From an uncultured Pelagibacteraceae bacterium (GTDB lineage: Bacteria > Pseudomonadota > Alphaproteobacteria > Pelagibacterales > Pelagibacteraceae), in NCBI GenBank assembly GCA_902517615.1, contig CABYCY010000006.1, positions 20,567 to 84,566 on the forward strand: a stretch of 64,000 nucleotides of DNA, read 5' to 3'. Each line of letters begins with the position of its first letter. The stretch's first letter is position 1. The notes beneath the pieces are model-generated. The model made no database searches. It was not told where the DNA came from and worked only from the letters and a program-made list of their open reading frames with translations. Positions 1-64,000 of the stretch are shown here, one piece after another. The position numbers and the translations under genes are program-made.

Positions 1-405
1 CTTATCTTTTCTAACTCTTTCCACTAAAGAATTAATTAATAAATCTTCTTTTCTTTGACCAACTGAAGAAATTGTTCCACCTAAAATATGAAAATAACCC
101 TGAAAAATATTTGAATTTTCAATCGACCATTGGTCTGCGATATCCTCTACTACACAAATTTTATTATATTTTTCTTTTGTATTCTCACAATTTAGGCACC
201 CATTTGAATTTGACTTTAATCCACCACATGAATTACATCTAATTACGTTTTTATAAACTTGTGCCAAGGTATTTGCCATAGGTTTTACAAGTTCATCACG
301 ATTATTAATTAATTTTAAAACAATTCTTTTTGCTGATTTGGGACCTAGGCCAGGAAGTTTTGAAATTAATTTAATTAATTCTTCTATCTCGATGATGTTT
401 CGCAT
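1..405 (-). CDS. recR: Recombination protein RecR, 3' part cut by window edge
   Basis: RecR works with RecF and RecO to load RecA on gapped DNA. The first 135 codons are visible, with no stop before the window edge; the family is usually about 200 residues. The translation begins MRNIIEIEEL. A helix-hairpin-helix segment (about 10-30, with LPGLGPKSAKR) is followed by a four-cysteine zinc cluster (C57, C60, C70, C73) and the start of a Toprim domain (CVVEDIADQW, about 84-93). The ATG at 405 lies 3 bp after the ybaB stop, and the order ffs-dnaX-ybaB-recR is widely conserved in bacteria, so the genes are probably cotranscribed. Identity is clear; only the C-terminal end is unseen. Confidence 0.95.
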   Translation of the reverse strand, partial: MRNIIEIEELIKLISKLPGLGPKSAKRIVLKLINNRDELVKPMANTLAQVYKNVIRCNSCGGLKSNSNGCLNCENTKEKYNKICVVEDIADQWSIENSNIFQGYFHILGGTISSVGQRKEDLLINSLVERVRKDK

Positions 406-408
406 CTA

Positions 409-726
409 TTATAAAGGCCATTTAAAACCAGGAATTCCAAAGCCTCCAGTTGCTTTTGAAATTTCTTCGGTTGTTTTTGATTTAAGTTGAGATTTAGCAC
501 TATTATGTGCTGCAACAATTAAATCTTCAATTATGGATTTATCCTCTTTCATAATTTCATCAGATAGCTTTATTGTTTGCATCTCTCCCTCTCCATCTAA
601 AGTTATTTTTACAGAATTTGAACCCGAAACTCCTTCAGCTCTAATTTCCTTAATCTTTTGTTGGCTTTCCTTCATCTTTGCTTCAAGCTCTTTTGCTTTA
701 TCTATTATTTTACTAAAATCAGTCAT
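409..726 (-). CDS. ybaB: YbaB/EbfC family nucleoid-associated protein
   Basis: Small DNA-binding protein of the YbaB/EbfC family, a dimer thought to act as a nucleoid-associated factor. It is 105 residues from the chosen start (MTDFSKIIDK), the usual size. The N-terminal half is a long charged helix (AKELEAKMKESQQKIKEIRA) and the C-terminal end carries the glycine-rich tail GGFGIPGF typical of the family. An in-frame ATG four codons upstream exists, but the inner ATG at 726 is preferred because GGAG lies six bases before it. The gene overlaps the end of dnaX by 8 bp and is followed 3 bp later by recR, which suggests translational coupling. Confidence 0.93.
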   Translation of the reverse strand: MTDFSKIIDKAKELEAKMKESQQKIKEIRAEGVSGSNSVKITLDGEGEMQTIKLSDEIMKEDKSIIEDLIVAAHNSAKSQLKSKTTEEISKATGGFGIPGFKWPL

Positions 727-2374
727 TATCAACTCCATCCTTGTTTGAATTTACATCTATTAATTCAGCATCAGGAAATCTATCCATCACACTTTTAAAT
801 ATTTCTGAATTTTTCATTTCGTCTATTAATTGTTTTTTAACATTTTTTTGTTTATCTTTTACTGAGATTTGCCCTTTTAATTTACTAAATGTAATAATCC
901 ATCTTTCGCCAGTCCATTCAAAAAGTTTTGAAGATAAATCTTTTACAAAATCTTTATCTAAACTTTCATTAAAAGATATTTCAAATCTATTTTTTTCAAA
1001 TTTTACAAGATTAACATTTTTTTCTAATTCGTATTTAAGTTTAATCTCTTTTTTTTTTGAACAGATTTCAATTAGATCCTCGAATGCATTTATATTAATT
1101 TTATTTTCCGATTTAATTTCTGTTTGAGCTTCTGGTTTAGTTTTTTCTTCCTGTGCAACATTCTTAATTTGATTGATTGTTTTAGAAGTTAATTCATTTT
1201 CTGTATTCTTAACTAAATTTTCACTCTTCAAATCTACCTCAACTTTTTCAACTTTATTTTTAGATTTTACAGAACTTAAATGCATTAGTCTTACTAAGAA
1301 CATTTCAATTGAAAGGTGTTGATTAGAAACTATGTCTATCTCCTCGAGAGAAGAGATAGCAAATTGCCAAAATAATATTAACACCTCTGAGTCAATTTGA
1401 TTTGATAAATTTTTAATTTTAGAAAATTCTTCATCATTTAATGAAAAGTTTGTGCTTTCTAAAGTTAATGAATTAATATTTTTAAAGTAGTAAAGTAACT
1501 CTAAGAAATCATTAATAAAAACCTTTGGTTCAACACCTTGGTCATAAATTTTTCTATAAATACTTATTACTTTTGTTTCTTCACCTTTTAAAATTAACTC
1601 AAACAAATCAATTAATTGAGATTTATCAAAGTATCCAAAAATTTTCTGAACCGAATTTAAATCTACTTCTTTTCCTTCATCCAAACTTAATAATGCTCTA
1701 TCCAATAATGATAAAGCATCTCTAACGGAGCCTTCTGAAATTTTTACTATAAGCTTTAAAGCATCGTCTGTTATTTTTCCATTTTCCTTGTCCTTAATTT
1801 TTTTAATAAATTCTAATAATTCTGAGGATTTAATTCTGGATAAATCGAATCTTTGACATCTTGATACTACGGTAATAGGGATTTTTTTAATTTCTGTAGT
1901 TGCAAAAATAAATTTTAGATATTCTGGTGGTTCTTCTAAAGTTTTTAACAAAGCATTGAAAGCTTGTTTGCTTAACATATGAACTTCATCAATAATAAAA
2001 ATTTTGTATTTTGCTGAAGTAGGCCCATATCTTGAAAATTCGATTAAATCTCTCACATCATCTACGCCCGTTTTGCTTGCCGCATCCATTTCAAGCACAT
2101 CTATATGGCTAGACTCGCTTATCGATTTACAGCTTTCACAAAATTTTTCTTTACATAAATTATCGATACCATTTGAACAATTAAGTGCTTTTGCAACAAT
2201 TCTTGCTGTTGTAGTTTTTCCAATTCCTCTTATGCCAGTGAACAAATATGCATTTGGTATTTTGTCAGCTTTAATCGAATTGGTAATAGTTTCTGCAACA
2301 ACTTCTTGACCAATAAGATCATTAAAAGTTTGTGGTCTGTATTTTAGCGCTAATACTTTTGAGTTATTATTCAT
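719..2374 (-). CDS. dnaX: DNA polymerase III subunit gamma/tau
   Basis: Clamp-loader ATPase that assembles the beta clamp on primed DNA and holds the replicase together. The 551-residue product shows a Walker A GIRGIGKTT (47-55), a four-cysteine zinc site (C66, C74, C79, C82), Walker B with DEVH (129-132) and the sensor segment TTEIKKIP. The C-terminal part is lysine/glutamate-rich and poorly conserved, as expected for tau. I saw no obvious programmed frameshift site, but did not search for one exhaustively. The start lies only 10 nt after the predicted 3' end of the SRP RNA, so dnaX is probably transcribed from the ffs promoter. It overlaps ybaB. Confidence 0.97.
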   Translation of the reverse strand: MNNNSKVLALKYRPQTFNDLIGQEVVAETITNSIKADKIPNAYLFTGIRGIGKTTTARIVAKALNCSNGIDNLCKEKFCESCKSISESSHIDVLEMDAASKTGVDDVRDLIEFSRYGPTSAKYKIFIIDEVHMLSKQAFNALLKTLEEPPEYLKFIFATTEIKKIPITVVSRCQRFDLSRIKSSELLEFIKKIKDKENGKITDDALKLIVKISEGSVRDALSLLDRALLSLDEGKEVDLNSVQKIFGYFDKSQLIDLFELILKGEETKVISIYRKIYDQGVEPKVFINDFLELLYYFKNINSLTLESTNFSLNDEEFSKIKNLSNQIDSEVLILFWQFAISSLEEIDIVSNQHLSIEMFLVRLMHLSSVKSKNKVEKVEVDLKSENLVKNTENELTSKTINQIKNVAQEEKTKPEAQTEIKSENKININAFEDLIEICSKKKEIKLKYELEKNVNLVKFEKNRFEISFNESLDKDFVKDLSSKLFEWTGERWIITFSKLKGQISVKDKQKNVKKQLIDEMKNSEIFKSVMDRFPDAELIDVNSNKDGVDND

Positions 2375-2384
2375 ATATATATAA

Positions 2385-2468
2385 GGAGACTAGAACCTGA
2401 ATAACTGTCTCTACGACTGCTTCTGTTAAGATCTGGTCGGGTTCAAGCAGCATCCACCTCTAGCCTCC
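2385..2468 (-). ncRNA. ffs: Small SRP RNA (4.5S RNA)
   Basis: RNA core of the signal recognition particle, partner of Ffh. The ends form a perfect 10-bp stem (GGAGGCUAGA with UCUAGUCUCC, one G-U pair). The apical part reads GACCAGAUCUUAACAGAAGC then AGUC, matching the universal SRP helix 8 pattern (GGUCAGG, loop, AGCAGCC) with its symmetric and asymmetric internal loops. The tetraloop is UAAC instead of the usual GGAA; URRC-type loops are known as an alternative in bacterial SRP RNAs. Length is about 84 nt. Its place just upstream of dnaX is the classical one. Exact ends are inferred from the stem and the upstream -10 box. Confidence 0.9.
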
Positions 2469-2474
2469 AGATCT

Positions 2475-2504
2475 ATTATAGCAGTTAAAATTTCCAATCC
2501 ACAA
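2475..2504 (-). promoter_or_regulatory. Promoter of ffs (and probably dnaX-ybaB-recR)
   Basis: A consensus -10 box TATAAT (2480 down to 2475) is preceded by an 18-bp spacer and TTGTGG (2504-2499) as the -35 element. Transcription would start near 2468, exactly at the 5' strand of the SRP RNA terminal stem. The promoter sits in the 46-bp gap after pheA. Confidence 0.75.
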
Positions 2505-2514
2505 GAAAAGATTC

Positions 2515-3348
2515 TTATTTTTTTTGTCTCAAGCTATCTGCTTCAAAAACACCTAGAACGTGAAAATCCTCACAATGAAGGCCTAGCTCTTCAAGAGATT
2601 TTTGAACTTTTGGATCTTCTATGTGTCCATCCAAATCACATAAAAAAAAATAAGAATCAAAACTATTTTTTTCTGGATAACTTTGTAGTTTAGTTAAATT
2701 TACTCCATTAATAGCAAAACCCCCTAGTGATTGATATAGAGCAGCTGGTTTACTTTTCAATTTAAATAAAAAAGAAGTTATGTAAGTTTTATCTTTAAAT
2801 TCTGGTTGAGAAATATTTTTTCCCATAACTAAAAACCTTGTCAAATTTCCACTTTCGTTTTCTATATTTTTTTTAATTACTTCTAAGCCATAAATTTCAG
2901 CACTCAGAGAGGATGCTATGGCTGATTGTTTAACATCTTTTGTTTTAGAAATCATTTCAGCAGACCCGGCAGTATCTGCTCTAATATGTTCTGCAAAATT
3001 ATTATCTTTTATAAATTTTGAACATTGAGATAGTCCTTGTGCATGAGAATACACCTCTTTAATATCATTTAATTTTGCTCCAGGCTGTCCTAATAAATTG
3101 TGTTCAATTTTTTGGAAATGCTCTTTATAAATATTTAGCCTATGTTTAAATATTAAATATTCAATTCCAATGTTGCCAGTAATTCTATTTGACTCTGGAA
3201 TTATAATTCTGCTATCTGGCTCTTTGGATGCTTTATTAAAACAATCATCAAAAGTTTTACAAGGCAAGATTTCTGCTTTGGAATCAATAGATAGCGCTGC
3301 TAAATGAGAATATGCACCAAAGGTTCCTTGGAAATAAATTTTACTCAT
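2515..3348 (-). CDS. pheA: Prephenate dehydratase
   Basis: Converts prephenate to phenylpyruvate in phenylalanine synthesis. The 277-residue protein is the monofunctional form: a periplasmic-binding-like dehydratase domain (about 1-180), including the catalytic segment NLTRFLVMG (about 168-176), and a C-terminal ACT domain (about 190-270) that normally binds phenylalanine for feedback control. No chorismate mutase domain is fused to it. The ATG at 3348 shares one base with the kdsB stop (TAATG), so the two are coupled. The kdsB-pheA pair beside a membrane cytochrome c gene is a familiar alphaproteobacterial arrangement. Confidence 0.95.
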   Translation of the reverse strand: MSKIYFQGTFGAYSHLAALSIDSKAEILPCKTFDDCFNKASKEPDSRIIIPESNRITGNIGIEYLIFKHRLNIYKEHFQKIEHNLLGQPGAKLNDIKEVYSHAQGLSQCSKFIKDNNFAEHIRADTAGSAEMISKTKDVKQSAIASSLSAEIYGLEVIKKNIENESGNLTRFLVMGKNISQPEFKDKTYITSFLFKLKSKPAALYQSLGGFAINGVNLTKLQSYPEKNSFDSYFFLCDLDGHIEDPKVQKSLEELGLHCEDFHVLGVFEADSLRQKK

Positions 3349-4079
3349 TAATTCTTATATTCCATTATTTTTTTTAAGGCTAGATAATCTTCTTCTGTAT
3401 CCACTCCTATTGGAGATGACTTTGCAAGTGAAACATTAATATCAATATTATTATCTAATGCTCTTAATTGCTCTAACCGATTTTCTATTTCATTTTTGGA
3501 TTGATTTAATTGAACAAATTTTTCGAGTGAATCTTTTGAATAACAATAAACGCCAATATGATGATAAATATTATCTATTATCTCAGACTTTCTTAAAAAA
3601 GATATACTCTTTGGAAAATTGTTCTCCCCTAGAGAATTTTCAGTAATGACTTTTACAATATTTTCATTTTTCAAGTTTTTGTTGTCTTTTATTATTGCAG
3701 CAAGAGTTCCTATATTAGAAGGATTTTGTAACATTTTATCATTCAAGTTTACTATATCTTGTATGTCTATTGCTGGTTCATCACCTTGTAAATTCATAAT
3801 AAAATCAACGTCTCTAATATTTGTTTTTTTAAGTGCTTCATGAATTCTATCTGTACCTGTTTTGTGTTTATTGCTAGTTAAAATAGCATTGAAACCATTT
3901 TTTTTTACATCATCGACTATTTCCTGGTCTTCGGTTGCTACAATAACGTCACCGATATTAGCTTCTTCTGCTTTTTTAGACACATGTGAAATAATTGATA
4001 AACCATTTATTTTTAATAAAGGTTTGCCTGGCAGCCTGGTTGCAGACATTCTAGAGGGTATAATTACTAAAGTTTTCAT
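3348..4079 (-). CDS. kdsB: 3-deoxy-manno-octulosonate cytidylyltransferase
   Basis: Activates KDO as CMP-KDO for attachment to lipid A. The 243-residue protein has the family's nucleotide-binding N-terminus IPSRMSATRLPGKPL (7-21), the segment DVIVATED and the metal-binding NLQGDEP region. Length matches the family (about 245). Together with kdsD elsewhere in the window it indicates a KDO-containing LPS core. The gene is divergent from cycM with a 113-bp shared upstream region and runs into pheA with a 1-bp overlap. Confidence 0.96.
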   Translation of the reverse strand: MKTLVIIPSRMSATRLPGKPLLKINGLSIISHVSKKAEEANIGDVIVATEDQEIVDDVKKNGFNAILTSNKHKTGTDRIHEALKKTNIRDVDFIMNLQGDEPAIDIQDIVNLNDKMLQNPSNIGTLAAIIKDNKNLKNENIVKVITENSLGENNFPKSISFLRKSEIIDNIYHHIGVYCYSKDSLEKFVQLNQSKNEIENRLEQLRALDNNIDINVSLAKSSPIGVDTEEDYLALKKIMEYKN

Positions 4080-4192
4080 TATATATTCAAATTATTATAC
4101 TCATTAAACAACTGTAGAGGCAAATTTATACATTAAATTTTAGCTTTTTTTTAATTTATCATGTTATACGTTCACTACAAAATTTAGAAAAT

Positions 4193-4735
4193 ATGGATTC
4201 TTTTGAAATTAACAAAATAATTGCAGCAGTTCTAATGGTTGCCTTACTTGTTATTGGTATTGGAAAATTATCTGATATAATATTCTATGTTGAGAAACCT
4301 GAGACACCAGGTTACTCTGTTGAAGTAGAAGCTGCAACAACTACTGTATCTGCATCAAGCTCAAGCACTGAAGTTGAAAAAATTGATATAGCTGCTCTAA
4401 TGGCAATGGGTGATATTGCAACTGGAGAAAAGGTTTTTAAAAAATGTGCTGCTTGTCATTCAATAGTTAAAGGTGGAAAAAATAACATAGGTCCAGCCTT
4501 ATATAATGTTGTTGGAAGAAAAACTGGAGTAGTTGAAGATTACAAATATTCAAAAGCATTAGCTGCTTATAAGAAAGAATGGACTTTTGAAGAACTAAAT
4601 GGATATTTAATAAAACCAGCTAAATGGATTAAAGGCACAAAAATGGCTTTTGCAGGTTTAAGAAAAGAAAGTGACCGTGCTTCAGTTATAAAATATTTGA
4701 ATGAAAATTCAGACAGCCCTTTGCCTCTACCTTAA
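4193..4735 (+). CDS. Membrane-anchored class I cytochrome c (CycM type)
   Basis: Electron carrier of about 180 residues anchored by an N-terminal helix (about 9-27), which probably carries electrons between the bc1 complex and the cbb3/aa3 oxidase, as CycM does in rhizobia. The helix is followed by an Ala/Ser/Thr/Val-rich linker (about 42-62) and a cytochrome c domain with the haem site CAACH (85-89) and a likely axial Met151 in KWIKGTKMAFAG. The position upstream of divergent kdsB-pheA supports the CycM assignment. Its 3' end overlaps the end of argF by 9 bp on the opposite strand, leaving no room for a separate terminator. Confidence 0.9.
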   Translation: MDSFEINKIIAAVLMVALLVIGIGKLSDIIFYVEKPETPGYSVEVEAATTTVSASSSSTEVEKIDIAALMAMGDIATGEKVFKKCAACHSIVKGGKNNIGPALYNVVGRKTGVVEDYKYSKALAAYKKEWTFEELNGYLIKPAKWIKGTKMAFAGLRKESDRASVIKYLNENSDSPLPLP

Positions 4736-5656
4736 TTTTCCAAAACAATATAATAAAATACTTTTTTGTACATGAACTCTATTGAGTGCTTGTTGCCAAA
4801 CATGAGATTTTTTACCTAAGAAAACATCATCGCTTACCTCATTACCTCTCGGCAAGCAATGTAAAAAAATGCAACTTTTTTTTGCATAACTCATTAATTT
4901 TTTATCAATTTTAAAATTTTTAAAAGCCTGTATTTTTTTCTTCTTATTAACTTTATCATTTAAAGAAATAACCTTATCAGAAAAAATTACATCTGCACCA
5001 GACACTGCTTTTTTAGCATCATTATAAATATAAATTTTTTTATTATTTTTTTTTACCCAGTTTCTTACTTCTTTTCCAGGTTCAAATTTTTTTGGACAAC
5101 CAATACTTAGCTTAAAAGAAAATTTAGCTGATGCAGCTATTAAACTATCCAAAACATTATTGGAGTCACCTATCCAACAAATATTTAAATTAGAAATAGG
5201 TTTATTCTTTATTTCCTCAACTGTAAAAACGTCAGATAAAACCTGAGTTGGATGAGATGACGGACTCAAACCATTAATTAAAGGTATTGATAAATATTTT
5301 TCAAAATTTTCAACCTTTTTATCGCTGTCAGTTCTAAGCATAAATCCATCACCGTAAGTGGAAAGAATTTTTGCCGTATCAGCAATGCTTTCTCCCCCTT
5401 GTCCCAGATGAAGCTCGTTAGATCTCAAGGTTAAAGTTCCACCGCCCAGTTGTTTAATAGCTAGATAAAAGCTCAATCTTGTTCGTGAACTGGATTTTTC
5501 AAACATCTGAATTAATAATTTTCCTTTTAAGGGCGCACTCTTGTCAACTTCAAGTGTACTTAGTTTTTTTCTTAAACTTTTTCTTTTCTTTGCATCAGTA
5601 ATAATCTTTCTCAGATCTTTTGCGGGTATATCTTTTAAATTTATGAAATGTTTCAT
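4727..5656 (-). CDS. argF: Ornithine carbamoyltransferase
   Basis: Makes citrulline from ornithine and carbamoyl phosphate in arginine synthesis. The 309-residue form starting MKHFINLKDI is chosen because its ATG follows the argD stop by one base; a longer in-frame ATG ten codons upstream lies inside argD. Visible family motifs are the carbamoyl-phosphate site SSSRTRLSF (about 55-63), HPTQ, and the ornithine-site HCLPR near residue 265. argD-argF form an operon. The 3' end overlaps cycM convergently. Confidence 0.96.
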   Translation of the reverse strand: MKHFINLKDIPAKDLRKIITDAKKRKSLRKKLSTLEVDKSAPLKGKLLIQMFEKSSSRTRLSFYLAIKQLGGGTLTLRSNELHLGQGGESIADTAKILSTYGDGFMLRTDSDKKVENFEKYLSIPLINGLSPSSHPTQVLSDVFTVEEIKNKPISNLNICWIGDSNNVLDSLIAASAKFSFKLSIGCPKKFEPGKEVRNWVKKNNKKIYIYNDAKKAVSGADVIFSDKVISLNDKVNKKKKIQAFKNFKIDKKLMSYAKKSCIFLHCLPRGNEVSDDVFLGKKSHVWQQALNRVHVQKSILLYCFGKLR

Positions 5657-5657
5657 G

Positions 5658-6824
5658 TTATTTTGTCTCTGAACAGACCTTTTCAATAATTTTTAGTGCT
5701 AAATCTAGTTCAATTTTTTTTACATTTAATGGAGGTAAAATACGAACAACATTTTCTGCTGCTCGAATAGTCAATAGCTGATTATCCATTAATTTTTTTA
5801 TAAATTCGTTTTGATCTTTAAATAACTGTATGCCAATCAAAAAACCCTTCCCTCTTATTTGCTTAATTACATTTGGAAATTTTTTTTGAATTTTATTTAG
5901 TTTAAATAAAAAATATTTTGATAATTTTTTTATATTATTTAAAAATTTCTTATTTGATATAATATCCATTACTGCATTTCCAACAGACATCGCCAAAGGG
6001 TTTCCTCCAAATGTTGATCCATGAGTACCTGGGGTCATACCTGAGGCAACTTTTTTATTCATTAAAACTGCTCCAATAGGAAATCCTCCGCCTATTCCTT
6101 TTGCAATTGGCACAATATCAGGTTTTACTTTTGATTTTTCAAAAGCAAAGAAATCACCAGATCTTCCTATCCCACACTGAACTTCGTCAAGAATTAATAA
6201 TATTTTTTTCTTATCACATAATGCTCTTAATTCTTTTAAACACCAGTCTGGAATCACTTTTATACCACCTTCGCCCATAATAGTTTCCACCATAATTGCA
6301 GCTGTGTTTTTATTAATTTTCTTTTTCAGAGAATTATGATCTCCAAAGCTGAAGTGATCAAAACCTGTTACTTTTGGACCGAATCCTTCTGTCATTTTCT
6401 TTGATCCGCTAGCAAAAATTGTTGCTAAAGTTCTTCCATGAAAAGAGTTTTTAATACATAAAATTCTATTTTTATTAGGTTTTCCAATAGAATAAAAATA
6501 TTTTCTTGCTACTTTTATGGCTGCTTCAGTGGCCTCAGCACCACTATTCTGAAACATAACATAGTCTGCAAATGTTTTTTTGCATAAATTTTTAGCTAAT
6601 TTTTCTCCCTCTGGAATTTGAAATGCATTAGAAACATGCCAAAGTTTTTTTGATTGATCTTTAATAGCTCTAACAAGTCTAGGATGAGTATGCCCCAAAG
6701 AATTTACAGCTATTCCTTGAACAAAATCTAAATATTTTTTGTTATCAATAGAGTATAAATAACTCCCCTTTCCATACTTAAAGGAAATTTTTTTTCTATT
6801 ATAATTTTTTGCCAAATAGCTCAT
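5658..6824 (-). CDS. argD: Acetylornithine aminotransferase
   Basis: PLP-dependent class III aminotransferase for N-acetylornithine, and probably for succinyl-diaminopimelate too, since dapD and dapE occur in the window and no separate dapC is seen here. The 388-residue protein shows NSGAEATEAAIKVAR (phosphate-binding region), the aspartate in LDEVQCGIGRSG, and the PLP lysine in PIAKGIGGGFP. It is first in the argD-argF operon. The 172-bp region upstream is shared with divergent gcrA. Confidence 0.95.
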   Translation of the reverse strand: MSYLAKNYNRKKISFKYGKGSYLYSIDNKKYLDFVQGIAVNSLGHTHPRLVRAIKDQSKKLWHVSNAFQIPEGEKLAKNLCKKTFADYVMFQNSGAEATEAAIKVARKYFYSIGKPNKNRILCIKNSFHGRTLATIFASGSKKMTEGFGPKVTGFDHFSFGDHNSLKKKINKNTAAIMVETIMGEGGIKVIPDWCLKELRALCDKKKILLILDEVQCGIGRSGDFFAFEKSKVKPDIVPIAKGIGGGFPIGAVLMNKKVASGMTPGTHGSTFGGNPLAMSVGNAVMDIISNKKFLNNIKKLSKYFLFKLNKIQKKFPNVIKQIRGKGFLIGIQLFKDQNEFIKKLMDNQLLTIRAAENVVRILPPLNVKKIELDLALKIIEKVCSETK

Positions 6825-6962
6825 AAAATTAACTAGCTTTTATAAATTTTAATTATTAGATACAAGTTATGATTGAATATACCAATAAACTTAATTTAAA
6901 TTATTTTTGTTGATAACTCTTGATTTTTGATTGTTTAATTTATTTTTATAACAGTATATTGT

Positions 6963-6985
6963 TTGTATATAAATTTAATATACAA
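6963..6985. promoter_or_regulatory. Perfect dyad upstream of gcrA, possible operator
   Basis: TTGTATA and TATACAA form a perfect 7-bp inverted repeat around a 9-bp AT-only spacer, ending 11 bp before the gcrA ATG. Its place between gcrA and divergent argD suits a repressor or autoregulatory site, or a 5' UTR hairpin. AT-rich DNA makes chance dyads common, so the functional claim is weak. The rest of the 6825-6996 gap shows only AT-rich promoter-like sequence. Confidence 0.35.
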
Positions 6986-6996
6986 CATATAGATAA

Positions 6997-7491
6997 ATGA
7001 GCTGGACTGAAGAAAAAGTAACAAAATTAAAGGAACTTTGGGGTAAAGGAAATACCGCAAGCCAAATTGCAGAAATTATAGGCGGTATAAGCAGAAATGC
7101 AGTAATTGGTAAAGCTCATAGATTAAATTTATCGGCAAAAATAAAAACTAGAACGGCTACATCAAATAAAAATTTTGAAAATTCTATTCAGGAAAAAAAT
7201 ATAAAATCAAGAGGAGGTCGTAAAAGTAAATTTAAATCATTAATTATAGAAAAGGATTTTGAGCCAGAAAATCCTAAACAATTAGAAGAGTTAAATGAAG
7301 ATTCTTGTAAATGGCCAATTGGTCATCCAGATGAGAAATCATTCTATTTTTGTGGCAGATCTTCATTAAAAGATTTTTCTTATTGCAAGCTACATTTGCT
7401 CTATGCTTATCAACCAAAAGGTAAAAAAGAAGAAGCGACTGAAAAAGAAGAGGTCCCTGAATTTCTTGAAAAGAAAATAAAATCTGCTTAA
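6997..7491 (+). CDS. gcrA: GcrA-type cell cycle regulator
   Basis: GcrA is an alphaproteobacterial transcription factor that binds sigma70-RNA polymerase and activates promoters carrying methylated GANTC sites in Caulobacter. The 164-residue protein begins MSWTEEKVTKLKELW, has the helix-turn-helix segment ASQIAEIIGGISRNAVIGKA (about 21-40), a basic linker, and the C-terminal CKWPIGHP and FYFCG...YCKLH segments that contact sigma in the family. No methyltransferase gene (ccrM) lies in this window, so methylation dependence cannot be judged here. It is a single-gene unit, 3 bp from the convergent end of the next gene. Confidence 0.93.
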   Translation: MSWTEEKVTKLKELWGKGNTASQIAEIIGGISRNAVIGKAHRLNLSAKIKTRTATSNKNFENSIQEKNIKSRGGRKSKFKSLIIEKDFEPENPKQLEELNEDSCKWPIGHPDEKSFYFCGRSSLKDFSYCKLHLLYAYQPKGKKEEATEKEEVPEFLEKKIKSA

Positions 7492-7494
7492 ATA

Positions 7495-8481
7495 CTATTT
7501 TGCTTTAGACTCTATATCGATATCTGATGAGTATTTTTCGGTAGAGAACTGACCGCCTTCTCTCCACATATAACAATATTTTTTTACTTCTTGATCAAAA
7601 TATTTAACGCTAGGCACCCCTATGTCTGAATTAGTTTTATATTTTCCAGAAACAATATTATCATATTTTAAAAGTTTTAATTGATCCCTAGTTAAAATTG
7701 GCTTTGGCATTATTTCAAAAAATCTAGCAGATATTTCGGCTATTGGTAAAGGCATTGGAATTAATAATCTTTTTTTTCCCATCAAATTCAATAACTTTTG
7801 TAATACTTCTTTAAATGTAATAGTTTCTGGACCCACGCATTCAATTATTTTTGAATTAACATTTGTTGAAATAACTTGATAAATTACATCAGTTAAATCT
7901 GAACAATGAATCGGTGCAAACTTTGTTTTTCCATTATAGTAAAGTGGAAAAAAAGGCATTCTATTTAAAAGTGTCATAAAATTTGTTGTAAAATTATCAT
8001 CTACTGAATAAACAATGGATGGTCTGATAATTGTAGCAAGGGGAAAATTTTTTAAAATTTTCCCCTCTCCATCTAATTTACTTTTGGCATAATCAGAATC
8101 TAAAGCTTGATTGATACCTAAAGCCGATAGATGAATAAAATGATCAAGTTTATATTGCTTGCTGAGTTTTGCTAATAATGATGGAAAAACAGAATGAATA
8201 TTTGTAAATGTATTTCCTTTTTTAGTTTCAAATAAAATACCAATCAAATTAATACAAATATCCGCTTTCTCAAAAAGCTTTCTAATCTTGTTCTCTTCGA
8301 AAATATTAGACTCAACTACATCAATATAACCAGCATTAGCTTGGGTTTTAATTATGTAACTTTTTTGATGTATATTTCTCGTAATAACAGTTACTTTATA
8401 GTTATTCTTTGTTAGCTTTCTAATTAAGCTTCTTCCTATTTGGCCACTACCACCAAAAATTAGACAATTTTTTGCTTTCAT
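7495..8481 (-). CDS. NDUFA9-like NAD(P)-binding SDR protein
   Basis: Atypical short-chain dehydrogenase of the complex I NDUFA9 / Ycf39 type, common in alphaproteobacteria and related to a mitochondrial complex I subunit. The dinucleotide-binding motif FGGSGQIGRSLIRKL is at the N-terminus, followed by HLSALGI and a Y-x3-K-like YAKSKLDGE segment. The start MKAKNCLIFGG at 8481 is preferred: an upstream in-frame ATG at 8505 would overlap divergent rnd. From 8481 it is 328 residues, in the family range. Substrate is unknown; a structural or quinone-related role is possible. Confidence 0.8.
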   Translation of the reverse strand: MKAKNCLIFGGSGQIGRSLIRKLTKNNYKVTVITRNIHQKSYIIKTQANAGYIDVVESNIFEENKIRKLFEKADICINLIGILFETKKGNTFTNIHSVFPSLLAKLSKQYKLDHFIHLSALGINQALDSDYAKSKLDGEGKILKNFPLATIIRPSIVYSVDDNFTTNFMTLLNRMPFFPLYYNGKTKFAPIHCSDLTDVIYQVISTNVNSKIIECVGPETITFKEVLQKLLNLMGKKRLLIPMPLPIAEISARFFEIMPKPILTRDQLKLLKYDNIVSGKYKTNSDIGVPSVKYFDQEVKKYCYMWREGGQFSTEKYSSDIDIESKAK

Positions 8482-8497
8482 ATATATATGTTTATAA

Positions 8498-9109
8498 ATG
8501 ACCAATAATATTCAATTATACAAAAATGATCTACCAGATGATTTAAAATTAGGCAATAAAATTGCCATTGATGGTGAGTTTATGGGACTAAATGTAAGAC
8601 GTGACCCACTTTGCTTAATTCAGATCTCATCAGGTAATTCCGATGCACATATAGTTCAATTTGATAGAAATAATTATGAAGCTCCAAATTTAGTTAAAAT
8701 ATTAAATGATGAAAAAATAATTAAAATTTTCCATTATGGTAGAGCAGATATAGCTCACATTAAATATTATCTAAAAACAGAAACTAAAAATATACTCGAT
8801 ACTAAAATTGCGTCAAAACTTGCAAGATCTTACTCGGATAATCATTCTTTAAAAACTTTAATAAAAGAGTTTATAAATATCGATATAAGCAAACAATTTC
8901 AAAACTCTGATTTTGGAGGAAAATTAACTCCAGCACAGCTAAAATATTGTGCTAATGATGTTCTCTATCTTCATAAAATTCATGATGAATTGACAAAAAT
9001 ACTTGAAAGAGAAAACAGAATTCAACTGTATGAAAATTGTTTGAAATTTTTGAAAACAAGAGTTGATCTTGATTTAGCATTATTTAAAGATGATATTTGG
9101 TCACATTAA
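8498..9109 (+). CDS. rnd: Ribonuclease D-type 3'-5' exonuclease
   Basis: DEDD-family exoribonuclease probably acting in tRNA 3' maturation. The 203-residue protein contains only the catalytic domain: DGEFMGLNVRRDPLCLIQIS (Exo I, DxE), IFHYGRADI (Exo II) and YCANDVLYLHKIHDEL (Exo III with Y and D). It lacks the HRDC domains of E. coli RNase D, as is usual for the short alphaproteobacterial form. Its stop shares one base with the kdsD start (TAATG), placing it at the head of the kdsD-lptC-lptB run. Confidence 0.9.
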   Translation: MTNNIQLYKNDLPDDLKLGNKIAIDGEFMGLNVRRDPLCLIQISSGNSDAHIVQFDRNNYEAPNLVKILNDEKIIKIFHYGRADIAHIKYYLKTETKNILDTKIASKLARSYSDNHSLKTLIKEFINIDISKQFQNSDFGGKLTPAQLKYCANDVLYLHKIHDELTKILERENRIQLYENCLKFLKTRVDLDLALFKDDIWSH

Positions 9110-10077
9110 TGAATAAAAAAAAATTTATATCTGTCGCAAAAGATGTAATTGATCTTGAAATAAAAGCTCTCCAGAATTTAAAAAAAAATATAAATAAATC
9201 GTTTAATGAAGCGGTGTTTCAAATAGCAAATTGCCAATCAAAAGTAATATTATGTGGAGTGGGTAAAAGTGGACTTATTGCATCTAAAATTGCAGCTACA
9301 CTAGCTTCTGTAGGAACGCCCTCATTCAGTCTTTTAGCTAGTGAAGCATCTCATGGTGATCTTGGGATGATATCAAAAAAAGACATTTTGATATTAATTA
9401 GTAACTCAGGCGAAACAAGTGAATTAAAAAATATAATTCAATACGCAAAAAGAAATAAAATTTTATTGATTGGTATTGTCTCTAAAAAAGATTCTATTCT
9501 TTATAAAGCTTCCGATATTAAACTCCTTACTCCTAAAGTAAGCGAAGCAGGGGGAATAGTTCCAACAGCAAGCACCACAACTCAACTAGCTTTAGGTGAC
9601 TCTCTCGCTATTGCATCGATGAAATATAATAAATTTGGTAAAATGGATTTTAAAAAACTTCATCCTGCTGGAAGTTTGGGATCTCAACTTAAAACAGTTG
9701 AAGATATAATGATCACTGGAAATAAAATTCCTTTTGTCAATGAAAACTTAAAAATGCATAAAGCTTTAAAAATATTAAGTGAAAAAAAATTAGGGCTACT
9801 TATTGTTTTAAAAAATAAAAATAAAACTATTGGAGTAATTACTGATGGACAAATAAGAAGATTTGCTCAAAAAAATATAAATTTTCATTCACTTTCAGTG
9901 AAAAATATTATGACAAAAAAACCAGTCACTATTGATAAGGATGAATTGGCAGCAAAAGCGCTTTCTATAATGAATAATAAAAAAATTACATCTTTAATAG
10001 TTACTAAAAAAGATAAACCTCTTACAACAATTGGTGTTATTCATATCCATACAATCTTACAGTCAAATATTTCGTAA
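9109..10077 (+). CDS. kdsD: Arabinose-5-phosphate isomerase (KdsD/KpsF)
   Basis: Interconverts ribulose-5-phosphate and arabinose-5-phosphate, the first committed step towards KDO. The 322-residue product (start MNKKKFISVAK, in TAATG with rnd) has an N-terminal SIS domain with GVGKSGLIASKIA and ISNSGETSEL, then two CBS domains (about 205-260 and 270-322). The AGSLGSQL segment after the SIS domain is typical. In many proteobacteria kdsC and lptA follow; here lptC starts at the next base after the stop. Confidence 0.94.
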   Translation: MNKKKFISVAKDVIDLEIKALQNLKKNINKSFNEAVFQIANCQSKVILCGVGKSGLIASKIAATLASVGTPSFSLLASEASHGDLGMISKKDILILISNSGETSELKNIIQYAKRNKILLIGIVSKKDSILYKASDIKLLTPKVSEAGGIVPTASTTTQLALGDSLAIASMKYNKFGKMDFKKLHPAGSLGSQLKTVEDIMITGNKIPFVNENLKMHKALKILSEKKLGLLIVLKNKNKTIGVITDGQIRRFAQKNINFHSLSVKNIMTKKPVTIDKDELAAKALSIMNNKKITSLIVTKKDKPLTTIGVIHIHTILQSNIS

Positions 10078-10650
10078 ATGTATTCAAAAAAATTTGTAAA
10101 ATTTTTTTTTATTTTTTTGATAATTTTTATGACGATATATTTTACTTATTCAAAATATTTTCAAAAAAATAAAAACTCAATAGTTGAAGAGGTAAAAGAG
10201 GATACAATTTACAATTCAAATATTATAAAAGATGTTAAATACACTACAAAAGACTCAGATGGAAATGAATATCTAATTAAAGCTTTAGAGGGAGAGATAG
10301 ATTTTTCTAATCCAAATATAATATATCTAACAACTGTATATGCTTTAATTAAATTAAATAATTCAGAGGAAGTAACTATTTTTTCTGATTATGGGAAATA
10401 TAATTCTGAAAATTATGATACTATTTTTTCAAAAAATGTAATAATTAATTACTTGGATAACAAAATTACTGGAGAATACCTTGATTTTTCCTTAAAAAAA
10501 AATTCAATGTTAATTTCAAGAAATGTTATCTATAGCAACACAGATAATACATTAAAAGCTGATGTAATGGAGATGGATATAAAGACTAAAGATACTAAAA
10601 TATTTATGTATGAAAATGAAAAAAAGGTAAATATAAAAAGTAAAAATTAA
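10078..10650 (+). CDS. lptC: LptC-like LPS export bitopic protein
   Basis: LptC links the LptB2FG ABC transporter to the periplasmic LptA bridge. The 190-residue protein has a single N-terminal membrane helix (about 7-25, strongly aromatic) and a periplasmic beta-rich domain (about 50-180) that looks like the LptC/OstA jellyroll, for example DSDGNEYLIKALEGEI and DYGKYNSENYDTIFSKNV. Sequence conservation in this family is low, so the call leans on position between kdsD and lptB. It abuts both neighbours with no gap. No separate lptA lies in the cluster. Confidence 0.78.
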   Translation: MYSKKFVKFFFIFLIIFMTIYFTYSKYFQKNKNSIVEEVKEDTIYNSNIIKDVKYTTKDSDGNEYLIKALEGEIDFSNPNIIYLTTVYALIKLNNSEEVTIFSDYGKYNSENYDTIFSKNVIINYLDNKITGEYLDFSLKKNSMLISRNVIYSNTDNTLKADVMEMDIKTKDTKIFMYENEKKVNIKSKN

Positions 10651-11427
10651 ATGGCAATAATAAAAAAATTTAGAATAAAATCTTTTAAAAACCTAAATTC
10701 TATAATTGAGTTTAACAATATTTCTCTATCTTATGGAAATAGATTAATTTTAGATAATTTAAATTTTAAAATTAATGAAGGACAAATTTTTGGAATGTTA
10801 GGGCCCAATGGTGTAGGGAAATCAACAATATTTAACCTGATTACAGGATTAATTAATCCAAATAGTGGAAAAATAAAAATAATAGGACAAGATGTAACTA
10901 ATTATCCAATTTATTTAAGGACAAAAAAATTTAAAGTAGGATATGTCCCACAATATGGAGGATTTTTTAATGATCTAACACTTAATGATAACTTAAAAGC
11001 AATAAGTGAAATTGTAATTGAAAATAAAAATTATAGGTCTGATAGGATAAATTATTTAATTTCTAAATTTGAATTAGATAACTTAAAAGATATTAAAGCA
11101 AAATTCTTATCAGGTGGACAAAAAAAAAAATTAGTCATCGCGTTATCTTTATTAAGTGAACCAAAGGTTCTCCTATTAGATGAATGTTTTGCAGCTTTGG
11201 ATGTTTTAACAATTAAAATGTTACAAGAAATAATAGTTAATTTACAAAGTGAAAATAAAATCACCATCTGTATTTGTGATCATCAAGCAAGGGACCTCTT
11301 GGCTTGTGTAGATGTGGCAATGATTTTAAGTAATGGAAAAATTATCGCACAAGACACACCATCTAACTTGGTTAACAACATAAATGCAAAAAATGCCTAT
11401 TTCGGTGATAACTTCAAGTTCAATTAA
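10651..11427 (+). CDS. lptB: LPS export ABC transporter ATP-binding protein
   Basis: ATPase that powers LPS extraction from the inner membrane with LptF and LptG. The 258-residue protein has Walker A GPNGVGKST (51-59), Q-loop VPQYGG, signature LSGGQKKK and Walker B VLLLDECFAALD. The usual LptB segment DEPFAGVDP is changed to DECFAALDV, and the signature differs from the common LSGGERRR, so it is a divergent LptB. An N-terminal extension of about 20 basic residues precedes the ABC domain. It starts at the first base after the lptC stop. Confidence 0.85.
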   Translation: MAIIKKFRIKSFKNLNSIIEFNNISLSYGNRLILDNLNFKINEGQIFGMLGPNGVGKSTIFNLITGLINPNSGKIKIIGQDVTNYPIYLRTKKFKVGYVPQYGGFFNDLTLNDNLKAISEIVIENKNYRSDRINYLISKFELDNLKDIKAKFLSGGQKKKLVIALSLLSEPKVLLLDECFAALDVLTIKMLQEIIVNLQSENKITICICDHQARDLLACVDVAMILSNGKIIAQDTPSNLVNNINAKNAYFGDNFKFN

Positions 11428-11433
11428 TTTTAG

Positions 11434-12753
11434 ATGCCAAACTCTGTAAAAATTACAAGTAAAATTGATAATTTTAAAAAAACTATAAGAGTAAGTGGAG
11501 ATAAAAGTATTAGTATTAGATGGGTTTTATTTTCATCTTTAGCAAATGGTATTTCAAAAGCAAAAAATTTATTAATTTCAGAAGACGTATTAGCAACGAT
11601 CCAAGCAATTAAAAAACTTGGTATTAAGTCAAATTTTAAAAATAATCAATTTACTATTTATGGCAAAGGTATTGAAGGTTACAAATATAAAAAAAATCTA
11701 ACAATAAATGCAGAAAATTCTGGGACATTGGGAAGACTTTTACTTGGTCTCGTAATTAATTCTAATAATAAAATTAAATTAATTGGTGACAAAAGTTTAT
11801 CAAAAAGAGATTTTAAAAGAATTTCTGATCCATTAACAAAATTTGGTGCAAAATTTAAATTAAAAAATAAAAAAAATTTGCCACTTACAATAAAAGGTAC
11901 TTCAAATTTGACACCAATAAAATATTTAGAAAACAGGGGTTCTGCACAATGCAAAAGTTCTGTAATATTTGCAGCTATGAGAACAAATGGCACAACACAA
12001 ATTAAAGCCAAAAAATCTCGAAACCATACAGAGCTATTATGCAAATATTTAAAACTTCCAATAATTGTCAAAAGCAAAAAAAATTATGATGAAATTAATG
12101 TTAAAAAAGTAAAATTAATAAAACCACTGAATTATAATATTCCTTCAGATATTAGCTCTAGTGCATTTTTTATTGTTTTGACTGCACTCTCAAGTCGGTC
12201 AGAGTTAATAATCAAAAATGTCAATATTAATCCTTCAAGAACAGGCATAATTACTATTTTAAAAAAAATGGGAGTTAAAATAATGATGAATAATATCAGA
12301 ACCTACAAAGGTGAAAAAATATCTGATATAAAAGTTAAAAGCTCTAAAATTATTAAATCAATTAATTGTCCACCTAAACTAAATAGTGGTGCTATAGATG
12401 AATTTCTAATTATTTTTTTAGTAGCAGCTAAAGCAAATGGTATTTCTAAATTTACAAAATTATCTGAATTAAATCAAAAAGAAAGCCCAAGGCTTAAATG
12501 GGGTGAGTATATATTGAATCAAATGGGTATAAAAACAATTAGCACTAATGACTCAATTAAAATTTTTGGCAATCCTAAATTGAAAGTTGAGAAAAAAATA
12601 ATTATTAAAAATTATTTGAAAGATCATAGGGTATTTATGACAAGTGTTATAGCAGCGCTATCTTTTGGTGGTGAATGGAAAGTACATGATAAAGACTCAA
12701 TTAAAACATCGTTTCCAAGTTTTTTAAAAATTGTTAATGAACTTAAAAATTAA
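11434..12753 (+). CDS. aroA: 3-phosphoshikimate 1-carboxyvinyltransferase (EPSP synthase)
   Basis: Joins shikimate-3-phosphate and PEP in the shikimate pathway. The 439-residue protein shows GDKSISIRW (substrate lysine), ENSGTLGRLL (the NAGT region), SRNHTELL, KESPRLKWGE and DHRVFMTSVIAAL, all family positions though with several substitutions (for example I for H in GDKSISHR). Lys/Asn/Ile content is high. It lies 6 bp after lptB and 3 bp before cmk, keeping the aroA-cmk-rpsA order seen in many proteobacteria. Confidence 0.94.
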   Translation: MPNSVKITSKIDNFKKTIRVSGDKSISIRWVLFSSLANGISKAKNLLISEDVLATIQAIKKLGIKSNFKNNQFTIYGKGIEGYKYKKNLTINAENSGTLGRLLLGLVINSNNKIKLIGDKSLSKRDFKRISDPLTKFGAKFKLKNKKNLPLTIKGTSNLTPIKYLENRGSAQCKSSVIFAAMRTNGTTQIKAKKSRNHTELLCKYLKLPIIVKSKKNYDEINVKKVKLIKPLNYNIPSDISSSAFFIVLTALSSRSELIIKNVNINPSRTGIITILKKMGVKIMMNNIRTYKGEKISDIKVKSSKIIKSINCPPKLNSGAIDEFLIIFLVAAKANGISKFTKLSELNQKESPRLKWGEYILNQMGIKTISTNDSIKIFGNPKLKVEKKIIIKNYLKDHRVFMTSVIAALSFGGEWKVHDKDSIKTSFPSFLKIVNELKN

Positions 12754-12756
12754 ATA

Positions 12757-13416
12757 ATGAAAAAACAAAATAAAAAATTTTTTAAAGTTGCAATTGACTC
12801 ACCAGCAGCTTCTGGCGCAGGTACTTTGGCCAAAGCTTTATCTAAACATTATAATTTAGCATATTTAGATACTGGTAAAGCTTATCGTTTAGTAGCTATG
12901 TATAAATTAAATAATCCAAAAAAATTTAACTTAAAATTTATTAAAAAAAAAATCAAAAATCTTAAAATAAAAGACTTAAATCACAAATTATTACTATCTG
13001 ATGAAGTTGGAACAGAAGCATCTATAATTGCTAAAAATAAAAGAATAAGAAGTCTTATTCATTCATTTCAGATAAATTTTGCCTACAATCCTCCAAAAAA
13101 ATACCATGGATCAGTTCTTGATGGGCGTGATATCACTTATAAAATTGTTCCGGACGCAGATTTCAAGTTTTTTATCACAGCCAACGTTAAAACAAGAGCA
13201 ATGAGAAGATATAAAGAACTAAAAGAGTTAAAAAAGTCTGTAACTTACAACGAAGTATTAAAAACCATCAAAAATAGGGATAAAAATGACTATAATCGAA
13301 AGATTTCTCCATTAAAGAAAACCAAAGATTCTATGTTGATTAACACGACAAATTTATCTAAAAGAGCGTGTTTTTTAAAAATAAAAAAAATTATAGACAG
13401 GAAAATTAATATTTAA
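12757..13416 (+). CDS. cmk: Cytidylate kinase with altered P-loop
   Basis: Phosphorylates CMP/dCMP. Family features are clear: LDTGKAYR, LDGRDITYKIVPDADFKFF, RAMRRYKEL and RDKNDYNRKISPL, with 219 residues as usual. The P-loop reads DSPAASGAGT (14-23) where the family has DGPAASGKGT: Ala21 stands at the Walker A lysine and Ser15 at the first glycine. Everything else needed for CMP binding and the LID arginines is present, so the gene looks maintained. Placement between aroA and rpsA is the classical one; its stop overlaps the rpsA start by one base. Confidence 0.92.
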   Translation: MKKQNKKFFKVAIDSPAASGAGTLAKALSKHYNLAYLDTGKAYRLVAMYKLNNPKKFNLKFIKKKIKNLKIKDLNHKLLLSDEVGTEASIIAKNKRIRSLIHSFQINFAYNPPKKYHGSVLDGRDITYKIVPDADFKFFITANVKTRAMRRYKELKELKKSVTYNEVLKTIKNRDKNDYNRKISPLKKTKDSMLINTTNLSKRACFLKIKKIIDRKINI

Positions 13417-15143
13417 TGGAAATTTATAAAGATTTATCAAATCCAAGCTCCCAAGAATTCGAAAAATTACTCAACAGCCAACTTTCAAAAATACAGATAG
13501 AAGAGGGTAAAATAATTGAAGGTAAAATTAATAAGATTACCGAAAAATTTGTATTTCTTTTCGTAGAAGGTCTTAAATCAGAACCTGTTTTAGACATAAA
13601 CGAATTAAAGAGTATGGGACTTTCTGAAAAGATTAAAATTGGAGAAACTATACCTGTACTTTTAGAAAAAATTGAAGATAAAAACGGAGAAGTTCTTGTT
13701 TCGGCTAGTAAAGCGCAAAAAATTAAAGGATGGGATAAATTAGTTGAGGCTTATGAAAAAAATGAACCGATTATGGGTAAAATAACATCCAAATGTAAAG
13801 GCGGATGCATAGTAGAACACATCGAAACTGGATCATTAATGTTTTTACCTGGATCTCAAATAAGCGATAAACCTTTAAAAGATATAAGTCATTTAATGAA
13901 TGAACCTCAAAAATTTGCACTTATCAAGTTAGATAAAATAAGAGGTAATGCCTGTGTATCTAGAAGAGAAATTATTTCTTCGTTCAAAAAAGAAGATAAA
14001 GCCAAAATAATTGAAAAGTATAAAGTTGGAGATATTATTAAAGGGGCCGAAGTAAAAGGTTATAGTTCTTTTGGTTGTTTCTTCAATGTAAACGGTGAAT
14101 TAGACGTTTTAGTTCACTTACAAGAAATTTCATATTCAAGAGTTAATCACCCAGATGAAGTTTTTAATATTGGCGAAAAACATGACCTAAAAGTTATAAG
14201 TGTAGATAAAGAAAAATTACAAGTTGGATGCTCAGTAAAACAATTATCACCAGATCCTTTTGAACATATAGAAAATTACGAATTAAATAAAATTTATAAA
14301 GTTAAAGTTGTTAAATTAATGGACTTTGGAGCCTTTTGTGAACTAGAGCCAGGCTTAACTACTCTTTTACATTCTAGCGAACTTAGTTGGACGAAAAAAA
14401 ATGTGTTTGCTAAAAAAATGTTTAAAGTTGGTGATGAAATAGATTGTGTAATAACAGAAATTGATAAAGATAAAAGAAGAGTAGCTATTTCTCATAGATT
14501 AACGCAAGAGAATCCTTTTGAAATATTTGAGAAAAAATATCCAATTGATAGTATTATTGAAGGTGAAGTGGCTAACAAAAATGAATATTCATTGTTTGTA
14601 AAAGTTCCAGACTTAGACATAGATACATTTCTTCATTGCAATGATTTAACTTATTTAAATAATGGTGAAGAGGAGTTGTCGAAATATAAAAAAGGAGATA
14701 AAATTAAAGTTAAAGTTTTAGAGATTAAAACTTCTGAGCAAAAGATTAGAGTTGGTTTGAGACAAACTCAACCTGATCCTTTTGATTGGTTTAAAGATAA
14801 AAATAAAAATCAAACAATTACAGTAAAGGTGATTTCTACTGATAATAAAGGTTTAATAGTTAGACCTGAAGGCTGCGAAATGGACTTTCAAATAAAAAAA
14901 TCTGCAATTGCAATTAATGCAGCTGATGCAAGACCTAGCAGGTGGACTGGTGGTGAGAAATTAGACTGCGCAATAGCTGAGGTTGATTTTAATAAAAGAA
15001 AAGTAACATTAAGTATTAAACTTTTAGAGGAAATAGAGAAAAAAGAAGCTCTTGAAAAATACGGATCTGAAGGTTCTGGGAAAAATTTACCTTTTTCTTC
15101 ATTATCTGAAGATCTTAAGAAAAAAGAAGAAGAAAAAGAATAA
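13416..15143 (+). CDS. rpsA: 30S ribosomal protein S1
   Basis: Binds mRNA on the small subunit and helps initiation on weakly structured or Shine-Dalgarno-poor messages. The 575 residues hold six S1/OB-fold repeats (about 27-95, 113-175, 195-265, 280-350, 370-440, 455-525), for example GDIIKGAEVKGYSSFGCFFN and YKVKVVKLMDFGAFCELEPG. The C-terminal end is Lys/Glu-rich. The ATG overlaps the cmk stop by one base. Many genes in this window have poor Shine-Dalgarno sequences, which fits reliance on S1. Confidence 0.97.
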   Translation: MEIYKDLSNPSSQEFEKLLNSQLSKIQIEEGKIIEGKINKITEKFVFLFVEGLKSEPVLDINELKSMGLSEKIKIGETIPVLLEKIEDKNGEVLVSASKAQKIKGWDKLVEAYEKNEPIMGKITSKCKGGCIVEHIETGSLMFLPGSQISDKPLKDISHLMNEPQKFALIKLDKIRGNACVSRREIISSFKKEDKAKIIEKYKVGDIIKGAEVKGYSSFGCFFNVNGELDVLVHLQEISYSRVNHPDEVFNIGEKHDLKVISVDKEKLQVGCSVKQLSPDPFEHIENYELNKIYKVKVVKLMDFGAFCELEPGLTTLLHSSELSWTKKNVFAKKMFKVGDEIDCVITEIDKDKRRVAISHRLTQENPFEIFEKKYPIDSIIEGEVANKNEYSLFVKVPDLDIDTFLHCNDLTYLNNGEEELSKYKKGDKIKVKVLEIKTSEQKIRVGLRQTQPDPFDWFKDKNKNQTITVKVISTDNKGLIVRPEGCEMDFQIKKSAIAINAADARPSRWTGGEKLDCAIAEVDFNKRKVTLSIKLLEEIEKKEALEKYGSEGSGKNLPFSSLSEDLKKKEEEKE

Positions 15144-15157
15144 TTAAAGAAATTAAA

Positions 15158-15448
15158 TTGGCTATTGTAAAATCAAAGCTTCTAAAACAATTATCAAGTA
15201 ACTACCCAAATTTTTTAAAAAAAGATTTAGAAAAATTCACAAATATAATTCTTAACGAAATTAAAAAGGCTCTTAAAAGAGGAGACAGAGTAGAATTAAG
15301 AGGATTTGGTGTTTTCTATGCAAATAACCAAAAAGCTAGAATATCAAGAAATCCTAAAACAGGGGAAAAAGTAAATACCCCTGAAAAAAAAACTATTCAC
15401 TTTAAAATGTCTAAAGACTTGTTTAAAAAATTAAATAATGAAGAATAA
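15158..15448 (+). CDS. ihfB: Integration host factor subunit beta / HU-family DNA-binding protein
   Basis: DNA-bending protein of the HU/IHF family, 96 residues. The arm region NPKTGEKVNTPEKKTIHFK and the signature GFGVFYANNQKARISRNPKT are present. Position after rpsA is the conserved site of ihfB. The start is a TTG at 15158 (reading MAIVKSKLLKQL); no in-frame ATG precedes the conserved first helix. The next gene, pyrF, starts inside it, overlapping by 11 bp. Confidence 0.93.
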   Translation: MAIVKSKLLKQLSSNYPNFLKKDLEKFTNIILNEIKKALKRGDRVELRGFGVFYANNQKARISRNPKTGEKVNTPEKKTIHFKMSKDLFKKLNNEE

Positions 15449-16127
15449 AAGAATTTTTATTGCATGCGATACTTCAGATCATAAAAAAGCGAAAAATATA
15501 ATTTCTAAAATTAAAACTAACAAACTTAAAATCATACCAAAATTTGGTTTACAATTTTTTTATTCTAAAAATGGAAGAAAATTTTTAGAAAATTTCAAAA
15601 ACGATTTTTGGTTAGATTTAAAAATTAATGATATTCCACAAACTGCAATTTCAGCAATCAATAGTTTAAAAGATTTAAAAAAATGCAGATTTATAACTGT
15701 TCATGCAAATGGTGGTCTCGATATGCTTAAGGCCATTAAGAAAGAAACAAAAAAAATTAACAAAAATTTAAAAGTGTTAGTAGTGACTGTATTGACAAGT
15801 TTAAATAATAACTCTCTAAAAGAAATTGGTTATAACAAAAAAGTTAAACAAATAGTTTTAAAACAAGCTGATCTGATAAAAAAATCAGGTTGTGATGGAA
15901 TAGTTTGCTCTGCGCAAGAAGCTAAGATAGTTAGAAAAAAATATAAAAACTTATTTATTGTTACTCCTGGAATAAGATTACCTGGCGATAGTTCAAATGA
16001 TCAATCAAGGGTAATGTCTCCTAATGATGCTTTTAAAAATAATGTTTCAGGAATTGTAATGGGTAGATCTCTAATTAAAGGAAATATAAAAAAAAATATT
16101 CAAAAATTAATCGATCATTTAAATTAA
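15438..16127 (+). CDS. pyrF: Orotidine 5'-phosphate decarboxylase
   Basis: Converts OMP to UMP. The 229-residue TIM-barrel protein has the catalytic DLKINDIPQT (usual DLKFHDIPNT, with the D-K-x-x-D residues kept), VTVLTS, VCSAQEA and the phosphate-binding TPGIR and GRSLIK segments. It overlaps ihfB by 11 bp and trpF by 1 bp, so it is part of a tightly coupled ihfB-pyrF-trpF-trpB-trpA chain. No unusual missing residues were noted except the H-to-N change. Confidence 0.94.
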   Translation: MKNKRIFIACDTSDHKKAKNIISKIKTNKLKIIPKFGLQFFYSKNGRKFLENFKNDFWLDLKINDIPQTAISAINSLKDLKKCRFITVHANGGLDMLKAIKKETKKINKNLKVLVVTVLTSLNNNSLKEIGYNKKVKQIVLKQADLIKKSGCDGIVCSAQEAKIVRKKYKNLFIVTPGIRLPGDSSNDQSRVMSPNDAFKNNVSGIVMGRSLIKGNIKKNIQKLIDHLN

Positions 16128-16750
16128 TGATTAAGGGTGTAAAAATTTGTGGAGTATCAGATTCTAAAACATTAAATTTTATCTTAAACCATACTTATCC
16201 ACCAAACTTTATTGGATTTATTTGTAATTATCCAAAAAGCTCAAGATATATTGAGTTTGATAAATTAAAAAAATTAACAAATGTAAATAAAAATAAAAGT
16301 TTGTTTGTTGCAGTATTGGTAAAACCTGATCATAATATTTTAGAAAAAATTAAAGATCTTCCATTTGATTATTATCAAATATATGACTGCACACCTAAAG
16401 AAATAAAAAAAATTAAACAAAAGTATAATAAAAAAATTATTCCAGTTCTTACAATATCTAATCAAAATGATATCAATAAATATAAAGATTTCGAAAAAAT
16501 TGCAGATATTCTTTTATTTGATAGCAAAGGTTATGAGCAGTCGGAATCTTTTAATCATGAATATTTAAATAATGTTAATTCCTTAAAACCAATTATGATT
16601 GCTGGTGATATTAAAACTAGTGATTTAGATAATTATAAGAATAAACCTTTTTTAATAGATGTCAGTGGCAATTTAGAGTCTGAAAAAGGCGTTAAAAATA
16701 TAAATAAAATTGATAAGTTTTTAAATACAGTCCATAATATAAATTCTTAA
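16127..16750 (+). CDS. trpF: Phosphoribosylanthranilate isomerase, divergent
   Basis: Third step of the tryptophan branch after anthranilate. The 207-residue protein keeps the catalytic cysteine in VKICGVSD (about residue 8) and the acid in LLFDSKG, but other conserved segments are changed: QIYDC for QLHG, IAGDIKTSDL for LAGGLxxxNV, and DVSGNLESEKGVKN for DVSSGVExxPGxKD. Placement directly before trpB-trpA supports the assignment. It overlaps pyrF by one base. Activity on PRA is likely but not certain, given the number of altered motifs. Confidence 0.85.
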   Translation: MIKGVKICGVSDSKTLNFILNHTYPPNFIGFICNYPKSSRYIEFDKLKKLTNVNKNKSLFVAVLVKPDHNILEKIKDLPFDYYQIYDCTPKEIKKIKQKYNKKIIPVLTISNQNDINKYKDFEKIADILLFDSKGYEQSESFNHEYLNNVNSLKPIMIAGDIKTSDLDNYKNKPFLIDVSGNLESEKGVKNINKIDKFLNTVHNINS

Positions 16751-16759
16751 AAATTATCT

Positions 16760-17953
16760 ATGACAAAAAATTCGTTAAAAACAGGTCCAGATGAGTTAGG
16801 TTATTACGGCGAAGGTGATGATGCCATGGGTGGAATGGCAGTTGGTGAAACGCTTATGCCAGCACTTCATGAATTAGGCAAAGGTTTTGAAGAAGCTATT
16901 AAGGATAAAGAATTTTTGGAAGAATATGCTTATTATTGTAAACACTATATTGGAAGACCCTCTCCACTGTATTATGCAGAAAATCTAACAAAAAAATTAG
17001 GTGGTGCAAAAATTTTATTCAAACAAGAACATCTTAATCATACTGGTTCTCATAAAATCAACAATAGTTTGTTTCAAGTTTTACTTGCAAAAAGAATGGG
17101 TAAAACTCATTTAATTTGTGAATCTGGAGCTGGACAACATTATAGTGCGACTGCTGCGGTTGCTGCAAAATTCAATATACCTTTAATAGGTGTTATGGGT
17201 GATGTTGATGTAAAAAGAGTTAATCAAAATATCATTAAAGCAAAACATTATGGTGCAAAATTAGAAACAGTTCCAGGTACTCTTAAAGAAGCTATCACAT
17301 CAGCAATTAAAATTTGGTCTAGCAATCCAGAATATGCTTACATATGTGGATCTGCGGTGTCATCGGCACCCTTTCCTAAAATAGTTGCATTTGCTCAAAG
17401 TATTATAGGAAAAGAAATAAGAGAACAATCAATGGAACAAGAAGGAAAAATTCCAGATATGATTGTAGGATGTGTTGGAGGCGGTTCAAATTTTGCCGGA
17501 GCTATTTATGAATTCTTAGATGAGCCTAATGTAAAGAAAATTGGAGTTGAGGCAGCAGAAACTGCTGCATTATCAAATGGTACACCTGGAATTATGCAGG
17601 GTATGAAAACTTATATGTTACAAACTGATGATGGTGCTAAATCTTTAGGAGGAATGAGTTTAGGTGCTGGAATAACTTATTTTTCAGTCGGACCTATGCA
17701 CTCATACTTAAAAGATCAAAAAGCTGTTAGCTATTCATCTGCTACCGATAAAGAAATGCTTTATGCTTATAAAATAATTGCCCAAACAGAGGGTATTTGT
17801 TCAGCTTTAGAACCTATGGCAGGTGCTGCTGAAATTATTTTTAGACAAGCAAAAGATAAGCCTAGAGACTACATTATTTGTCTTTCACTATGCGGCAGAG
17901 GTGAAAAAGATTTGGATACCATCCAAGAACATATGGGTAAAGATTTTGAGTGA
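16760..17953 (+). CDS. trpB: Tryptophan synthase beta chain
   Basis: PLP enzyme that joins indole and serine. The 397-residue protein is highly conserved: HLNHTGSHKINN with PLP Lys99, GAGQHYSATAAVAA, the phosphate-binding GCVGGGSNF, and EPMAGAAE near the C-terminus. The N-terminal YYGEGDDAMGGMAVGETL segment is typical of the TrpB1 form that pairs with TrpA. It is followed by trpA, whose likely start lies inside its last codons. Confidence 0.97.
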   Translation: MTKNSLKTGPDELGYYGEGDDAMGGMAVGETLMPALHELGKGFEEAIKDKEFLEEYAYYCKHYIGRPSPLYYAENLTKKLGGAKILFKQEHLNHTGSHKINNSLFQVLLAKRMGKTHLICESGAGQHYSATAAVAAKFNIPLIGVMGDVDVKRVNQNIIKAKHYGAKLETVPGTLKEAITSAIKIWSSNPEYAYICGSAVSSAPFPKIVAFAQSIIGKEIREQSMEQEGKIPDMIVGCVGGGSNFAGAIYEFLDEPNVKKIGVEAAETAALSNGTPGIMQGMKTYMLQTDDGAKSLGGMSLGAGITYFSVGPMHSYLKDQKAVSYSSATDKEMLYAYKIIAQTEGICSALEPMAGAAEIIFRQAKDKPRDYIICLSLCGRGEKDLDTIQEHMGKDFE

Positions 17954-18749
17954 AAGATTAGATATAATTTTTAAGTCTCCTACTCCTAAAACAAAATTAG
18001 TTTCTTATTTTGTAGGTTGTTACCCTACTCCCGAAATAAGTTTAGAGTTGATCAAGCAAGCAATTGATAATGGGGTGTCTATATTGGAAATTGGATACTG
18101 TACATCTGAAGCTTCTGCCGAAGGACCTATAATTAAAGCTGCACATGACCATGTGTTAAATAATGGTCATAATCTTAATGATATTATTAAACTAGTTAAC
18201 GATATAAGAGAATACAACCAAGATGTAGGCATTGTATTAATGGGTTATATAGCAAATTTATACAAATACCCTATTTCAAACTTTGTAGACGATATTAAAA
18301 TTGCTGGTGCTGATGCAGTTTTGGTTGTGGATGCTCCTCATGAGTTAAAAGAGGAAAATCAATTAAGAGAAGCTTTAAATAAAAATGGATTATCACTTAT
18401 TAAATTAGCTGCACCTACTACTGATGATAATAGGCTTAAAGATATTGTTAATATAGCTTCTGGATTTTTGTACCAAGTCAATGTTTCGGGTGTGACTGGG
18501 GATAAATCTGCAAATGAAACTGATGTTGCAAATTTTGTAAAAAGAATCAGGAATATAACTCAAATCCCAATTTGCTCTGGATTTGGAATTAAGATTCCTG
18601 AAGATGCAAAAAAAATGGCTAACAGTGGTTGTAATGGAGTTATTGTAGGATCAGCATTTGTAAAATATATTCAAGATAATATTGAGAACAAAGATTTACC
18701 ACAAAGTTTAGGTAATCTAATAAAAAATTTTACAGAAGAATTAAAATAA
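17946..18749 (+). CDS. trpA: Tryptophan synthase alpha chain, Glu at the catalytic Asp site
   Basis: Cleaves indole-3-glycerol phosphate to indole. The start is taken as TTG at 17946 (MSERLDIIFK), overlapping the trpB stop by 8 bp; this gives 267 residues, the family length. Family features include KLAAPTTDDNRLKDI, YQVNVSGVTG and the phosphate site SGFGIKIPEDAK. The active-site segment reads LEIGYCTSEASAEGP, where the usual form is LELGVPFSDPLADGP: the first catalytic Glu is kept, but the site of catalytic Asp60 is Glu and several neighbours differ. The protein is otherwise intact. Confidence 0.92.
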   Translation: MSERLDIIFKSPTPKTKLVSYFVGCYPTPEISLELIKQAIDNGVSILEIGYCTSEASAEGPIIKAAHDHVLNNGHNLNDIIKLVNDIREYNQDVGIVLMGYIANLYKYPISNFVDDIKIAGADAVLVVDAPHELKEENQLREALNKNGLSLIKLAAPTTDDNRLKDIVNIASGFLYQVNVSGVTGDKSANETDVANFVKRIRNITQIPICSGFGIKIPEDAKKMANSGCNGVIVGSAFVKYIQDNIENKDLPQSLGNLIKNFTEELK

Positions 18750-18750
18750 T

Positions 18751-19683
18751 ATGGTTAACTGGTTACAAAAAATAATTAAAGCAGGTGAGAAAATAAAAAC
18801 TGCTATACGAGATAGAGCATCAAAAGAAGATATTGCAAAAAGCGACTGGACTTCATGTTGTAGAGGTCCAATTTTAAAAAAAGATTTAGAGGCCAACCTT
18901 TGGGTATGTCCAGATTGTAATAAACATCACAGAATTAAACCTAAACAAAGATTTGATATTTTATTTGGAAAAAATAATTATGAAATTTTTAAAACCCCTA
19001 TCCCTAAAGATGATCCATTAAATTGGACAGATTCTAAGTCCTATAAAGATAGATTAAAAAGTGCTCGAAAAAAAACAGGATTAGAATGTGGGATGGTAGT
19101 AGCGTCAGGTACAATAAGTAATATTAAAATTACAGCAGTGGCTTCTGATTTTGATTTTTTAGGAGCTTCAATGGCTGCTGCTGAGGGAGAAGCCTTTTTA
19201 TATGGAATTCAACATGCTATAGAAAATCAAACACCTTTTTTATGTGTAAGTGCGGGTGGTGGAATGCGAATGATGGAAAGCTTGATCTCATTATCTCAAA
19301 TGACAAGAACAACACTTGCAATTAATGAGCTAAAAAAAAATGGATTACCTTATTTAGTTTGTATCACAGATCCAACAGCTGGAGGAATAACAGCTTCATA
19401 CTCAATGCTAGGTGATGTTCATATAGCTGAGCCAGGAGCATTAATTGCCTTTGCTGGTGCAAGAGTTATCCAAGGAACGGTTAAGGAAGAGTTGCCAGAA
19501 GGATTCCAAAAAAGTGAATATGTAGAAAAAACAGGTTTTGTTGATATAATTATTGAGAGAAAAGATCTAGCCTCAAAGATTGGAACTTTATTATCAATAT
19601 TGTTAAAGAAAAATTCTGTTATAAATTCCCAGCAAAATGAAACTTCAGAAGATTCTCAATCGCTTACAAAGGCTGCATCCTAA
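18751..19683 (+). CDS. accD: Acetyl-CoA carboxylase carboxyltransferase subunit beta
   Basis: Transfers carboxyl from biotin to acetyl-CoA with AccA. The 310-residue protein has the crotonase-fold core with VSAGGGMRMMESLISLSQ and DPTAGGITASYSMLGD. The N-terminal zinc ribbon is unusual: the second pair CPDC (C53, C56) is normal, but the first is C36-C37 in WTSCCRGP instead of CxxC. The C-terminal tail overlaps the folC start by 47 bp. The trpB-trpA-accD-folC order is widely conserved. Confidence 0.95.
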   Translation: MVNWLQKIIKAGEKIKTAIRDRASKEDIAKSDWTSCCRGPILKKDLEANLWVCPDCNKHHRIKPKQRFDILFGKNNYEIFKTPIPKDDPLNWTDSKSYKDRLKSARKKTGLECGMVVASGTISNIKITAVASDFDFLGASMAAAEGEAFLYGIQHAIENQTPFLCVSAGGGMRMMESLISLSQMTRTTLAINELKKNGLPYLVCITDPTAGGITASYSMLGDVHIAEPGALIAFAGARVIQGTVKEELPEGFQKSEYVEKTGFVDIIIERKDLASKIGTLLSILLKKNSVINSQQNETSEDSQSLTKAAS

Positions 19684-20905
19684 AGAAATAGATCTTAGTT
19701 TAGATCGTATTAAAAATATCTGTAAAAGATTAGGAAATCCTCAAGATAAATTAAAAGTAATAACAGTTGTTGGTACAAATGGTAAGTATTCAACAATCCA
19801 GGCAATATTTGCTATTTTAAAAGAAGCAAATATCAAATGTAATATCTACACAAGCCCTCATATTAAAATTATCAATGAAAGATTTGTTTATAATAACCAA
19901 GAACTCTGCGATAATGAATTAGCAAGTTTATTTGAAGATATTGAAAATGCTAACAATAATGAACCAATTACTTTTTTTGAAATACTCACAGCAGCTTATT
20001 TTCTAAAAGCTTCTCAATATCCAAATAATATTAATTTGGTAGAAACTGGATTATTTCATAGGTTTGATGCTACTAATATTTTAAAAAATAATCTAGCTAG
20101 TATAATAACTTCTATTGGTGTTGATCATTTAGATTGGCTACCAAAAAATAAACAGACTGTAGAAAATATTATATTTGAAAAAACATCCTCACTTTTAAAT
20201 TCTAATATTATTGTTGCAAAACAAAGTAATAAAGAAATTACAGACTGTATTAAAAAAACAATTTCAAATAATGGTTCAAACAAAATTTTTCATAATGAAA
20301 ATTATAGTTTTACAATTAAAGAAAATGATTTCTTTTATTATGAAGATCAATTTGGTGGAATAAAATTACCAATGCCAAATGTAAAAGGTCAATTTCAATT
20401 AGAAAATATTTCAACAGCTATTGCAACTCTAAGGATCATAAAAGATCATGAAATTAAAGATAAACACATTCAAAAAGGAATTACAAAAATAAATAGTATT
20501 GCAAGATTACAAGAAATTAAATCAGGTAAACTTAAAGAACTTGTAAAATACAATCAGCTTTTAGTTGATGGGTCTCATAATCCTTTAGGTGCAAAAGTGT
20601 TAAATGAATATTTAGAAAGTTTAAATTGTAATAAACATATCATTCTTGGTATGATGGCTAATAAAGATCATAATGAATATATGAGTTACTTTAGGAATGT
20701 TTCGTCCTTGACTACTATTGATATACCTAATCAACCTAATTCAATTAAAGGAAAAGAACTTAAAAATAAAATAAATAGATTTAAAAATATTAACTATAAA
20801 GCAGGTATAGAAGAAGCTATCAGCTCAATTCCAGTCGAAGAGAATGATATAATACTAATTACAGGATCTCTATATCTTGCTGGAGAAGTATTGAATTTAA
20901 ATTAA
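19637..20905 (+). CDS. folC: Dihydrofolate/folylpolyglutamate synthase
   Basis: Mur-ligase-type enzyme adding glutamate to folates. The N-terminus LQRLHPKEIDLSLDRIKN matches the family start, which is why the ATG at 19637, 47 bp inside accD, is accepted. The ATP loop reads GTNGKYST (46-53) where the family has GTNGKGST; Tyr51 replaces a P-loop glycine. Also visible are TSPHIKIINERF, IITSIGVDHLDWL and VDGSHNPLGAKVL. The 422-residue length is normal. It ends in a 4-bp convergent overlap with trxA. Confidence 0.93.
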   Translation: MKLQKILNRLQRLHPKEIDLSLDRIKNICKRLGNPQDKLKVITVVGTNGKYSTIQAIFAILKEANIKCNIYTSPHIKIINERFVYNNQELCDNELASLFEDIENANNNEPITFFEILTAAYFLKASQYPNNINLVETGLFHRFDATNILKNNLASIITSIGVDHLDWLPKNKQTVENIIFEKTSSLLNSNIIVAKQSNKEITDCIKKTISNNGSNKIFHNENYSFTIKENDFFYYEDQFGGIKLPMPNVKGQFQLENISTAIATLRIIKDHEIKDKHIQKGITKINSIARLQEIKSGKLKELVKYNQLLVDGSHNPLGAKVLNEYLESLNCNKHIILGMMANKDHNEYMSYFRNVSSLTTIDIPNQPNSIKGKELKNKINRFKNINYKAGIEEAISSIPVEENDIILITGSLYLAGEVLNLN

Positions 20906-21219
20906 ATATTTTTATCTAAAAATTCTTTCATATGGCTTTCTGGAACTCCACCAACTTTTCTATCTACTTCAACACCTTTTTTGTAAATAATAACTGTTGG
21001 TACCCCTCTAATTCCTGCAGCACTTCCGGTGTTAATTCCACCATCTTCAACGTCAGCATAATAAAAGCCCGCTTTATCCTTATACTCATCAGATAATTTA
21101 TCTAATATTGGCTTTAAGGCTTTGCATGGTCCGCACCAAGCTGCTGAAAACTGGATCACAGATACCTCTTCATTTTTGATTTTATTGTCAAAATCTTCAT
21201 CTTTAAAATCTATAAGCAT
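20902..21219 (-). CDS. trxA: Thioredoxin
   Basis: Disulfide reductase of about 105 residues with the active site AAWCGPCKA (C29, C32), the cis-proline segment GIRGVPTVIIYKKG and the final helix. Standard thioredoxin fold and length. It is separated by 66 bp from sbcB upstream and overlaps folC convergently by 4 bp, so no separate terminator is possible between the two. Confidence 0.95.
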   Translation of the reverse strand: MLIDFKDEDFDNKIKNEEVSVIQFSAAWCGPCKALKPILDKLSDEYKDKAGFYYADVEDGGINTGSAAGIRGVPTVIIYKKGVEVDRKVGGVPESHMKEFLDKNI

Positions 21220-21285
21220 ATATTTGATATAATTGATTCAATTTAATATTCAATGGTCAAAAAACATCTTTTCATATTTATTCAG

Positions 21286-22731
21286 CTAAGCATCTGAATA
21301 TTTTTGTTCCAGATTCATTACATAATCGTTAATACCATCTAAAAATTTAAGCTTTTCGTCTACAGTTTTGAAAGAAAACATTTTATCTTCATTTTCTCTA
21401 ATTTCATCACACTCAGAATAAAAAGCAGACACTGTCCACCATTTTTCTTTGTTTGTACTTAATATTCTTGAGGCAATTCTTCTCTTAATTTTTTTATAAA
21501 TATCTTTTGGCAAAATTTCTGGGGCCTCATTAAATATTAAACCATGACCAAAGGTAACTAATCTATCGTCCTGAAATTGATCCAATATTGCTAACTTTTC
21601 TTTCCAGTCTGAACTGTGAAATTTAGGAAACAAGGCTTCATCTTTAGGAGGTATAAAACCGCCTGAATAAATAGACTCTTCAGGCTCAATATCTTCTTGT
21701 GATGCTGTCTCCATTTTTTCTTCTGCAGCTTCTCTTAAAATATTACAAATATCTAGCGAAAACTTCTCATTAGTTTTCATTAGTTCGGCTCTTTTATTTA
21801 GTAAATTCTCACCAATTTTTTTATATGGGTCTACCTTCACTCCTAAACTTTTATCTAAAATAATAGGAGCTTTATTGGATTTTATAGTTTTATAAAAACG
21901 AGGTGACCTTTTCATTTCTTTTTTTAAATCTTGATAATTAAGTTTTTGAAGCTCTTCTATATTTGCTGATAAATTAACAACCTGTCCCCATTTATAAACA
22001 GGATGCATCCATGAATTAGGATGAAGTGGTGCAACTAAAAATAAATAATTTTTACCAAAAAAATTTTCATTAATTGTGAACATTTTTTCTTGTTTGATTA
22101 AATTTTCTACAACCACTTTACTTTTAGTTTTTAAATACTCATTCCATAAATTAGGTTGTTTATCTTTTAACAATCCTAAAACTTTTACAGTCAATTCGGT
22201 ATCGAATAATGCAGAGTGAGCATCTTTAGAGTCAAAACCATTCAGCCTGGCTAAAGATTCAAGTTTCATTGACTTATTACCTTTTGGATTAAGTTCAGTT
22301 TTTAATACATTCTCATCAATCGCAAATGCTGCTTTAATCATATTAAGAGCATCATGCCTTGAGTTGCCTTCTGTATTAATTAAATATGGTTTTCTTAATG
22401 ATTTAAAAAACTCTCGCCTTAGAATTTCATCGTCGAATCCAACCGAGCTATATCCCATAAATGTTGCTGGAGACCAATCTCTAAATTTTTTCTCAAGTTG
22501 AGCAATCATCTCATAATGACTCATGTTGCCCTTGGTAATCAAATCTACATTTGACTTATTAATACATAAAGCTGTAGCCGAAGGAACTCTATCTTGTGGC
22601 ATTCTACATCTTGCTGAAAATCTCTCCTTTTCCTTAAAATTTTCATCAAGCAGAATTGCTCCAACTTCTATCATTGTTGCCCAATCTAATTGAGCTGAGT
22701 CTGTCTCAATATCCCATATTACGAAATTCAA
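21286..22731 (-). CDS. sbcB: Exodeoxyribonuclease I
   Basis: 3'-5' single-strand DNA exonuclease used in recombination and repair. The 481-residue protein has the DEDDh exonuclease domain (about 1-185): WDIETDSAQLDW (DxE), GYSSVGFDDEILRREFF, and AHSALFDTELTVKVLGLL with the HxAxxD motif. The C-terminal region (about 200-480) corresponds to the SH3-like and helical exonuclease I domains, with FGHGLIFNEAPE. The start is TTG at 22731, overlapping the stop of the upstream nuclease gene (TTGA), so the pair is translationally coupled. Confidence 0.92.
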   Translation of the reverse strand: MNFVIWDIETDSAQLDWATMIEVGAILLDENFKEKERFSARCRMPQDRVPSATALCINKSNVDLITKGNMSHYEMIAQLEKKFRDWSPATFMGYSSVGFDDEILRREFFKSLRKPYLINTEGNSRHDALNMIKAAFAIDENVLKTELNPKGNKSMKLESLARLNGFDSKDAHSALFDTELTVKVLGLLKDKQPNLWNEYLKTKSKVVVENLIKQEKMFTINENFFGKNYLFLVAPLHPNSWMHPVYKWGQVVNLSANIEELQKLNYQDLKKEMKRSPRFYKTIKSNKAPIILDKSLGVKVDPYKKIGENLLNKRAELMKTNEKFSLDICNILREAAEEKMETASQEDIEPEESIYSGGFIPPKDEALFPKFHSSDWKEKLAILDQFQDDRLVTFGHGLIFNEAPEILPKDIYKKIKRRIASRILSTNKEKWWTVSAFYSECDEIRENEDKMFSFKTVDEKLKFLDGINDYVMNLEQKYSDA

Positions 22732-23414
22732 TTTACTAACCTTTCTAAATAAAATTGTTCTACTTTTTCCATAAATTGGTTTTGATAATTTTTAAATCGC
22801 TCACCACCAATTATAAACCTTTGAAATATATTATCTTTAGTACATAAAAGAATTACACCTTGATTAATATTAGTTCCATAAACTGTGTTGTGTGCCATTG
22901 CATAAGCTGCGCATTGTAAATAATAATTATCTATCCACTCATCTTTTTTAGGCTTATTAGCATTCTTAAAATCTATTAAACTTTCTTTATTTTCATAAAT
23001 GCCAATACAATCTGCTGATCCAGCATATTTTCCTGGATAATATAAAGTCGCTTCACACCCCCATATTTCATCAAGCTTATTTCTAAGACCACTTTCAATA
23101 ATTTGATCTGCCATCATTTTTTCTCGAGTATTATCTCCAAGTAATTCTAAATTTAATTTTCCTAGTAAAAACTTCTCCAAATAATCATGCATAGAACTTC
23201 CTCGACTTGTAGCCTCTCTAGAAATTATCTCTGCTTGTTTATAACCTACCCTTTGCTTCCAAGCTTCAAGTTTTGCCTTTTTTTCCTCAGACTCAGTAGC
23301 CTTTAGGATTGTTGTTACAGATGGTAAATTTTCTTGATTTACAGAATAATGCCTTGATCCGTGAATAATTGATCTTGTTGATTTTGGATAAATATATTTA
23401 TTATTCCACTGCAT
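22728..23414 (-). CDS. PD-(D/E)XK nuclease resembling mitochondrial MGME1
   Basis: Predicted DNA exonuclease of 228 residues. PSVTTIL (31-37), the KLEAWKQR segment (48-55), a conserved His76 in GSSMHDYLE, Asp135 in GSADCIGIY, the IDFK motif (D148, K150) followed by NANKPK, and QCAAYAMAH (167-175) match, from memory, the order and spacing of human MGME1 (PSVTTIL, LERWKQR, LLDC, IDWKTSEKPK, VAYMGAM). MGME1 trims single-stranded ends and flaps of mitochondrial DNA. Phage exonucleases share this fold, so a viral origin is possible. The gene overlaps sbcB by 4 bp and follows rmuC after 37 bp, which suggests a DNA-end processing unit. Function is inferred. Confidence 0.72.
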   Translation of the reverse strand: MQWNNKYIYPKSTRSIIHGSRHYSVNQENLPSVTTILKATESEEKKAKLEAWKQRVGYKQAEIISREATSRGSSMHDYLEKFLLGKLNLELLGDNTREKMMADQIIESGLRNKLDEIWGCEATLYYPGKYAGSADCIGIYENKESLIDFKNANKPKKDEWIDNYYLQCAAYAMAHNTVYGTNINQGVILLCTKDNIFQRFIIGGERFKNYQNQFMEKVEQFYLERLVN

Positions 23415-23451
23415 GTGATTGCTTATATTCGTTATTAGAGAAAAATAGAAA

Positions 23452-24549
23452 TTAATTTTTAGCTTGCTTTGAATGATCTACAAATTTTTCTACATTTTCT
23501 GTTTGGACAGCTTTTTCAAGTTGTTCTGGGTCTTTAATACTTTCAAGAGTTCTGGTAATTGATCTAGCGTCTGTTCCAAACTTATCAACAACAGACATAG
23601 CTTCTTCTAATTTTTTTCTAAGAGAAATTATATTGTCAAAGTGTTTTCCAAATCTTGAGCTTATTGTTTTTAAATGATTATAAATTTCAGTTGCACCTTT
23701 TTGAACTTTTAGTGATTGAAATCCCATATGAAGAGATTGCAAGTAAGCTGAAAGAGTATTTGGACCACAGATTACAACCTTATATTTTTTCATTATTTCT
23801 TGAGTTAACAACTCTTTAGTGCTTGGATCTTGGAATTCAGTTAATTCTTTATATAAACTCTCAGTTGGTGCATAAACAATTGCAAAATCTGTAGTTTTTG
23901 GTGGAACAATATATTTTTCATTAACACTTTTTGCTTTAGCTTTAAAAGCAATGGCTAATTTTGCTCTAGCATCTGCAATAGCTCTTTTATCATCCGCGTC
24001 ATGACCATCTGTAATTGCTTTAAATTTTTCTACTGGAAAATGACTATCAACCGGAACTAAAACATCTCCTTGAAGCTTAATTGCAAATTCAACATTCTCA
24101 CTTGTATCTTCCTTCATCTTAACGTTAGTCATAAATTGAGAGGCAGGTAATAAATCTTTGATTAAAGCGTCCAAGCTAAATTCAGCAAGGGTTCCATACT
24201 TTTTGACACCTGCTAAAATTTTAGTAATTCCCTCTTGGCTTTGATTTAATAATTGAACTTGTTGGTTAAAATTACCAACTTTTTCATCTACTTTGGTTAG
24301 GGCCTCTGTCATATCTTTAGTAACTCCAGTTGATAGATTGTTAAATGAAGTCGACATTGCACCAAGTGAAGTATTAATTGTACTATTTAGGGTAATCTTT
24401 AAACTTGAAATCTCAGATTTTAAATTAGCTATCTCTTCTGCTTCTCTATTTTCATTTTTATCTTTAGTTTTAGACTTCACATTTAAATATAGAATTGCCA
24501 AAACACCCAGCAGCAGCAAAACAAGTAAAATTATCGATAAACTATCCAT
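23452..24549 (-). CDS. rmuC: DNA recombination protein RmuC
   Basis: RmuC limits inversions at short inverted repeats and has a predicted restriction-endonuclease-like core. The 365-residue protein has an N-terminal membrane helix (about 4-23), a coiled coil (about 30-110), then the conserved core with DVLVPVDSHFPVEKF and PPKTTDFAIVYAPTESLY, and a further coiled coil (about 295-350). It lies upstream of the MGME1-like gene and sbcB and downstream of hisG on the same strand. Confidence 0.92.
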   Translation of the reverse strand: MDSLSIILLVLLLLGVLAILYLNVKSKTKDKNENREAEEIANLKSEISSLKITLNSTINTSLGAMSTSFNNLSTGVTKDMTEALTKVDEKVGNFNQQVQLLNQSQEGITKILAGVKKYGTLAEFSLDALIKDLLPASQFMTNVKMKEDTSENVEFAIKLQGDVLVPVDSHFPVEKFKAITDGHDADDKRAIADARAKLAIAFKAKAKSVNEKYIVPPKTTDFAIVYAPTESLYKELTEFQDPSTKELLTQEIMKKYKVVICGPNTLSAYLQSLHMGFQSLKVQKGATEIYNHLKTISSRFGKHFDNIISLRKKLEEAMSVVDKFGTDARSITRTLESIKDPEQLEKAVQTENVEKFVDHSKQAKN

Positions 24550-24592
24550 GATTCTCTATAAATATCTTATATTAAAAATTTGATTTTTATAT

Positions 24593-25285
24593 TTAATTCT
24601 TAGAAAGTAATCTGGTTATTTTTTTAATACCATCTTTGTTATTTGATGATTTTGAAATCATCATACATGCCTCAGACTTTAATATTTCACCATCCTTTAA
24701 AATACGCAAATTGTTAGCTTTCAGTGTTTCGCCCGTGGAAGTAATGTCAGTAATAATTTCTGAAGACCCTGTGAATGGATAGGCCTCAGTTGCTCCCAAA
24801 CTGTCCACTAAATTAAATTGAGTAACACCTTTTGAAAATAAAAATTCTCTAGTTAAATTTGGGTATTTTGTTGCTACTCTTAATCTTTTCGTTTTTTTAT
24901 CCTTAAACTCAAATGCTATTTCCTCTAAATCTGCAACTGTTTGAACATCTATCCATGGATCTGGAATTGCAACTACTAATGTTGCTTTGCCGAAATTATA
25001 TTTTGTTAAAACATTGATTTTCTTTTGAATATTGATTTCACTTTCTTTTAATAAATCAAATCCAGAAAAACCTAAATCTAAAGATCCATCTCCAAGTCTT
25101 TCTATAATTTCTCTAGCATGAAGATATAAAATTTTTATATTTTTATATTGTTTTATTGATCCAAGTAGATCTCTTTCTCCTCTCTCGGAAACAAGATTTA
25201 ATTTATTTTTTTTGAATATTTTTAAAACATCTTTTCTAAGTCTACCTTTACTGGGAATTCCAATATTTAAAATATTTTTTGTCAT
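24593..25285 (-). CDS. hisG: ATP phosphoribosyltransferase, short form
   Basis: First enzyme of histidine synthesis. The 230-residue length marks the short HisG that lacks the regulatory ACT-like domain and needs HisZ. The conserved region around LGFSGFDLL and the PRPP-binding segment DITSTGETLKANNLRIL are visible. The ATG shares one base with the hisZ stop (TAATG), and hisS-hisZ-hisG run together. This matches the known dependence of short HisG on HisZ. Confidence 0.95.
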   Translation of the reverse strand: MTKNILNIGIPSKGRLRKDVLKIFKKNKLNLVSERGERDLLGSIKQYKNIKILYLHAREIIERLGDGSLDLGFSGFDLLKESEINIQKKINVLTKYNFGKATLVVAIPDPWIDVQTVADLEEIAFEFKDKKTKRLRVATKYPNLTREFLFSKGVTQFNLVDSLGATEAYPFTGSSEIITDITSTGETLKANNLRILKDGEILKSEACMMISKSSNNKDGIKKITRLLSKN

Positions 25286-26337
25286 TAGTAATTTAAATTT
25301 AGAGCAGCTCCTACTGCTGGAATTTGTTTTTTTGATCCCAAATCTGAGATCAATCGATCGTATCTACCCCCGTTTACTGTATTAATTATTTTATTTTTAG
25401 ATTTGATATCAATTTTAAAAACCATTCCAGTGTAATATTCTAATTGTCTTCCAAAGGATGTGGAAAATACTACGTTTAGTTTTGAAACTTTATTATTAGA
25501 GATTGGAAAGTATTTTTGATCTACAACTAAATTAACTCTATTTTTCTTAAAAAATTTATTTAATTCAATAGCTGCTTTATTTATTGGACATTTTATTTTT
25601 AAGAAATCTTTTATTGTTTTTGAAACATTTTTTCCTTTACTTGCTCTTCTAGGATCCTTTATTTTTTGATCAAATCTTTTTAATATTTCATTAATTGTTC
25701 TTCCTGCCACAATATTTGACAAATCTTCTTTAAGCATTTTTAAGTAACGCTTTTTATCTATTTCTACAATTGTTGGATCGACATCTGAATTAGTTTCTAA
25801 TCTTTTCAATAAATCATTAAAATATTCTTCCCTCCAAAAGTGTCTGGATAATCTTAGCTTCCATCTCTTTGGGATATCTAATTTAGAAATTAACAAATTA
25901 AAAATTTCAACATTTCCAATAGTTAGTGTCCCTGTTGAATATTTAATATTTTGAAGTGATTTAAGTGAGGTATTTATAATTTCTTTGTCATCATTTTTCT
26001 CATCTTTTGATCCTAAAATTTCAAATCCAATTTGATTTCTTATAATTGAGTCCTTTTTGTTTTGTGACTTTCGATAAGCTTGACCACTATAAAATATTTT
26101 TTCTTTTCCTATTAAATTATTTTCTAAATACCTAAGACAAGAGACAATTGTCAAGTCAGGTCTAAGACATAATTCGCTACCATTTTGATCTGTAAAAGAA
26201 AAAATGAATTTTCTAAAACTTTCTCCTGATCTTTGAACTATATGATTTGTTTCTATAACAGATGGTAAATCAACGTACTTGAATCCTTTAGATTTTACCG
26301 ATCTAAGGATATTTTCAGATAAGTTTTTTGATTTCAT
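25285..26337 (-). CDS. hisZ: ATP phosphoribosyltransferase regulatory subunit
   Basis: Paralogue of histidyl-tRNA synthetase that lacks aminoacylation and activates short HisG. The 350-residue protein resembles the class II synthetase catalytic core, with CLRPDLTIVSCLRYL, FYSGQAYRKSQNKKDS (motif 2 region) and the C-terminal GGRYDRLISDLG, and has no anticodon-binding domain. It overlaps hisS by 23 bp and hisG by 1 bp. The adjacency to both its HisG partner and the HisS it is related to is notable but common in alphaproteobacteria. Confidence 0.93.
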   Translation of the reverse strand: MKSKNLSENILRSVKSKGFKYVDLPSVIETNHIVQRSGESFRKFIFSFTDQNGSELCLRPDLTIVSCLRYLENNLIGKEKIFYSGQAYRKSQNKKDSIIRNQIGFEILGSKDEKNDDKEIINTSLKSLQNIKYSTGTLTIGNVEIFNLLISKLDIPKRWKLRLSRHFWREEYFNDLLKRLETNSDVDPTIVEIDKKRYLKMLKEDLSNIVAGRTINEILKRFDQKIKDPRRASKGKNVSKTIKDFLKIKCPINKAAIELNKFFKKNRVNLVVDQKYFPISNNKVSKLNVVFSTSFGRQLEYYTGMVFKIDIKSKNKIINTVNGGRYDRLISDLGSKKQIPAVGAALNLNY

Positions 26338-27709
26338 TAATTAAATTAGCTTTTGGAATTGTTTGATTATTTTCACCCTTAACGCCTTTAAGATTTTTAA
26401 TAGTGACTGTGTTATCATTAAGTTCATTTTCCCCAAAAATAACTGCAACGGTTAATTGACGTTTATTTGCTAAATCAAGTTGTTTACCTAGGTTTTTTTT
26501 AGTACTCAAAAAAACTTCAGCATTAATATTATTGTCTCTTAATAAATCGACCATCTCATAATAATTCTTTAAATACTTTTCATCCATTACACAGACTAAA
26601 ACTGGTTTTTGATCTTCAACTTTAATTTGTTCTAACTGCATTAAAGCAAATAACAGTCTATCTACACCAAAAGAAATTCCAGTCCCAGGAACATCAACTC
26701 CTCTAAACCTTGAGATAAGTTTAGCGTACGCCCCTCCAGAACAGATGCTACCCAACTCGATTTCCTTACCTTTATTATTGGTAACTTTGAAATTTAAATT
26801 AGTCTCTACAATAAAGTCAGAATAATAAGCAAGACCTCTAACGATTGTAAAATTCGTCTTAACTTGATTTAAATTTGATCCATATCCAAGTACTTCAAAT
26901 ACATTTTCTAATTCACTTATCCCTTCTTGAGATAATGGATTATTTAAAGTTTCTTTTAATTCTTTTAAATCTTTTATTTTTAAAAAATTTAGTATTTGTA
27001 AAGCTTGATCATCAGACAGTTCAGCTCCTTTGGTAATAGCTCCACTTTGGTCTTTTCTCTCATTTTTAAGTAAATCTTCAACTCCTTTTAACCCAAATCC
27101 TGGCTTATCCAATTTGTCTATTGCTCTGATAACTTTAATTTGTTTTTCTTCAGAAATTTTTAATTCATCAATTAATCCTTTAACTATTTTTCTATTACTT
27201 ACATTTATAGTGAATTGATCTTTGTTTAATCCACAATCAGATAATGTACTTGAGATTAGGTTACAAAGTTCAGCGTTAGCTTGTGCAGGATTAACATTTC
27301 CCACAATGTCAAAATCTGCTTGAAGGAACTCCCTGTAGCGCCCATTTCCCGCTTTTTCATTTCTAAAAACATTTTGAATTTGATAACGCTTAAATATTGA
27401 TGGAAGTTCTTGGTTATTTTGTGCATAGAATCTTGCAAGCGGACTTGAAAGATCATAACGAGCAGTTAGGCTTTCGTCCCCATCTTGAAATGAGAATACA
27501 TCAGACATAGGATTACTATCATCTTCTGCAAGAAAAGATCCTATATTTCTACTAATTTCAAATGTTGAAGTTTCAATAGCCTCTGCTCCAAATTTGATAA
27601 AATTATTCTCAATAGCTTTTAAGAGCTTTTTTTTAAGAAGAAGTTTTTTTCCCCAACGATCTTCAAATCCCGATGGTAATCCTGGGACTAATTTATTTTC
27701 TTTGTTCAT
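26315..27709 (-). CDS. hisS: Histidyl-tRNA synthetase (alphaproteobacterial type)
   Basis: Charges tRNA-His. The start MNKENKLVPGLPSGFEDRW at 27709 gives 464 residues; a longer in-frame ATG at 27760 lies inside tRNA-His and is rejected. Motif 2 reads VFRNEKAGNGRYREFLQADF, unlike the common FRHERPQKGRYRQFHQ, and fits the divergent HisRS group of alphaproteobacteria whose tRNA-His lacks G-1. The signature GGAYAKLISRFRG and a C-terminal anticodon-binding domain are present. The ATG is 7 nt after the tRNA-His CCA, so a mature message would be nearly leaderless. Confidence 0.94.
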   Translation of the reverse strand: MNKENKLVPGLPSGFEDRWGKKLLLKKKLLKAIENNFIKFGAEAIETSTFEISRNIGSFLAEDDSNPMSDVFSFQDGDESLTARYDLSSPLARFYAQNNQELPSIFKRYQIQNVFRNEKAGNGRYREFLQADFDIVGNVNPAQANAELCNLISSTLSDCGLNKDQFTINVSNRKIVKGLIDELKISEEKQIKVIRAIDKLDKPGFGLKGVEDLLKNERKDQSGAITKGAELSDDQALQILNFLKIKDLKELKETLNNPLSQEGISELENVFEVLGYGSNLNQVKTNFTIVRGLAYYSDFIVETNLNFKVTNNKGKEIELGSICSGGAYAKLISRFRGVDVPGTGISFGVDRLLFALMQLEQIKVEDQKPVLVCVMDEKYLKNYYEMVDLLRDNNINAEVFLSTKKNLGKQLDLANKRQLTVAVIFGENELNDNTVTIKNLKGVKGENNQTIPKANLINEIKKLI

Positions 27710-27716
27710 TTTTTTT

Positions 27717-27791
27717 TGGTACCCACGCTTGGAATCGAACCAAATCCTAGAGTTCCACAAACTCCCGTACTAACCGTTATACTACGCGGGC
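27717..27791 (-). tRNA. tRNA-His (GTG)
   Basis: Cloverleaf of 75 nt including an encoded CCA. Acceptor GCCCGCG pairs with CGTGGGT (two G-U pairs), anticodon loop TTGTGGA, T arm TTTGG-TTCGATT-CCAAG. The base before G1 is T, not G, and the discriminator is A73, so the usual G-1:C73 histidine identity pair is absent. This matches a known subset of alphaproteobacterial tRNA-His. It lies 7 nt upstream of hisS. Confidence 0.95.
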
Positions 27792-27818
27792 ATTCCCAAC
27801 TTTGTTTTTATATTATTT

Positions 27819-27846
27819 TTGTGTGGAATTAAAATTATATTATAAA
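27819..27846 (+). promoter_or_regulatory. Candidate promoter for the plus-strand ncRNA
   Basis: TTGTGT (27819-27824) and TATAAA (27841-27846) are separated by 16 bp, with an overlapping TATATT alternative. Transcription would start near 27850-27853, at the first hairpin of the candidate ncRNA. AT-rich DNA gives many such matches, so support comes mainly from the structured sequence that follows. Confidence 0.45.
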
Positions 27847-27849
27847 TAA

Positions 27850-28021
27850 ATAGCCTACAGGCTATGGAAACAGATTCTATGAGTACTTCTTGAAGTCTCT
27901 CTGTATGTAATATTTATAATCATGGGCAGTCTTTTAGACAAAAATTATCAATATTCAAGGACTAAATATGAAAGGACGATTCTCTATCTTAGCAGAAAAA
28001 TGCCCTTTAAAAGTTTTTTTA
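27850..28021 (+). ncRNA. Candidate structured noncoding RNA, about 170 nt
   Basis: This part of the 236-bp gap between tRNA-His and csp has no plausible gene but holds ordered inverted repeats: ATAGCC-TACA-GGCTAT (27850-27865); ACAGA/TCTGT (27870-27874 with 27900-27904) enclosing ACTTC-TT-GAAGT (27885-27896); GTCT-TTT-AGAC (27929-27939); ATATT/AATAT (27951-27955 with 27965-27969); and a long-range GGGCA/TGCCC pair (27924-27928 with 28001-28005), followed by a run of T at 28015-28021 that could end transcription. The size resembles 6S RNA, but I could not match a known family. Expression from the minus strand, as a csp 3' UTR, is the main alternative. Confidence 0.45.
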
Positions 28022-28027
28022 AAAAAA

Positions 28028-28246
28028 TTAGTCTATTTTCTTAATGTTTATAGCTGAAGGTCCTTTTCCAGAGTCCTCGCTTAATTCAAATTCAATCTTA
28101 TCACCTTCATTTATGAACCTTAATCCAGCGGCTTTAATTGCCGAAGCATGAATAAAAACATCTTTTTGTCCATCCTCCCTTTCAATAAAACCAAATCCTT
28201 TACGCCCATTGTACCATTTAGTAGTTCCTTTTAAAATTGTACTCAT
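28028..28246 (-). CDS. CspA-family cold shock protein
   Basis: Single-domain RNA chaperone of 72 residues. RNP1 reads GRKGFGFIER (14-23) and RNP2 DVFIHASAI (28-36). The start ATG at 28246 is followed by STILKGTTKWYNG. Tiny out-of-gene codons upstream (ATGAGGACTAAGAGATAA, five residues) end one base before the csp ATG and probably just contain its ribosome-binding region. A run of seven T follows the stop codon directly. Confidence 0.94.
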   Translation of the reverse strand: MSTILKGTTKWYNGRKGFGFIEREDGQKDVFIHASAIKAAGLRFINEGDKIEFELSEDSGKGPSAINIKKID

Positions 28247-28275
28247 GTTATCTCTTAGTCCTCATGTTGTTTATT

Positions 28276-28281
28276 ATTATA
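28276..28281 (-). promoter_or_regulatory. -10 box of the csp promoter
   Basis: TATAAT on the minus strand, about 30 bp before the csp ATG, in the short gap after tRNA-Phe. No convincing -35 element was found at 16-18 bp. The resulting 5' UTR would be only about 20-25 nt, too short for the long cold-shock leader known from E. coli cspA. Confidence 0.4.
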
Positions 28282-28325
28282 TAAAGTTAATTTCTTTTAA
28301 GATTTTTTCAAGATGAATTTTGTGG

Positions 28326-28400
28326 TGGTGGCTGAGGAAGGATTCGCACCTCCGACACAAGCCTTTTCAGGGCTCTGCTCTACTCCTGAGCTACTCAGCC
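28326..28400 (-). tRNA. tRNA-Phe (GAA)
   Basis: Cloverleaf of 75 nt including encoded CCA. Acceptor GGCTGAG/CTCAGCC, D arm GCTC/GAGC, anticodon stem GAGCC/GGCTT with loop CTGAAAA, variable loop GTGTC, T stem GGAGG/CCTTC. The T loop is TGCGAAT, with G at position 55 in place of the usual T. The gene begins 4 nt after the infA stop codon, so it is probably cut from a longer infA transcript. Confidence 0.94.
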
Positions 28401-28404
28401 TTAT

Positions 28405-28620
28405 TTATCCCCTAAATATAATTCTTCCTTTAGTAAGATCGTAAGGTGTCATTTCTACAGTTACACTATCACCTTGCAAAACTCTAATTCTATTCTTTCT
28501 CAACTTACCAGCTGTATGAGCGGTGACTTTTGCTCCGTTCTCTAATTCAACTCTGAACATAGCATTTGGAAGTAAGTCAATTACCTTGCCTTTAAATTCA
28601 AGTAAATCTTGTTTTGCCAA
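28405..28620 (-). CDS. infA: Translation initiation factor IF-1
   Basis: OB-fold factor of 71 residues that binds the 30S A site during initiation. The sequence is nearly canonical: [32 protein letters not shown] and [12 protein letters not shown]. It begins 2 bp after hisD and is followed after 4 nt by tRNA-Phe on the same strand. Confidence 0.97.
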
Positions 28621-28622
28621 AT

Positions 28623-29906
28623 TTATTTTCTCCCTATTCTTTTTACAACAGATTGAGCGTGTCCAACTAATCCTTCGTAATTTGCAAGTGTTATAACTGA
28701 TGGTCCAAGACTTTCAATACCCTTTTTTGATAAGTTTATATATGAAATCCTTTTATAAAATTCATTAACACTTATGCCACTTGAGTATTTTGCCGAGCCA
28801 TTGGTTGGAAGTACATGATTTGATCCAACATTATAGTCCGTCATTGCCATTACTGCATATTTGCCTAAACATATTGATCCTGAGTTTTTTATTTTTGCAA
28901 CTAATGATTTATAATTTTTAATATTTAATTCCAAATGTTCTGGCGCAATTTTATTTACAACTTTAATTATTTTAGTGTCAGAGGAAATATGTATTAAAAT
29001 TCCATTATTAATTAAACTTTTTCTAGCAACAGAAGCTCTTGGAATTTCTTTTAATTGTTTGGATATTTCAATCTTAACTTTATCTAATAAATTTTTATCT
29101 TTTGAAATTAAAATACATTGTGCAAGAACATCGTGTTCCGCCTGTCCAATTAAATCACTTGCAACCCACTCAGCATTTGAAAATTTGTCACATACTATAG
29201 TTACTTCTGAAGGTCCCGCAGTCATACCTTCGATTCCAACGTCACCAAAAACTTCTTTTTTTGCAGCTGCAACAAAAGCATTTCCAGGACCAACTATTTT
29301 ATCAACTTTTTTAATTTTCTTAGTTCCATAAGATACTGCGGCAATAGCAGAAGGACCGCCGATTGAATAAATTTCTTTTATTTTGCATTTTTTCGCAGCA
29401 TATAATACTGCTGGATTTTGTTTTCCTTTATAGCCTGGATTAATCATGACTATTCTCTTAACTCCTGCAACAAGTGCTGGAATAGCATTCATCAATACAC
29501 TTGATGGATATGAGGCAGTTGAACCAGGAACATAAATTGCAACAGATTCTAAAGGTAGATATTTATAATAAAGTTTATTTTTATACTTATCTGAATAAGA
29601 AATATTTTTAAATTTCTGAAGTGAGTGAAATTTATAAATTCTATTGTAAGCTGTGTCGATTGCCTTTTTTACTTTTTTATCAAGTAAATTTATAGATTTT
29701 TTTATTTGTTTTAAGTTTGGAATAATGATGTTGTTTTGATTAAATCTTCTCTCGTATTTTAATAGTGCTTTATCACCATTTTTTTTAACATCTGCAATTA
29801 TCTTTGTTACGGAAACAGTATCTGATTTAATTTTTTTCTTTCTCATTAGGAGCAATTTATCCAATGAGCTATCAAAATTTTTGCTTTTACTATCTAATAT
29901 CTTCAT
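28623..29906 (-). CDS. hisD: Histidinol dehydrogenase
   Basis: Oxidises histidinol to histidine in two NAD-dependent steps. The 427-residue protein has the nucleotide-binding [16 protein letters not shown], the [16 protein letters not shown] region, the zinc-site segment [14 protein letters not shown], and APEHLEL with the catalytic Glu-His pair near residue 325. Placement after murA and the DUF2948 gene is a conserved alphaproteobacterial order. The rest of the histidine pathway beyond hisG, hisZ and hisD is not in the window. Confidence 0.97.
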
Positions 29907-29908
29907 AA

Positions 29909-30301
29909 CTATTTAATTTCATTTTGATCCTCTAGTCTTGCTTCAATTGTTTCTGTAGTTAAAGCAATATAAGCATTATTATTAAAAATCAGATTTATTT
30001 CATAAACGTCATTATTTTTCAAATAATCTATTCCAATTAATTCTAAAACCATTTCTTGATTTGATTGATCAATATTCTTTGATCTTACTTTATCAACAAA
30101 ATCAAACCTACAAATACTATTAATTTTTTTATCTTCTTGATCATTTTCAATCTTTGTTCTTTCGATGGATAATAAAAAAACTTTATTAGATGCCAGGTAT
30201 TTTATGTCTGCAACTTTTAATTTGGCTCCTGAACTACAAGCTGAAATCATATTTAGTCCCTCTTGATCACTTGCAATTATCTTTGCTAAATATTTATTCA
30301 T
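29909..30301 (-). CDS. DUF2948 family protein
   Basis: Protein of 130 residues of unknown function, found almost only in alphaproteobacteria between murA and hisD. The sequence is mainly alternating beta-type strands (for example KVFLLSIERTK, ICRFDFVDKV, MVLELIGIDYL, AYIALTTETIEARLED), with no signal peptide, membrane helix or catalytic motif that I can recognise. The family name is assigned from position and general sequence character. The ATG shares a base with the murA stop. Confidence 0.75.
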   Translation of the reverse strand: MNKYLAKIIASDQEGLNMISACSSGAKLKVADIKYLASNKVFLLSIERTKIENDQEDKKINSICRFDFVDKVRSKNIDQSNQEMVLELIGIDYLKNNDVYEINLIFNNNAYIALTTETIEARLEDQNEIK

Positions 30302-31560
30302 TATTTTAATCTTTTAATTTTAATTCCAATTTTTTTTAACTTATTTTCTATCTTTTCATAGCCTCTATCTAAATGATAGATTCTATTAATTACAGATTTA
30401 CCATTTGAAACTATTGCAGCTAAAACTAATGCAACTGAGGCTCTTAAATCACTCGACATTAATTCTGCTGCCACAAAATTTGTATTTCCATGAATAATAG
30501 CCTTATTTTTATTTATATTTATTGATGCTCCAAGTCTTTGAAGTTCTGCAACATGCATAAAACGATTTTCAAAAATACTTTCAGTAATTAAAGTTTTGCC
30601 ATTAGCTTTACACATTAAAACCATTAATTGTGCTTGAAGATCGGTTGGGATACCCGGATATTCCTTAGTTTTAATACTTTTAAGGGATTTAATCTTTTCC
30701 GGACCTTTAATTGTAATTTTATTTTTATTAGTTTTAATATTAGCTCCAGCTTTTTTTAATAAATTTAACTCTTTCTGAATAACATTAGGATTTAAATTAT
30801 TTATTTCTAAGTTACCCTTAGATAAAGTTGCAGCTACACAAAAAGTACCTGCCTCAATTCTATCTGGCATTACAGAGTATTCTGTTTGATTTAAAGAATT
30901 AACACCTTTAATTTTACAAGTTCTTCCTTTCCATTTTATTTTTGCACCTGATAAATTTAAAAAATTGGTAAGGTCTTTTATTTCTGGTTCAATTGCACAA
31001 TTTTTTAAAATAGTTTTTCCTTTTGCCAAACATGCTGCGATAATTGAATTTTCAGTTGCGCCAACACTTAATTTTGGAAATGTTATAGAAGCACCCTTAA
31101 GTTTACCTTTTGATTTCGCTATAATGTAACCGTCTTTTATTTCGTAATTCATACCAAGTTTTTTTAATGCTGCTAAATGATAATCTACTGGACGAGCACC
31201 TATTAAACATCCCCCAGGAAGTGAAGTCATTGATTTATGAAATTTTGCAATTAAAGGGCCCAATACTAAAATAGATCCTCTCATAGTCTTTACTAGAGAA
31301 TAGCTTGCAAAGGTTTTCATATTTTTTTTATTTAAAATTCTTGCTGTCTTTTTATCCTTAGATATTTCAATCTTTGATCCAAGAGATTTTAGTAAATTAA
31401 GCATTGTATTTATATCTTTTACTCTTGGTAAATTTTTTATAATAACTGGCTTATCAAATAATAGTGTTGAAGCTAAAATTGGAAGAGATGCATTTTTAGA
31501 CCCAGAAATTGAAACTTTACCCTTGATTCTACAAGGACCATCAATAATAAATTTATCCAT
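30301..31560 (-). CDS. murA: UDP-N-acetylglucosamine 1-carboxyvinyltransferase
   Basis: First committed step of peptidoglycan synthesis. The 419-residue protein shows GSKNASLPILA (about 20-30), the active-site cysteine in LPGGCLIGARPVDYH (the usual GCAIGxRPVDLH), and TEYPGIPTDLQAQLM near residue 300 (as TKEYPGIPTDLQ). Intact cysteine suggests fosfomycin-sensitive chemistry of the standard type. It starts 3 bp after the dcd stop, continuing a translationally coupled minus-strand run. Confidence 0.97.
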   Translation of the reverse strand: MDKFIIDGPCRIKGKVSISGSKNASLPILASTLLFDKPVIIKNLPRVKDINTMLNLLKSLGSKIEISKDKKTARILNKKNMKTFASYSLVKTMRGSILVLGPLIAKFHKSMTSLPGGCLIGARPVDYHLAALKKLGMNYEIKDGYIIAKSKGKLKGASITFPKLSVGATENSIIAACLAKGKTILKNCAIEPEIKDLTNFLNLSGAKIKWKGRTCKIKGVNSLNQTEYSVMPDRIEAGTFCVAATLSKGNLEINNLNPNVIQKELNLLKKAGANIKTNKNKITIKGPEKIKSLKSIKTKEYPGIPTDLQAQLMVLMCKANGKTLITESIFENRFMHVAELQRLGASININKNKAIIHGNTNFVAAELMSSDLRASVALVLAAIVSNGKSVINRIYHLDRGYEKIENKLKKIGIKIKRLK

Positions 31561-31563
31561 GGA

Positions 31564-32124
31564 TTACTTTTTTATTTTAGCAACTTGAATAGTCGTTTGT
31601 CCTTGATATTTTCCTTTCTTGGACTTGTAAGTGGTTTCTGGCTCAGTATCAGATTTAAAAAATAAAAATTGTGCAATTCCTTCATTGGAATATATTTTTG
31701 CAGGGTTTGGTGTTGTATTGCTAAGTTCAATTACTATATTTCCTTCGAACTCATTTTCTATAGGAGTAACATTACAAATAATACCTGTTCTGGCATAAGT
31801 ACTTTTTCCAACACATATACATAGAACGTCTTTAGGAATTCTAAAATATTCAATTGTTTTACCTAAAACGAATGAATTGGGAGGAATAATACAATGTGGA
31901 CCCTTCCTCTCAATAAAATTATCATCAGAAAAGTTTTTAGGGTCTACTAAAGAATTATTTACATTAGTAAAAATTCTATATTCATCAGAAATTCTAACAT
32001 CATATCCCATACTACTTAATCCAAAAGATATTTTTCCCTCAGAGACCTGATGATCTAAAAATGGCTCAATCATGTTGTTTTCTTTGCACATTTTTTTTAT
32101 CCATGAGTCAGGTTGAATAGACAT
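31564..32124 (-). CDS. dcd: dCTP deaminase
   Basis: Deaminates dCTP to dUTP for thymidylate synthesis. The 186-residue trimeric dUTPase-fold protein has [21 protein letters not shown] (conserved S-x-A-R and catalytic Glu segment, about 102-122) and IAQFLFF, plus the C-terminal KKGKYQGQ that closes over the nucleotide. Its ATG shares one base with the stop of the 33-codon gene upstream. Confidence 0.95.
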
Positions 32125-32225
32125 TATTTATTTTTTTTCTTATTTTTTTTTAGAAAAAGTTTTCTTTTTTTTAAATTTTTTCTCAGAGCTAAACTTAAAC
32201 GCTCATTTTTATCTTTGGAACTCAT
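32124..32225 (-). CDS. Small basic protein, 33 residues, coupled to dcd
   Basis: The reading frame starts at ATG 32225 inside the stop of the 66-residue gene (ATGA) and its TAA shares a base with the dcd ATG (TAATG). The product begins [20 protein letters not shown] and ends in a lysine-rich tail, so it is strongly positively charged. The LxxALRxNLKKRK pattern recalls short conserved basic proteins in other alphaproteobacteria, from memory only. Both junctions being overlaps is the main evidence that it is translated. No function is known; RNA or ribosome binding would suit its charge. Confidence 0.6.
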
Positions 32226-32422
32226 TCTTTGTCAGGGTTGGTCAAAAAGTCTAATGATATAGGTTTATTTGGATCTAATGTTTTCGATTGAGTTGCTTCT
32301 TTTTGGGAGCCATCTTTTGCTAATCGTTTAGCTTTTTTTTCTGCAAGTTTTCTCTCTCTTTTAGCTTGCTTCTCCATAAGCTTATTACCTTTTGTTGACT
32401 TGTAATCGTAATGAATTCCCAT
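32222..32422 (-). CDS. Small charged protein of unknown function
   Basis: A 66-residue protein whose middle (about 16-38) is a highly charged helix rich in Lys, Arg, Glu and Ala (MEKQAKRERKLAEKKAKRLA), with a C-terminal [16 protein letters not shown] tail. The start at 32422 is supported by GAGGA nine bases upstream. It has no membrane segment or recognised domain. It heads the chain that continues through the 33-residue gene, dcd and murA by overlapping or near-adjacent junctions. About 100 bp of AT-rich promoter-like DNA separates it from tRNA-Thr. Confidence 0.7.
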   Translation of the reverse strand: MGIHYDYKSTKGNKLMEKQAKRERKLAEKKAKRLAKDGSQKEATQSKTLDPNKPISLDFLTNPDKE

Positions 32423-32522
32423 AACATTTTCCTCAAATAGATATAAATCATATTAATCAAAAAATTAAGGCAATAATTTGAAAAAAATGCTTTATTATCA
32501 ATAAATTATAAATTGTTTCTAA

Positions 32523-32596
32523 GCTCCTGTAGTTAAATGGTATAACAAGTCATTGGTAATGACTAGTTCCCTGGTCAGTACAGGGTGGGAGCACCA
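32523..32596 (+). tRNA. tRNA-Thr (GGT) with atypical T loop
   Basis: A 74-nt cloverleaf with encoded CCA: acceptor GCTCCTG/TGGGAGC, D arm GTTA-AATGGTA-TAAC, anticodon stem AGTCA/TGACT with loop TTGGTAA, T stem CCCTG/CAGGG. The T loop is GTCAGTA rather than TTCRANY, so G54 and G58 replace the usual T54-A58 pair. Threonine identity elements (G1:C72, C2:G71, G35, U36) are present. The 3' CCA abuts the stop of the convergent membrane-protein gene. Confidence 0.85.
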
Positions 32597-33319
32597 TTAA
32601 TTTTTATAAAAAAATTTCCTAAGAATAAGTGTTATTAAAATTAAAACAAAAAAAGATATCAGTGGAATATATATTTCTGCTGAAAATATTATGTCAGTTA
32701 AGCCTGGAACTTGTGTATTTTTATCTATAATTTTTTCTAATCCACTACCAATTGATACAGCTAGAAAAATTTGAGGAATTATACCTATCAATGTTGCAAA
32801 GAAAAAATTTGTTTTTTTTACATTAAATAACGTAGGCAATAGACAGCTTAGCTGCCATGGTATCCCACCGATGAAGCGATAAATTAACAAATAAATAAAT
32901 TCAGATTTTTTGAATTTATTTTCTAATTTTTGGAACTTATTCAAAAATTTTTCTCTAATTAAATCTTTTAAAAAATAATTACCAAACATATATAAAAATG
33001 TTGCACCAACACTTAAACCTAAAATAACAAGCACCGTCCCAATCCATTTTCCAAAAATGAACCCACCCATCAAAGCAACTGGGGAGCCAAAACCTAAAAA
33101 CGGAAATACCCACAATGTAGTTAACAACAAAAAAATAAGAGATATAAAAAAAAGATTAGAGTTTTTAAGCTCAAGAAAATAAGATCTATTATCCCTTAAA
33201 AAATCATAAGATGTAATCTCTTGGATGCTATATTTTGAAAAGAAAAAATACAAAAACAAGCAAACTATGAATAAATAAGATAACCCAATAAATAATTTAA
33301 TTTTTTTTGTTTTTTCCAT
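32597..33319 (-). CDS. TVP38/TMEM64 (DedA-like) membrane protein
   Basis: Integral membrane protein of the SNARE-associated/DedA superfamily; members are linked to lipid scrambling or transport, but the role here is unknown. The start [13 protein letters not shown] at 33319 (240 residues) is preferred because the longer frame to 33418 runs across the rpmH promoter region. About six hydrophobic helices are visible, with the family core [20 protein letters not shown] and [17 protein letters not shown]. It ends exactly next to the convergent tRNA-Thr. Confidence 0.83.
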
Positions 33320-33416
33320 AAATATTGATACTTTAAAGCTTAATCTTCTATTTGCTATTTTTATTATTGCTAATATAAAGGGGCAAAATTTAATAAAAAC
33401 TAAAGTAAATCTAAAC

Positions 33417-33557
33417 ATGAAAAGAACCTATCAACCATCTAATGTTAAACGGGCAAGAAAACATGGTTTTCGTTCAAAAATGAAAACTAAGGGTGGAAAA
33501 AAATTACTAGCTAGAAGACGTGCTAGAGGACGTAAGTCGTTAACAGTATCAGTTTAG
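33417..33557 (+). CDS. rpmH: 50S ribosomal protein L34
   Basis: A 46-residue, very basic ribosomal protein. The product begins [20 protein letters not shown] and continues with [14 protein letters not shown], a near-canonical L34. It is followed after 4 bp by rnpA, the universal bacterial order rpmH-rnpA-yidD-yidC. The 97 bp upstream, shared with the divergent membrane protein, must hold both promoters. Confidence 0.97.
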
Positions 33558-33561
33558 TATC

Positions 33562-33903
33562 ATGAAAAGCAAAATTCTTGCTCTTTCAAAAAATGAAGAA
33601 TTCAAAAATTTGCTAAAGCAAAAAAAAATTTCTAATAAATATGTAACTATTTTTTTTGGTAAATTATTGAATAAAAATAACCAAAGACTAAACATTAGCT
33701 TCGTGACTAAGAAAAAAATTGGTAATGCCATCAAAAGAAACAAAATTAAAAGAAGATTAAGAAACATTGTGAATGAAGCTGTTAAAAAAATATCAATTAA
33801 CTTAGATTATTCATTCCTTGTTATCGCTAAGCCTTCTATGCTAAATAATGAATACAAAATTATAAAAGAAATACTATTTCAGGATTTAGAAAAAATAAGA
33901 TAA
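33562..33903 (+). CDS. rnpA: Ribonuclease P protein component
   Basis: Protein cofactor of RNase P, which matures tRNA 5' ends. The 113-residue protein has the FFGKLLN substrate-cleft strand and the conserved basic helix [20 protein letters not shown] (about 52-71). Sequence is otherwise poorly conserved, as is usual. Its TAA overlaps the yidD ATG by one base. Confidence 0.93.
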
Positions 33904-34151
33904 TGAATATTTTTACTTTAATTTTAATTAAATTTATTAAAGGTTATAAATACTTAATCAGCCCTTTATTTGGTCATTCTTGTAGATATTTACCCACATG
34001 TTCGGAATATAGCATTGATGCATTAAAAGAATTTGGTTTTTTTAAAGGCTTGTTTATGAGTATTAAAAGAATTTTATCATGCCATCCAATAAAATTTTTA
34101 GGCGGTGGCGAGGGATTTGATCCTGTAAAAAAAAAAATTAAAGGAGAATAA
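33903..34151 (+). CDS. yidD: Membrane protein insertion efficiency factor YidD
   Basis: Small protein of 82 residues that assists YidC-mediated membrane insertion. It has an amphipathic N-terminal helix (about 3-18), the signature [20 protein letters not shown] (about 26-45), and [16 protein letters not shown] near the C-terminus. It overlaps rnpA by one base and is followed 2 bp later by yidC. Confidence 0.94.
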
Positions 34152-34153
34152 AC

Positions 34154-35830
34154 TTGGAAACTCGTAATATAATTGCCGCTATCAGCTTATCAGCAGCTGT
34201 GATAATTTTATATTCACTGTTCTTTGCTCCACCACCAGTTAAAAAAGAAAATATAGCTGAAAAAAATAAAACTGAACAAAACTCAGACGCACCGAGTTTG
34301 GATCAAAAAGAAAAAATCACTGAAATTTCTAGAGACGAAGCATTAAGTCAAAGTGAAAGAATTCAATTTGAAAATCAAAGTATAGTTGGGTCTATATCTT
34401 TAAAAGGTGCAACAATTGATGATCTTACATTTAAAGATTACAATACAAGTTTGGAAAGTAATGAAAAAGTAACTCTTCTTACTCCAAGAAATTCTAAAGA
34501 TGGATATTTAATAGAAAGTGGTTTTATTACTACTGATAAAAATCTTGAAATTCCTGGCTCTAATTCTATTTGGACCGTTTCAGGAAATAATAAATTGACC
34601 GATCAATCACCTGTAAAACTAACATGGACAAACGATCAAGATATTACATTTGAAAAAGAAATAAATTTAGATGATAAATTTTTATTCACTATTAAACAAA
34701 GAGTAATAAATTCTAGTAATAGAAAGTATGACTTTTATTCTTATGGTCAAATAATAAGAAATAAAATTCCTGAGATATCAGGCTTTTATATTCTTCATGA
34801 AGGATTGGTAGCTACTCTTGATGATGAATTAATTGAAGAAGATTATGATGATATACAAGAAAAAAAGTTCACTAGAACAGCTGAAAAAGGTTGGTTAGGA
34901 ATTGGAGATAAATATTGGATTACCTCATTAATCCCACCAAGAGGTAAAGAATTTAAAACTACGTTTGATTATAAAAACAAGTTCAGAGCAAATTTTGTTG
35001 CAACTGAGCCATTAGAATTAAATGCAAATTCTTCAATTGAGGAGAAGATACAAATTATTGTAGCTGCTAAAAGAGTAGATGTTATTGATGGTTATGCAGA
35101 GTCTTTAAAAATAGACAAGTTTGATTTAACGATTGATTGGGGAATAATGTACTTTATTACTCGACCCTTATTCACTGCTTTAGAATATTTTTTTAAAATA
35201 TTTGGTAATTATGGGTTAGCCATCATTGCGGTTACGGTTTGTATTAGACTAGCATTTTTTCCTTTGGCTAATTTTTCATTCAGAAGTATGGCAAAAATGA
35301 AAGCCTTACAGCCCGAACAGGCACGTCTTAAAGAGCTTCATAAAAATGATAAAATGGCACTCCAAAAAGCTACTATGGCTCTTTTTAAACGTGAGAAGGT
35401 TAATCCTATGAGTGGATGTCTACCAATACTTGTGCAGATCCCAGTGTTCTTTGCCTTATACAAAGTTTTATTTGTTACGATAGAAATGCGCCATATGCCT
35501 TTCTATGGTTGGATACATGACCTAAGCGCTAAGGATCCCACTTCAATATTTAATCTTTTTGGTCTTATACCAATAGATGTGCCTTCATTCCTTGTAATAG
35601 GAGCGTGGCCTGTAGCGATGGGATTTTCAATGTTTATTCAGCAAAAATTAAATCCTGCACCCACAGATCCTATGCAAGCAAAGATTTTTATGTTCTTCCC
35701 ATTATTCTTAACTGTAATACTTGCGCCTTTTCCTAGTGGCCTAGTGATCTATTGGACGGTAAATAATATTTTAACTATGGCTCAACAGGTTGTAATTATG
35801 AAACGTACAACAGTCAAAACTACAACCTAA
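34154..35830 (+). CDS. yidC: Membrane protein insertase YidC
   Basis: Inserts inner-membrane proteins, alone or with SecYEG. The 558-residue protein has an N-terminal helix (about 5-24), a charged linker, the large periplasmic domain (about 60-335) and the conserved C-terminal helices with RLAFFPLANFSFRSMAKMKA and MSGCLPILVQIPVFFALYKV. The start is TTG at 34154 (METRNIIAAI), supported by AGGAG eight bases upstream. The gene closes the rpmH-rnpA-yidD-yidC cluster; engB, which often follows, is absent and argB comes next. Confidence 0.96.
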   Translation: METRNIIAAISLSAAVIILYSLFFAPPPVKKENIAEKNKTEQNSDAPSLDQKEKITEISRDEALSQSERIQFENQSIVGSISLKGATIDDLTFKDYNTSLESNEKVTLLTPRNSKDGYLIESGFITTDKNLEIPGSNSIWTVSGNNKLTDQSPVKLTWTNDQDITFEKEINLDDKFLFTIKQRVINSSNRKYDFYSYGQIIRNKIPEISGFYILHEGLVATLDDELIEEDYDDIQEKKFTRTAEKGWLGIGDKYWITSLIPPRGKEFKTTFDYKNKFRANFVATEPLELNANSSIEEKIQIIVAAKRVDVIDGYAESLKIDKFDLTIDWGIMYFITRPLFTALEYFFKIFGNYGLAIIAVTVCIRLAFFPLANFSFRSMAKMKALQPEQARLKELHKNDKMALQKATMALFKREKVNPMSGCLPILVQIPVFFALYKVLFVTIEMRHMPFYGWIHDLSAKDPTSIFNLFGLIPIDVPSFLVIGAWPVAMGFSMFIQQKLNPAPTDPMQAKIFMFFPLFLTVILAPFPSGLVIYWTVNNILTMAQQVVIMKRTTVKTTT

Positions 35831-35848
35831 CACTTCAATAAATAATAA

Positions 35849-36697
35849 ATGGATCTAGAAAAAATATTACCTGAAGATGGACCACCAATAAATGAAGTAA
35901 CTAAATATATTGAAAAATACGAAAATGATTTAATAGTAATTAAATATGGTGGAAACGTTTTAATTGATAGAAACGTATTTAATAACTTTATAACTGATCT
36001 TAGTATTTTAAATAAATTAGGCCTTGCAACTGTTGTAATTCATGGTGGTGGACCTAGAATTAAAAGAGAGCTAGAAAAATCAAATATTCAATCAAAATTT
36101 ATAAGAGGACTAAGAGTTACTGATAAAAATATTATTAGTATTGTTGAGTCTGTTCTTATTGATTTTAATGATGACATTGTTAATTCCTTAAAAGACAAAG
36201 GAATAGAAGCAATCTCTATTCATACAAAAAATAATAATGTTATAAAAACTATTCCAGAAGCAGAAGAGCTAGGATTTGTGGGAATACCAAATGAGATAAA
36301 TAATGAACAAATATTAAATGTAATTAATCAAAATAAAATTCCTATAATTTCACCACTAGGATTAGATAAAGAAAACCAAACATATAATATTAATGGAGAT
36401 ACAGCTGCAATGGCTATAGCAAAATCTTTAAAATCTAGAAGACTACTGTTAATGACCAATGTTGATGGTGTTTTAGATAAAAATAAAAAATTAGTAGAAG
36501 AAATTTCTTCATCTGAAATTTTGGAGATGATTAAAGATGAAACTATTACAGAGGGTATGATACCTAAAATAAATGCTTGCTTAGATGCAGTGAACAATGG
36601 TGTTACAGCAGTTGGGATAATCAATGGCACAAAGCCACATTCATGTTTATGGGAAATATTTTCTGATAAAGGTTCTGGGACTTTAATAAGACAATGA
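35849..36697 (+). CDS. argB: Acetylglutamate kinase
   Basis: Second step of arginine synthesis. The 282-residue amino-acid-kinase-fold protein shows IKYGGNVLID (ATP-binding lysine), VIHGGGPRIKREL, the ornithine/arginine region YNINGDTAAMAIAKSL and LMTNVDGVLD. It overlaps the HAD phosphatase gene by 4 bp (ATGA). An N-terminal extension of about 25 residues, as in arginine-inhibited hexameric forms, is present, so feedback inhibition is plausible but not shown. Confidence 0.96.
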   Translation: MDLEKILPEDGPPINEVTKYIEKYENDLIVIKYGGNVLIDRNVFNNFITDLSILNKLGLATVVIHGGGPRIKRELEKSNIQSKFIRGLRVTDKNIISIVESVLIDFNDDIVNSLKDKGIEAISIHTKNNNVIKTIPEAEELGFVGIPNEINNEQILNVINQNKIPIISPLGLDKENQTYNINGDTAAMAIAKSLKSRRLLLMTNVDGVLDKNKKLVEEISSSEILEMIKDETITEGMIPKINACLDAVNNGVTAVGIINGTKPHSCLWEIFSDKGSGTLIRQ

Positions 36698-37365
36698 AAG
36701 AATTAAAGAATATTAAGAATATATTGTTCGATTGCGATGGGGTGCTCTACAGTGATCTCGAAGGAGTATTTGGTCAAGTAAGTATAAAAATGACTCAATA
36801 TATTTCAAATAAATTAAATGTAGATTTAAAAGAAGCAAAAGAATTACAAACAAATTATTTTCATAAATATAACACTAGTCTTAATGGTTTAATGATACAT
36901 CATGATATACCTCCAAGAGAATTTCTAGACTACGTGCATGACATCAATTTAGATTTTTTAAAGAAAGATACTGTTTTAAGGAATGAGTTAGAAAATATTA
37001 ATCTAAAAAAATTTGTGTTTACAAATGGTAGCAAAGAACATGTTAAAAATATTACTACTCATTTAGGAATTGATGGTCAATTTGATGGTGTATTTGATAT
37101 TGTTGATGCAGAATACAGTCCAAAACCTGAGGCAAAGGCATTTGATCTTATGGTCAAAAAATTTCAAATCGATCCAACTGAGTCACTATACATTGAAGAT
37201 ATTGCAAAAAACTTATCAATTGGAAAAGAAAGAGGAGCAAAAACAGTTTGGTTAATCAATGATGAATACTGGGGGAAAAAAGAGTCTGATAAAGAATATA
37301 TTGATTACAAAATAGAAAATCTTTCTTTATTTTTAAAAGAAATAAGGTTATTAAAAAACTCATAA
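36694..37365 (+). CDS. HAD hydrolase, pyrimidine 5'-nucleotidase type
   Basis: Haloacid dehalogenase-like phosphatase of 223 residues related to the SDT1/PHM8 pyrimidine nucleotidase group. The motif I aspartates are in LFDCDGVLY (11-19), the cap region includes LQTNYFHKYNTSLNGLM, motif II FVFTNGS, motif III lysine in YSPKPEAKAFD and motif IV YIEDIAKNL. It overlaps argB by 4 bp and precedes dapD by 4 bp. Substrate is inferred from the cap sequence. Confidence 0.85.
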   Translation: MKELKNIKNILFDCDGVLYSDLEGVFGQVSIKMTQYISNKLNVDLKEAKELQTNYFHKYNTSLNGLMIHHDIPPREFLDYVHDINLDFLKKDTVLRNELENINLKKFVFTNGSKEHVKNITTHLGIDGQFDGVFDIVDAEYSPKPEAKAFDLMVKKFQIDPTESLYIEDIAKNLSIGKERGAKTVWLINDEYWGKKESDKEYIDYKIENLSLFLKEIRLLKNS

Positions 37366-37369
37366 AATT

Positions 37370-38197
37370 ATGAGTATAGAAAAAATTATAAATGAAGCTT
37401 GGGAAAATAAAGACCAAGTAAATCAAAATTCAGATCAGTCATTAAAGGACGCCATTAATCAAGTAATCAGTGATTTAGATAGTGGGAAATCAAGGGTTGC
37501 TGAAAAGATCAATGGTGAATGGGTTACTCATCAACATTTAAAAAAAGCTATCATGTTAAGTTTTAGAATGTATCCAATGGAAAATTTAAACGGCCCATAC
37601 AGTAGTTGGTATGACAAAGCTCATTTATTAAAAGGAAAAACCGCAGGCTGGACAAAGGAACAGCATGAAGCAGCTGGTTTTCGTATGACGCCCAATAGTC
37701 CTGTTCGTCCGGGGTCTTTTATCGGAAAGAATGCTGTTTTAATGCCTTGTTATGTAAACATAGGTGCATATGTGGATGAAGGAACTATGTTAGACACTTT
37801 TTCAAGGGCAGGGTCATGCTCTCAAATAGGAAAAAATTGTCATATCTCTGCAGGTTCTGGAATTGGTGGCGTCTTGGAACCCGCTCAAGCATTACCAACA
37901 ATTATTGAAGATAATGTTTTTGTTGGGGCGATGTCAGAGGTTGTCGAAGGTGTAATAGTTGGAGAAGGCTCTGTTCTGAGTATGGGAATGTATATTGGAC
38001 AATCAACAAAAATTGTTAATAGAAAAACTGGTGAAATAACTTATGGAAAAATTCCTCCTTATTCAGTGGTAGTTCCAGGATCCCTGCCAGATAAAAACAA
38101 TCCACAAGCACCATCTTTATATTGTGCAGTAATAATTAAACAAGTTGACGAAAAAACAAGATCGAAAACATCAGTTAATGATCTTTTAAGAGAATAA
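37370..38197 (+). CDS. dapD: Tetrahydrodipicolinate N-succinyltransferase
   Basis: Succinylates tetrahydrodipicolinate in the diaminopimelate/lysine route. The 275-residue protein has an N-terminal helical domain and a left-handed beta-helix from about residue 105, with hexapeptide repeats such as GKNAVLMPCYVNIGAYVDEG and the conserved FRMTPNSPVRPGSFIG. It is followed after 2 bp by dapE, confirming the succinylase pathway. Confidence 0.97.
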   Translation: MSIEKIINEAWENKDQVNQNSDQSLKDAINQVISDLDSGKSRVAEKINGEWVTHQHLKKAIMLSFRMYPMENLNGPYSSWYDKAHLLKGKTAGWTKEQHEAAGFRMTPNSPVRPGSFIGKNAVLMPCYVNIGAYVDEGTMLDTFSRAGSCSQIGKNCHISAGSGIGGVLEPAQALPTIIEDNVFVGAMSEVVEGVIVGEGSVLSMGMYIGQSTKIVNRKTGEITYGKIPPYSVVVPGSLPDKNNPQAPSLYCAVIIKQVDEKTRSKTSVNDLLRE

Positions 38198-38199
38198 AA

Positions 38200-39357
38200 A
38201 TGCAAAAAATTAATGAACTTCAATTAGCAAAAGAGCTAATTAGGTTTCCATCTGTTACAAAAACTGATGCCGGTGTTATTAAATTTTTAGAAAAAAAGTT
38301 AAAAAAAATTGGCTTTAAAACTAAAATACTCGAGTTCAAAGATAAAAATAGTTATCCTGTAAAAAATCTTTATGCAAGACTTGGTACCGCAGGTCCAAAT
38401 TTTTGTTATGCAGGTCATTTGGATGTGGTGCCACCTGGTAATTTAAATGATTGGACTGTGAATCCCTTTAAACCTGCTATCAAAAAAGGATATTTAATTG
38501 GAAGAGGCGCAAATGATATGAAAAGCTCAATAGCTGCATTTGTTGCTGCGGTAAGCAATTTTTCAAAAAACAATAAAAAATTTGGTGGATCTATTAGTCT
38601 TTTAATTACAGGAGACGAAGAAGGAATTGCGATAAATGGTACTAAAAAGGTTGTTGAGTATTTAAGACAAAGAAAAGAAAAAATAAATTTTTGTTTGGTA
38701 GGAGAGCCTACGAATCCAAATAAACTGGGAGAAATGATAAAAATTGGTCGAAGAGGTAGCATTACTGGAAGACTGTCTGTCATTGGTATTCAAGGTCACG
38801 TCGCTTATCCAAACAGAGCAAATAACCCATCAACAGCTTTAATCCAAATACTTAAAGAGTTAAAAGAAATTAAATTTGATAAAGGAACAAAAGATTTTCA
38901 ACCCACAAATTTAGAAATAACTAAAATTAATATTGATAATTCAGCTGATAATGTAATTCCAGGATTAGCTAGTGCATGCTTTAATATAAGATTTAATAAT
39001 AAACATACGTCATATAAATTAAAGAATAAAATAAATAAAATAATCAAAAAAATATGTAATAAATACAAATCAAAATATAAAATTGAATATAGTGTTTCTG
39101 GTGAGGCTTTTTTAACTAAACCAAATAAAACTACATTTATGATACAAAATACAATTAAAAAAATTACTAAAATTAAACCTATACTATCTACAACTGGTGG
39201 AACTTCTGATGCAAGATTTATAAGAAAAATAGCTCCATGTTTAGAATTTGGATTAGTAGGAAAAACTATGCATAAGGTAGGAGAATGTGTGTCCTTATCT
39301 GATTTAAAAAAATTAACTTTAATTTATACTAAAATATTAGATAAATACTTTAAGTGA
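38200..39357 (+). CDS. dapE: Succinyl-diaminopimelate desuccinylase
   Basis: Di-zinc M20 hydrolase releasing LL-diaminopimelate. The 385-residue protein has YAGHLDVVPPGNLNDW (first zinc His), GRGANDMKSSIAAF (bridging Asp), TGDEEG (catalytic Glu) and GGTSDARFI near the C-terminus. Its stop overlaps the GTG start of the next gene by 4 bp. Enzymes dapA, dapB and dapF are not in the window. Confidence 0.96.
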   Translation: MQKINELQLAKELIRFPSVTKTDAGVIKFLEKKLKKIGFKTKILEFKDKNSYPVKNLYARLGTAGPNFCYAGHLDVVPPGNLNDWTVNPFKPAIKKGYLIGRGANDMKSSIAAFVAAVSNFSKNNKKFGGSISLLITGDEEGIAINGTKKVVEYLRQRKEKINFCLVGEPTNPNKLGEMIKIGRRGSITGRLSVIGIQGHVAYPNRANNPSTALIQILKELKEIKFDKGTKDFQPTNLEITKINIDNSADNVIPGLASACFNIRFNNKHTSYKLKNKINKIIKKICNKYKSKYKIEYSVSGEAFLTKPNKTTFMIQNTIKKITKIKPILSTTGGTSDARFIRKIAPCLEFGLVGKTMHKVGECVSLSDLKKLTLIYTKILDKYFK

Positions 39358-40283
39358 AAACTGGTTTAATTACATCAGATACATCTCAAAATCATGACAC
39401 GGGTCCTGGTCATCCAGAGCAAATAGCAAGGGTATCTGTCATAGTAGATAATTTTAAAAAACTTAATAATAAAAATCTAGTATGGAAGAAACCATCTAAA
39501 ATTTCAGATGATATTATTTTAACTACACACGAAAATGATTATTTAAATTTAGTTAAAAGTTCTTTTCCAAAAAATGGTTTTTCTTCACTAGATGGAGATA
39601 CCATTATTTCACCAGGAAGTAAGGAAGCAACCTTCGATGCTGTTGGATCAATAATTACTGCAATTGATGGAGTGGAAAAAAAAGAATTCAGAAATGCATT
39701 TTGTGGTGTTCGCCCTCCTGGACATCATAGTTCACAGAACAAAGCAGCAGGTTTTTGTATTTTAAATTCTATAAGTATTGGTGCTAATTATTTATTAAAC
39801 AAATATAAATATAAGAAAATTGCAATAATAGATTTTGATGTACATCATGGCAATGGAACTCAAGACATTTTTTATGAAAATGAAAGTGTGCTTTTTATAT
39901 CAACTCACCAGTATCCATACTATCCTGGAACTGGCTCAGAAAAAGAAAAAGGTAAATTTAACAATATCTACAATATACCTTTGCCCGCCGGTATAAGTTC
40001 AGAAGAATATTTAAACGTATTTGAACGCGTATTAAAAAAATTGGAAGAGTTTAATCCTGAATTTATATTAATTAGTGCTGGTTTTGATGCCCATGTGGAT
40101 GACCCACTAGCTCAATTTAATCTTAAAACAGAGGATTATTATACTATCACTAAAAGAATATTGGAAGTTTCTAAAAAATTTTGTAATGGAAAAATTGTTT
40201 CAATTTTAGAAGGTGGATACGATTTAAAAGCACTTCAAGATAGTACTAAAAGACATGTTGATGCTCTTTTAGAATTTAATTGA
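39354..40283 (+). CDS. HDAC-like (class II) deacetylase
   Basis: Zinc-dependent deacetylase of the histone deacetylase/acetoin utilisation/acetylpolyamine amidohydrolase superfamily. The 309-residue protein starts at GTG 39354, inside the dapE stop. Catalytic features are RPPGHHSSQ (His-His), IIDFDVHHGNGTQDIF (zinc Asp and His), STHQYPYYPGTG, GFDAHVDDPLA (zinc Asp) and EGGYD. Bacterial members act on polyamines, acetyl-lysine or small molecules; substrate is unknown here. The next gene encodes a SET-domain protein, 33 bp downstream. Confidence 0.9.
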   Translation: MKTGLITSDTSQNHDTGPGHPEQIARVSVIVDNFKKLNNKNLVWKKPSKISDDIILTTHENDYLNLVKSSFPKNGFSSLDGDTIISPGSKEATFDAVGSIITAIDGVEKKEFRNAFCGVRPPGHHSSQNKAAGFCILNSISIGANYLLNKYKYKKIAIIDFDVHHGNGTQDIFYENESVLFISTHQYPYYPGTGSEKEKGKFNNIYNIPLPAGISSEEYLNVFERVLKKLEEFNPEFILISAGFDAHVDDPLAQFNLKTEDYYTITKRILEVSKKFCNGKIVSILEGGYDLKALQDSTKRHVDALLEFN

Positions 40284-40316
40284 TAATTCTTAAGAAAACT
40301 CTAAATAAAAAACTTT

Positions 40317-40808
40317 ATGAAGTTATATAAAATTAAAAAATCTAATATCGATAATAAGGGTAGAGGACTTTATGCAACTTGTGATATTAAAAAAGGAACA
40401 AAAATTATTGATTATATTGGAAAACTAATTACAAAAAAACAAACACAAGATTCTGATAAATACGACAATCATAAACCAATATATTTATTTACAATAAATA
40501 AGAGATATGACTTAGATGGAGATTTCCAATGGAATACTGCTGGTTTAATTAATCATTCATGTGACAATAATTGTGATTACGATGGTAAAGGATTGAAAAT
40601 TTGGGTCAAAGCAATCAAAGATATTAAAAAAGGTGAGGAGTTTACATGCGATTATGGATTTGGTTATGATGAAAACTACAAACAATTTCCTTGTAAATGT
40701 AAATCAAAAAACTGTTGCAGTTATATTGTCAGGGCTGAATCTAGATGGCGTATTAATAAAAAATTTGCCATGGGTAACAAAAAAAAATTAATAAATAATT
40801 TTAAATAA
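40317..40808 (+). CDS. SET-domain protein, putative lysine methyltransferase
   Basis: Predicted SAM-dependent protein lysine methyltransferase of 163 residues consisting of a bare SET domain. It has NKGRGLYAT (13-21), LINHSCDNN (78-85, the conserved NHSC), GEEFTCDYGFGY (106-117, catalytic tyrosine) and a post-SET-like cysteine cluster (C126, C128, C133, C134). No pre-SET region or signal peptide. Its 3' end overlaps truA by 21 bp on the opposite strand. It lies 33 bp after the HDAC-like gene. Target unknown; HU/IHF, ribosomal proteins or EF-Tu are conceivable. Confidence 0.85.
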   Translation: MKLYKIKKSNIDNKGRGLYATCDIKKGTKIIDYIGKLITKKQTQDSDKYDNHKPIYLFTINKRYDLDGDFQWNTAGLINHSCDNNCDYDGKGLKIWVKAIKDIKKGEEFTCDYGFGYDENYKQFPCKCKSKNCCSYIVRAESRWRINKKFAMGNKKKLINNFK

Positions 40809-41528
40809 AAATAAACCACCTGGTGGAGCTGGTGGCGCACATAATTTTCTACTTTTAGATTTAAACACCTTTTCAAAAGTTGTTAAATCCCATTTTTTTT
40901 CTCCTAAATATTTTAAACAACCAACCATTGATCTAACTTGATGTTGCAAAAAAGACTGAGAACTAAATTGTAATTCAATTTTATTTTTGGATGATTTTAT
41001 TTTAATTGATTTAATAGTTTTAATTGGACTTTTTGCATTACAACTTGAGGCTCTAAAGGTCGAGTAGTCATTTGTGCCTAATAACTTTTGCGCACCCTTT
41101 TTCATCAATACCAAATTTAAGGGCCTCCGTACATGCCATGCTTTATTTTTTTCAATTATTGGTTGGCTTATTTGATTAAAAATAAAATATTTATAAATTC
41201 TTTGTTTAGCAGAAAATCTAGCGTGAAATTTGTTGTTTTTTTTTTTTATATTTTTTATCGCAACATCCTTTACATTTAAAAAATGATTTATAGATTTTAA
41301 AAATTTAATTGTATCAATTATTTTATTTTTACAATCAAAGTGTGCAGACTGTTCAAATGCGTGAACGCCTGTATCAGTTCTTCCTTGACCATGTAAAATT
41401 ATTTTTTCTTTTAATAGTTTTGATAATTTTTCTTGTATTAATCCTTGTATTGTTGAACCTTTTTTTTGTATCTGCCACCCACTAAAATTTGTTCCTACAT
41501 ACTCAATAAGTATCTGGTATCTATTCAT
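40788..41528 (-). CDS. truA: tRNA pseudouridine(38-40) synthase
   Basis: Modifies uridines 38-40 in the tRNA anticodon arm. The 246-residue protein has the start YQILIEYVGTNFSGWQIQ, the catalytic aspartate in GQGRTDTGVHAFEQ (about residue 52) and the C-terminal FLQHQVRSMVG. The ATG shares one base with the fmt stop, completing a def-fmt-truA operon. It overlaps the SET-domain gene by 21 bp convergently. Confidence 0.95.
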   Translation of the reverse strand: MNRYQILIEYVGTNFSGWQIQKKGSTIQGLIQEKLSKLLKEKIILHGQGRTDTGVHAFEQSAHFDCKNKIIDTIKFLKSINHFLNVKDVAIKNIKKKNNKFHARFSAKQRIYKYFIFNQISQPIIEKNKAWHVRRPLNLVLMKKGAQKLLGTNDYSTFRASSCNAKSPIKTIKSIKIKSSKNKIELQFSSQSFLQHQVRSMVGCLKYLGEKKWDLTTFEKVFKSKSRKLCAPPAPPGGLFLFKIIY

Positions 41529-42451
41529 TATAAAAATGAACCTTTTTTAATTTGTGTTCCTAGTACAAATTCACCAATATTTTGTGGTTTTTTTCCTTGT
41601 CTTTGTATTTCGCTAATCTTGATTGATTTTTTGTCTCCACAAGCAATTTCTAAATGATTAGATAAAATCTCGCCTGGTTTTCCTTGTGCTTGTCCAATTT
41701 CGGCTTTTAAAATCTTATGTCTTTCACCGTTAAACATAAAATAAGCCCCTGGCGCTGGGTATAGTCCGTTTATTTTACCAATTATAATTTTAGCATCATT
41801 TTTCCAATCAATTTGACCTTCATTTTTTTGGATTTTAGGGGCGTATGTTGCTAAGACATGATTTTGCTCTATGAAATTAGCCTTATTATCTAATATATCA
41901 TCAATGTTATCTAATATCTTTTCTGCTGCTAAGAATGAAAGTTTTTCACTAATCTCACTAGCATTTAAATTATTTTCAATATTGATTTTATAAATATTAC
42001 ATACTGGGCCTGTATCAAGTTCTTCAGATATTTTCATAATACTCAAACCTGTTTCTTTATCTAAATTCATTATTGCTCTTTGAATCGGAGCTGCCCCTCT
42101 CCATCTTGGAAGTAATGAGGCGTGTATATTAATAAATCCTTTTTTAGTTAAATTTAAAAATTCCTTTGGAATTATTTGCCCATAAGCAACTACTATTACT
42201 AAGTCAGCATCTATTGATTTAAAATATTTAAACTCTTCATTATTCTGTTTTAGTGAAGTTGGTGTTCTAAACTCTAAATTCAAAGTTTCAGATATTGCTT
42301 GTATTGGAGATTTATTAATTTTATGGCCCCTTTGAGATTTTTGAGGTGGTTGTGTATACACACAAGATATAGGATATCCATTTTGATAAAGAGACTTTAA
42401 GATTGGTACAGCAAACATGGGTGTACCCATAAATACAATTTTTTTTCCCAT
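41528..42451 (-). CDS. fmt: Methionyl-tRNA formyltransferase
   Basis: Formylates initiator Met-tRNA. The 307-residue protein has VFMGTPMFAVP at the N-terminus, the catalytic region NIHASLLPRWRGAAPIQRAI (about 107-126) and a C-terminal OB domain. It begins 3 bp after def and overlaps truA by one base; def-fmt adjacency links formylation and deformylation as in most bacteria. Confidence 0.96.
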   Translation of the reverse strand: MGKKIVFMGTPMFAVPILKSLYQNGYPISCVYTQPPQKSQRGHKINKSPIQAISETLNLEFRTPTSLKQNNEEFKYFKSIDADLVIVVAYGQIIPKEFLNLTKKGFINIHASLLPRWRGAAPIQRAIMNLDKETGLSIMKISEELDTGPVCNIYKINIENNLNASEISEKLSFLAAEKILDNIDDILDNKANFIEQNHVLATYAPKIQKNEGQIDWKNDAKIIIGKINGLYPAPGAYFMFNGERHKILKAEIGQAQGKPGEILSNHLEIACGDKKSIKISEIQRQGKKPQNIGEFVLGTQIKKGSFL

Positions 42452-42454
42452 TAA

Positions 42455-42973
42455 TTAAGCTTCTGCTGAGCTAGATTTTAATTTTGATAATTTTTTTATT
42501 ATCATTGAGCGCTTCAATTTTGAAAGATAGTCAATAAATAATATTCCTTCTAAATGATCCATTTCATGCTGAATACATGTGGCAAGTAAGCCATCAGCTT
42601 TTAATATTTTTTTATTTCCATCATAATCTAAATATTCAACCTCACACTTACTTGGTCTATCAATTTCTGCAAATTGATTTGGTACTGAAAGGCATCCTTC
42701 TTCGTAAGTAGCTTTTAGTGAATCTTTATTTTTAATAACTGGATTAACAAAATATCTAGGCTCTTTTTTATTTTCTTCTTTGCTAATATCCATCACTATA
42801 ATTCTTTTTGGTATCCCAACCTGAATTGCTGCTAGGCCTATTCCGTTTGCTTCATACATTGTTTCCAACATATCATCCATTAATTTCTGCTCTTCAATAC
42901 CCACCTTGTCTACAGGTTTTGATATTTGTCTTAGTAATTTATTTGGTTCTGTAATTATTGTTCTGATAGTCAT
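42455..42973 (-). CDS. def: Peptide deformylase
   Basis: Removes the N-formyl group from nascent proteins. The 172-residue metalloenzyme has all three motifs: GIGLAAIQVG, EEGCLSVPNQ (metal Cys) and QHEMDHLEGILFID (metal His pair and catalytic Glu). It lies 24 bp downstream of an unknown periplasmic protein gene and heads def-fmt-truA. Confidence 0.96.
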   Translation of the reverse strand: MTIRTIITEPNKLLRQISKPVDKVGIEEQKLMDDMLETMYEANGIGLAAIQVGIPKRIIVMDISKEENKKEPRYFVNPVIKNKDSLKATYEEGCLSVPNQFAEIDRPSKCEVEYLDYDGNKKILKADGLLATCIQHEMDHLEGILFIDYLSKLKRSMIIKKLSKLKSSSAEA

Positions 42974-42997
42974 AAAACTTTTATTTTATTATAATTA

Positions 42998-44758
42998 TTA
43001 TACTTTTAAAGGAAGAACTTTGAGCAGAAGCTTATTTCTAATTAAATCAGCATTTATTTGATTTAATGCTGTCAAAATAAAATAAAGTCTTTTTTCGTCA
43101 ATATTTTCTATTTTATTTTGTCCTATAATTTCAATCAAAGTAAGTAGAAGAGTTCCAACTTCTTTGTTATTAATCAAAGTTTGAAGATCACTATTCAATT
43201 CAAATGGTTTATTTGCATATAAACTATCGTATTCAGATGAAATTTTTATACCATCAGACTTAAGACTTTCAATGAAAATAACATCTTTAATAGACAAAAC
43301 ATCATTACTAAATTTCATTTTATCTAAAAATTTCCTAACAACTTCTTGAATCTCAGACTTAGAATAATCACCTCTAAAATAATTTATCCATTTAGATTGA
43401 TGTAAAATTTTATTATTAAAATTAATTCTTTTAAATTCAGAATTCTCTTTTTTTGAAAAATTATCATAAAAAGTCATAAAATCATTAGATACGTTTTCAA
43501 TTTTGACTTCTGATAAAATATTTATTAATTCTAAATCAAAAGCCAGATCTATTTCATCTTTCTGAAATAGTTCTTTTAATAACTTTGCAAATTGTAATTT
43601 TAAGTTGGGTTCTTCAGTTAAAAGTGTTCTTTGATATATAAGTGCCCTTGATTGAATAGGAGATAACGACTTAAGCGACTCCTCCACATTTAAAAGTTGA
43701 TTTATATTAAATTGAAATTTCTTATAATGTTCAAATAACTCTTTCTCAGAATAAATTTTATAATGTGTAGCTTTTTCAATTACAGAAATTTTATCCTCTT
43801 CATTGATATCAATATTAGTTAAATCTGGTAATAAATTTGAGTTTGAAAGATACTTCCAAATTAATTTGGATGTATTTTCATTTGGCTGAAAAGTAAATTC
43901 AGAATTTGTTCTATGAGCCAAATGAAAGTCTAAAATTGAATCTTCAGATGTTTCTATACTTGCTTCTTCAATATAGCCAAACAAATAGTTTATTTTGTTC
44001 TCAAAATATTCGTCTTCAAAACCTAACTCTTTTTTAAGATCTAAAATTAATTGTGCTTCTTCACTTTTTCCATAATTAATTAAACAATACAAATTAAATT
44101 TTGACAAATATTCATCTTCAACTGGTTTTTTGATTTTCGAAAAAAATTCGCAAGATTTTTTTATATTTGATTCTGATAAATAATTGTCAACCAAATGTCT
44201 CGTAAGTATAGGATGTGAATTTATTACCTGATTATTTATTAAAAATTCTTCTATTAGATCTAGCTGAGAATTTTTTATTAAAAAATTAGTCTTGAATTTT
44301 AAAAATTCTTGTTCTGTAATATTTTGACTAGGATAGTGTGCATTTGTTAGTAGCGAAATATTCATAATTTCAGATGCATCATTTGAAAGGTTTATCTTTT
44401 CAATACTTTTAAAAAGATTTTTTAATTTTTGGCCATCTGAATTAACCCACATATCAATACTTAGTCCATGTTCTTGGGGATCATACAGTCCAACTATTTT
44501 AATATCCTTTGACAATAGATCCTCATCAAGCTCTATAGGGTTATTTTGTTTGTCAGACTGCATATCAAAAACACTAGTTTTTGAATTGCCACTTATGTTT
44601 TCAGTTGAAATTTTTGTTTCTGTAATTACTTCGATTTCCTTTTTTTCTAAATTCCAAATGTCTATAGGCTTATCTTCTGCTAAAATTGAAGATACAGAAA
44701 TTAAGTAGCTTAAAAAAAATAAAATACTTTTTTTACTTAATAATTTTAAAATTTTCAT
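42998..44758 (-). CDS. Predicted periplasmic helical-repeat protein, unknown function
   Basis: A 586-residue protein I do not recognise by family. The first 27 residues look like a Sec signal peptide (KKSILFFLSYLISVSSILA, then EDK). After an Asp/Asn/Ser-rich region (about 30-100) the rest is predicted almost entirely alpha-helical with leucine-rich repeating pairs, like TPR or other solenoid repeats (about 110-580). No catalytic motif is visible. It overlaps the 60-residue membrane protein gene upstream by 26 bp, and def follows. A scaffold or envelope-assembly role is a guess. Confidence 0.7.
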   Translation of the reverse strand: MKILKLLSKKSILFFLSYLISVSSILAEDKPIDIWNLEKKEIEVITETKISTENISGNSKTSVFDMQSDKQNNPIELDEDLLSKDIKIVGLYDPQEHGLSIDMWVNSDGQKLKNLFKSIEKINLSNDASEIMNISLLTNAHYPSQNITEQEFLKFKTNFLIKNSQLDLIEEFLINNQVINSHPILTRHLVDNYLSESNIKKSCEFFSKIKKPVEDEYLSKFNLYCLINYGKSEEAQLILDLKKELGFEDEYFENKINYLFGYIEEASIETSEDSILDFHLAHRTNSEFTFQPNENTSKLIWKYLSNSNLLPDLTNIDINEEDKISVIEKATHYKIYSEKELFEHYKKFQFNINQLLNVEESLKSLSPIQSRALIYQRTLLTEEPNLKLQFAKLLKELFQKDEIDLAFDLELINILSEVKIENVSNDFMTFYDNFSKKENSEFKRINFNNKILHQSKWINYFRGDYSKSEIQEVVRKFLDKMKFSNDVLSIKDVIFIESLKSDGIKISSEYDSLYANKPFELNSDLQTLINNKEVGTLLLTLIEIIGQNKIENIDEKRLYFILTALNQINADLIRNKLLLKVLPLKV

Positions 44759-44915
44759 TTGGAATAATTTTTTCTATTTCTTTTTTAGGTGCAGGAAAAT
44801 CAATAGAATTTAAAAAAAATACTATACCTAGAATAATTACCAGTCCAAAAATAGATTTAACAACTAGTCCAATTATACTTTTTTTACCTGAACTTGTATT
44901 TTTGTTGAATTGCAT
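44733..44915 (-). CDS. Small single-pass membrane protein
   Basis: A 60-residue protein with a short basic N-terminus (about 1-13), one membrane helix (about 14-36, GLVVKSIFGLVIILGIVFFL) and a C-terminal periplasmic tail NSIDFPAPKKEIEKIIPNEN. Similar short proteins upstream of aroK are familiar in alphaproteobacteria, from memory. It overlaps the following 586-residue secreted protein gene by 26 bp, so the two are probably translated together. Divergent from aroK, with 57 bp between starts. Confidence 0.68.
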   Translation of the reverse strand: MQFNKNTSSGKKSIIGLVVKSIFGLVIILGIVFFLNSIDFPAPKKEIEKIIPNENFKIIK

Positions 44916-44972
44916 ATAACTTTTGTTAATTTCAAATTAAGACATATTTGTGTTTTTTCAATATTTAAACTT

Positions 44973-45485
44973 ATGAAATCAAAAAAAAATCTTGTTTTTT
45001 TAGGTATGATGGGATCTGGAAAGAGTTCCATAGGTTCTTTGGTTGCAAAAAAATTAAAACTACAATTTGTTGATATTGACAAAGAAATTGAAAAGAATTT
45101 AAAAATTACAATTAGAAAAATATTTGAAACCAAGGGAGAGGATTATTTTAGAAAAATTGAGGAAAAAATTACACTTAAAGAATTAAAATTAAATTCTATA
45201 GTTATTTCTCTGGGTGGTGGTGCATTTACAAATAAAAATATTAGAAGAGAAGTTTTAAAAAATCATATTTCATTTTGGTTAAATTGGGATAATAAAATAT
45301 TAATTGAAAGAATAAAAAATAACAAAAAAAGACCTTTAACAATTAATGCTACAGATAAAGATTTAATTGATTTAATTAAAAATCGAACTAACATTTATTC
45401 AAAAGCCTTATATGAAATTAAATGTGATAATCTAACAAAAAATGAAATTGTAAATAAAATTCAAAAAATATATGAAACCAATTAA
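44973..45485 (+). CDS. aroK: Shikimate kinase
   Basis: Phosphorylates shikimate. The start MKSKKNLVFLGMMGSGKSS at 44973 (170 residues) is chosen because the longer frame from 44910 runs through the divergent gene's leader. P-loop GMMGSGKSS, shikimate-binding FVDIDKEIE, LGGGAFTN and the LID KKRPLT are present. It overlaps aroB by 14 bp. Confidence 0.95.
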   Translation: MKSKKNLVFLGMMGSGKSSIGSLVAKKLKLQFVDIDKEIEKNLKITIRKIFETKGEDYFRKIEEKITLKELKLNSIVISLGGGAFTNKNIRREVLKNHISFWLNWDNKILIERIKNNKKRPLTINATDKDLIDLIKNRTNIYSKALYEIKCDNLTKNEIVNKIQKIYETN

Positions 45486-46578
45486 ATTAAATATAAAAAC
45501 TAAAACACAACAATATCCTATAATTATTGGATCAAATTTAATTTCAAAAGTTTCACAAATAGCAAAAAATAATTCAGTGAATTTTAAAAAATGTCTATTA
45601 ATTGTAGACAACAAAGTTCCTAACAAATTTATTTTAAAAATTAAAAAATCTTTAAAACAAAAAAAAATTTATATTTGTTTATTTAATGCAAAGGAAAATA
45701 ATAAAAATTTTATTATAATTAATAAAATTTTAGAAATATTATTAAAAAATAACTTCTCTAGAGAAGATTGTATGATATCTATTGGTGGAGGAATAACTGG
45801 GGATATAACTGGATTTGCTGCAAGTATATTCAAAAGAGGTTTAAGATTTATTAATATTCCAACTACACTATTATCACAGGTAGACTCGTCAATTGGTGGT
45901 AAAACAGGAATAAATTCTAAATATGGAAAAAACTTAATCGGAAGTTTTTATCAACCAAATATAGTTATTTCAGACACTCAATTTCTTAAATCACTTTCTA
46001 AAAGAGAGATTGTATGTGGGTATGGAGAAATTTTAAAACACTCTCTTATTAAGAGTAAAAAATTTTTTATCTTTTTAGATAAAAATTCAAAAAAAATTCT
46101 TCAACTATCATCACCATTTATTGAAAAAACAATATATGAAAGTTGTAAAATAAAAAAAAAAGTAGTTGAAAAAGATGAAAAGGAAACGAATTTAAGAAAA
46201 ATTTTAAATTTTGGTCACACCTTTGCTCATTCATACGAGGCTAGCTTGGGTTATAGTAAGAAACTAAATCATGGAGAAGCGGTAATTCTAGGAATGCAAA
46301 CAGCATTAACTTTTAGTTTAAAAGTAAATATTCTTAAACAAAAAGATTATAAATTAATAATTAATCATATTAAAAATTTAAATTTACCAATATCTATAAA
46401 TAAATTTTTTACAAAAATGCATCTAAAGAAAATTTTATTCTTCATGCTAAAAGATAAAAAAAATAAATCTGACAAGATAAGTTTAGTATTGTTAAATAAA
46501 ATCGGTTCTGCAGTTATAAATAAAGAATATTCAAAAGAAAGTTTGAAAATATTTTTAAAAGATTATCTAAGAAATTAA
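45472..46578 (+). CDS. aroB: 3-dehydroquinate synthase
   Basis: NAD- and metal-dependent cyclisation of DAHP. The 368-residue protein has GGGITGDITGFAASIFKRG (about 104-122), TTLLSQVDSSIGGKTGIN, the metal-site LNFGHTFAHSYE and LNHGEAVILGM. It overlaps aroK by 14 bp, the classical aroK-aroB operon, and its 3' end overlaps bolA convergently by 12 bp. Confidence 0.96.
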   Translation: MKPIKLNIKTKTQQYPIIIGSNLISKVSQIAKNNSVNFKKCLLIVDNKVPNKFILKIKKSLKQKKIYICLFNAKENNKNFIIINKILEILLKNNFSREDCMISIGGGITGDITGFAASIFKRGLRFINIPTTLLSQVDSSIGGKTGINSKYGKNLIGSFYQPNIVISDTQFLKSLSKREIVCGYGEILKHSLIKSKKFFIFLDKNSKKILQLSSPFIEKTIYESCKIKKKVVEKDEKETNLRKILNFGHTFAHSYEASLGYSKKLNHGEAVILGMQTALTFSLKVNILKQKDYKLIINHIKNLNLPISINKFFTKMHLKKILFFMLKDKKNKSDKISLVLLNKIGSAVINKEYSKESLKIFLKDYLRN

Positions 46579-46827
46579 AACTTGGACAGAATGAATAGCC
46601 TCTTTTAACTCTTGGTCTAATATTTTATATATTTTTTTATTACTCTCAATTCTACTCATTGATTTGAGTTCATTAGAGACTATTTTTATTTTTAAATGAA
46701 ATTTCCCTTCTTGGTTTCCTATATGATTTTTATGAAGAAAAGATTTATCTTCAATTTCAATATTTTGAATATCTATTTGATTTGATAATTTTTTTTTTAT
46801 ATTTGCAATTAATTCATTTATATCCAT
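46567..46827 (-). CDS. bolA: BolA family protein
   Basis: An 86-residue protein of the BolA/IbaG family, which partners monothiol glutaredoxins in iron-sulfur handling. It has the alpha-beta core, with the conserved His in HLKIKIVSNELKSMSRIESN and a C-terminal helix LDQELKEAIHSVQV. The central loop FLHKNHIGNQEG carries candidate ligand histidines. It is a single-gene unit, divergent from the dnaJ-like gene by 17 bp and convergent with aroB. Confidence 0.88.
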   Translation of the reverse strand: MDINELIANIKKKLSNQIDIQNIEIEDKSFLHKNHIGNQEGKFHLKIKIVSNELKSMSRIESNKKIYKILDQELKEAIHSVQVLIS

Positions 46828-46844
46828 ATAGTAATTATTATATC

Positions 46845-47378
46845 ATGAAAAACATTTGTGACTGGAATAATTGTAATAAAATTGGTGAATATAAAGCACC
46901 TGTTGAAAAAGATAACAGCAAAAAATACAGGATGCTCTGTCTAGAGCATGTACGAGAATTTAATAAAAATTGGAATTATTTTTCAGGTATGAATGATGAT
47001 CAAGTTATTGATTTTTTAAAATCTGATATGACTTGGCATAAACCCACTCAAAGTTTTAGTTCCTCAGATAATTTCTTTAAAGTGTTATGGAATAACACCT
47101 TGAAAGACGAATTAGATAAGGACAAAATAAATGGTGATTATAATCATATGCGTCAATTTAAATTTAATCACAAAGACATAAAAGCATTTGGAATACTTGG
47201 GATTTCTGTGGGATTAAGATGGAAGAGCATACAAGATAAATTCAAAATACTTGTTAAAAAATTTCACCCTGATATGAATTCTGGAAATAAAAAATACGAG
47301 GAAAAATTAAAATTAATAACTTTAGCTTATACTCAGCTTAAAAATACATATAGAGATAAAATTGACACCAAATCTTAA
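46845..47378 (+). CDS. DnaJ-domain protein linked to cobS-cobT
   Basis: A 177-residue J-domain co-chaperone-like protein. The start [16 protein letters not shown] at 46845 is chosen because upstream codons are hydrophobic and overlap the bolA promoter. A CxxxxC-type region (C5, C10, C33 area) and the C-terminal J domain (about 115-172) with FHPDMNSG, the HPD signature, are visible. Proteins of this kind often precede cobS in alphaproteobacteria. The cobS TTG start lies inside its last codons. Confidence 0.82.
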
Positions 47379-48336
47379 CTTAGAGCCAGATATTAAAATT
47401 TCCTTAAAACAGACTTTTGGAATAGATTCTGAAATGGAAGTCGATGCATTTTCAAAAAAAACTGATTACGTCCCTGAAATAGATAAAAATTATAAATTTG
47501 ACAGAGATACAACGCTAGCAATTATCTCGGGTTTTGCTTTTAATAAAAGAGTTTTAGTTCAAGGATATCACGGTACTGGTAAATCTACTCATATAGAACA
47601 AATTGCTGCAAGATTAAATTGGCCTTGTATTAGAGTTAATTTAGATAGTCACGTAAGCAGGATAGATTTAATCGGAAAAGATGCGATAGTGTTAAAAGAT
47701 GGAAAACAAATCACCGAATTCAATGAAGGTATTTTACCATGGTCAATTCAAAATCCAGTTGCACTTGTTTTTGATGAATACGATGCAGGAAGACCAGATG
47801 TTATGTTTGTAATCCAAAGAGTATTAGAAGCAGAAGGTAATTTTACCTTACTAGATAAAAATAAAGTCATTAAGCAAAATAAATTTTTTAGATTATTTGC
47901 TACTTCTAACACTGTTGGACTAGGTGATACTACAGGTCTTTATCACGGTACACAGCAAATTAACCAAGGTCAAATGGATAGATGGAATATTGTAACAACA
48001 TTAAATTATCTAAGCTTAGATAAAGAGATGGATATTGTTTTAGCAAAAAATAAAAACCTTAATAACGCAAAAGGAAAAGAGAAAGTTTCGAATATGATAA
48101 AAGTAGCATCTCTTACTCGTAAAGGATTTATAGCAGGTGATATTTCAACTGTAATGAGCCCTAGAACTGTATTGCATTGGGCAGAAAATTCAGAAATTTT
48201 TAAAGACACCGGTTACGCTTTTAGAGTAACTTTTCTAAATAAATGTGATGATATTGAAAAAAATACTATCGCAGAATATTATCAAAGATGTTTTGGAGAA
48301 GAGTTGCCAGAGTCTTTGATAAATATTCAAATATAA
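47362..48336 (+). CDS. cobS: CobS-type AAA+ ATPase (cobaltochelatase subunit family)
   Basis: MoxR-like AAA+ ATPase of 324 residues. It begins at a TTG (47362, [10 protein letters not shown]), overlapping the dnaJ-like gene by 17 bp. Walker [10 protein letters not shown] (about 72-80), [13 protein letters not shown], Walker [11 protein letters not shown] and the sensor region [17 protein letters not shown] are typical CobS. In cobalamin producers CobS works with CobT and CobN; no cobN or other cobalamin gene is in the window, so a separate chaperone or MoxR/VWA role may apply. Confidence 0.9.
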
Positions 48337-50136
48337 ATGAGTTCAAAAGAAACTGATATAAAAGAAAAATTTAGAATTGCTCTAAATTCTACAGCAAAAG
48401 TAATTTCTGATGATTTCGATATAAATCATAAAAACTCAGAAGATAAAAAGACTAGAGATCTTATATCAATAGAAATTGATAATCTTACAAATCCAAGTGA
48501 CTTTATAAAGTTGCGTGCAGAGACTGACTCAAGCGCTTTAAAAAAAAAATTTTCAGATGACTCAATTTTTAAAAAAAATTTACCCAGCAATACTTCTTCC
48601 AGATCACTTTATAATATTGCTGAAAAAATTAGATATGAGGTCTTAGGTGGTCAAATGCTGAAAGGTATAGAAAAAAACTTTCATGAAAATTATTCTCAAA
48701 TAATAAACCGTAAAAGGAAAGATCAATTAAAAACCAAAGAAGATGTTCCTGTAGCAGAAGCATTTGAGCTATATATGCTTAAAAATTTTCATAAAATAAA
48801 ACTTAATTCATCAGCTTCTAGAATGTTAAATTTTTGGGAAAAGGATTTTGATCAATCTATTGAAAAGCATAAAGAATACTTAATTAAAAATCTAGAAGAT
48901 CAACAAACTTACAGCTCAAAATTTACACAAATATTAAATGAAATGGATATATTTCAAAGTGAAGATGATAATGAGAAAGAAGAACAAAATCAGGATCAAG
49001 GTCAAGACAACCCATCAAATGATGATCAAAGCAAAGATAATGAAGATAACAAGGATGAAAACGATGACCAAGAAACTCAAGCCACTTTAGATGCTGATTA
49101 TAATATTGATGAGTTTAATCTAGATGAACAACTTTCAGATGTTGAATCTGATGAACAAAGTTCAGAACAAATAGTCAAAAAAAATATCGATAATATTAAT
49201 CTTGATTATAAAATATTTACCCTTCAATTTGATGAAATTATAAAAGCAGAAAACTTAGAAAATGCTGATGAGGCTACTAAACTTAGAAAAAACTTAGATC
49301 AACAGCTAATTGGCTTTCAAGATGTTATAACCAAGTTAGCAAACAAACTTCAAAGGCAACTGCTGGCAAAGCAAAATAGAGCATGGGAATTTGATTTAGA
49401 GGAAGGATTGTTAGATAGTTCTAAACTTCCAAGAATTATCATGGACCCTTATAATTCTTTATCATTTAAAAAAGAAAAAGATCTGGAATTCAAGGATACT
49501 ATAGTAACACTACTTATAGATAATTCAGGATCTATGAGAGGTAGACCCATTACCATTGCAGCCATTTGTGCCGATATTCTATCTAGAACACTTGAGAGAT
49601 GTTCAGTAAAAGTTGAGATTTTAGGCTTTACTACAAAAAATTGGAAAGGTGGACAAAGTAGAGAGCTTTGGACAAAAAATTCAAAACCAAAAACACCAGG
49701 TAGACTTAATGATTTGAGACACATTATTTATAAAGGAGCTGATACTCACTGGAGACAAGCAAAAAATAATTTAGGATTAATGCTTAAAGAAGGTTTGCTC
49801 AAAGAAAATATTGATGGTGAAGCAATATCATGGGCATATAATCGAATTAAAAAAAGAAAAGAGGAAAGAAAAATATTAATGGTTATTTCAGATGGAGCTC
49901 CAGTTGATGATTCGACTCTTTCAGTGAATTCAGGAGATTTCCTAGAAAAACATTTAAAAAAGATTGTTAAATTTATTGAAAACAAATCTGATATAGAAGT
50001 TTTAGCTATTGGGATTGGTCATGATGTTTCAAGGTATTATGATAAAGCGATAAAGATTACTGATGTAAATGAGTTAGGAGATGTAATGATTTCTCAATTA
50101 AGCTCATTATTTGAGTCCAAAAAAAATTTTCATTAA
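48337..50136 (+). CDS. cobT: CobT-type VWA protein (cobaltochelatase subunit family)
   Basis: Partner of CobS with 599 residues. It has an N-terminal helical region, a strongly acidic Asp/Glu/Gln/Asn stretch (about 208-285, e.g. [20 protein letters not shown]), and a C-terminal von Willebrand A domain with the metal-ion adhesion site DNSGSMRG (about 392-399). It starts at the base after the cobS stop. Its 3' end overlaps regB by 4 bp convergently. Family members lacking CobN are thought to act with CobS as a MoxR-VWA pair. Confidence 0.9.
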
Positions 50137-51413
50137 ATATTAAATAAATCTCTGTTTTTCCATTTAATAATAACTTCGGCACCACTTCGCGTTTTTGAAT
50201 TTCTAAAATTTAAATCGGCAAAATTTTTTTCTAATAAATTTTTTCCAATAAATAAACCAAGTCCTAAACCCTCTTTTGATTTATCTTTAAAGTAGCTTGA
50301 TTTTAAATATGGTTCTCCAATTTTAGATAAAATATCCCTAGGATAACCGCTACCATCATCTTCAATATTAATTTCGGTTATCTCACTATCACTTCTTAGA
50401 TTTATAAAAACTTTTGATTTAGCGAATTTATTGGCATTTCCAATAAAGTTTCTTAATCCATATACAATTTCTATAGATTTAGTAACTTTTTTAGAGTTTG
50501 AGTCTTGATCAAAATTTAAAATAAATTCCTTTTTACTTATTTCTTTAAATGATGAAACTATCTCACTTAAATAATCTCTAATTGATAAATCTTTATCAAT
50601 AAAATCGTCTTCTTCTACAGGATTTAAGGTCAAACGTTTTAAAATTTCATTACATCGGTCTACTTGGCTTGCTAATAGTTCTATATCTTTTTCTAAATCT
50701 TTTTGGCCTTTAAATTGTTTATTTAAATCATTAGCAATTATTGTTATTGTTGATAATGGGGTGCCTAAAGAATGAGCTGCTGCCGCTGCTTGACCACCTA
50801 AAGATAAAAGCTCATGTTCTGTAGCCATAACCTCCTCCATTTTTGCCAAAGCCTCTTTTCTTAATCTGGATTGTGTTCCAAATGTCATCGCAAAATAATT
50901 GAGAAAAACCAAAGCTACAACTAGAGCGATTGGAATAGAATAATAATAGTAATGACTCACGTGAAAATGGTCACTAAGTGGTGAGGGCAAATCCATAGAA
51001 TAAAAAGTTAAAAACACAATTATAATTGCTGATAAAATTACAAGTAAAGTATTAGTTTTAAAACTTAGATTTGATGAAGAAAATACACTTGGAATTAATA
51101 TAAAAATTACAAATGGATTTACAATTCCTCCTGATAAGTAAAGTAATATGCCTAACTGCAAAATATCAATTAATAAAAATAAAAAAGCTGATCTATCTGA
51201 TAGCTGTGTTTTTTTGTAAATAAATATTAAATATAAGTTACTTAATATTCCTAAAAAAATAATTATGTTTGATGTTAAAAAGTCAAACCGAAAATTTAAA
51301 AAGAAATATACAAAATTTACAGCAATCAATTGACCAGAAATTCCAATCCATCTTAAAGTTATATATGTTGATTTTTGTAAAGAGTGGTATTTTGAAGTTT
51401 CAAAAAACTTCAT
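50133..51413 (-). CDS. regB: RegB/PrrB redox sensor histidine kinase
   Basis: Membrane histidine kinase of the RegB/PrrB type that reports the quinone pool to RegA. The 426-residue protein has about six membrane helices (25-180), the quinone-binding GGIVNPF (95-101), the H box [14 protein letters not shown] (phospho-His214), the redox cysteine in VDRCNEIL (C254), and ATP-site motifs NANKFA, DDGSGYP and GLGLGLFIG. The cognate regA is not adjacent and not in the window. It begins 3 bp after the gyrB stop on the same strand. Confidence 0.9.
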
Positions 51414-51415
51414 TT

Positions 51416-53482
<2,067 letters not shown>

Positions 53483-53593
53483 TTAAATTTTGGAAAAAGA
53501 AAATTATAACATTTTTTAAAAAAATTGCTTATTTATCTTAATAAAAAAATTCTAAAATACTAAAATTAATATTGAAAAATAAGGCTTATTAGA

Positions 53594-53683
53594 TGGCGGA
53601 GAGAATGGGATTCGAACCCATGATAGAGTTGCCCCTATACACGCTTTCCAAGCGTGCGCCTTCAACCACTCGGCCACCTCTCC
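53594..53683 (-). tRNA. tRNA-Ser (GGA)
   Basis: Type II tRNA of 90 nt with encoded CCA. Acceptor GGAGAGG/TCTCTCC, discriminator G, anticodon loop TTGGAAA, a long variable arm (ATAGGGGCAACTCTATC region) and a canonical T loop TTCGAAT. It lies between gyrB and the divergent glycosyltransferase-like gene. Confidence 0.96.
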
Positions 53684-53731
53684 ATTGTTATTAATTGCTT
53701 ATTTAATATATTATAATTAAACAATAACAAG

Positions 53732-54880
53732 ATGAACTTCAAAGAATTTAAAGAAAGTCTCAAATTTAGAAAATATAAAAATTGGAAGATAATTATAAGA
53801 TTTATTGAATATAAATTAAAAAATTTTTTTATAGATATTTTGGTTAATTTAAATCGTTTTAAGTTTAATTCAAAAGAAATTATAGACTTAGGCACATTCA
53901 AAGATAATAGCTATATAAATTTTTTTTTATATTCACTAAAGAATGAATATGACTTTGCATACAAAAATGATGAAAATGCAAAAAAATTATTTAGAAGGAT
54001 TGGTTTTTTCAATTTTTTTAAACATACAATATCTAATTCTAATCTAAATATTAATTCAAAAATAAAAATAAATATGAGTACGCCATCAGAAAATGATAGT
54101 GAATTATCAATAGATACAAACTATTTTGAGTATTTTTATAATAAAAAAAAATTTTTACATAAAAATAATATTGTCATGCCTTACTTCATGTATCCAAGAA
54201 TTTATAATTCTTTTTATAAAAAAATTAATATTATTAAAAAACCTAATTTTAAATTGAGAGTTTTTTTTTCAGGTTCAGTCGTAGAAGATGGCTATAGTAA
54301 TTTTTATTGGAAACAAGAACCAGAAAAATTTCCTAATAGAATTAAAATTATTAATAGTATTTTAAAAGAGTTTAAAAAAGAAATTTATTTAATTAATTCA
54401 AGCAAGGATTTAAAAACATCTAATTTTTCAAATAAAAAAATTATTCTTTGTCTGCATGATAAAATTATGAAAAAAACATCATATAAATTGAATTTTAAAA
54501 ATAATTTCAATCTTTTAAGTCAATCATGTTTCAATTTAACCTGTCCTGGAGTAGTAATGCCACTATGTCACCACTTAATTGAAGGTATAAAAGTTGGATC
54601 AATACCAATTACAAATTGTGAAAACTTATTGCTTCCCAATCTAAATAGTGAAAATTCAATACAATATTCAAATTTAAATGAAATTATTCAAAAAATTTAT
54701 GAAGCTTTAGATATGCATAACGATAAAATTTTAGAAATGCGTTCAAAAGTACAAGAATATTACAAAATTAATTTATCGCCAGAGTCCTTTAAACAAAATT
54801 TCAAAAAAACTATATCTGAAAAAAGAAACAACAAAATAATATGTTGTGATGACCATGGAAGTATAAACGGAATGGTATAA
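53732..54880 (+). CDS. Putative exostosin-like glycosyltransferase
   Basis: A 382-residue protein without clear family match. Its C-terminal half has RVFFSGSV (about 177-184) and CPGVVMPLCHHLIEGIKVG (about 271-289) then SIPI, which recalls the nucleotide-sugar region of exostosin (GT47-like) and related GT-B enzymes. No signal peptide or membrane helix is obvious; the N-terminal 70 residues are lysine/phenylalanine-rich. It is the only plus-strand gene between gyrB and the lepA cluster and sits 48 bp from tRNA-Ser. Its composition is very AT-rich. It may modify surface polysaccharide, but this is inference. Confidence 0.55.
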   Translation: MNFKEFKESLKFRKYKNWKIIIRFIEYKLKNFFIDILVNLNRFKFNSKEIIDLGTFKDNSYINFFLYSLKNEYDFAYKNDENAKKLFRRIGFFNFFKHTISNSNLNINSKIKINMSTPSENDSELSIDTNYFEYFYNKKKFLHKNNIVMPYFMYPRIYNSFYKKINIIKKPNFKLRVFFSGSVVEDGYSNFYWKQEPEKFPNRIKIINSILKEFKKEIYLINSSKDLKTSNFSNKKIILCLHDKIMKKTSYKLNFKNNFNLLSQSCFNLTCPGVVMPLCHHLIEGIKVGSIPITNCENLLLPNLNSENSIQYSNLNEIIQKIYEALDMHNDKILEMRSKVQEYYKINLSPESFKQNFKKTISEKRNNKIICCDDHGSINGMV

Positions 54881-54908
54881 TTCTATAATACTTATTTTAC
54901 AAATATTA

Positions 54909-56717
54909 CTATTTTTCTTTGCTAATTTTTAAAACACCAATAAAAGCTTCTTGGGGTATTTCTACTCTTCCAAACTGTTTTGATCTTGCTTTACCTTTCT
55001 TTTGCTTTTCTAAAAGTTTTCTCTTTCTGTCAGTGGCTCCTCCTCCATGTATTTTTGTTAAAACATCTTTTTTAAATCCTTTAATGGTTTCTCTTGCTAT
55101 AATTTTACCTCCTATTGCAGCTTGAACAGGTATCATAAAATTATGTCTTGGTATTAAATCTTTTAATTTCTCACACACTTCTCTTCCAGTTTTTTGAGCA
55201 AAATTTTTATGTATCATCATTGCTAAAGCATCAACAGGTTCGCCATTTACTAAAATTCCAAGCTTAACTAAATCTCCCTCTCTATGTTCAATTATTTCAT
55301 AGTCAAAACTAGCATAACCACTAGTCATAGATTTTAATCTGTCATTAAAATCAAATACCACTTCATTTAACGGAAGTTCATAATTTACCACCGCTCTATT
55401 TCCAGAGTAACTAAGATTAGTCTGTACTCCCCTTTTATCCTGGCACATTTTAATTATTGCCCCTAAATATTGATCCGGAGTTATAATAGTTGCTTTGATC
55501 CATGGCTCCTCGATATACTTTATTAAAGTTGGATCTGGTAAGCTTGATGGATTTTGCAAATCTATCATATCACTATTATTTAGATAAACTTTGTATACAA
55601 CTCCTGGAGTTGTTGTTAACAAATTTACATCAAATTCTCTTTCCAATCTTTCTGTTACAATTTCCAAATGTAACAATCCTAAAAAACCACATCTAAATCC
55701 CAGACCTAAAGCTGAAGATGTTTCTGGTTCAAATGAAAAACTAGCATCATTTAATTGTAATTTAGCCAAACCGTCTTTTAATTTTTGAAATTCAGAACTG
55801 TCGACTGGAAACAGTCCACAAAAAACAACTGGCTTACTAGGTTTAAAACCCGGTAATGCTTCTTTTAAAGGCTTTGATGCATCACAAATAGTGTCTCCTA
55901 CTTTTGTTTCTGACAAGATTTTTATACCAGTAGTTATAAATCCTATCTCGCCAGTTTTTAATTCATTAATATCAACTGGTTTTGGGGTAAAAACACCAAC
56001 TTTTTCAACTATATATTCTTGATTGGTCGACATCATTTTTATTTTCATATGTTTTGAAAGATTACCATCAATAACTCGCACAAGAATAACCACACCTAAG
56101 TATGTGTCATACCAACTATCAACTAACAAACACTTTAGAGCTGCTGATCTTTCACCTATTGGAGATGGTAATATTGTAATTATTTGTTCTAAAATATCAT
56201 TTATCCCTTCTCCTGTTTTTCCTGAACAAGGAATTGCATTTTCTGTATCAATCCCAATTACTTCTTCTATTTGTTTTCTTGTTCTCTCTAAATCAGATGC
56301 AGGTAAATCAACTTTATTTAATACAGGTACTATTTCATGATTTGTATCTAGTGCTTGATAAACATTTGCTAAAGTTTGAGCTTCAACACCTTGGGTACTG
56401 TCAACAATTAAAATTGAACCTTCACAAGCATAAAGAGATCTACTTACCTCATAGCTGAAATCTACGTGTCCTGGAGTATCAATAATATTTAAGATATAAT
56501 TTTTTCCATCTTTAGCTTTATAATTAAGTTTTACTGTCTGTGCTTTAATTGTAATTCCTCTTTCACGCTCTATATCCATAGAATCTAAAACCTGAGCTTT
56601 CATCTCTCTTTCAGTAAGGCCGCCACAGCTATGGATAATTCTGTCAGCTATAGTGGATTTACCGTGATCAATGTGAGCTATGATCGCAAAGTTTCTAATA
56701 TTATCAATTGTGCTCAT
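54909..56717 (-). CDS. lepA: Elongation factor 4 (LepA)
   Basis: Translational GTPase that acts on ribosomes during initiation/biogenesis and back-translocation. The 602-residue protein has G1 AHIDHGKST (14-22), G3 DTPGHVDF, G4 NKVD, EF-G-like domains with [28 protein letters not shown], and the LepA-specific C-terminal domain with [20 protein letters not shown]. It lies 5 bp after pheT. A 28-bp convergent gap with the glycosyltransferase-like gene shows no hairpin. Confidence 0.97.
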
Positions 56718-56722
56718 TTACC

Positions 56723-59131
56723 TTACGAACGTATTTTAGCACCAGTTTTATTTTCAACTGTTTTAATTATTGAATTATTAATATTTTCCAAATCATTGAC
56801 ATTTAAAGTTTTTTCAGATGACTGGATTGTTACACTAATTGCAATTGATTTTTTATTTTCAGGTATATTTTCTCCCTCATAAACATCAAAAACTTTAACA
56901 TTGCTAATCAAATTTTTATCTACACTTGAAATCGCGTTTATTAAATCTTGGGCTTTCACATCTTTATTTACTACAAATGCAAAGTCTCTTTCAGATTTTT
57001 GAAAATCAGAAACAGTAAATTTTGGTTTTAGATCATTAAGTGTTTTATTAGGAAACTTTAAATTGTCTAGAAAAATTTCAAAACCTACCAAAGACTCGGA
57101 TTTTATATCCAATTTTTTTATAATATTAGGGTGAATTTCTCCAAAATAAGCAGCTACTTGATCTTTTCCTCTATTTAAAAACAATGTACCTGACTTGCCC
57201 GGGTGATAATAATTTGGCGTCACATTATCTATAAAAAATTTATCAGAATTATAACCGGCGTCGACTAGAGTTTGGACCACATCCCTTTTAACATCAAATA
57301 CATCAACATTTCTCTCTTTATCAATCCAGGATAATCTAGATTTTTTTCCTGCAGATAAACCACAAACCACAGTAGCTTGTTCACCTGGATTAGAACCAGT
57401 AAAAATAGGACCTATTTCAAATATTGATAAATCTTTAAAACCCCTATCTAGATTTTTAGAGATATACATAATTAAATTGGAAAATATTGAATTTCTTAAA
57501 ACTCCTAATTCTGAGCTTATTGGGTTTACAATTTTAATTTCTTTATTTGCTCCTTTAAAGGGATCATTATAATTTGAGTCTGCAAAAGACCATGTTATTG
57601 CCTCCAAGTATCCTTTTGAGGCAACTGATCTTTGTAAAAAATGAAATAACTTTTGGGTTTGAGTTAAAGTTGATTTAGTTCTCTCTTTGATTGGATTTAT
57701 AGTTTTAATTTTTTCATATCCACTTATTCTTACTAATTCTTCAACAATATCTATTTCTTGCAAAATATCAGGTCTCCAAGAGGGAATTGTTAATTTTAAA
57801 TATTTTTTTTCTTTTTTACATTTAAAGCCAAGGTCATCTAAAATTATAATCATTTTTTTAATTGAAATTTTAAATCCAGATATCTTTTCAAATAAATTTG
57901 GATCAAATTTAATAATTTTATTTTTAAATGTTTCAATTTTTTGAATATCTATTTTGCTAATTTCACCACCACAAATTTCTTTTATTAGTGATGCTGCTTT
58001 ATTTAAACCAGATTCTATTGAGAGTGGATCGATACCCCTCTCAAACCTAAACTTTGCATCAGTATCAAGATTTAATTTTTTTGCAGACCTTCGAATTGAT
58101 CTTGTTTCAAAATAGGCTGACTCTAAAAGCACATTTTTAGTATCAAATTCTGTACCCGATCTTGTGCCTCCAATAATCCCTCCCAATCCTAAAACACCTT
58201 TGTTATCACTTATTACACACATTCCATTTTCTAATTTGTAATTTTTATTATCAAGAGCAGTAAATTCTTCTCCAGATTTTGAGTTTCGAACTATTATACT
58301 TTTGTCAATTTTATCAGCATCATAAGCGTGCAATGGACGATTTATATCTAACATAACATAATTTGTGATATCAACTATTGCTGAAATAGGTTTTTGACCT
58401 ATTGAAACTAGCTTATCTTTTAACCATTGAGGGCTTTCAGTATTTTTTACGTTAGTAATTAAACAACTTCCAAACGCTATACATGCTTGACCTTTTTCTC
58501 TATTTATTTTTACTTTTAAAGTTTGTTTAAAACTTGATTTAATTTTTTTTTCTTTAAAATCTTTTAGTTTTCCAAAACCTGAGGCAGCAAGGTCTCTGGC
58601 TATTCCTCTGAAACCCAGACAATCAGGTCTATTAGGTGTTATTGATAAATCTATAAGATTTGAATTCAATTTAGAAAAATAACTATTTCCAATACTTTTC
58701 TTATATTTTGCAGATGATAATTCTGTTATTCCTTCACTTTTATCTGACAAATTTAACTCAGACTCTGAGCAGAGCATGCCATAAGATATAACATCTCTTA
58801 TCTTAGCAACGACTAGCTTTATTTTACTTTTTGGAACAATTGCTCCTGGAGGAGCATATATTGTGATTAATCCTTCCCTTGCATTAGAGGCGCCACATAC
58901 AACTTTTTTTAATTCTTTTTCTCCAACATCTACATCACAAACTTTCAATCGATCTGCGTTAGGGTGTTTCTCTGTTTTTATAATTTTAGCCACTTTGAAT
59001 AAATCAAGGCCTTCAGATAAGTTTTCTACACTTTCCACTTCTAGACCAATATTTGTAAGTTGTTCTAAAAGTTTTTCCTCTTTTAGATTTGTATTTAAAT
59101 GGTCTTTAAGCCAATCAAATGTGATTTTCAT
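56723..59131 (-). CDS. pheT: Phenylalanyl-tRNA synthetase beta subunit
   Basis: Large subunit of the PheS2-PheT2 enzyme, 802 residues. Domains in order: tRNA-binding EMAP-like domain (about 40-150, [20 protein letters not shown]), B3/B4 editing domain (about 210-390), B5 domain (about 400-475), catalytic-like core and a C-terminal FDX-ACB domain (about 705-800, [17 protein letters not shown]). It overlaps pheS by 4 bp (ATGA), so the two are co-translated. Confidence 0.96.
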
Positions 59132-60195
59132 CTACTCAAACCTCTATAATTAGTCGGAACATCAATTGGATCAAAACCAAAGTGGTTTAACCATCTGTAA
59201 TCACATTCAAAAAATGCTCTTAAATCATTGATACCGTATTTTAGCATCGCCAATCTATCTATACCTATACCAAATGCATATCCTTGGTATTTTGAAGGAT
59301 CAACTTTCACATTATTTAAAACATTAGGATGAACCATTCCACATCCCAGAATTTCAAGCCATTGATCACCTTCCCCTATCACAATTTTTCCATCTTTTAT
59401 TTCATAACCTATATCAACTTCTGCAGATGGCTCTGTAAAAGGAAAGTGACTAGGTCTAAATCTCATCTTAATCTTATCAACTTCAAAAAATTCTTTTATA
59501 AAATAATTTAAACATCCTTTTAAATGGCCCATATTAATATCTTTATCTATATGAAGACCTTCAACTTGATGAAACATTGGGGCGTGAGTTTGATCACTAT
59601 CTGATCTGTAAGTCCTTCCAGGGGCAATAATTTTAAAAGGTGGTTTATTTTTAAGCATTGTTCTAATTTGAACTGGAGAAGTGTGAGTTCTAAGTAAAAG
59701 CTCCTTACTTTCATCAAGATAGAAAGTGTCATGCATATCTCTTGCTGGATGATTGTCGGGTGTGTTTAAAGCGGTAAAATTATTATACTCGTTTTCAACA
59801 TCAGGGCCCTCTTCAACACTAAACCCTATCTCAGAAAATATTGAGGAGATTTCATCAATAGTTTGTGAGACAGGATGAATTTTTCCTCTAACAAAAGGCC
59901 TTTCTGGCAAAGTTACATCGACTTTTTCTTTTTCTAATTTTTCATTTATTTTTTTTGAATCAATGTCATTTATCTTAGTTGATATTAAATTCTGAAGTTC
60001 GTCTTTTATTTGATTCAGGTCTGTAGCAAATTTTTTTCTATCTGTTTCAGCGATTAATCCAATAGTTTTGAATTTTAAGGAGATCAAACCATTTTTACCA
60101 AAAAGCTCAGTTTTGACATTATTGATTTCATCAATACTTAAATCATTTTTAAGTTTTAATATAAATTGTTCTTTAATATTTTTTAAGTCTGACAT
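59128..60195 (-). CDS. pheS: Phenylalanyl-tRNA synthetase alpha subunit
   Basis: Catalytic subunit, 355 residues. An N-terminal coiled-coil arm (about 1-95) is followed by the class II core: [24 protein letters not shown], the motif 2 region [20 protein letters not shown], and motif 3 [14 protein letters not shown]. It lies 43 bp after rplT and overlaps pheT by 4 bp. Confidence 0.96.
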
Positions 60196-60238
60196 ATTGG
60201 TAGATTATTTCCTTAAGAAATAAAAACAATAAAGAAGA

Positions 60239-60595
60239 TTAATTTAAAGCTGATTGAGCTTTCTGTGCAATTATTTTAAATGCTTCTGGGCTGTCATAAG
60301 CAATTTCAGCGAGAATTTTTCTATCAATTACAACCCCACATTTGCTTAAACCATTAATAAATTTTGAGTAAGTCAAACCCTCAGCTCTAACACCGGCATT
60401 GATTCTTTGTATCCATAATGATTTAAAATCTCTTTTTTTATTTCTTCTATCTCTGTAGGCGTATTGCATAGATTTTTCCATTGCTTGCTTAGCAACTCTA
60501 ATGGTATTTTTTCTTCTGCCCCATTGACCTTTTACAGCTTTTAAAACTTTTTTATGTTTCGCTTTGCTTGTTACGCCTCTTTTTACTCTTGCCAT
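60239..60595 (-). CDS. rplT: 50S ribosomal protein L20
   Basis: Basic 118-residue ribosomal protein needed early in 50S assembly. It begins [19 protein letters not shown] and carries the conserved [20 protein letters not shown]. It starts 2 bp after rpmI. In several bacteria L20 controls infC-rpmI-rplT translation; I saw no clear pseudoknot target in the short leaders here. Confidence 0.97.
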
Positions 60596-60597
60596 GA

Positions 60598-60804
60598 TTA
60601 ACCTCTTAAACTGTAAGGCATATATGACTTAACAATTTTTCCATCTTGTTTTGACAATGTTGTTGTGCCTCTTAGCTTTCTTATTTGTGAATTCGTTCTT
60701 TTAATCATGCCATGCCTTTTACCAGCTTGAGCTGACATAACTTTACCCTTTGCAGATATTTTAAATCTTTTTTTAGCAGAGCTTTTAGTTTTTAATTTTG
60801 GCAT
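60598..60804 (-). CDS. rpmI: 50S ribosomal protein L35
   Basis: A 68-residue basic ribosomal protein beginning [17 protein letters not shown] and containing [18 protein letters not shown]. It lies between infC (53 bp upstream) and rplT (2 bp downstream), the standard infC-rpmI-rplT order. Confidence 0.97.
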
Positions 60805-60857
60805 AATTCAGCGGTCTTATACAAAGAAAGATATAATTTTACAACCAATAATAAAGC

Positions 60858-61403
60858 TTATAAAGGTTGGATTACCATAATCATTTGCTTACCATCAAAC
60901 TTTGGTTGCAATTCTACTCTACCAATATCCTTCATATCCTCCTTAATTTTGCCCATCAATTCATTTCCTAAATGAGAGTGTTGAAGCTCACGACCTTTAA
61001 ATCTTATTGTAAACTTAACTTTATCTCCTTTAGCAATAAATTTTTTTGCATTCTTAACTTTAAATTCATAATCATGTGTTTCTGTTACTGGTCTCATTTT
61101 AATTTCTTTTAATAAGATAATTTTTTGTTTTTTTTTTGCAAGATTTGCTTTTTTTTGTGCATCATATTTATATTTTCCCATATCCATGATTTTACAAACT
61201 GGTGGATTTGCGTTTGGAGCTATTTCAATTAAATCTAATCCTTGATTTTTTGCCATTGATATAGCTTCGTTGGTGTTGATTACTCCAAGATTTTCACCAT
61301 CACTTGCTATAACCTGTACTTCTGGAGAAGAAATTCTATTATTAGATCTTGGACCTCTGTCTTTAGTCCTTCTTTGAAAATAATTTTGTTTGAAATCTGC
61401 CAC
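60858..61403 (-). CDS. infC: Translation initiation factor IF-3
   Basis: Keeps 30S subunits free and checks the start codon. The 181-residue protein has the N-domain with VISDGENLGV-like VIASDGENLGVINTNEA, the linker, and the C-domain KEIKMRPVTETHDYEFKVK. The start is GTG at 61403, immediately after the thrS stop; non-ATG starts are common for infC (AUU in E. coli) because IF-3 discriminates against its own start codon. Confidence 0.95.
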   Translation of the reverse strand: MADFKQNYFQRRTKDRGPRSNNRISSPEVQVIASDGENLGVINTNEAISMAKNQGLDLIEIAPNANPPVCKIMDMGKYKYDAQKKANLAKKKQKIILLKEIKMRPVTETHDYEFKVKNAKKFIAKGDKVKFTIRFKGRELQHSHLGNELMGKIKEDMKDIGRVELQPKFDGKQMIMVIQPL

Positions 61404-63323
61404 TTAGTTTGATGATGCTTTGTTTAAAGCAGAGAAATTTTTTAAGAACTGGTCAATATCCATATTTTCTTGTTTATTAGAATCTAATCTTCTAATCGTT
61501 ACTGAGTTGGAGTCAACTTCTTTTTTACCACAAATTAATAAAAGAGGTATTTTCGATAAAGAATGATCTCTTATTTTATAATTTAAATTATTATTTTTTA
61601 AATCTACGGCAGAACTAATACCCACAGATTTAATTTTTTTAGATACTTTAACTGCATAATCATTAAATTCTTCGGAGATAGGTATTACCATTGTCTGTAA
61701 AGGTGATATCCAAAAAGGAAACTTTCCTGCATAGTTTTCAATAAGAATTCCAATAAATCTTTCTAAAGATCCAAATAAAGCTCTATGTAACATAACAGGT
61801 ACTTTCTTGGTTCCATCTTTATCAACATATGTAGCGTCCAATCTTCCAGGTAAATTTAAATCTACTTGCAAAGTTCCACACTGCCAGTCTCTACCAATTG
61901 CATCTCGTAATACAAATTCAATTTTTGGACCATAAAATGCTCCTTCACCCTTGTTAATACTATATTCTAACTTAGATGCCTTAACTGCTTCAAGTAATGA
62001 AGCTTCTGCTTTGTCCCAAACTTCATCTTCACCAACTCTTACTTCTGGTCTATCTGCATATTTAAGAATTACGTTTTCAAAACCCAGATCTTTATATATA
62101 TCTAAAATTAAATTAGTTACTTCTAAACACTCGCTAGTAATTTGATCTTCAGAACAAAATATATGAGCATCATCTTGTGTGAAAGCTCTTACTCTTAGTA
62201 AACCGTGTAATGCTCCGGATGGTTCATAACGATGTACTTTTCCAAATTCTGTAATACGTAAAGGTAAATCTCTATAACTTTTTAAACCTTGATTAAATAC
62301 TTGGATATGACCAGGACAGTTCATAGGTTTAATTGCAAATACTTTTTCATCAGGGGTTTCCGAGGTATACATATTTTCTCCGTATTTCTCCCAATGCCCT
62401 GATTTTTCCCATAATTGTCTATCTAATATTTCTGGCGTATTTACCTCTTTGTACCCAGCAGCATCTTGTCTGCTTCTCATGTAATTAATCAATTTTTGAA
62501 ATAATGCCCATCCTTTTTCGTGCCAAAAGACTGATCCTGGACTTTCTTCTCTAAAATGAAATAAATCCATTTCTTTTCCAAGTTTTCGATGATCTCTTTT
62601 TTCAGCTTCTTCAATTCTTTTCAAATAATCATCTAGTTCTTTTTGGTTTGTCCAACTTGTTCCATAAATTCTTTGAAGCATTTCATTATTTGAGTCTCCT
62701 CTCCAATAAGCTCCGGAAACTTTCATTAATTTAAAAGCTTTACCAATTTTTCCAGATGACACTAAATGAGGGCCTCTACATAAATCATGCCAAGTTTCAC
62801 CATGATGATAAACAGAAAGTTCTTCATTTCCAGGAATACTTTCAATTATTTCAGCTTTATATTTTTCACCAATTTTCATGAAATGAATAATTGCTTTTTC
62901 TCTTTTCCAAACTTCTCTTCTTGTTTTAACATCTTTGTCAATTATTTCTGACATTCTTTTTTCAATCTTTTTAAGATCATCAGTTGTGAATGGTTCCTTT
63001 CTTGCAAAATCATAATAAAATCCATTTTCTATTACTGGTCCAATAGTCACTTGAGTACCTGGATATAATTCTTGAACAGCCATAGCCATTATATGCGCTG
63101 TATCATGTCTAATAACCTCTAATCCTTCAGGATCTTTTGAAGTAAAAATTTTAACAGAACTATCTTTATTTATTTCAAAATATAAATCTTTAAGCTCACC
63201 ATCAACACTCATTATAAGTGCTTGTTTTGCTAAAGATTTACTAATTTTTTCAGCTACTTCTAATCCTGTAACTTTATTAGGAAAATCAATGTTGTTTCCA
63301 TCTGGTAATGTAATAGTAGGCAT
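61404..63323 (-). CDS. thrS: Threonyl-tRNA synthetase
   Basis: Charges tRNA-Thr, including the atypical tRNA-Thr(GGT) in this window. The 639-residue protein has an N-terminal TGS domain (about 1-60), the editing/SAD domain with HDTAHIMAMAVQELYP and the zinc-like HHGETWHDLCRGPH (about 170-185), the class II core with the zinc cysteine in PMNCPGHIQVF, and a C-terminal anticodon-binding domain (about 530-630). It precedes infC with no gap and begins directly after the glycosyltransferase gene stop. Confidence 0.97.
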   Translation of the reverse strand: MPTITLPDGNNIDFPNKVTGLEVAEKISKSLAKQALIMSVDGELKDLYFEINKDSSVKIFTSKDPEGLEVIRHDTAHIMAMAVQELYPGTQVTIGPVIENGFYYDFARKEPFTTDDLKKIEKRMSEIIDKDVKTRREVWKREKAIIHFMKIGEKYKAEIIESIPGNEELSVYHHGETWHDLCRGPHLVSSGKIGKAFKLMKVSGAYWRGDSNNEMLQRIYGTSWTNQKELDDYLKRIEEAEKRDHRKLGKEMDLFHFREESPGSVFWHEKGWALFQKLINYMRSRQDAAGYKEVNTPEILDRQLWEKSGHWEKYGENMYTSETPDEKVFAIKPMNCPGHIQVFNQGLKSYRDLPLRITEFGKVHRYEPSGALHGLLRVRAFTQDDAHIFCSEDQITSECLEVTNLILDIYKDLGFENVILKYADRPEVRVGEDEVWDKAEASLLEAVKASKLEYSINKGEGAFYGPKIEFVLRDAIGRDWQCGTLQVDLNLPGRLDATYVDKDGTKKVPVMLHRALFGSLERFIGILIENYAGKFPFWISPLQTMVIPISEEFNDYAVKVSKKIKSVGISSAVDLKNNNLNYKIRDHSLSKIPLLLICGKKEVDSNSVTIRRLDSNKQENMDIDQFLKNFSALNKASSN

Positions 63324-64000
63324 TTAATTTAATAATCTTTTATACTCTGAATAAGTAGAAAAGCACATTTTTTCAACATTAAATTTTTGGACTATATTTT
63401 TTCTTCCTTGAATTCCAATTGATTTTAATAGGGTTTCATCTAAATAAAGAAGTTTTAAAATTTTTTTACTTAAAGACTTTGCATCTCCTACTTCATATAA
63501 AAAACCAGTTTTTTCATCAATTATTGTTTCATTTGAGCCTCCAATATTACTTGCAATTATTGGTCTCTCCATTGATTGTGCCTCAACAGCAACTCTACCG
63601 AAAGCCTCTGGTTCAGTTGAAGCTGAAACTACAATATCTGAAACTTTATAAGCTAATGCCATATCTTTACAATGATCTATAAATCTAATTTGTTTTGTTA
63701 ACCTGTATTGTTCTGAAAGTCTAATCAACTTTTTCTTATATAAATCTCTTCCTTGATCACTTCCAAGAATAACAGCATAAAATGCTTCATAGCCTAATTC
63801 TGTATTAACTAAATTAATTGCCTCAATAAAAACCTCCTGTCCTTTCCAAGAAGTTAATCTACCAGGCAAAAGTATAATTTTTTTATCTTTTTCTATGTCC
63901 CACTTATTTAATAATTTTTTCTCATCAGATTCGAACTTTGTTGTTGGGTCAAAATAATCAACATTAATACCTCTAAAAATAACCATTAATTTTTTTCTAT
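63324..64000 (-). CDS. Glycosyltransferase family 4 (GT-B), 5' part cut by window edge
   Basis: C-terminal part of a GT-B glycosyltransferase. The frame is open through the window end: codons before the first ATG at 63986 read RKKL, so the gene continues beyond 64000 and this ATG is probably internal. Visible features are IFRGINVDYFDP (the usual interdomain segment), LLPGRLTSWKGQEVFIEA and the nucleotide-sugar motif EPEAFGRVAVEAQSMERP followed by SNIGGSNETI. About 225 residues are seen. It abuts thrS by its stop. Function in LPS or other glycan synthesis is inferred. Confidence 0.85.
   Translation of the reverse strand, partial: RKKLMVIFRGINVDYFDPTTKFESDEKKLLNKWDIEKDKKIILLPGRLTSWKGQEVFIEAINLVNTELGYEAFYAVILGSDQGRDLYKKKLIRLSEQYRLTKQIRFIDHCKDMALAYKVSDIVVSASTEPEAFGRVAVEAQSMERPIIASNIGGSNETIIDEKTGFLYEVGDAKSLSKKILKLLYLDETLLKSIGIQGRKNIVQKFNVEKMCFSTYSEYKRLLN

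What the first reader, a model, noticed from the sequence alone, without database searches (positions are those of the whole stretch)
22728..23414. MGME1-like nuclease coupled to exonuclease I and next to rmuC
The 228-residue protein shares with human MGME1, in order, a PSVTTIL segment, an EAWKQR segment, a conserved His, Asp135, an IDFK motif (D148, K150) with NANKPK, and a QCAAYAMAH helix. MGME1 is a mitochondrial nuclease for single-stranded ends and flaps. Here the gene overlaps sbcB by 4 bp (TTGA), and rmuC lies 37 bp upstream on the same strand, suggesting a compact DNA-end processing unit. The comparison with MGME1 is from memory. Phage exonucleases share the fold.
Basis: partly seen in the sequence, partly recalled or inferred. 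Interest (0 to 1): 0.75.

Follow-up and report, generated by a model that had tools for sequence, protein, structure and literature searches.

The report
Phage-type MGME1-like nuclease paired with ExoI
A common ocean bacterium carries a probable DNA-end-trimming enzyme of the same family as a human mitochondrial repair nuclease and many phage enzymes, and it is inherited and swapped between strains together with a second DNA-end nuclease, exonuclease I.

Summary
In detail: the 228-residue ORF, its motifs, the TTGA overlap with sbcB and the 37-bp gap to rmuC are present. Among solved structures human MGME1 is closest by far (only PDB sequence hit, E 1e-12; predicted fold Z 22, next RecE 13.6), and its catalytic residues are invariant in 129 host and 81 viral-set rows. 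But the family is a phage family: best profile phrog_298 (5e-52), which human MGME1 also matches (1e-22). In the class sample only 2 of 289 genomes have it, the window's own and one of its genus, so common descent with mitochondria through Alphaproteobacteria is not supported. The link to sbcB is real as shared history (partial Mantel 0.86-0.87, like hisG-hisZ); rmuC follows the flanks. The pair is exchanged as divergent alleles between conserved flanks, though other nearby genes are exchanged too and sbcB shares some history with trx. In five loci restriction, Pbe or DISARM genes lie beside it, without a measured background. Most likely this is a phage-type single-strand-end exonuclease domesticated in SAR11 and working with ExoI; activity, direction of transfer and any defence role are untested or unproven.

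The parts
22728..23414 (-). MGME1-like / phrog_298 PD-(D/E)XK exonuclease gene, 228 aa
   Evidence: AlphaFold2 model mean pLDDT 93.6; Z 22.1 to human MGME1
23187..23189 (-). codon of H76 (= MGME1 His180, motif Ia)
   Evidence: phmmer residue mapping and invariance
23259..23261 (-). codon of W52 (= MGME1 Trp152, one half of the unwinding pin)
   Evidence: invariant in 129 host and 81 viral-set rows
23052..23054 (-). codon of E121 (= MGME1 Glu223, motif I)
23010..23012 (-). codon of D135 (= MGME1 Asp238)
22965..22973 (-). codons of D148-F149-K150 (= MGME1 Asp251-Trp252-Lys253)
22902..22916 (-). codons of Q167 to Y171 (motif IV QhXXY)
22728..22731 (-). TTGA overlap: TGA stop of the nuclease gene and TTG start of sbcB
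21286..22731 (-). sbcB, exonuclease I family (RNase_T + Exonuc_X-T_C), second gene of the pair
   Evidence: history correlated with the nuclease gene
23452..24549 (-). rmuC, upstream neighbour; in this genus its history goes with the flanks
20902..21219 (-). thioredoxin-like gene 'trx' (named here from its WCGPCK sequence, no family search), flank downstream of sbcB
24593..25285 (-). hisG (name recalled from sequence, no family search), flank upstream of rmuC

Best explanation
The gene encodes a metal-dependent PD-(D/E)XK exonuclease of the phage family phrog_298, the family to which human MGME1 also belongs. Shown: predicted fold, catalytic residues, family, near-confinement to Pelagibacteraceae in the class sample, and shared history with sbcB. 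Inferred: a Pelagibacter ancestor took it from a marine phage and placed it next to sbcB, where both are read from one message. Inferred: like MGME1 it threads free single-stranded DNA ends (5' and 3' tails, flaps) and chops them into short pieces, while ExoI works on 3' ends, so the pair clears or trims DNA ends of both polarities in a cell in which no AddAB/RecBCD-type PDDEXK_1 nuclease was found.
For: Only PDB sequence hits are MGME1. Model pLDDT 93.6; Z 22.1, rmsd 2.2 over 189 residues to MGME1, next RecE Z 13.6; Foldseek E 1e-12 to 1e-10 for nine MGME1 chains, next 1e-4. T34, W52, H76, E121, D135, D148, K150, Q167 and Y171 are identical in all 129 host rows and all 81 rows of the viral set, the window row counted in each and some genomes present twice among the hosts. 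phrog_298 5.3e-52 for this protein and 1.1e-22 for the MGME1 fragment, next family 2.6e-4. Distribution: 108 of 117 genus-g1 genomes by my count of the rows; 3 of 84 in other genera of the family; 2 of 289 in the class, the window's own genome and one of its genus. Empty site: rmuC directly beside sbcB with the same downstream genes in L035, L036, L046. History: partial Mantel nuclease-sbcB 0.86 (0 of 1000 permutations) and 0.87 (0 of 2000), against 0.08 for nuclease-rmuC; hisG-hisZ 0.85. PDDEXK_1 not found in the own genome while 12 of 14 control genomes have it. MGME1 chemistry and end-threading arch: PMC6237815 and PMC9460513, passages.
Against: No activity is measured. Direction of transfer is not settled: the tree draws the host rows inside marine viral rows, but the AU test does not reject viral monophyly (p 0.37), and the host cluster itself has support 49. 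sbcB exists without this nuclease: in 41 of 41 family genomes that pass the quality filter, of which 14 have the nuclease. Adjacent genes may be exchanged together without working together; other genes within 20 kb also show replaced alleles. The pair is not wholly free of flank history: partial correlations with trx are 0.44-0.51 for sbcB and 0.22 for the nuclease, 0 permutations as high, and in the larger, less complete set both correlate with hisG at 0.47-0.52. MGME1 Gln145 and Thr254 map to K45 and N151, and Phe173 of the pin did not align; the nearest column is S/T in hosts. RecJ is present, so another 5' single-strand exonuclease exists. Human MGME1 is also reported to cut duplex DNA (PMC6237815 passage). 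The own genome is 91% complete, so the missing PDDEXK_1 may be a gap.
Confidence: 0.58

Rival explanations
1. Defence reading: the nuclease-ExoI pair (sometimes with an RmuC-family protein) is mainly an anti-phage module that degrades incoming or replicating phage DNA ends; its divergent alleles are kept and swapped because phages carry inhibitors.
For: In G190 the pair adjoins genes matching DrmA (2e-183), DrmB (4.5e-80) and an AspBHI/Mrr-type restriction enzyme; in G078 PbeA (4e-133) and a weak PbeC match lie beyond two small genes; in G124 a C5-methyltransferase, a DUF4420 protein and a helicase adjoin it; in G170 and G183 a C5-methyltransferase lies between it and hisG. Of 17 neighbour proteins that I picked for PADLOC, 10 had a match of any strength and 7 none. 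Three cassette types occur on one flank type. An RmuC domain acts in the Shield anti-phage system (PMC10270631, passages). The PADLOC model RTasSbcB matches this SbcB at 3.6e-70.
Against: I picked the neighbours because they looked inserted, and no background rate of defence neighbours was measured. The window and many loci have the plain order hisG-rmuC-nuclease-sbcB-trx. The nuclease has only weak Cas4 matches in PADLOC, and the SbcB match may reflect ExoI homology only; no reverse transcriptase was looked for. Presence in 108 of 117 genus genomes is, in my judgement, unlike most defence systems.
Confidence: 0.18
2. Hitch-hiking reading: an ordinary phage-derived housekeeping nuclease that happens to stand beside sbcB; the two share history only because neighbouring genes recombine together.
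For: Other neighbouring genes in the region are also exchanged; an adjacent control pair reaches 0.85 (hisG-hisZ); the genes are apart in L017 and on opposite strands in L016, L091, L101 and L107.
Against: Equally adjacent nuclease-rmuC shows 0.08. The two genes stay near each other in G190, where none of the seven other flank genes is found in the 11.7 kb fetched, and in G078 and G124, where about 1.1 kb with another gene lies between them.
Confidence: 0.2
3. Mitochondrial-heritage reading: the SAR11 gene and MGME1 descend from one gene of the alphaproteobacterial ancestor of mitochondria.
For: MGME1 is the closest solved structure.
Against: 2 of 289 class genomes have it, the window's own and one of its genus; pelagiphages and the kept viral contigs are at 41-56% identity while MGME1 is at 22-25%; phrog_298 covers cyanophage, jumbo-phage and Ackermannviridae members.
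Confidence: 0.03

Closest known systems
Human MGME1 (mitochondrial genome maintenance exonuclease 1)
   Same: Fold (Z 22.1), the metal-binding and catalytic residues, motif Ia His, motif IV, pin Trp152
   Different: 22-25% identity; Gln145 and Thr254 differ and Phe173 has no aligned counterpart; bacterial, next to sbcB; activity unknown
phrog_298 phage exonucleases (HTVC027P gp27, 121Q gp29, Syn19_220, PhaxI gp078)
   Same: Same profile family, up to 46% identity to phages in general, same 14 invariant residues in 23 aligned rows
   Different: In several phages they stand near terminase small subunit, UvsY or helicase genes; none of 80 viral loci holds sbcB within the fetched flanks
Exonuclease I (SbcB)
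   Same: The partner gene has RNase_T and Exonuc_X-T_C domains above cut-off
   Different: Below the cut-off of the NCBIfam equivalog (136 of 260 bits)
Cas4 / AddB-type PDDEXK_1 nucleases
   Same: Same superfamily; a PDDEXK_1 nuclease stands directly before sbcB in L039, L044 and, on the other strand, L045
   Different: This protein is below both curated cut-offs
Shield (ShdA, RmuC domain)
   Same: RmuC-family neighbour
   Different: No Shield gene was tested for; comparison from passages of PMC10270631 only

Membership tests
MGME1 family | PD-(D/E)XK catalytic set E223, D238, D251, K253 | tested here: met
   E121, D135, D148, K150
MGME1 family | Motif Ia His180 and motif IV QhXXY of RecB-type nucleases | tested here: met
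   H76; Q167-C-A-A-Y171
MGME1 family | Overall fold closer to MGME1 than to other PD-(D/E)XK nucleases | tested here: met
   Z 22.1 against 13.6 (RecE) and 12.8 (3l0a) for a predicted model
MGME1 family | Two-residue unwinding pin, Trp152 and Phe173 (described for the human enzyme) | tested here: inconclusive
   W52 matches Trp152; Phe173 falls in an unaligned stretch, nearest host column S/T, viral column mostly A
MGME1 family | One-to-one descent with eukaryotic MGME1 | tested here: inconclusive
   Human row has an end branch of 4.29 and no stable place; no other eukaryotic row was used
MGME1 family | Cleavage of free single-stranded ends and flaps, not circles | not testable with these tools
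   needs purified protein
phrog_298 phage exonuclease family | Best profile match, nearly full length | tested here: met
   5.3e-52, residues 7-225 of 228; next 1.6e-6
Cas4 | NCBIfam TIGR00372 cut-off | tested here: not met
   20.3 of 65 bits
PDDEXK_1 (AddB-type) | Pfam PF12705 gathering score | tested here: not met
   16 of 22 bits
Exonuclease I (partner sbcB) | RNase_T and ExoI C-terminal domains | tested here: met
Exonuclease I (partner sbcB) | NCBIfam equivalog NF008746 cut-off | tested here: not met
   136.2 of 260 bits, residues 2-475 of 481. It is filed as an ExoI-family protein, not as the equivalog
Known anti-phage system | A PADLOC system containing this nuclease | tested here: inconclusive
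   Only weak Cas4 matches, 1.8e-5 at best

The most novel reading that the evidence does not exclude
One phage exonuclease family was domesticated twice. Once in eukaryotes, where it became MGME1, adding a member to the phage-derived mitochondrial DNA replication kit (Twinkle, T7-type polymerases; recalled). Once in SAR11, where it was joined to exonuclease I in a two-gene cassette whose divergent alleles are swapped between strains and which in some strains sits among defence genes, acting as the cell's answer to phage DNA ends.
Probability: 0.22. Interest if true: 0.8.

Novelty: new variant of a known kind. Interest (0 to 1): 0.55.

Why it matters
If right, the human mtDNA-maintenance enzyme MGME1 belongs to a phage exonuclease family found in T4-like, jumbo and marine phages, which gives it a plausible phage origin and gives bench workers bacterial and phage relatives to compare. 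It also gives SAR11, one of the commonest ocean bacteria, in a genome where no AddAB-type nuclease was found, a candidate two-polarity DNA-end processing pair. In the listings and passages that my literature searches returned I saw no paper that states either point; the held library lacks most subscription journals and I read no paper whole.

Tried and rejected
Mitochondrial heritage through Alphaproteobacteria: rejected as the main reading. The phylum sample of 398 genomes gave, besides the window's own, one weak partial match inside a 1181-aa frame, which I did not identify.

RmuC as part of the unit in this genus: tested and not supported by history. In 8 of 11 other genera looked at (g2, g3, g4, g5, g7, g9, g10, g12) an RmuC-family gene stands directly before sbcB in at least one genome; in g6, g13 and g14 a PDDEXK_1 nuclease does.

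sbcB as a dependent partner: rejected, because sbcB occurs in 86 of 99 family genomes and the nuclease in 17 of 99.

Uniqueness of allele replacement: rejected. Within about 20 kb, sbcB (median 43%) and the nuclease (57%) are third and fifth most divergent of 42 genes against the six genomes with other cassette types (median of all genes 84%); the trp genes, murA, dcd, argB and others show replacements too.

Relocation: I first took the pair in G078 and G124 to lie elsewhere in the genome. On checking, both lie on the side of trx and folC with about 4 and 8 kb of extra genes between; only G190 shows no flank gene in the stretch fetched. The odds of the defence, hitch-hiking, best and novel readings were moved slightly for that.

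A host-inside-phage rooting: drawn by the tree, not proven (AU p 0.37).

Plasmids: 2 weak hits in cyanobacterial plasmids. I used no eukaryote other than the human sequence in the PDB.

Full report
What is there. The window lies in a 1.32-Mb genome, 91% complete. Loci of its relatives carry titles of Pelagibacteraceae (SAR11); that genus g1 is Pelagibacter is my inference from those titles. On the minus strand run hisG, rmuC (23452-24549), a 228-aa ORF (22728-23414), sbcB (21286-22731, TTG start) and a thioredoxin-like gene. Flank names (hisG, hisZ, hisS, trx, folC, accD) are recalled from their sequences and were not tested by family search. The TTGA overlap with sbcB and the 37-bp gap to rmuC are correct.

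What the protein is. Against all PDB chains, the only sequence hits are human MGME1, E 1.3e-12 to 1.2e-11. An AlphaFold2 model from 19 genus and family members has mean pLDDT 93.6. Foldseek ranks nine MGME1 chains first (1e-12 to 1e-10), then drops to 1e-4. VIA-align gives Z 22.1 (rmsd 2.2, 189 residues) for MGME1, 13.6 for RecE, 12.8 for 3l0a. By phmmer mapping, MGME1 Thr134, Trp152, His180, Glu184, Glu223, Asp238, Asp251, Lys253 and motif IV Gln/Tyr fall on T34, W52, H76, E80, E121, D135, D148, K150, Q167 and Y171. All of these but E80 are identical in 129 of 129 host rows and 81 of 81 rows of the viral set; E80 is kept in 128 and 79. The window row is in both sets, and some genomes are in the host set twice, under two locus names. 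Gln145, Trp252, Thr254 and Phe266 map to K45, F149, N151 and I161, and Phe173, the second half of the unwinding pin, falls in an unaligned stretch. Roles of the MGME1 residues are from passages of PMC6237815.

Which family. Pfam PDDEXK_1 (16 of 22 bits) and NCBIfam Cas4 (20 of 65 bits) stay below cut-off. PHROGs gives phrog_298 'exonuclease' at 5.3e-52. The human MGME1 fragment scanned in the same way also has phrog_298 first, at 1.1e-22, with the next family at 2.6e-4. So MGME1 and this protein fall in one profile family, built from phage proteins. In annotated phages 867 records match, among them pelagiphage HTVC027P (45%), jumbo phages (about 41%), cyanophages (about 30%) and Ackermannviridae (29%). 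None of these 80 holds a recognisable host flanking gene or sbcB in the stretch fetched. In 67 of 80 a gene cluster recurs whose representative matches terminase small subunit (phrog_51, 5.4e-19; its best match is an unnamed family), which supports their being phages.

Where it occurs. Genus g1: 108 of 117 genomes by my count of the rows. Family sample: 14 of 15 in g1 and 3 of 84 in other genera. Class: 2 of 289, the window's own and one of its genus. Phylum: 2 of 398, the window's own and one weak partial match. Of the nine g1 genomes without it: G216 breaks off inside sbcB at the end of a contig; G122 has a divergent rmuC-sbcB without it; G074 and G244 have a distant sbcB (29-30%) without it near by, and in G176 the stretch fetched held neither; in G154, G174, G226 and G227 no folC match was found and the locus was not seen. 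In L035, L036 and L046, other genera, rmuC stands directly beside sbcB with trx, folC and accD after it: the same site without the gene. In L039, L044 and L045 a different nuclease, PDDEXK_1, stands directly before sbcB, in L045 on the other strand. So the place before sbcB holds different nucleases in different genera, or none.

Link to sbcB. Among 51 loci with both genes, 48 have them on one strand; 40 of these are within 200 bases in the window's order, 6 with the 4-bp overlap. In 29 loci with all nine neighbourhood genes, pairwise identities of the nuclease and sbcB correlate (Spearman 0.70), and after removing the flanks 0.86 with 0 of 1000 permutations as high; nuclease-rmuC gives 0.08 (249 of 1000). 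With adjacent pairs as controls: nuclease-sbcB 0.87, hisG-hisZ 0.85, the six others 0.07 to 0.52. HisG and HisZ form one enzyme (recalled), so the linkage of the pair is as tight as that of those subunits. After removing near-copies (18 loci) Spearman is 0.66 against 0.05 for nuclease-rmuC. Of 100 locus pairs with flanks at least 85% identical, 49 have cassettes below 65% and 51 at least 75%; one flank type carries three cassette types. Against a clean reading: sbcB-trx keeps a partial correlation of 0.44-0.51 and nuclease-trx 0.22; in the larger, less complete set both genes correlate with hisG at 0.47-0.52; and other genes near by are also replaced. Exchange is common here and adjacency may explain part of the link.

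Expanded loci and defence neighbours. In G078 and G124 extra genes (about 4 and 8 kb) lie between sbcB and trx, and the nuclease is followed by other genes instead of rmuC-hisG; in G190 no flank gene is found in the 11.7 kb fetched. In G078 an RmuC-family gene stands between nuclease and sbcB (Pfam); the similar gene in G124 was recognised by resemblance only. Neighbours match PbeA and weakly PbeC (G078); a C5-methyltransferase, DUF4420 and a helicase (G124); DrmA, DrmB and an AspBHI/Mrr-type enzyme (G190). In G170 and G183 a C5-methyltransferase sits between hisG and the pair. L066 has an AAA/OLD-like gene upstream of rmuC. Of 17 neighbour proteins scanned in PADLOC, 10 had a match of any strength and 7 none. 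I chose them because they looked like inserts and have no background rate, so this is a lead and not a test.

How it most likely works. Shown: predicted fold, active site, family, linkage. Inferred from MGME1 (threading arch and no digestion of single-stranded circles, PMC9460513 passage; preference for single strands in both directions and flap processing, PMC4222359 passage; duplex cutting also reported, PMC6237815 passage): the protein cuts free single-stranded ends. ExoI works 3' to 5' (PMC12483538 passage). RecJ is present (below its curated cut-off but over 542 of 546 positions), so this enzyme is not the only candidate 5' single-strand exonuclease. PDDEXK_1 is not found in the own genome while 12 of 14 control genomes have it.

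Tree. Host rows form one cluster (support 49; 95 with one viral row added) among marine viral rows; the human row is a very long branch without a reliable place. Viral monophyly is not rejected (p 0.37). Phage-to-host transfer is therefore likely from distribution but not proven by the tree.

Verdict. The MGME1 comparison holds and gains a frame: MGME1 and this gene fall in one phage exonuclease family. The ExoI coupling holds as linkage; rmuC is a conserved neighbour. Descent of MGME1 and this gene from a common alphaproteobacterial ancestor is not supported.

Noticed in passing
window 16127-18749: trpF-trpB-trpA of this genome are far from those of ten other genus members (about 58%, 33% and 28% identity; median of 42 genes in the region about 84% in the comparison), a likely foreign trp segment; the trpA reads EIGYCTSEASAEGP where the usual catalytic motif (recalled) has an Asp before GP.
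   Followed up: partly
window 30304-32124 and 35849-37362: murA-dcd and argB-HAD phosphatase genes are at low identity (54-66%) to some of ten genus members and high (77-96%) to others, as if whole gene pairs are exchanged between strains.
   Followed up: no
L098, L099, L101, L104, L106, L091: A divergent SAR11 group has a distant sbcB (27-31%) directly preceded by a 380-494 aa protein; of three such proteins scanned two had no Pfam family and one a Peptidase_S24 match.
   Followed up: partly
L032, L033, L037, L048: Two small unknown proteins (one of the 'NRxNAxxSxGPxT..GK' type) recur upstream of rmuC-sbcB in several genera and beside the nuclease gene in G078; the L033 pair has no Pfam match.
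   Followed up: no
L202, L203: In phages PhaxI and PhiW-14 an exonuclease related to this one stands directly after a UvsY-like recombination mediator, hinting at a role in recombination-dependent replication.
   Followed up: no
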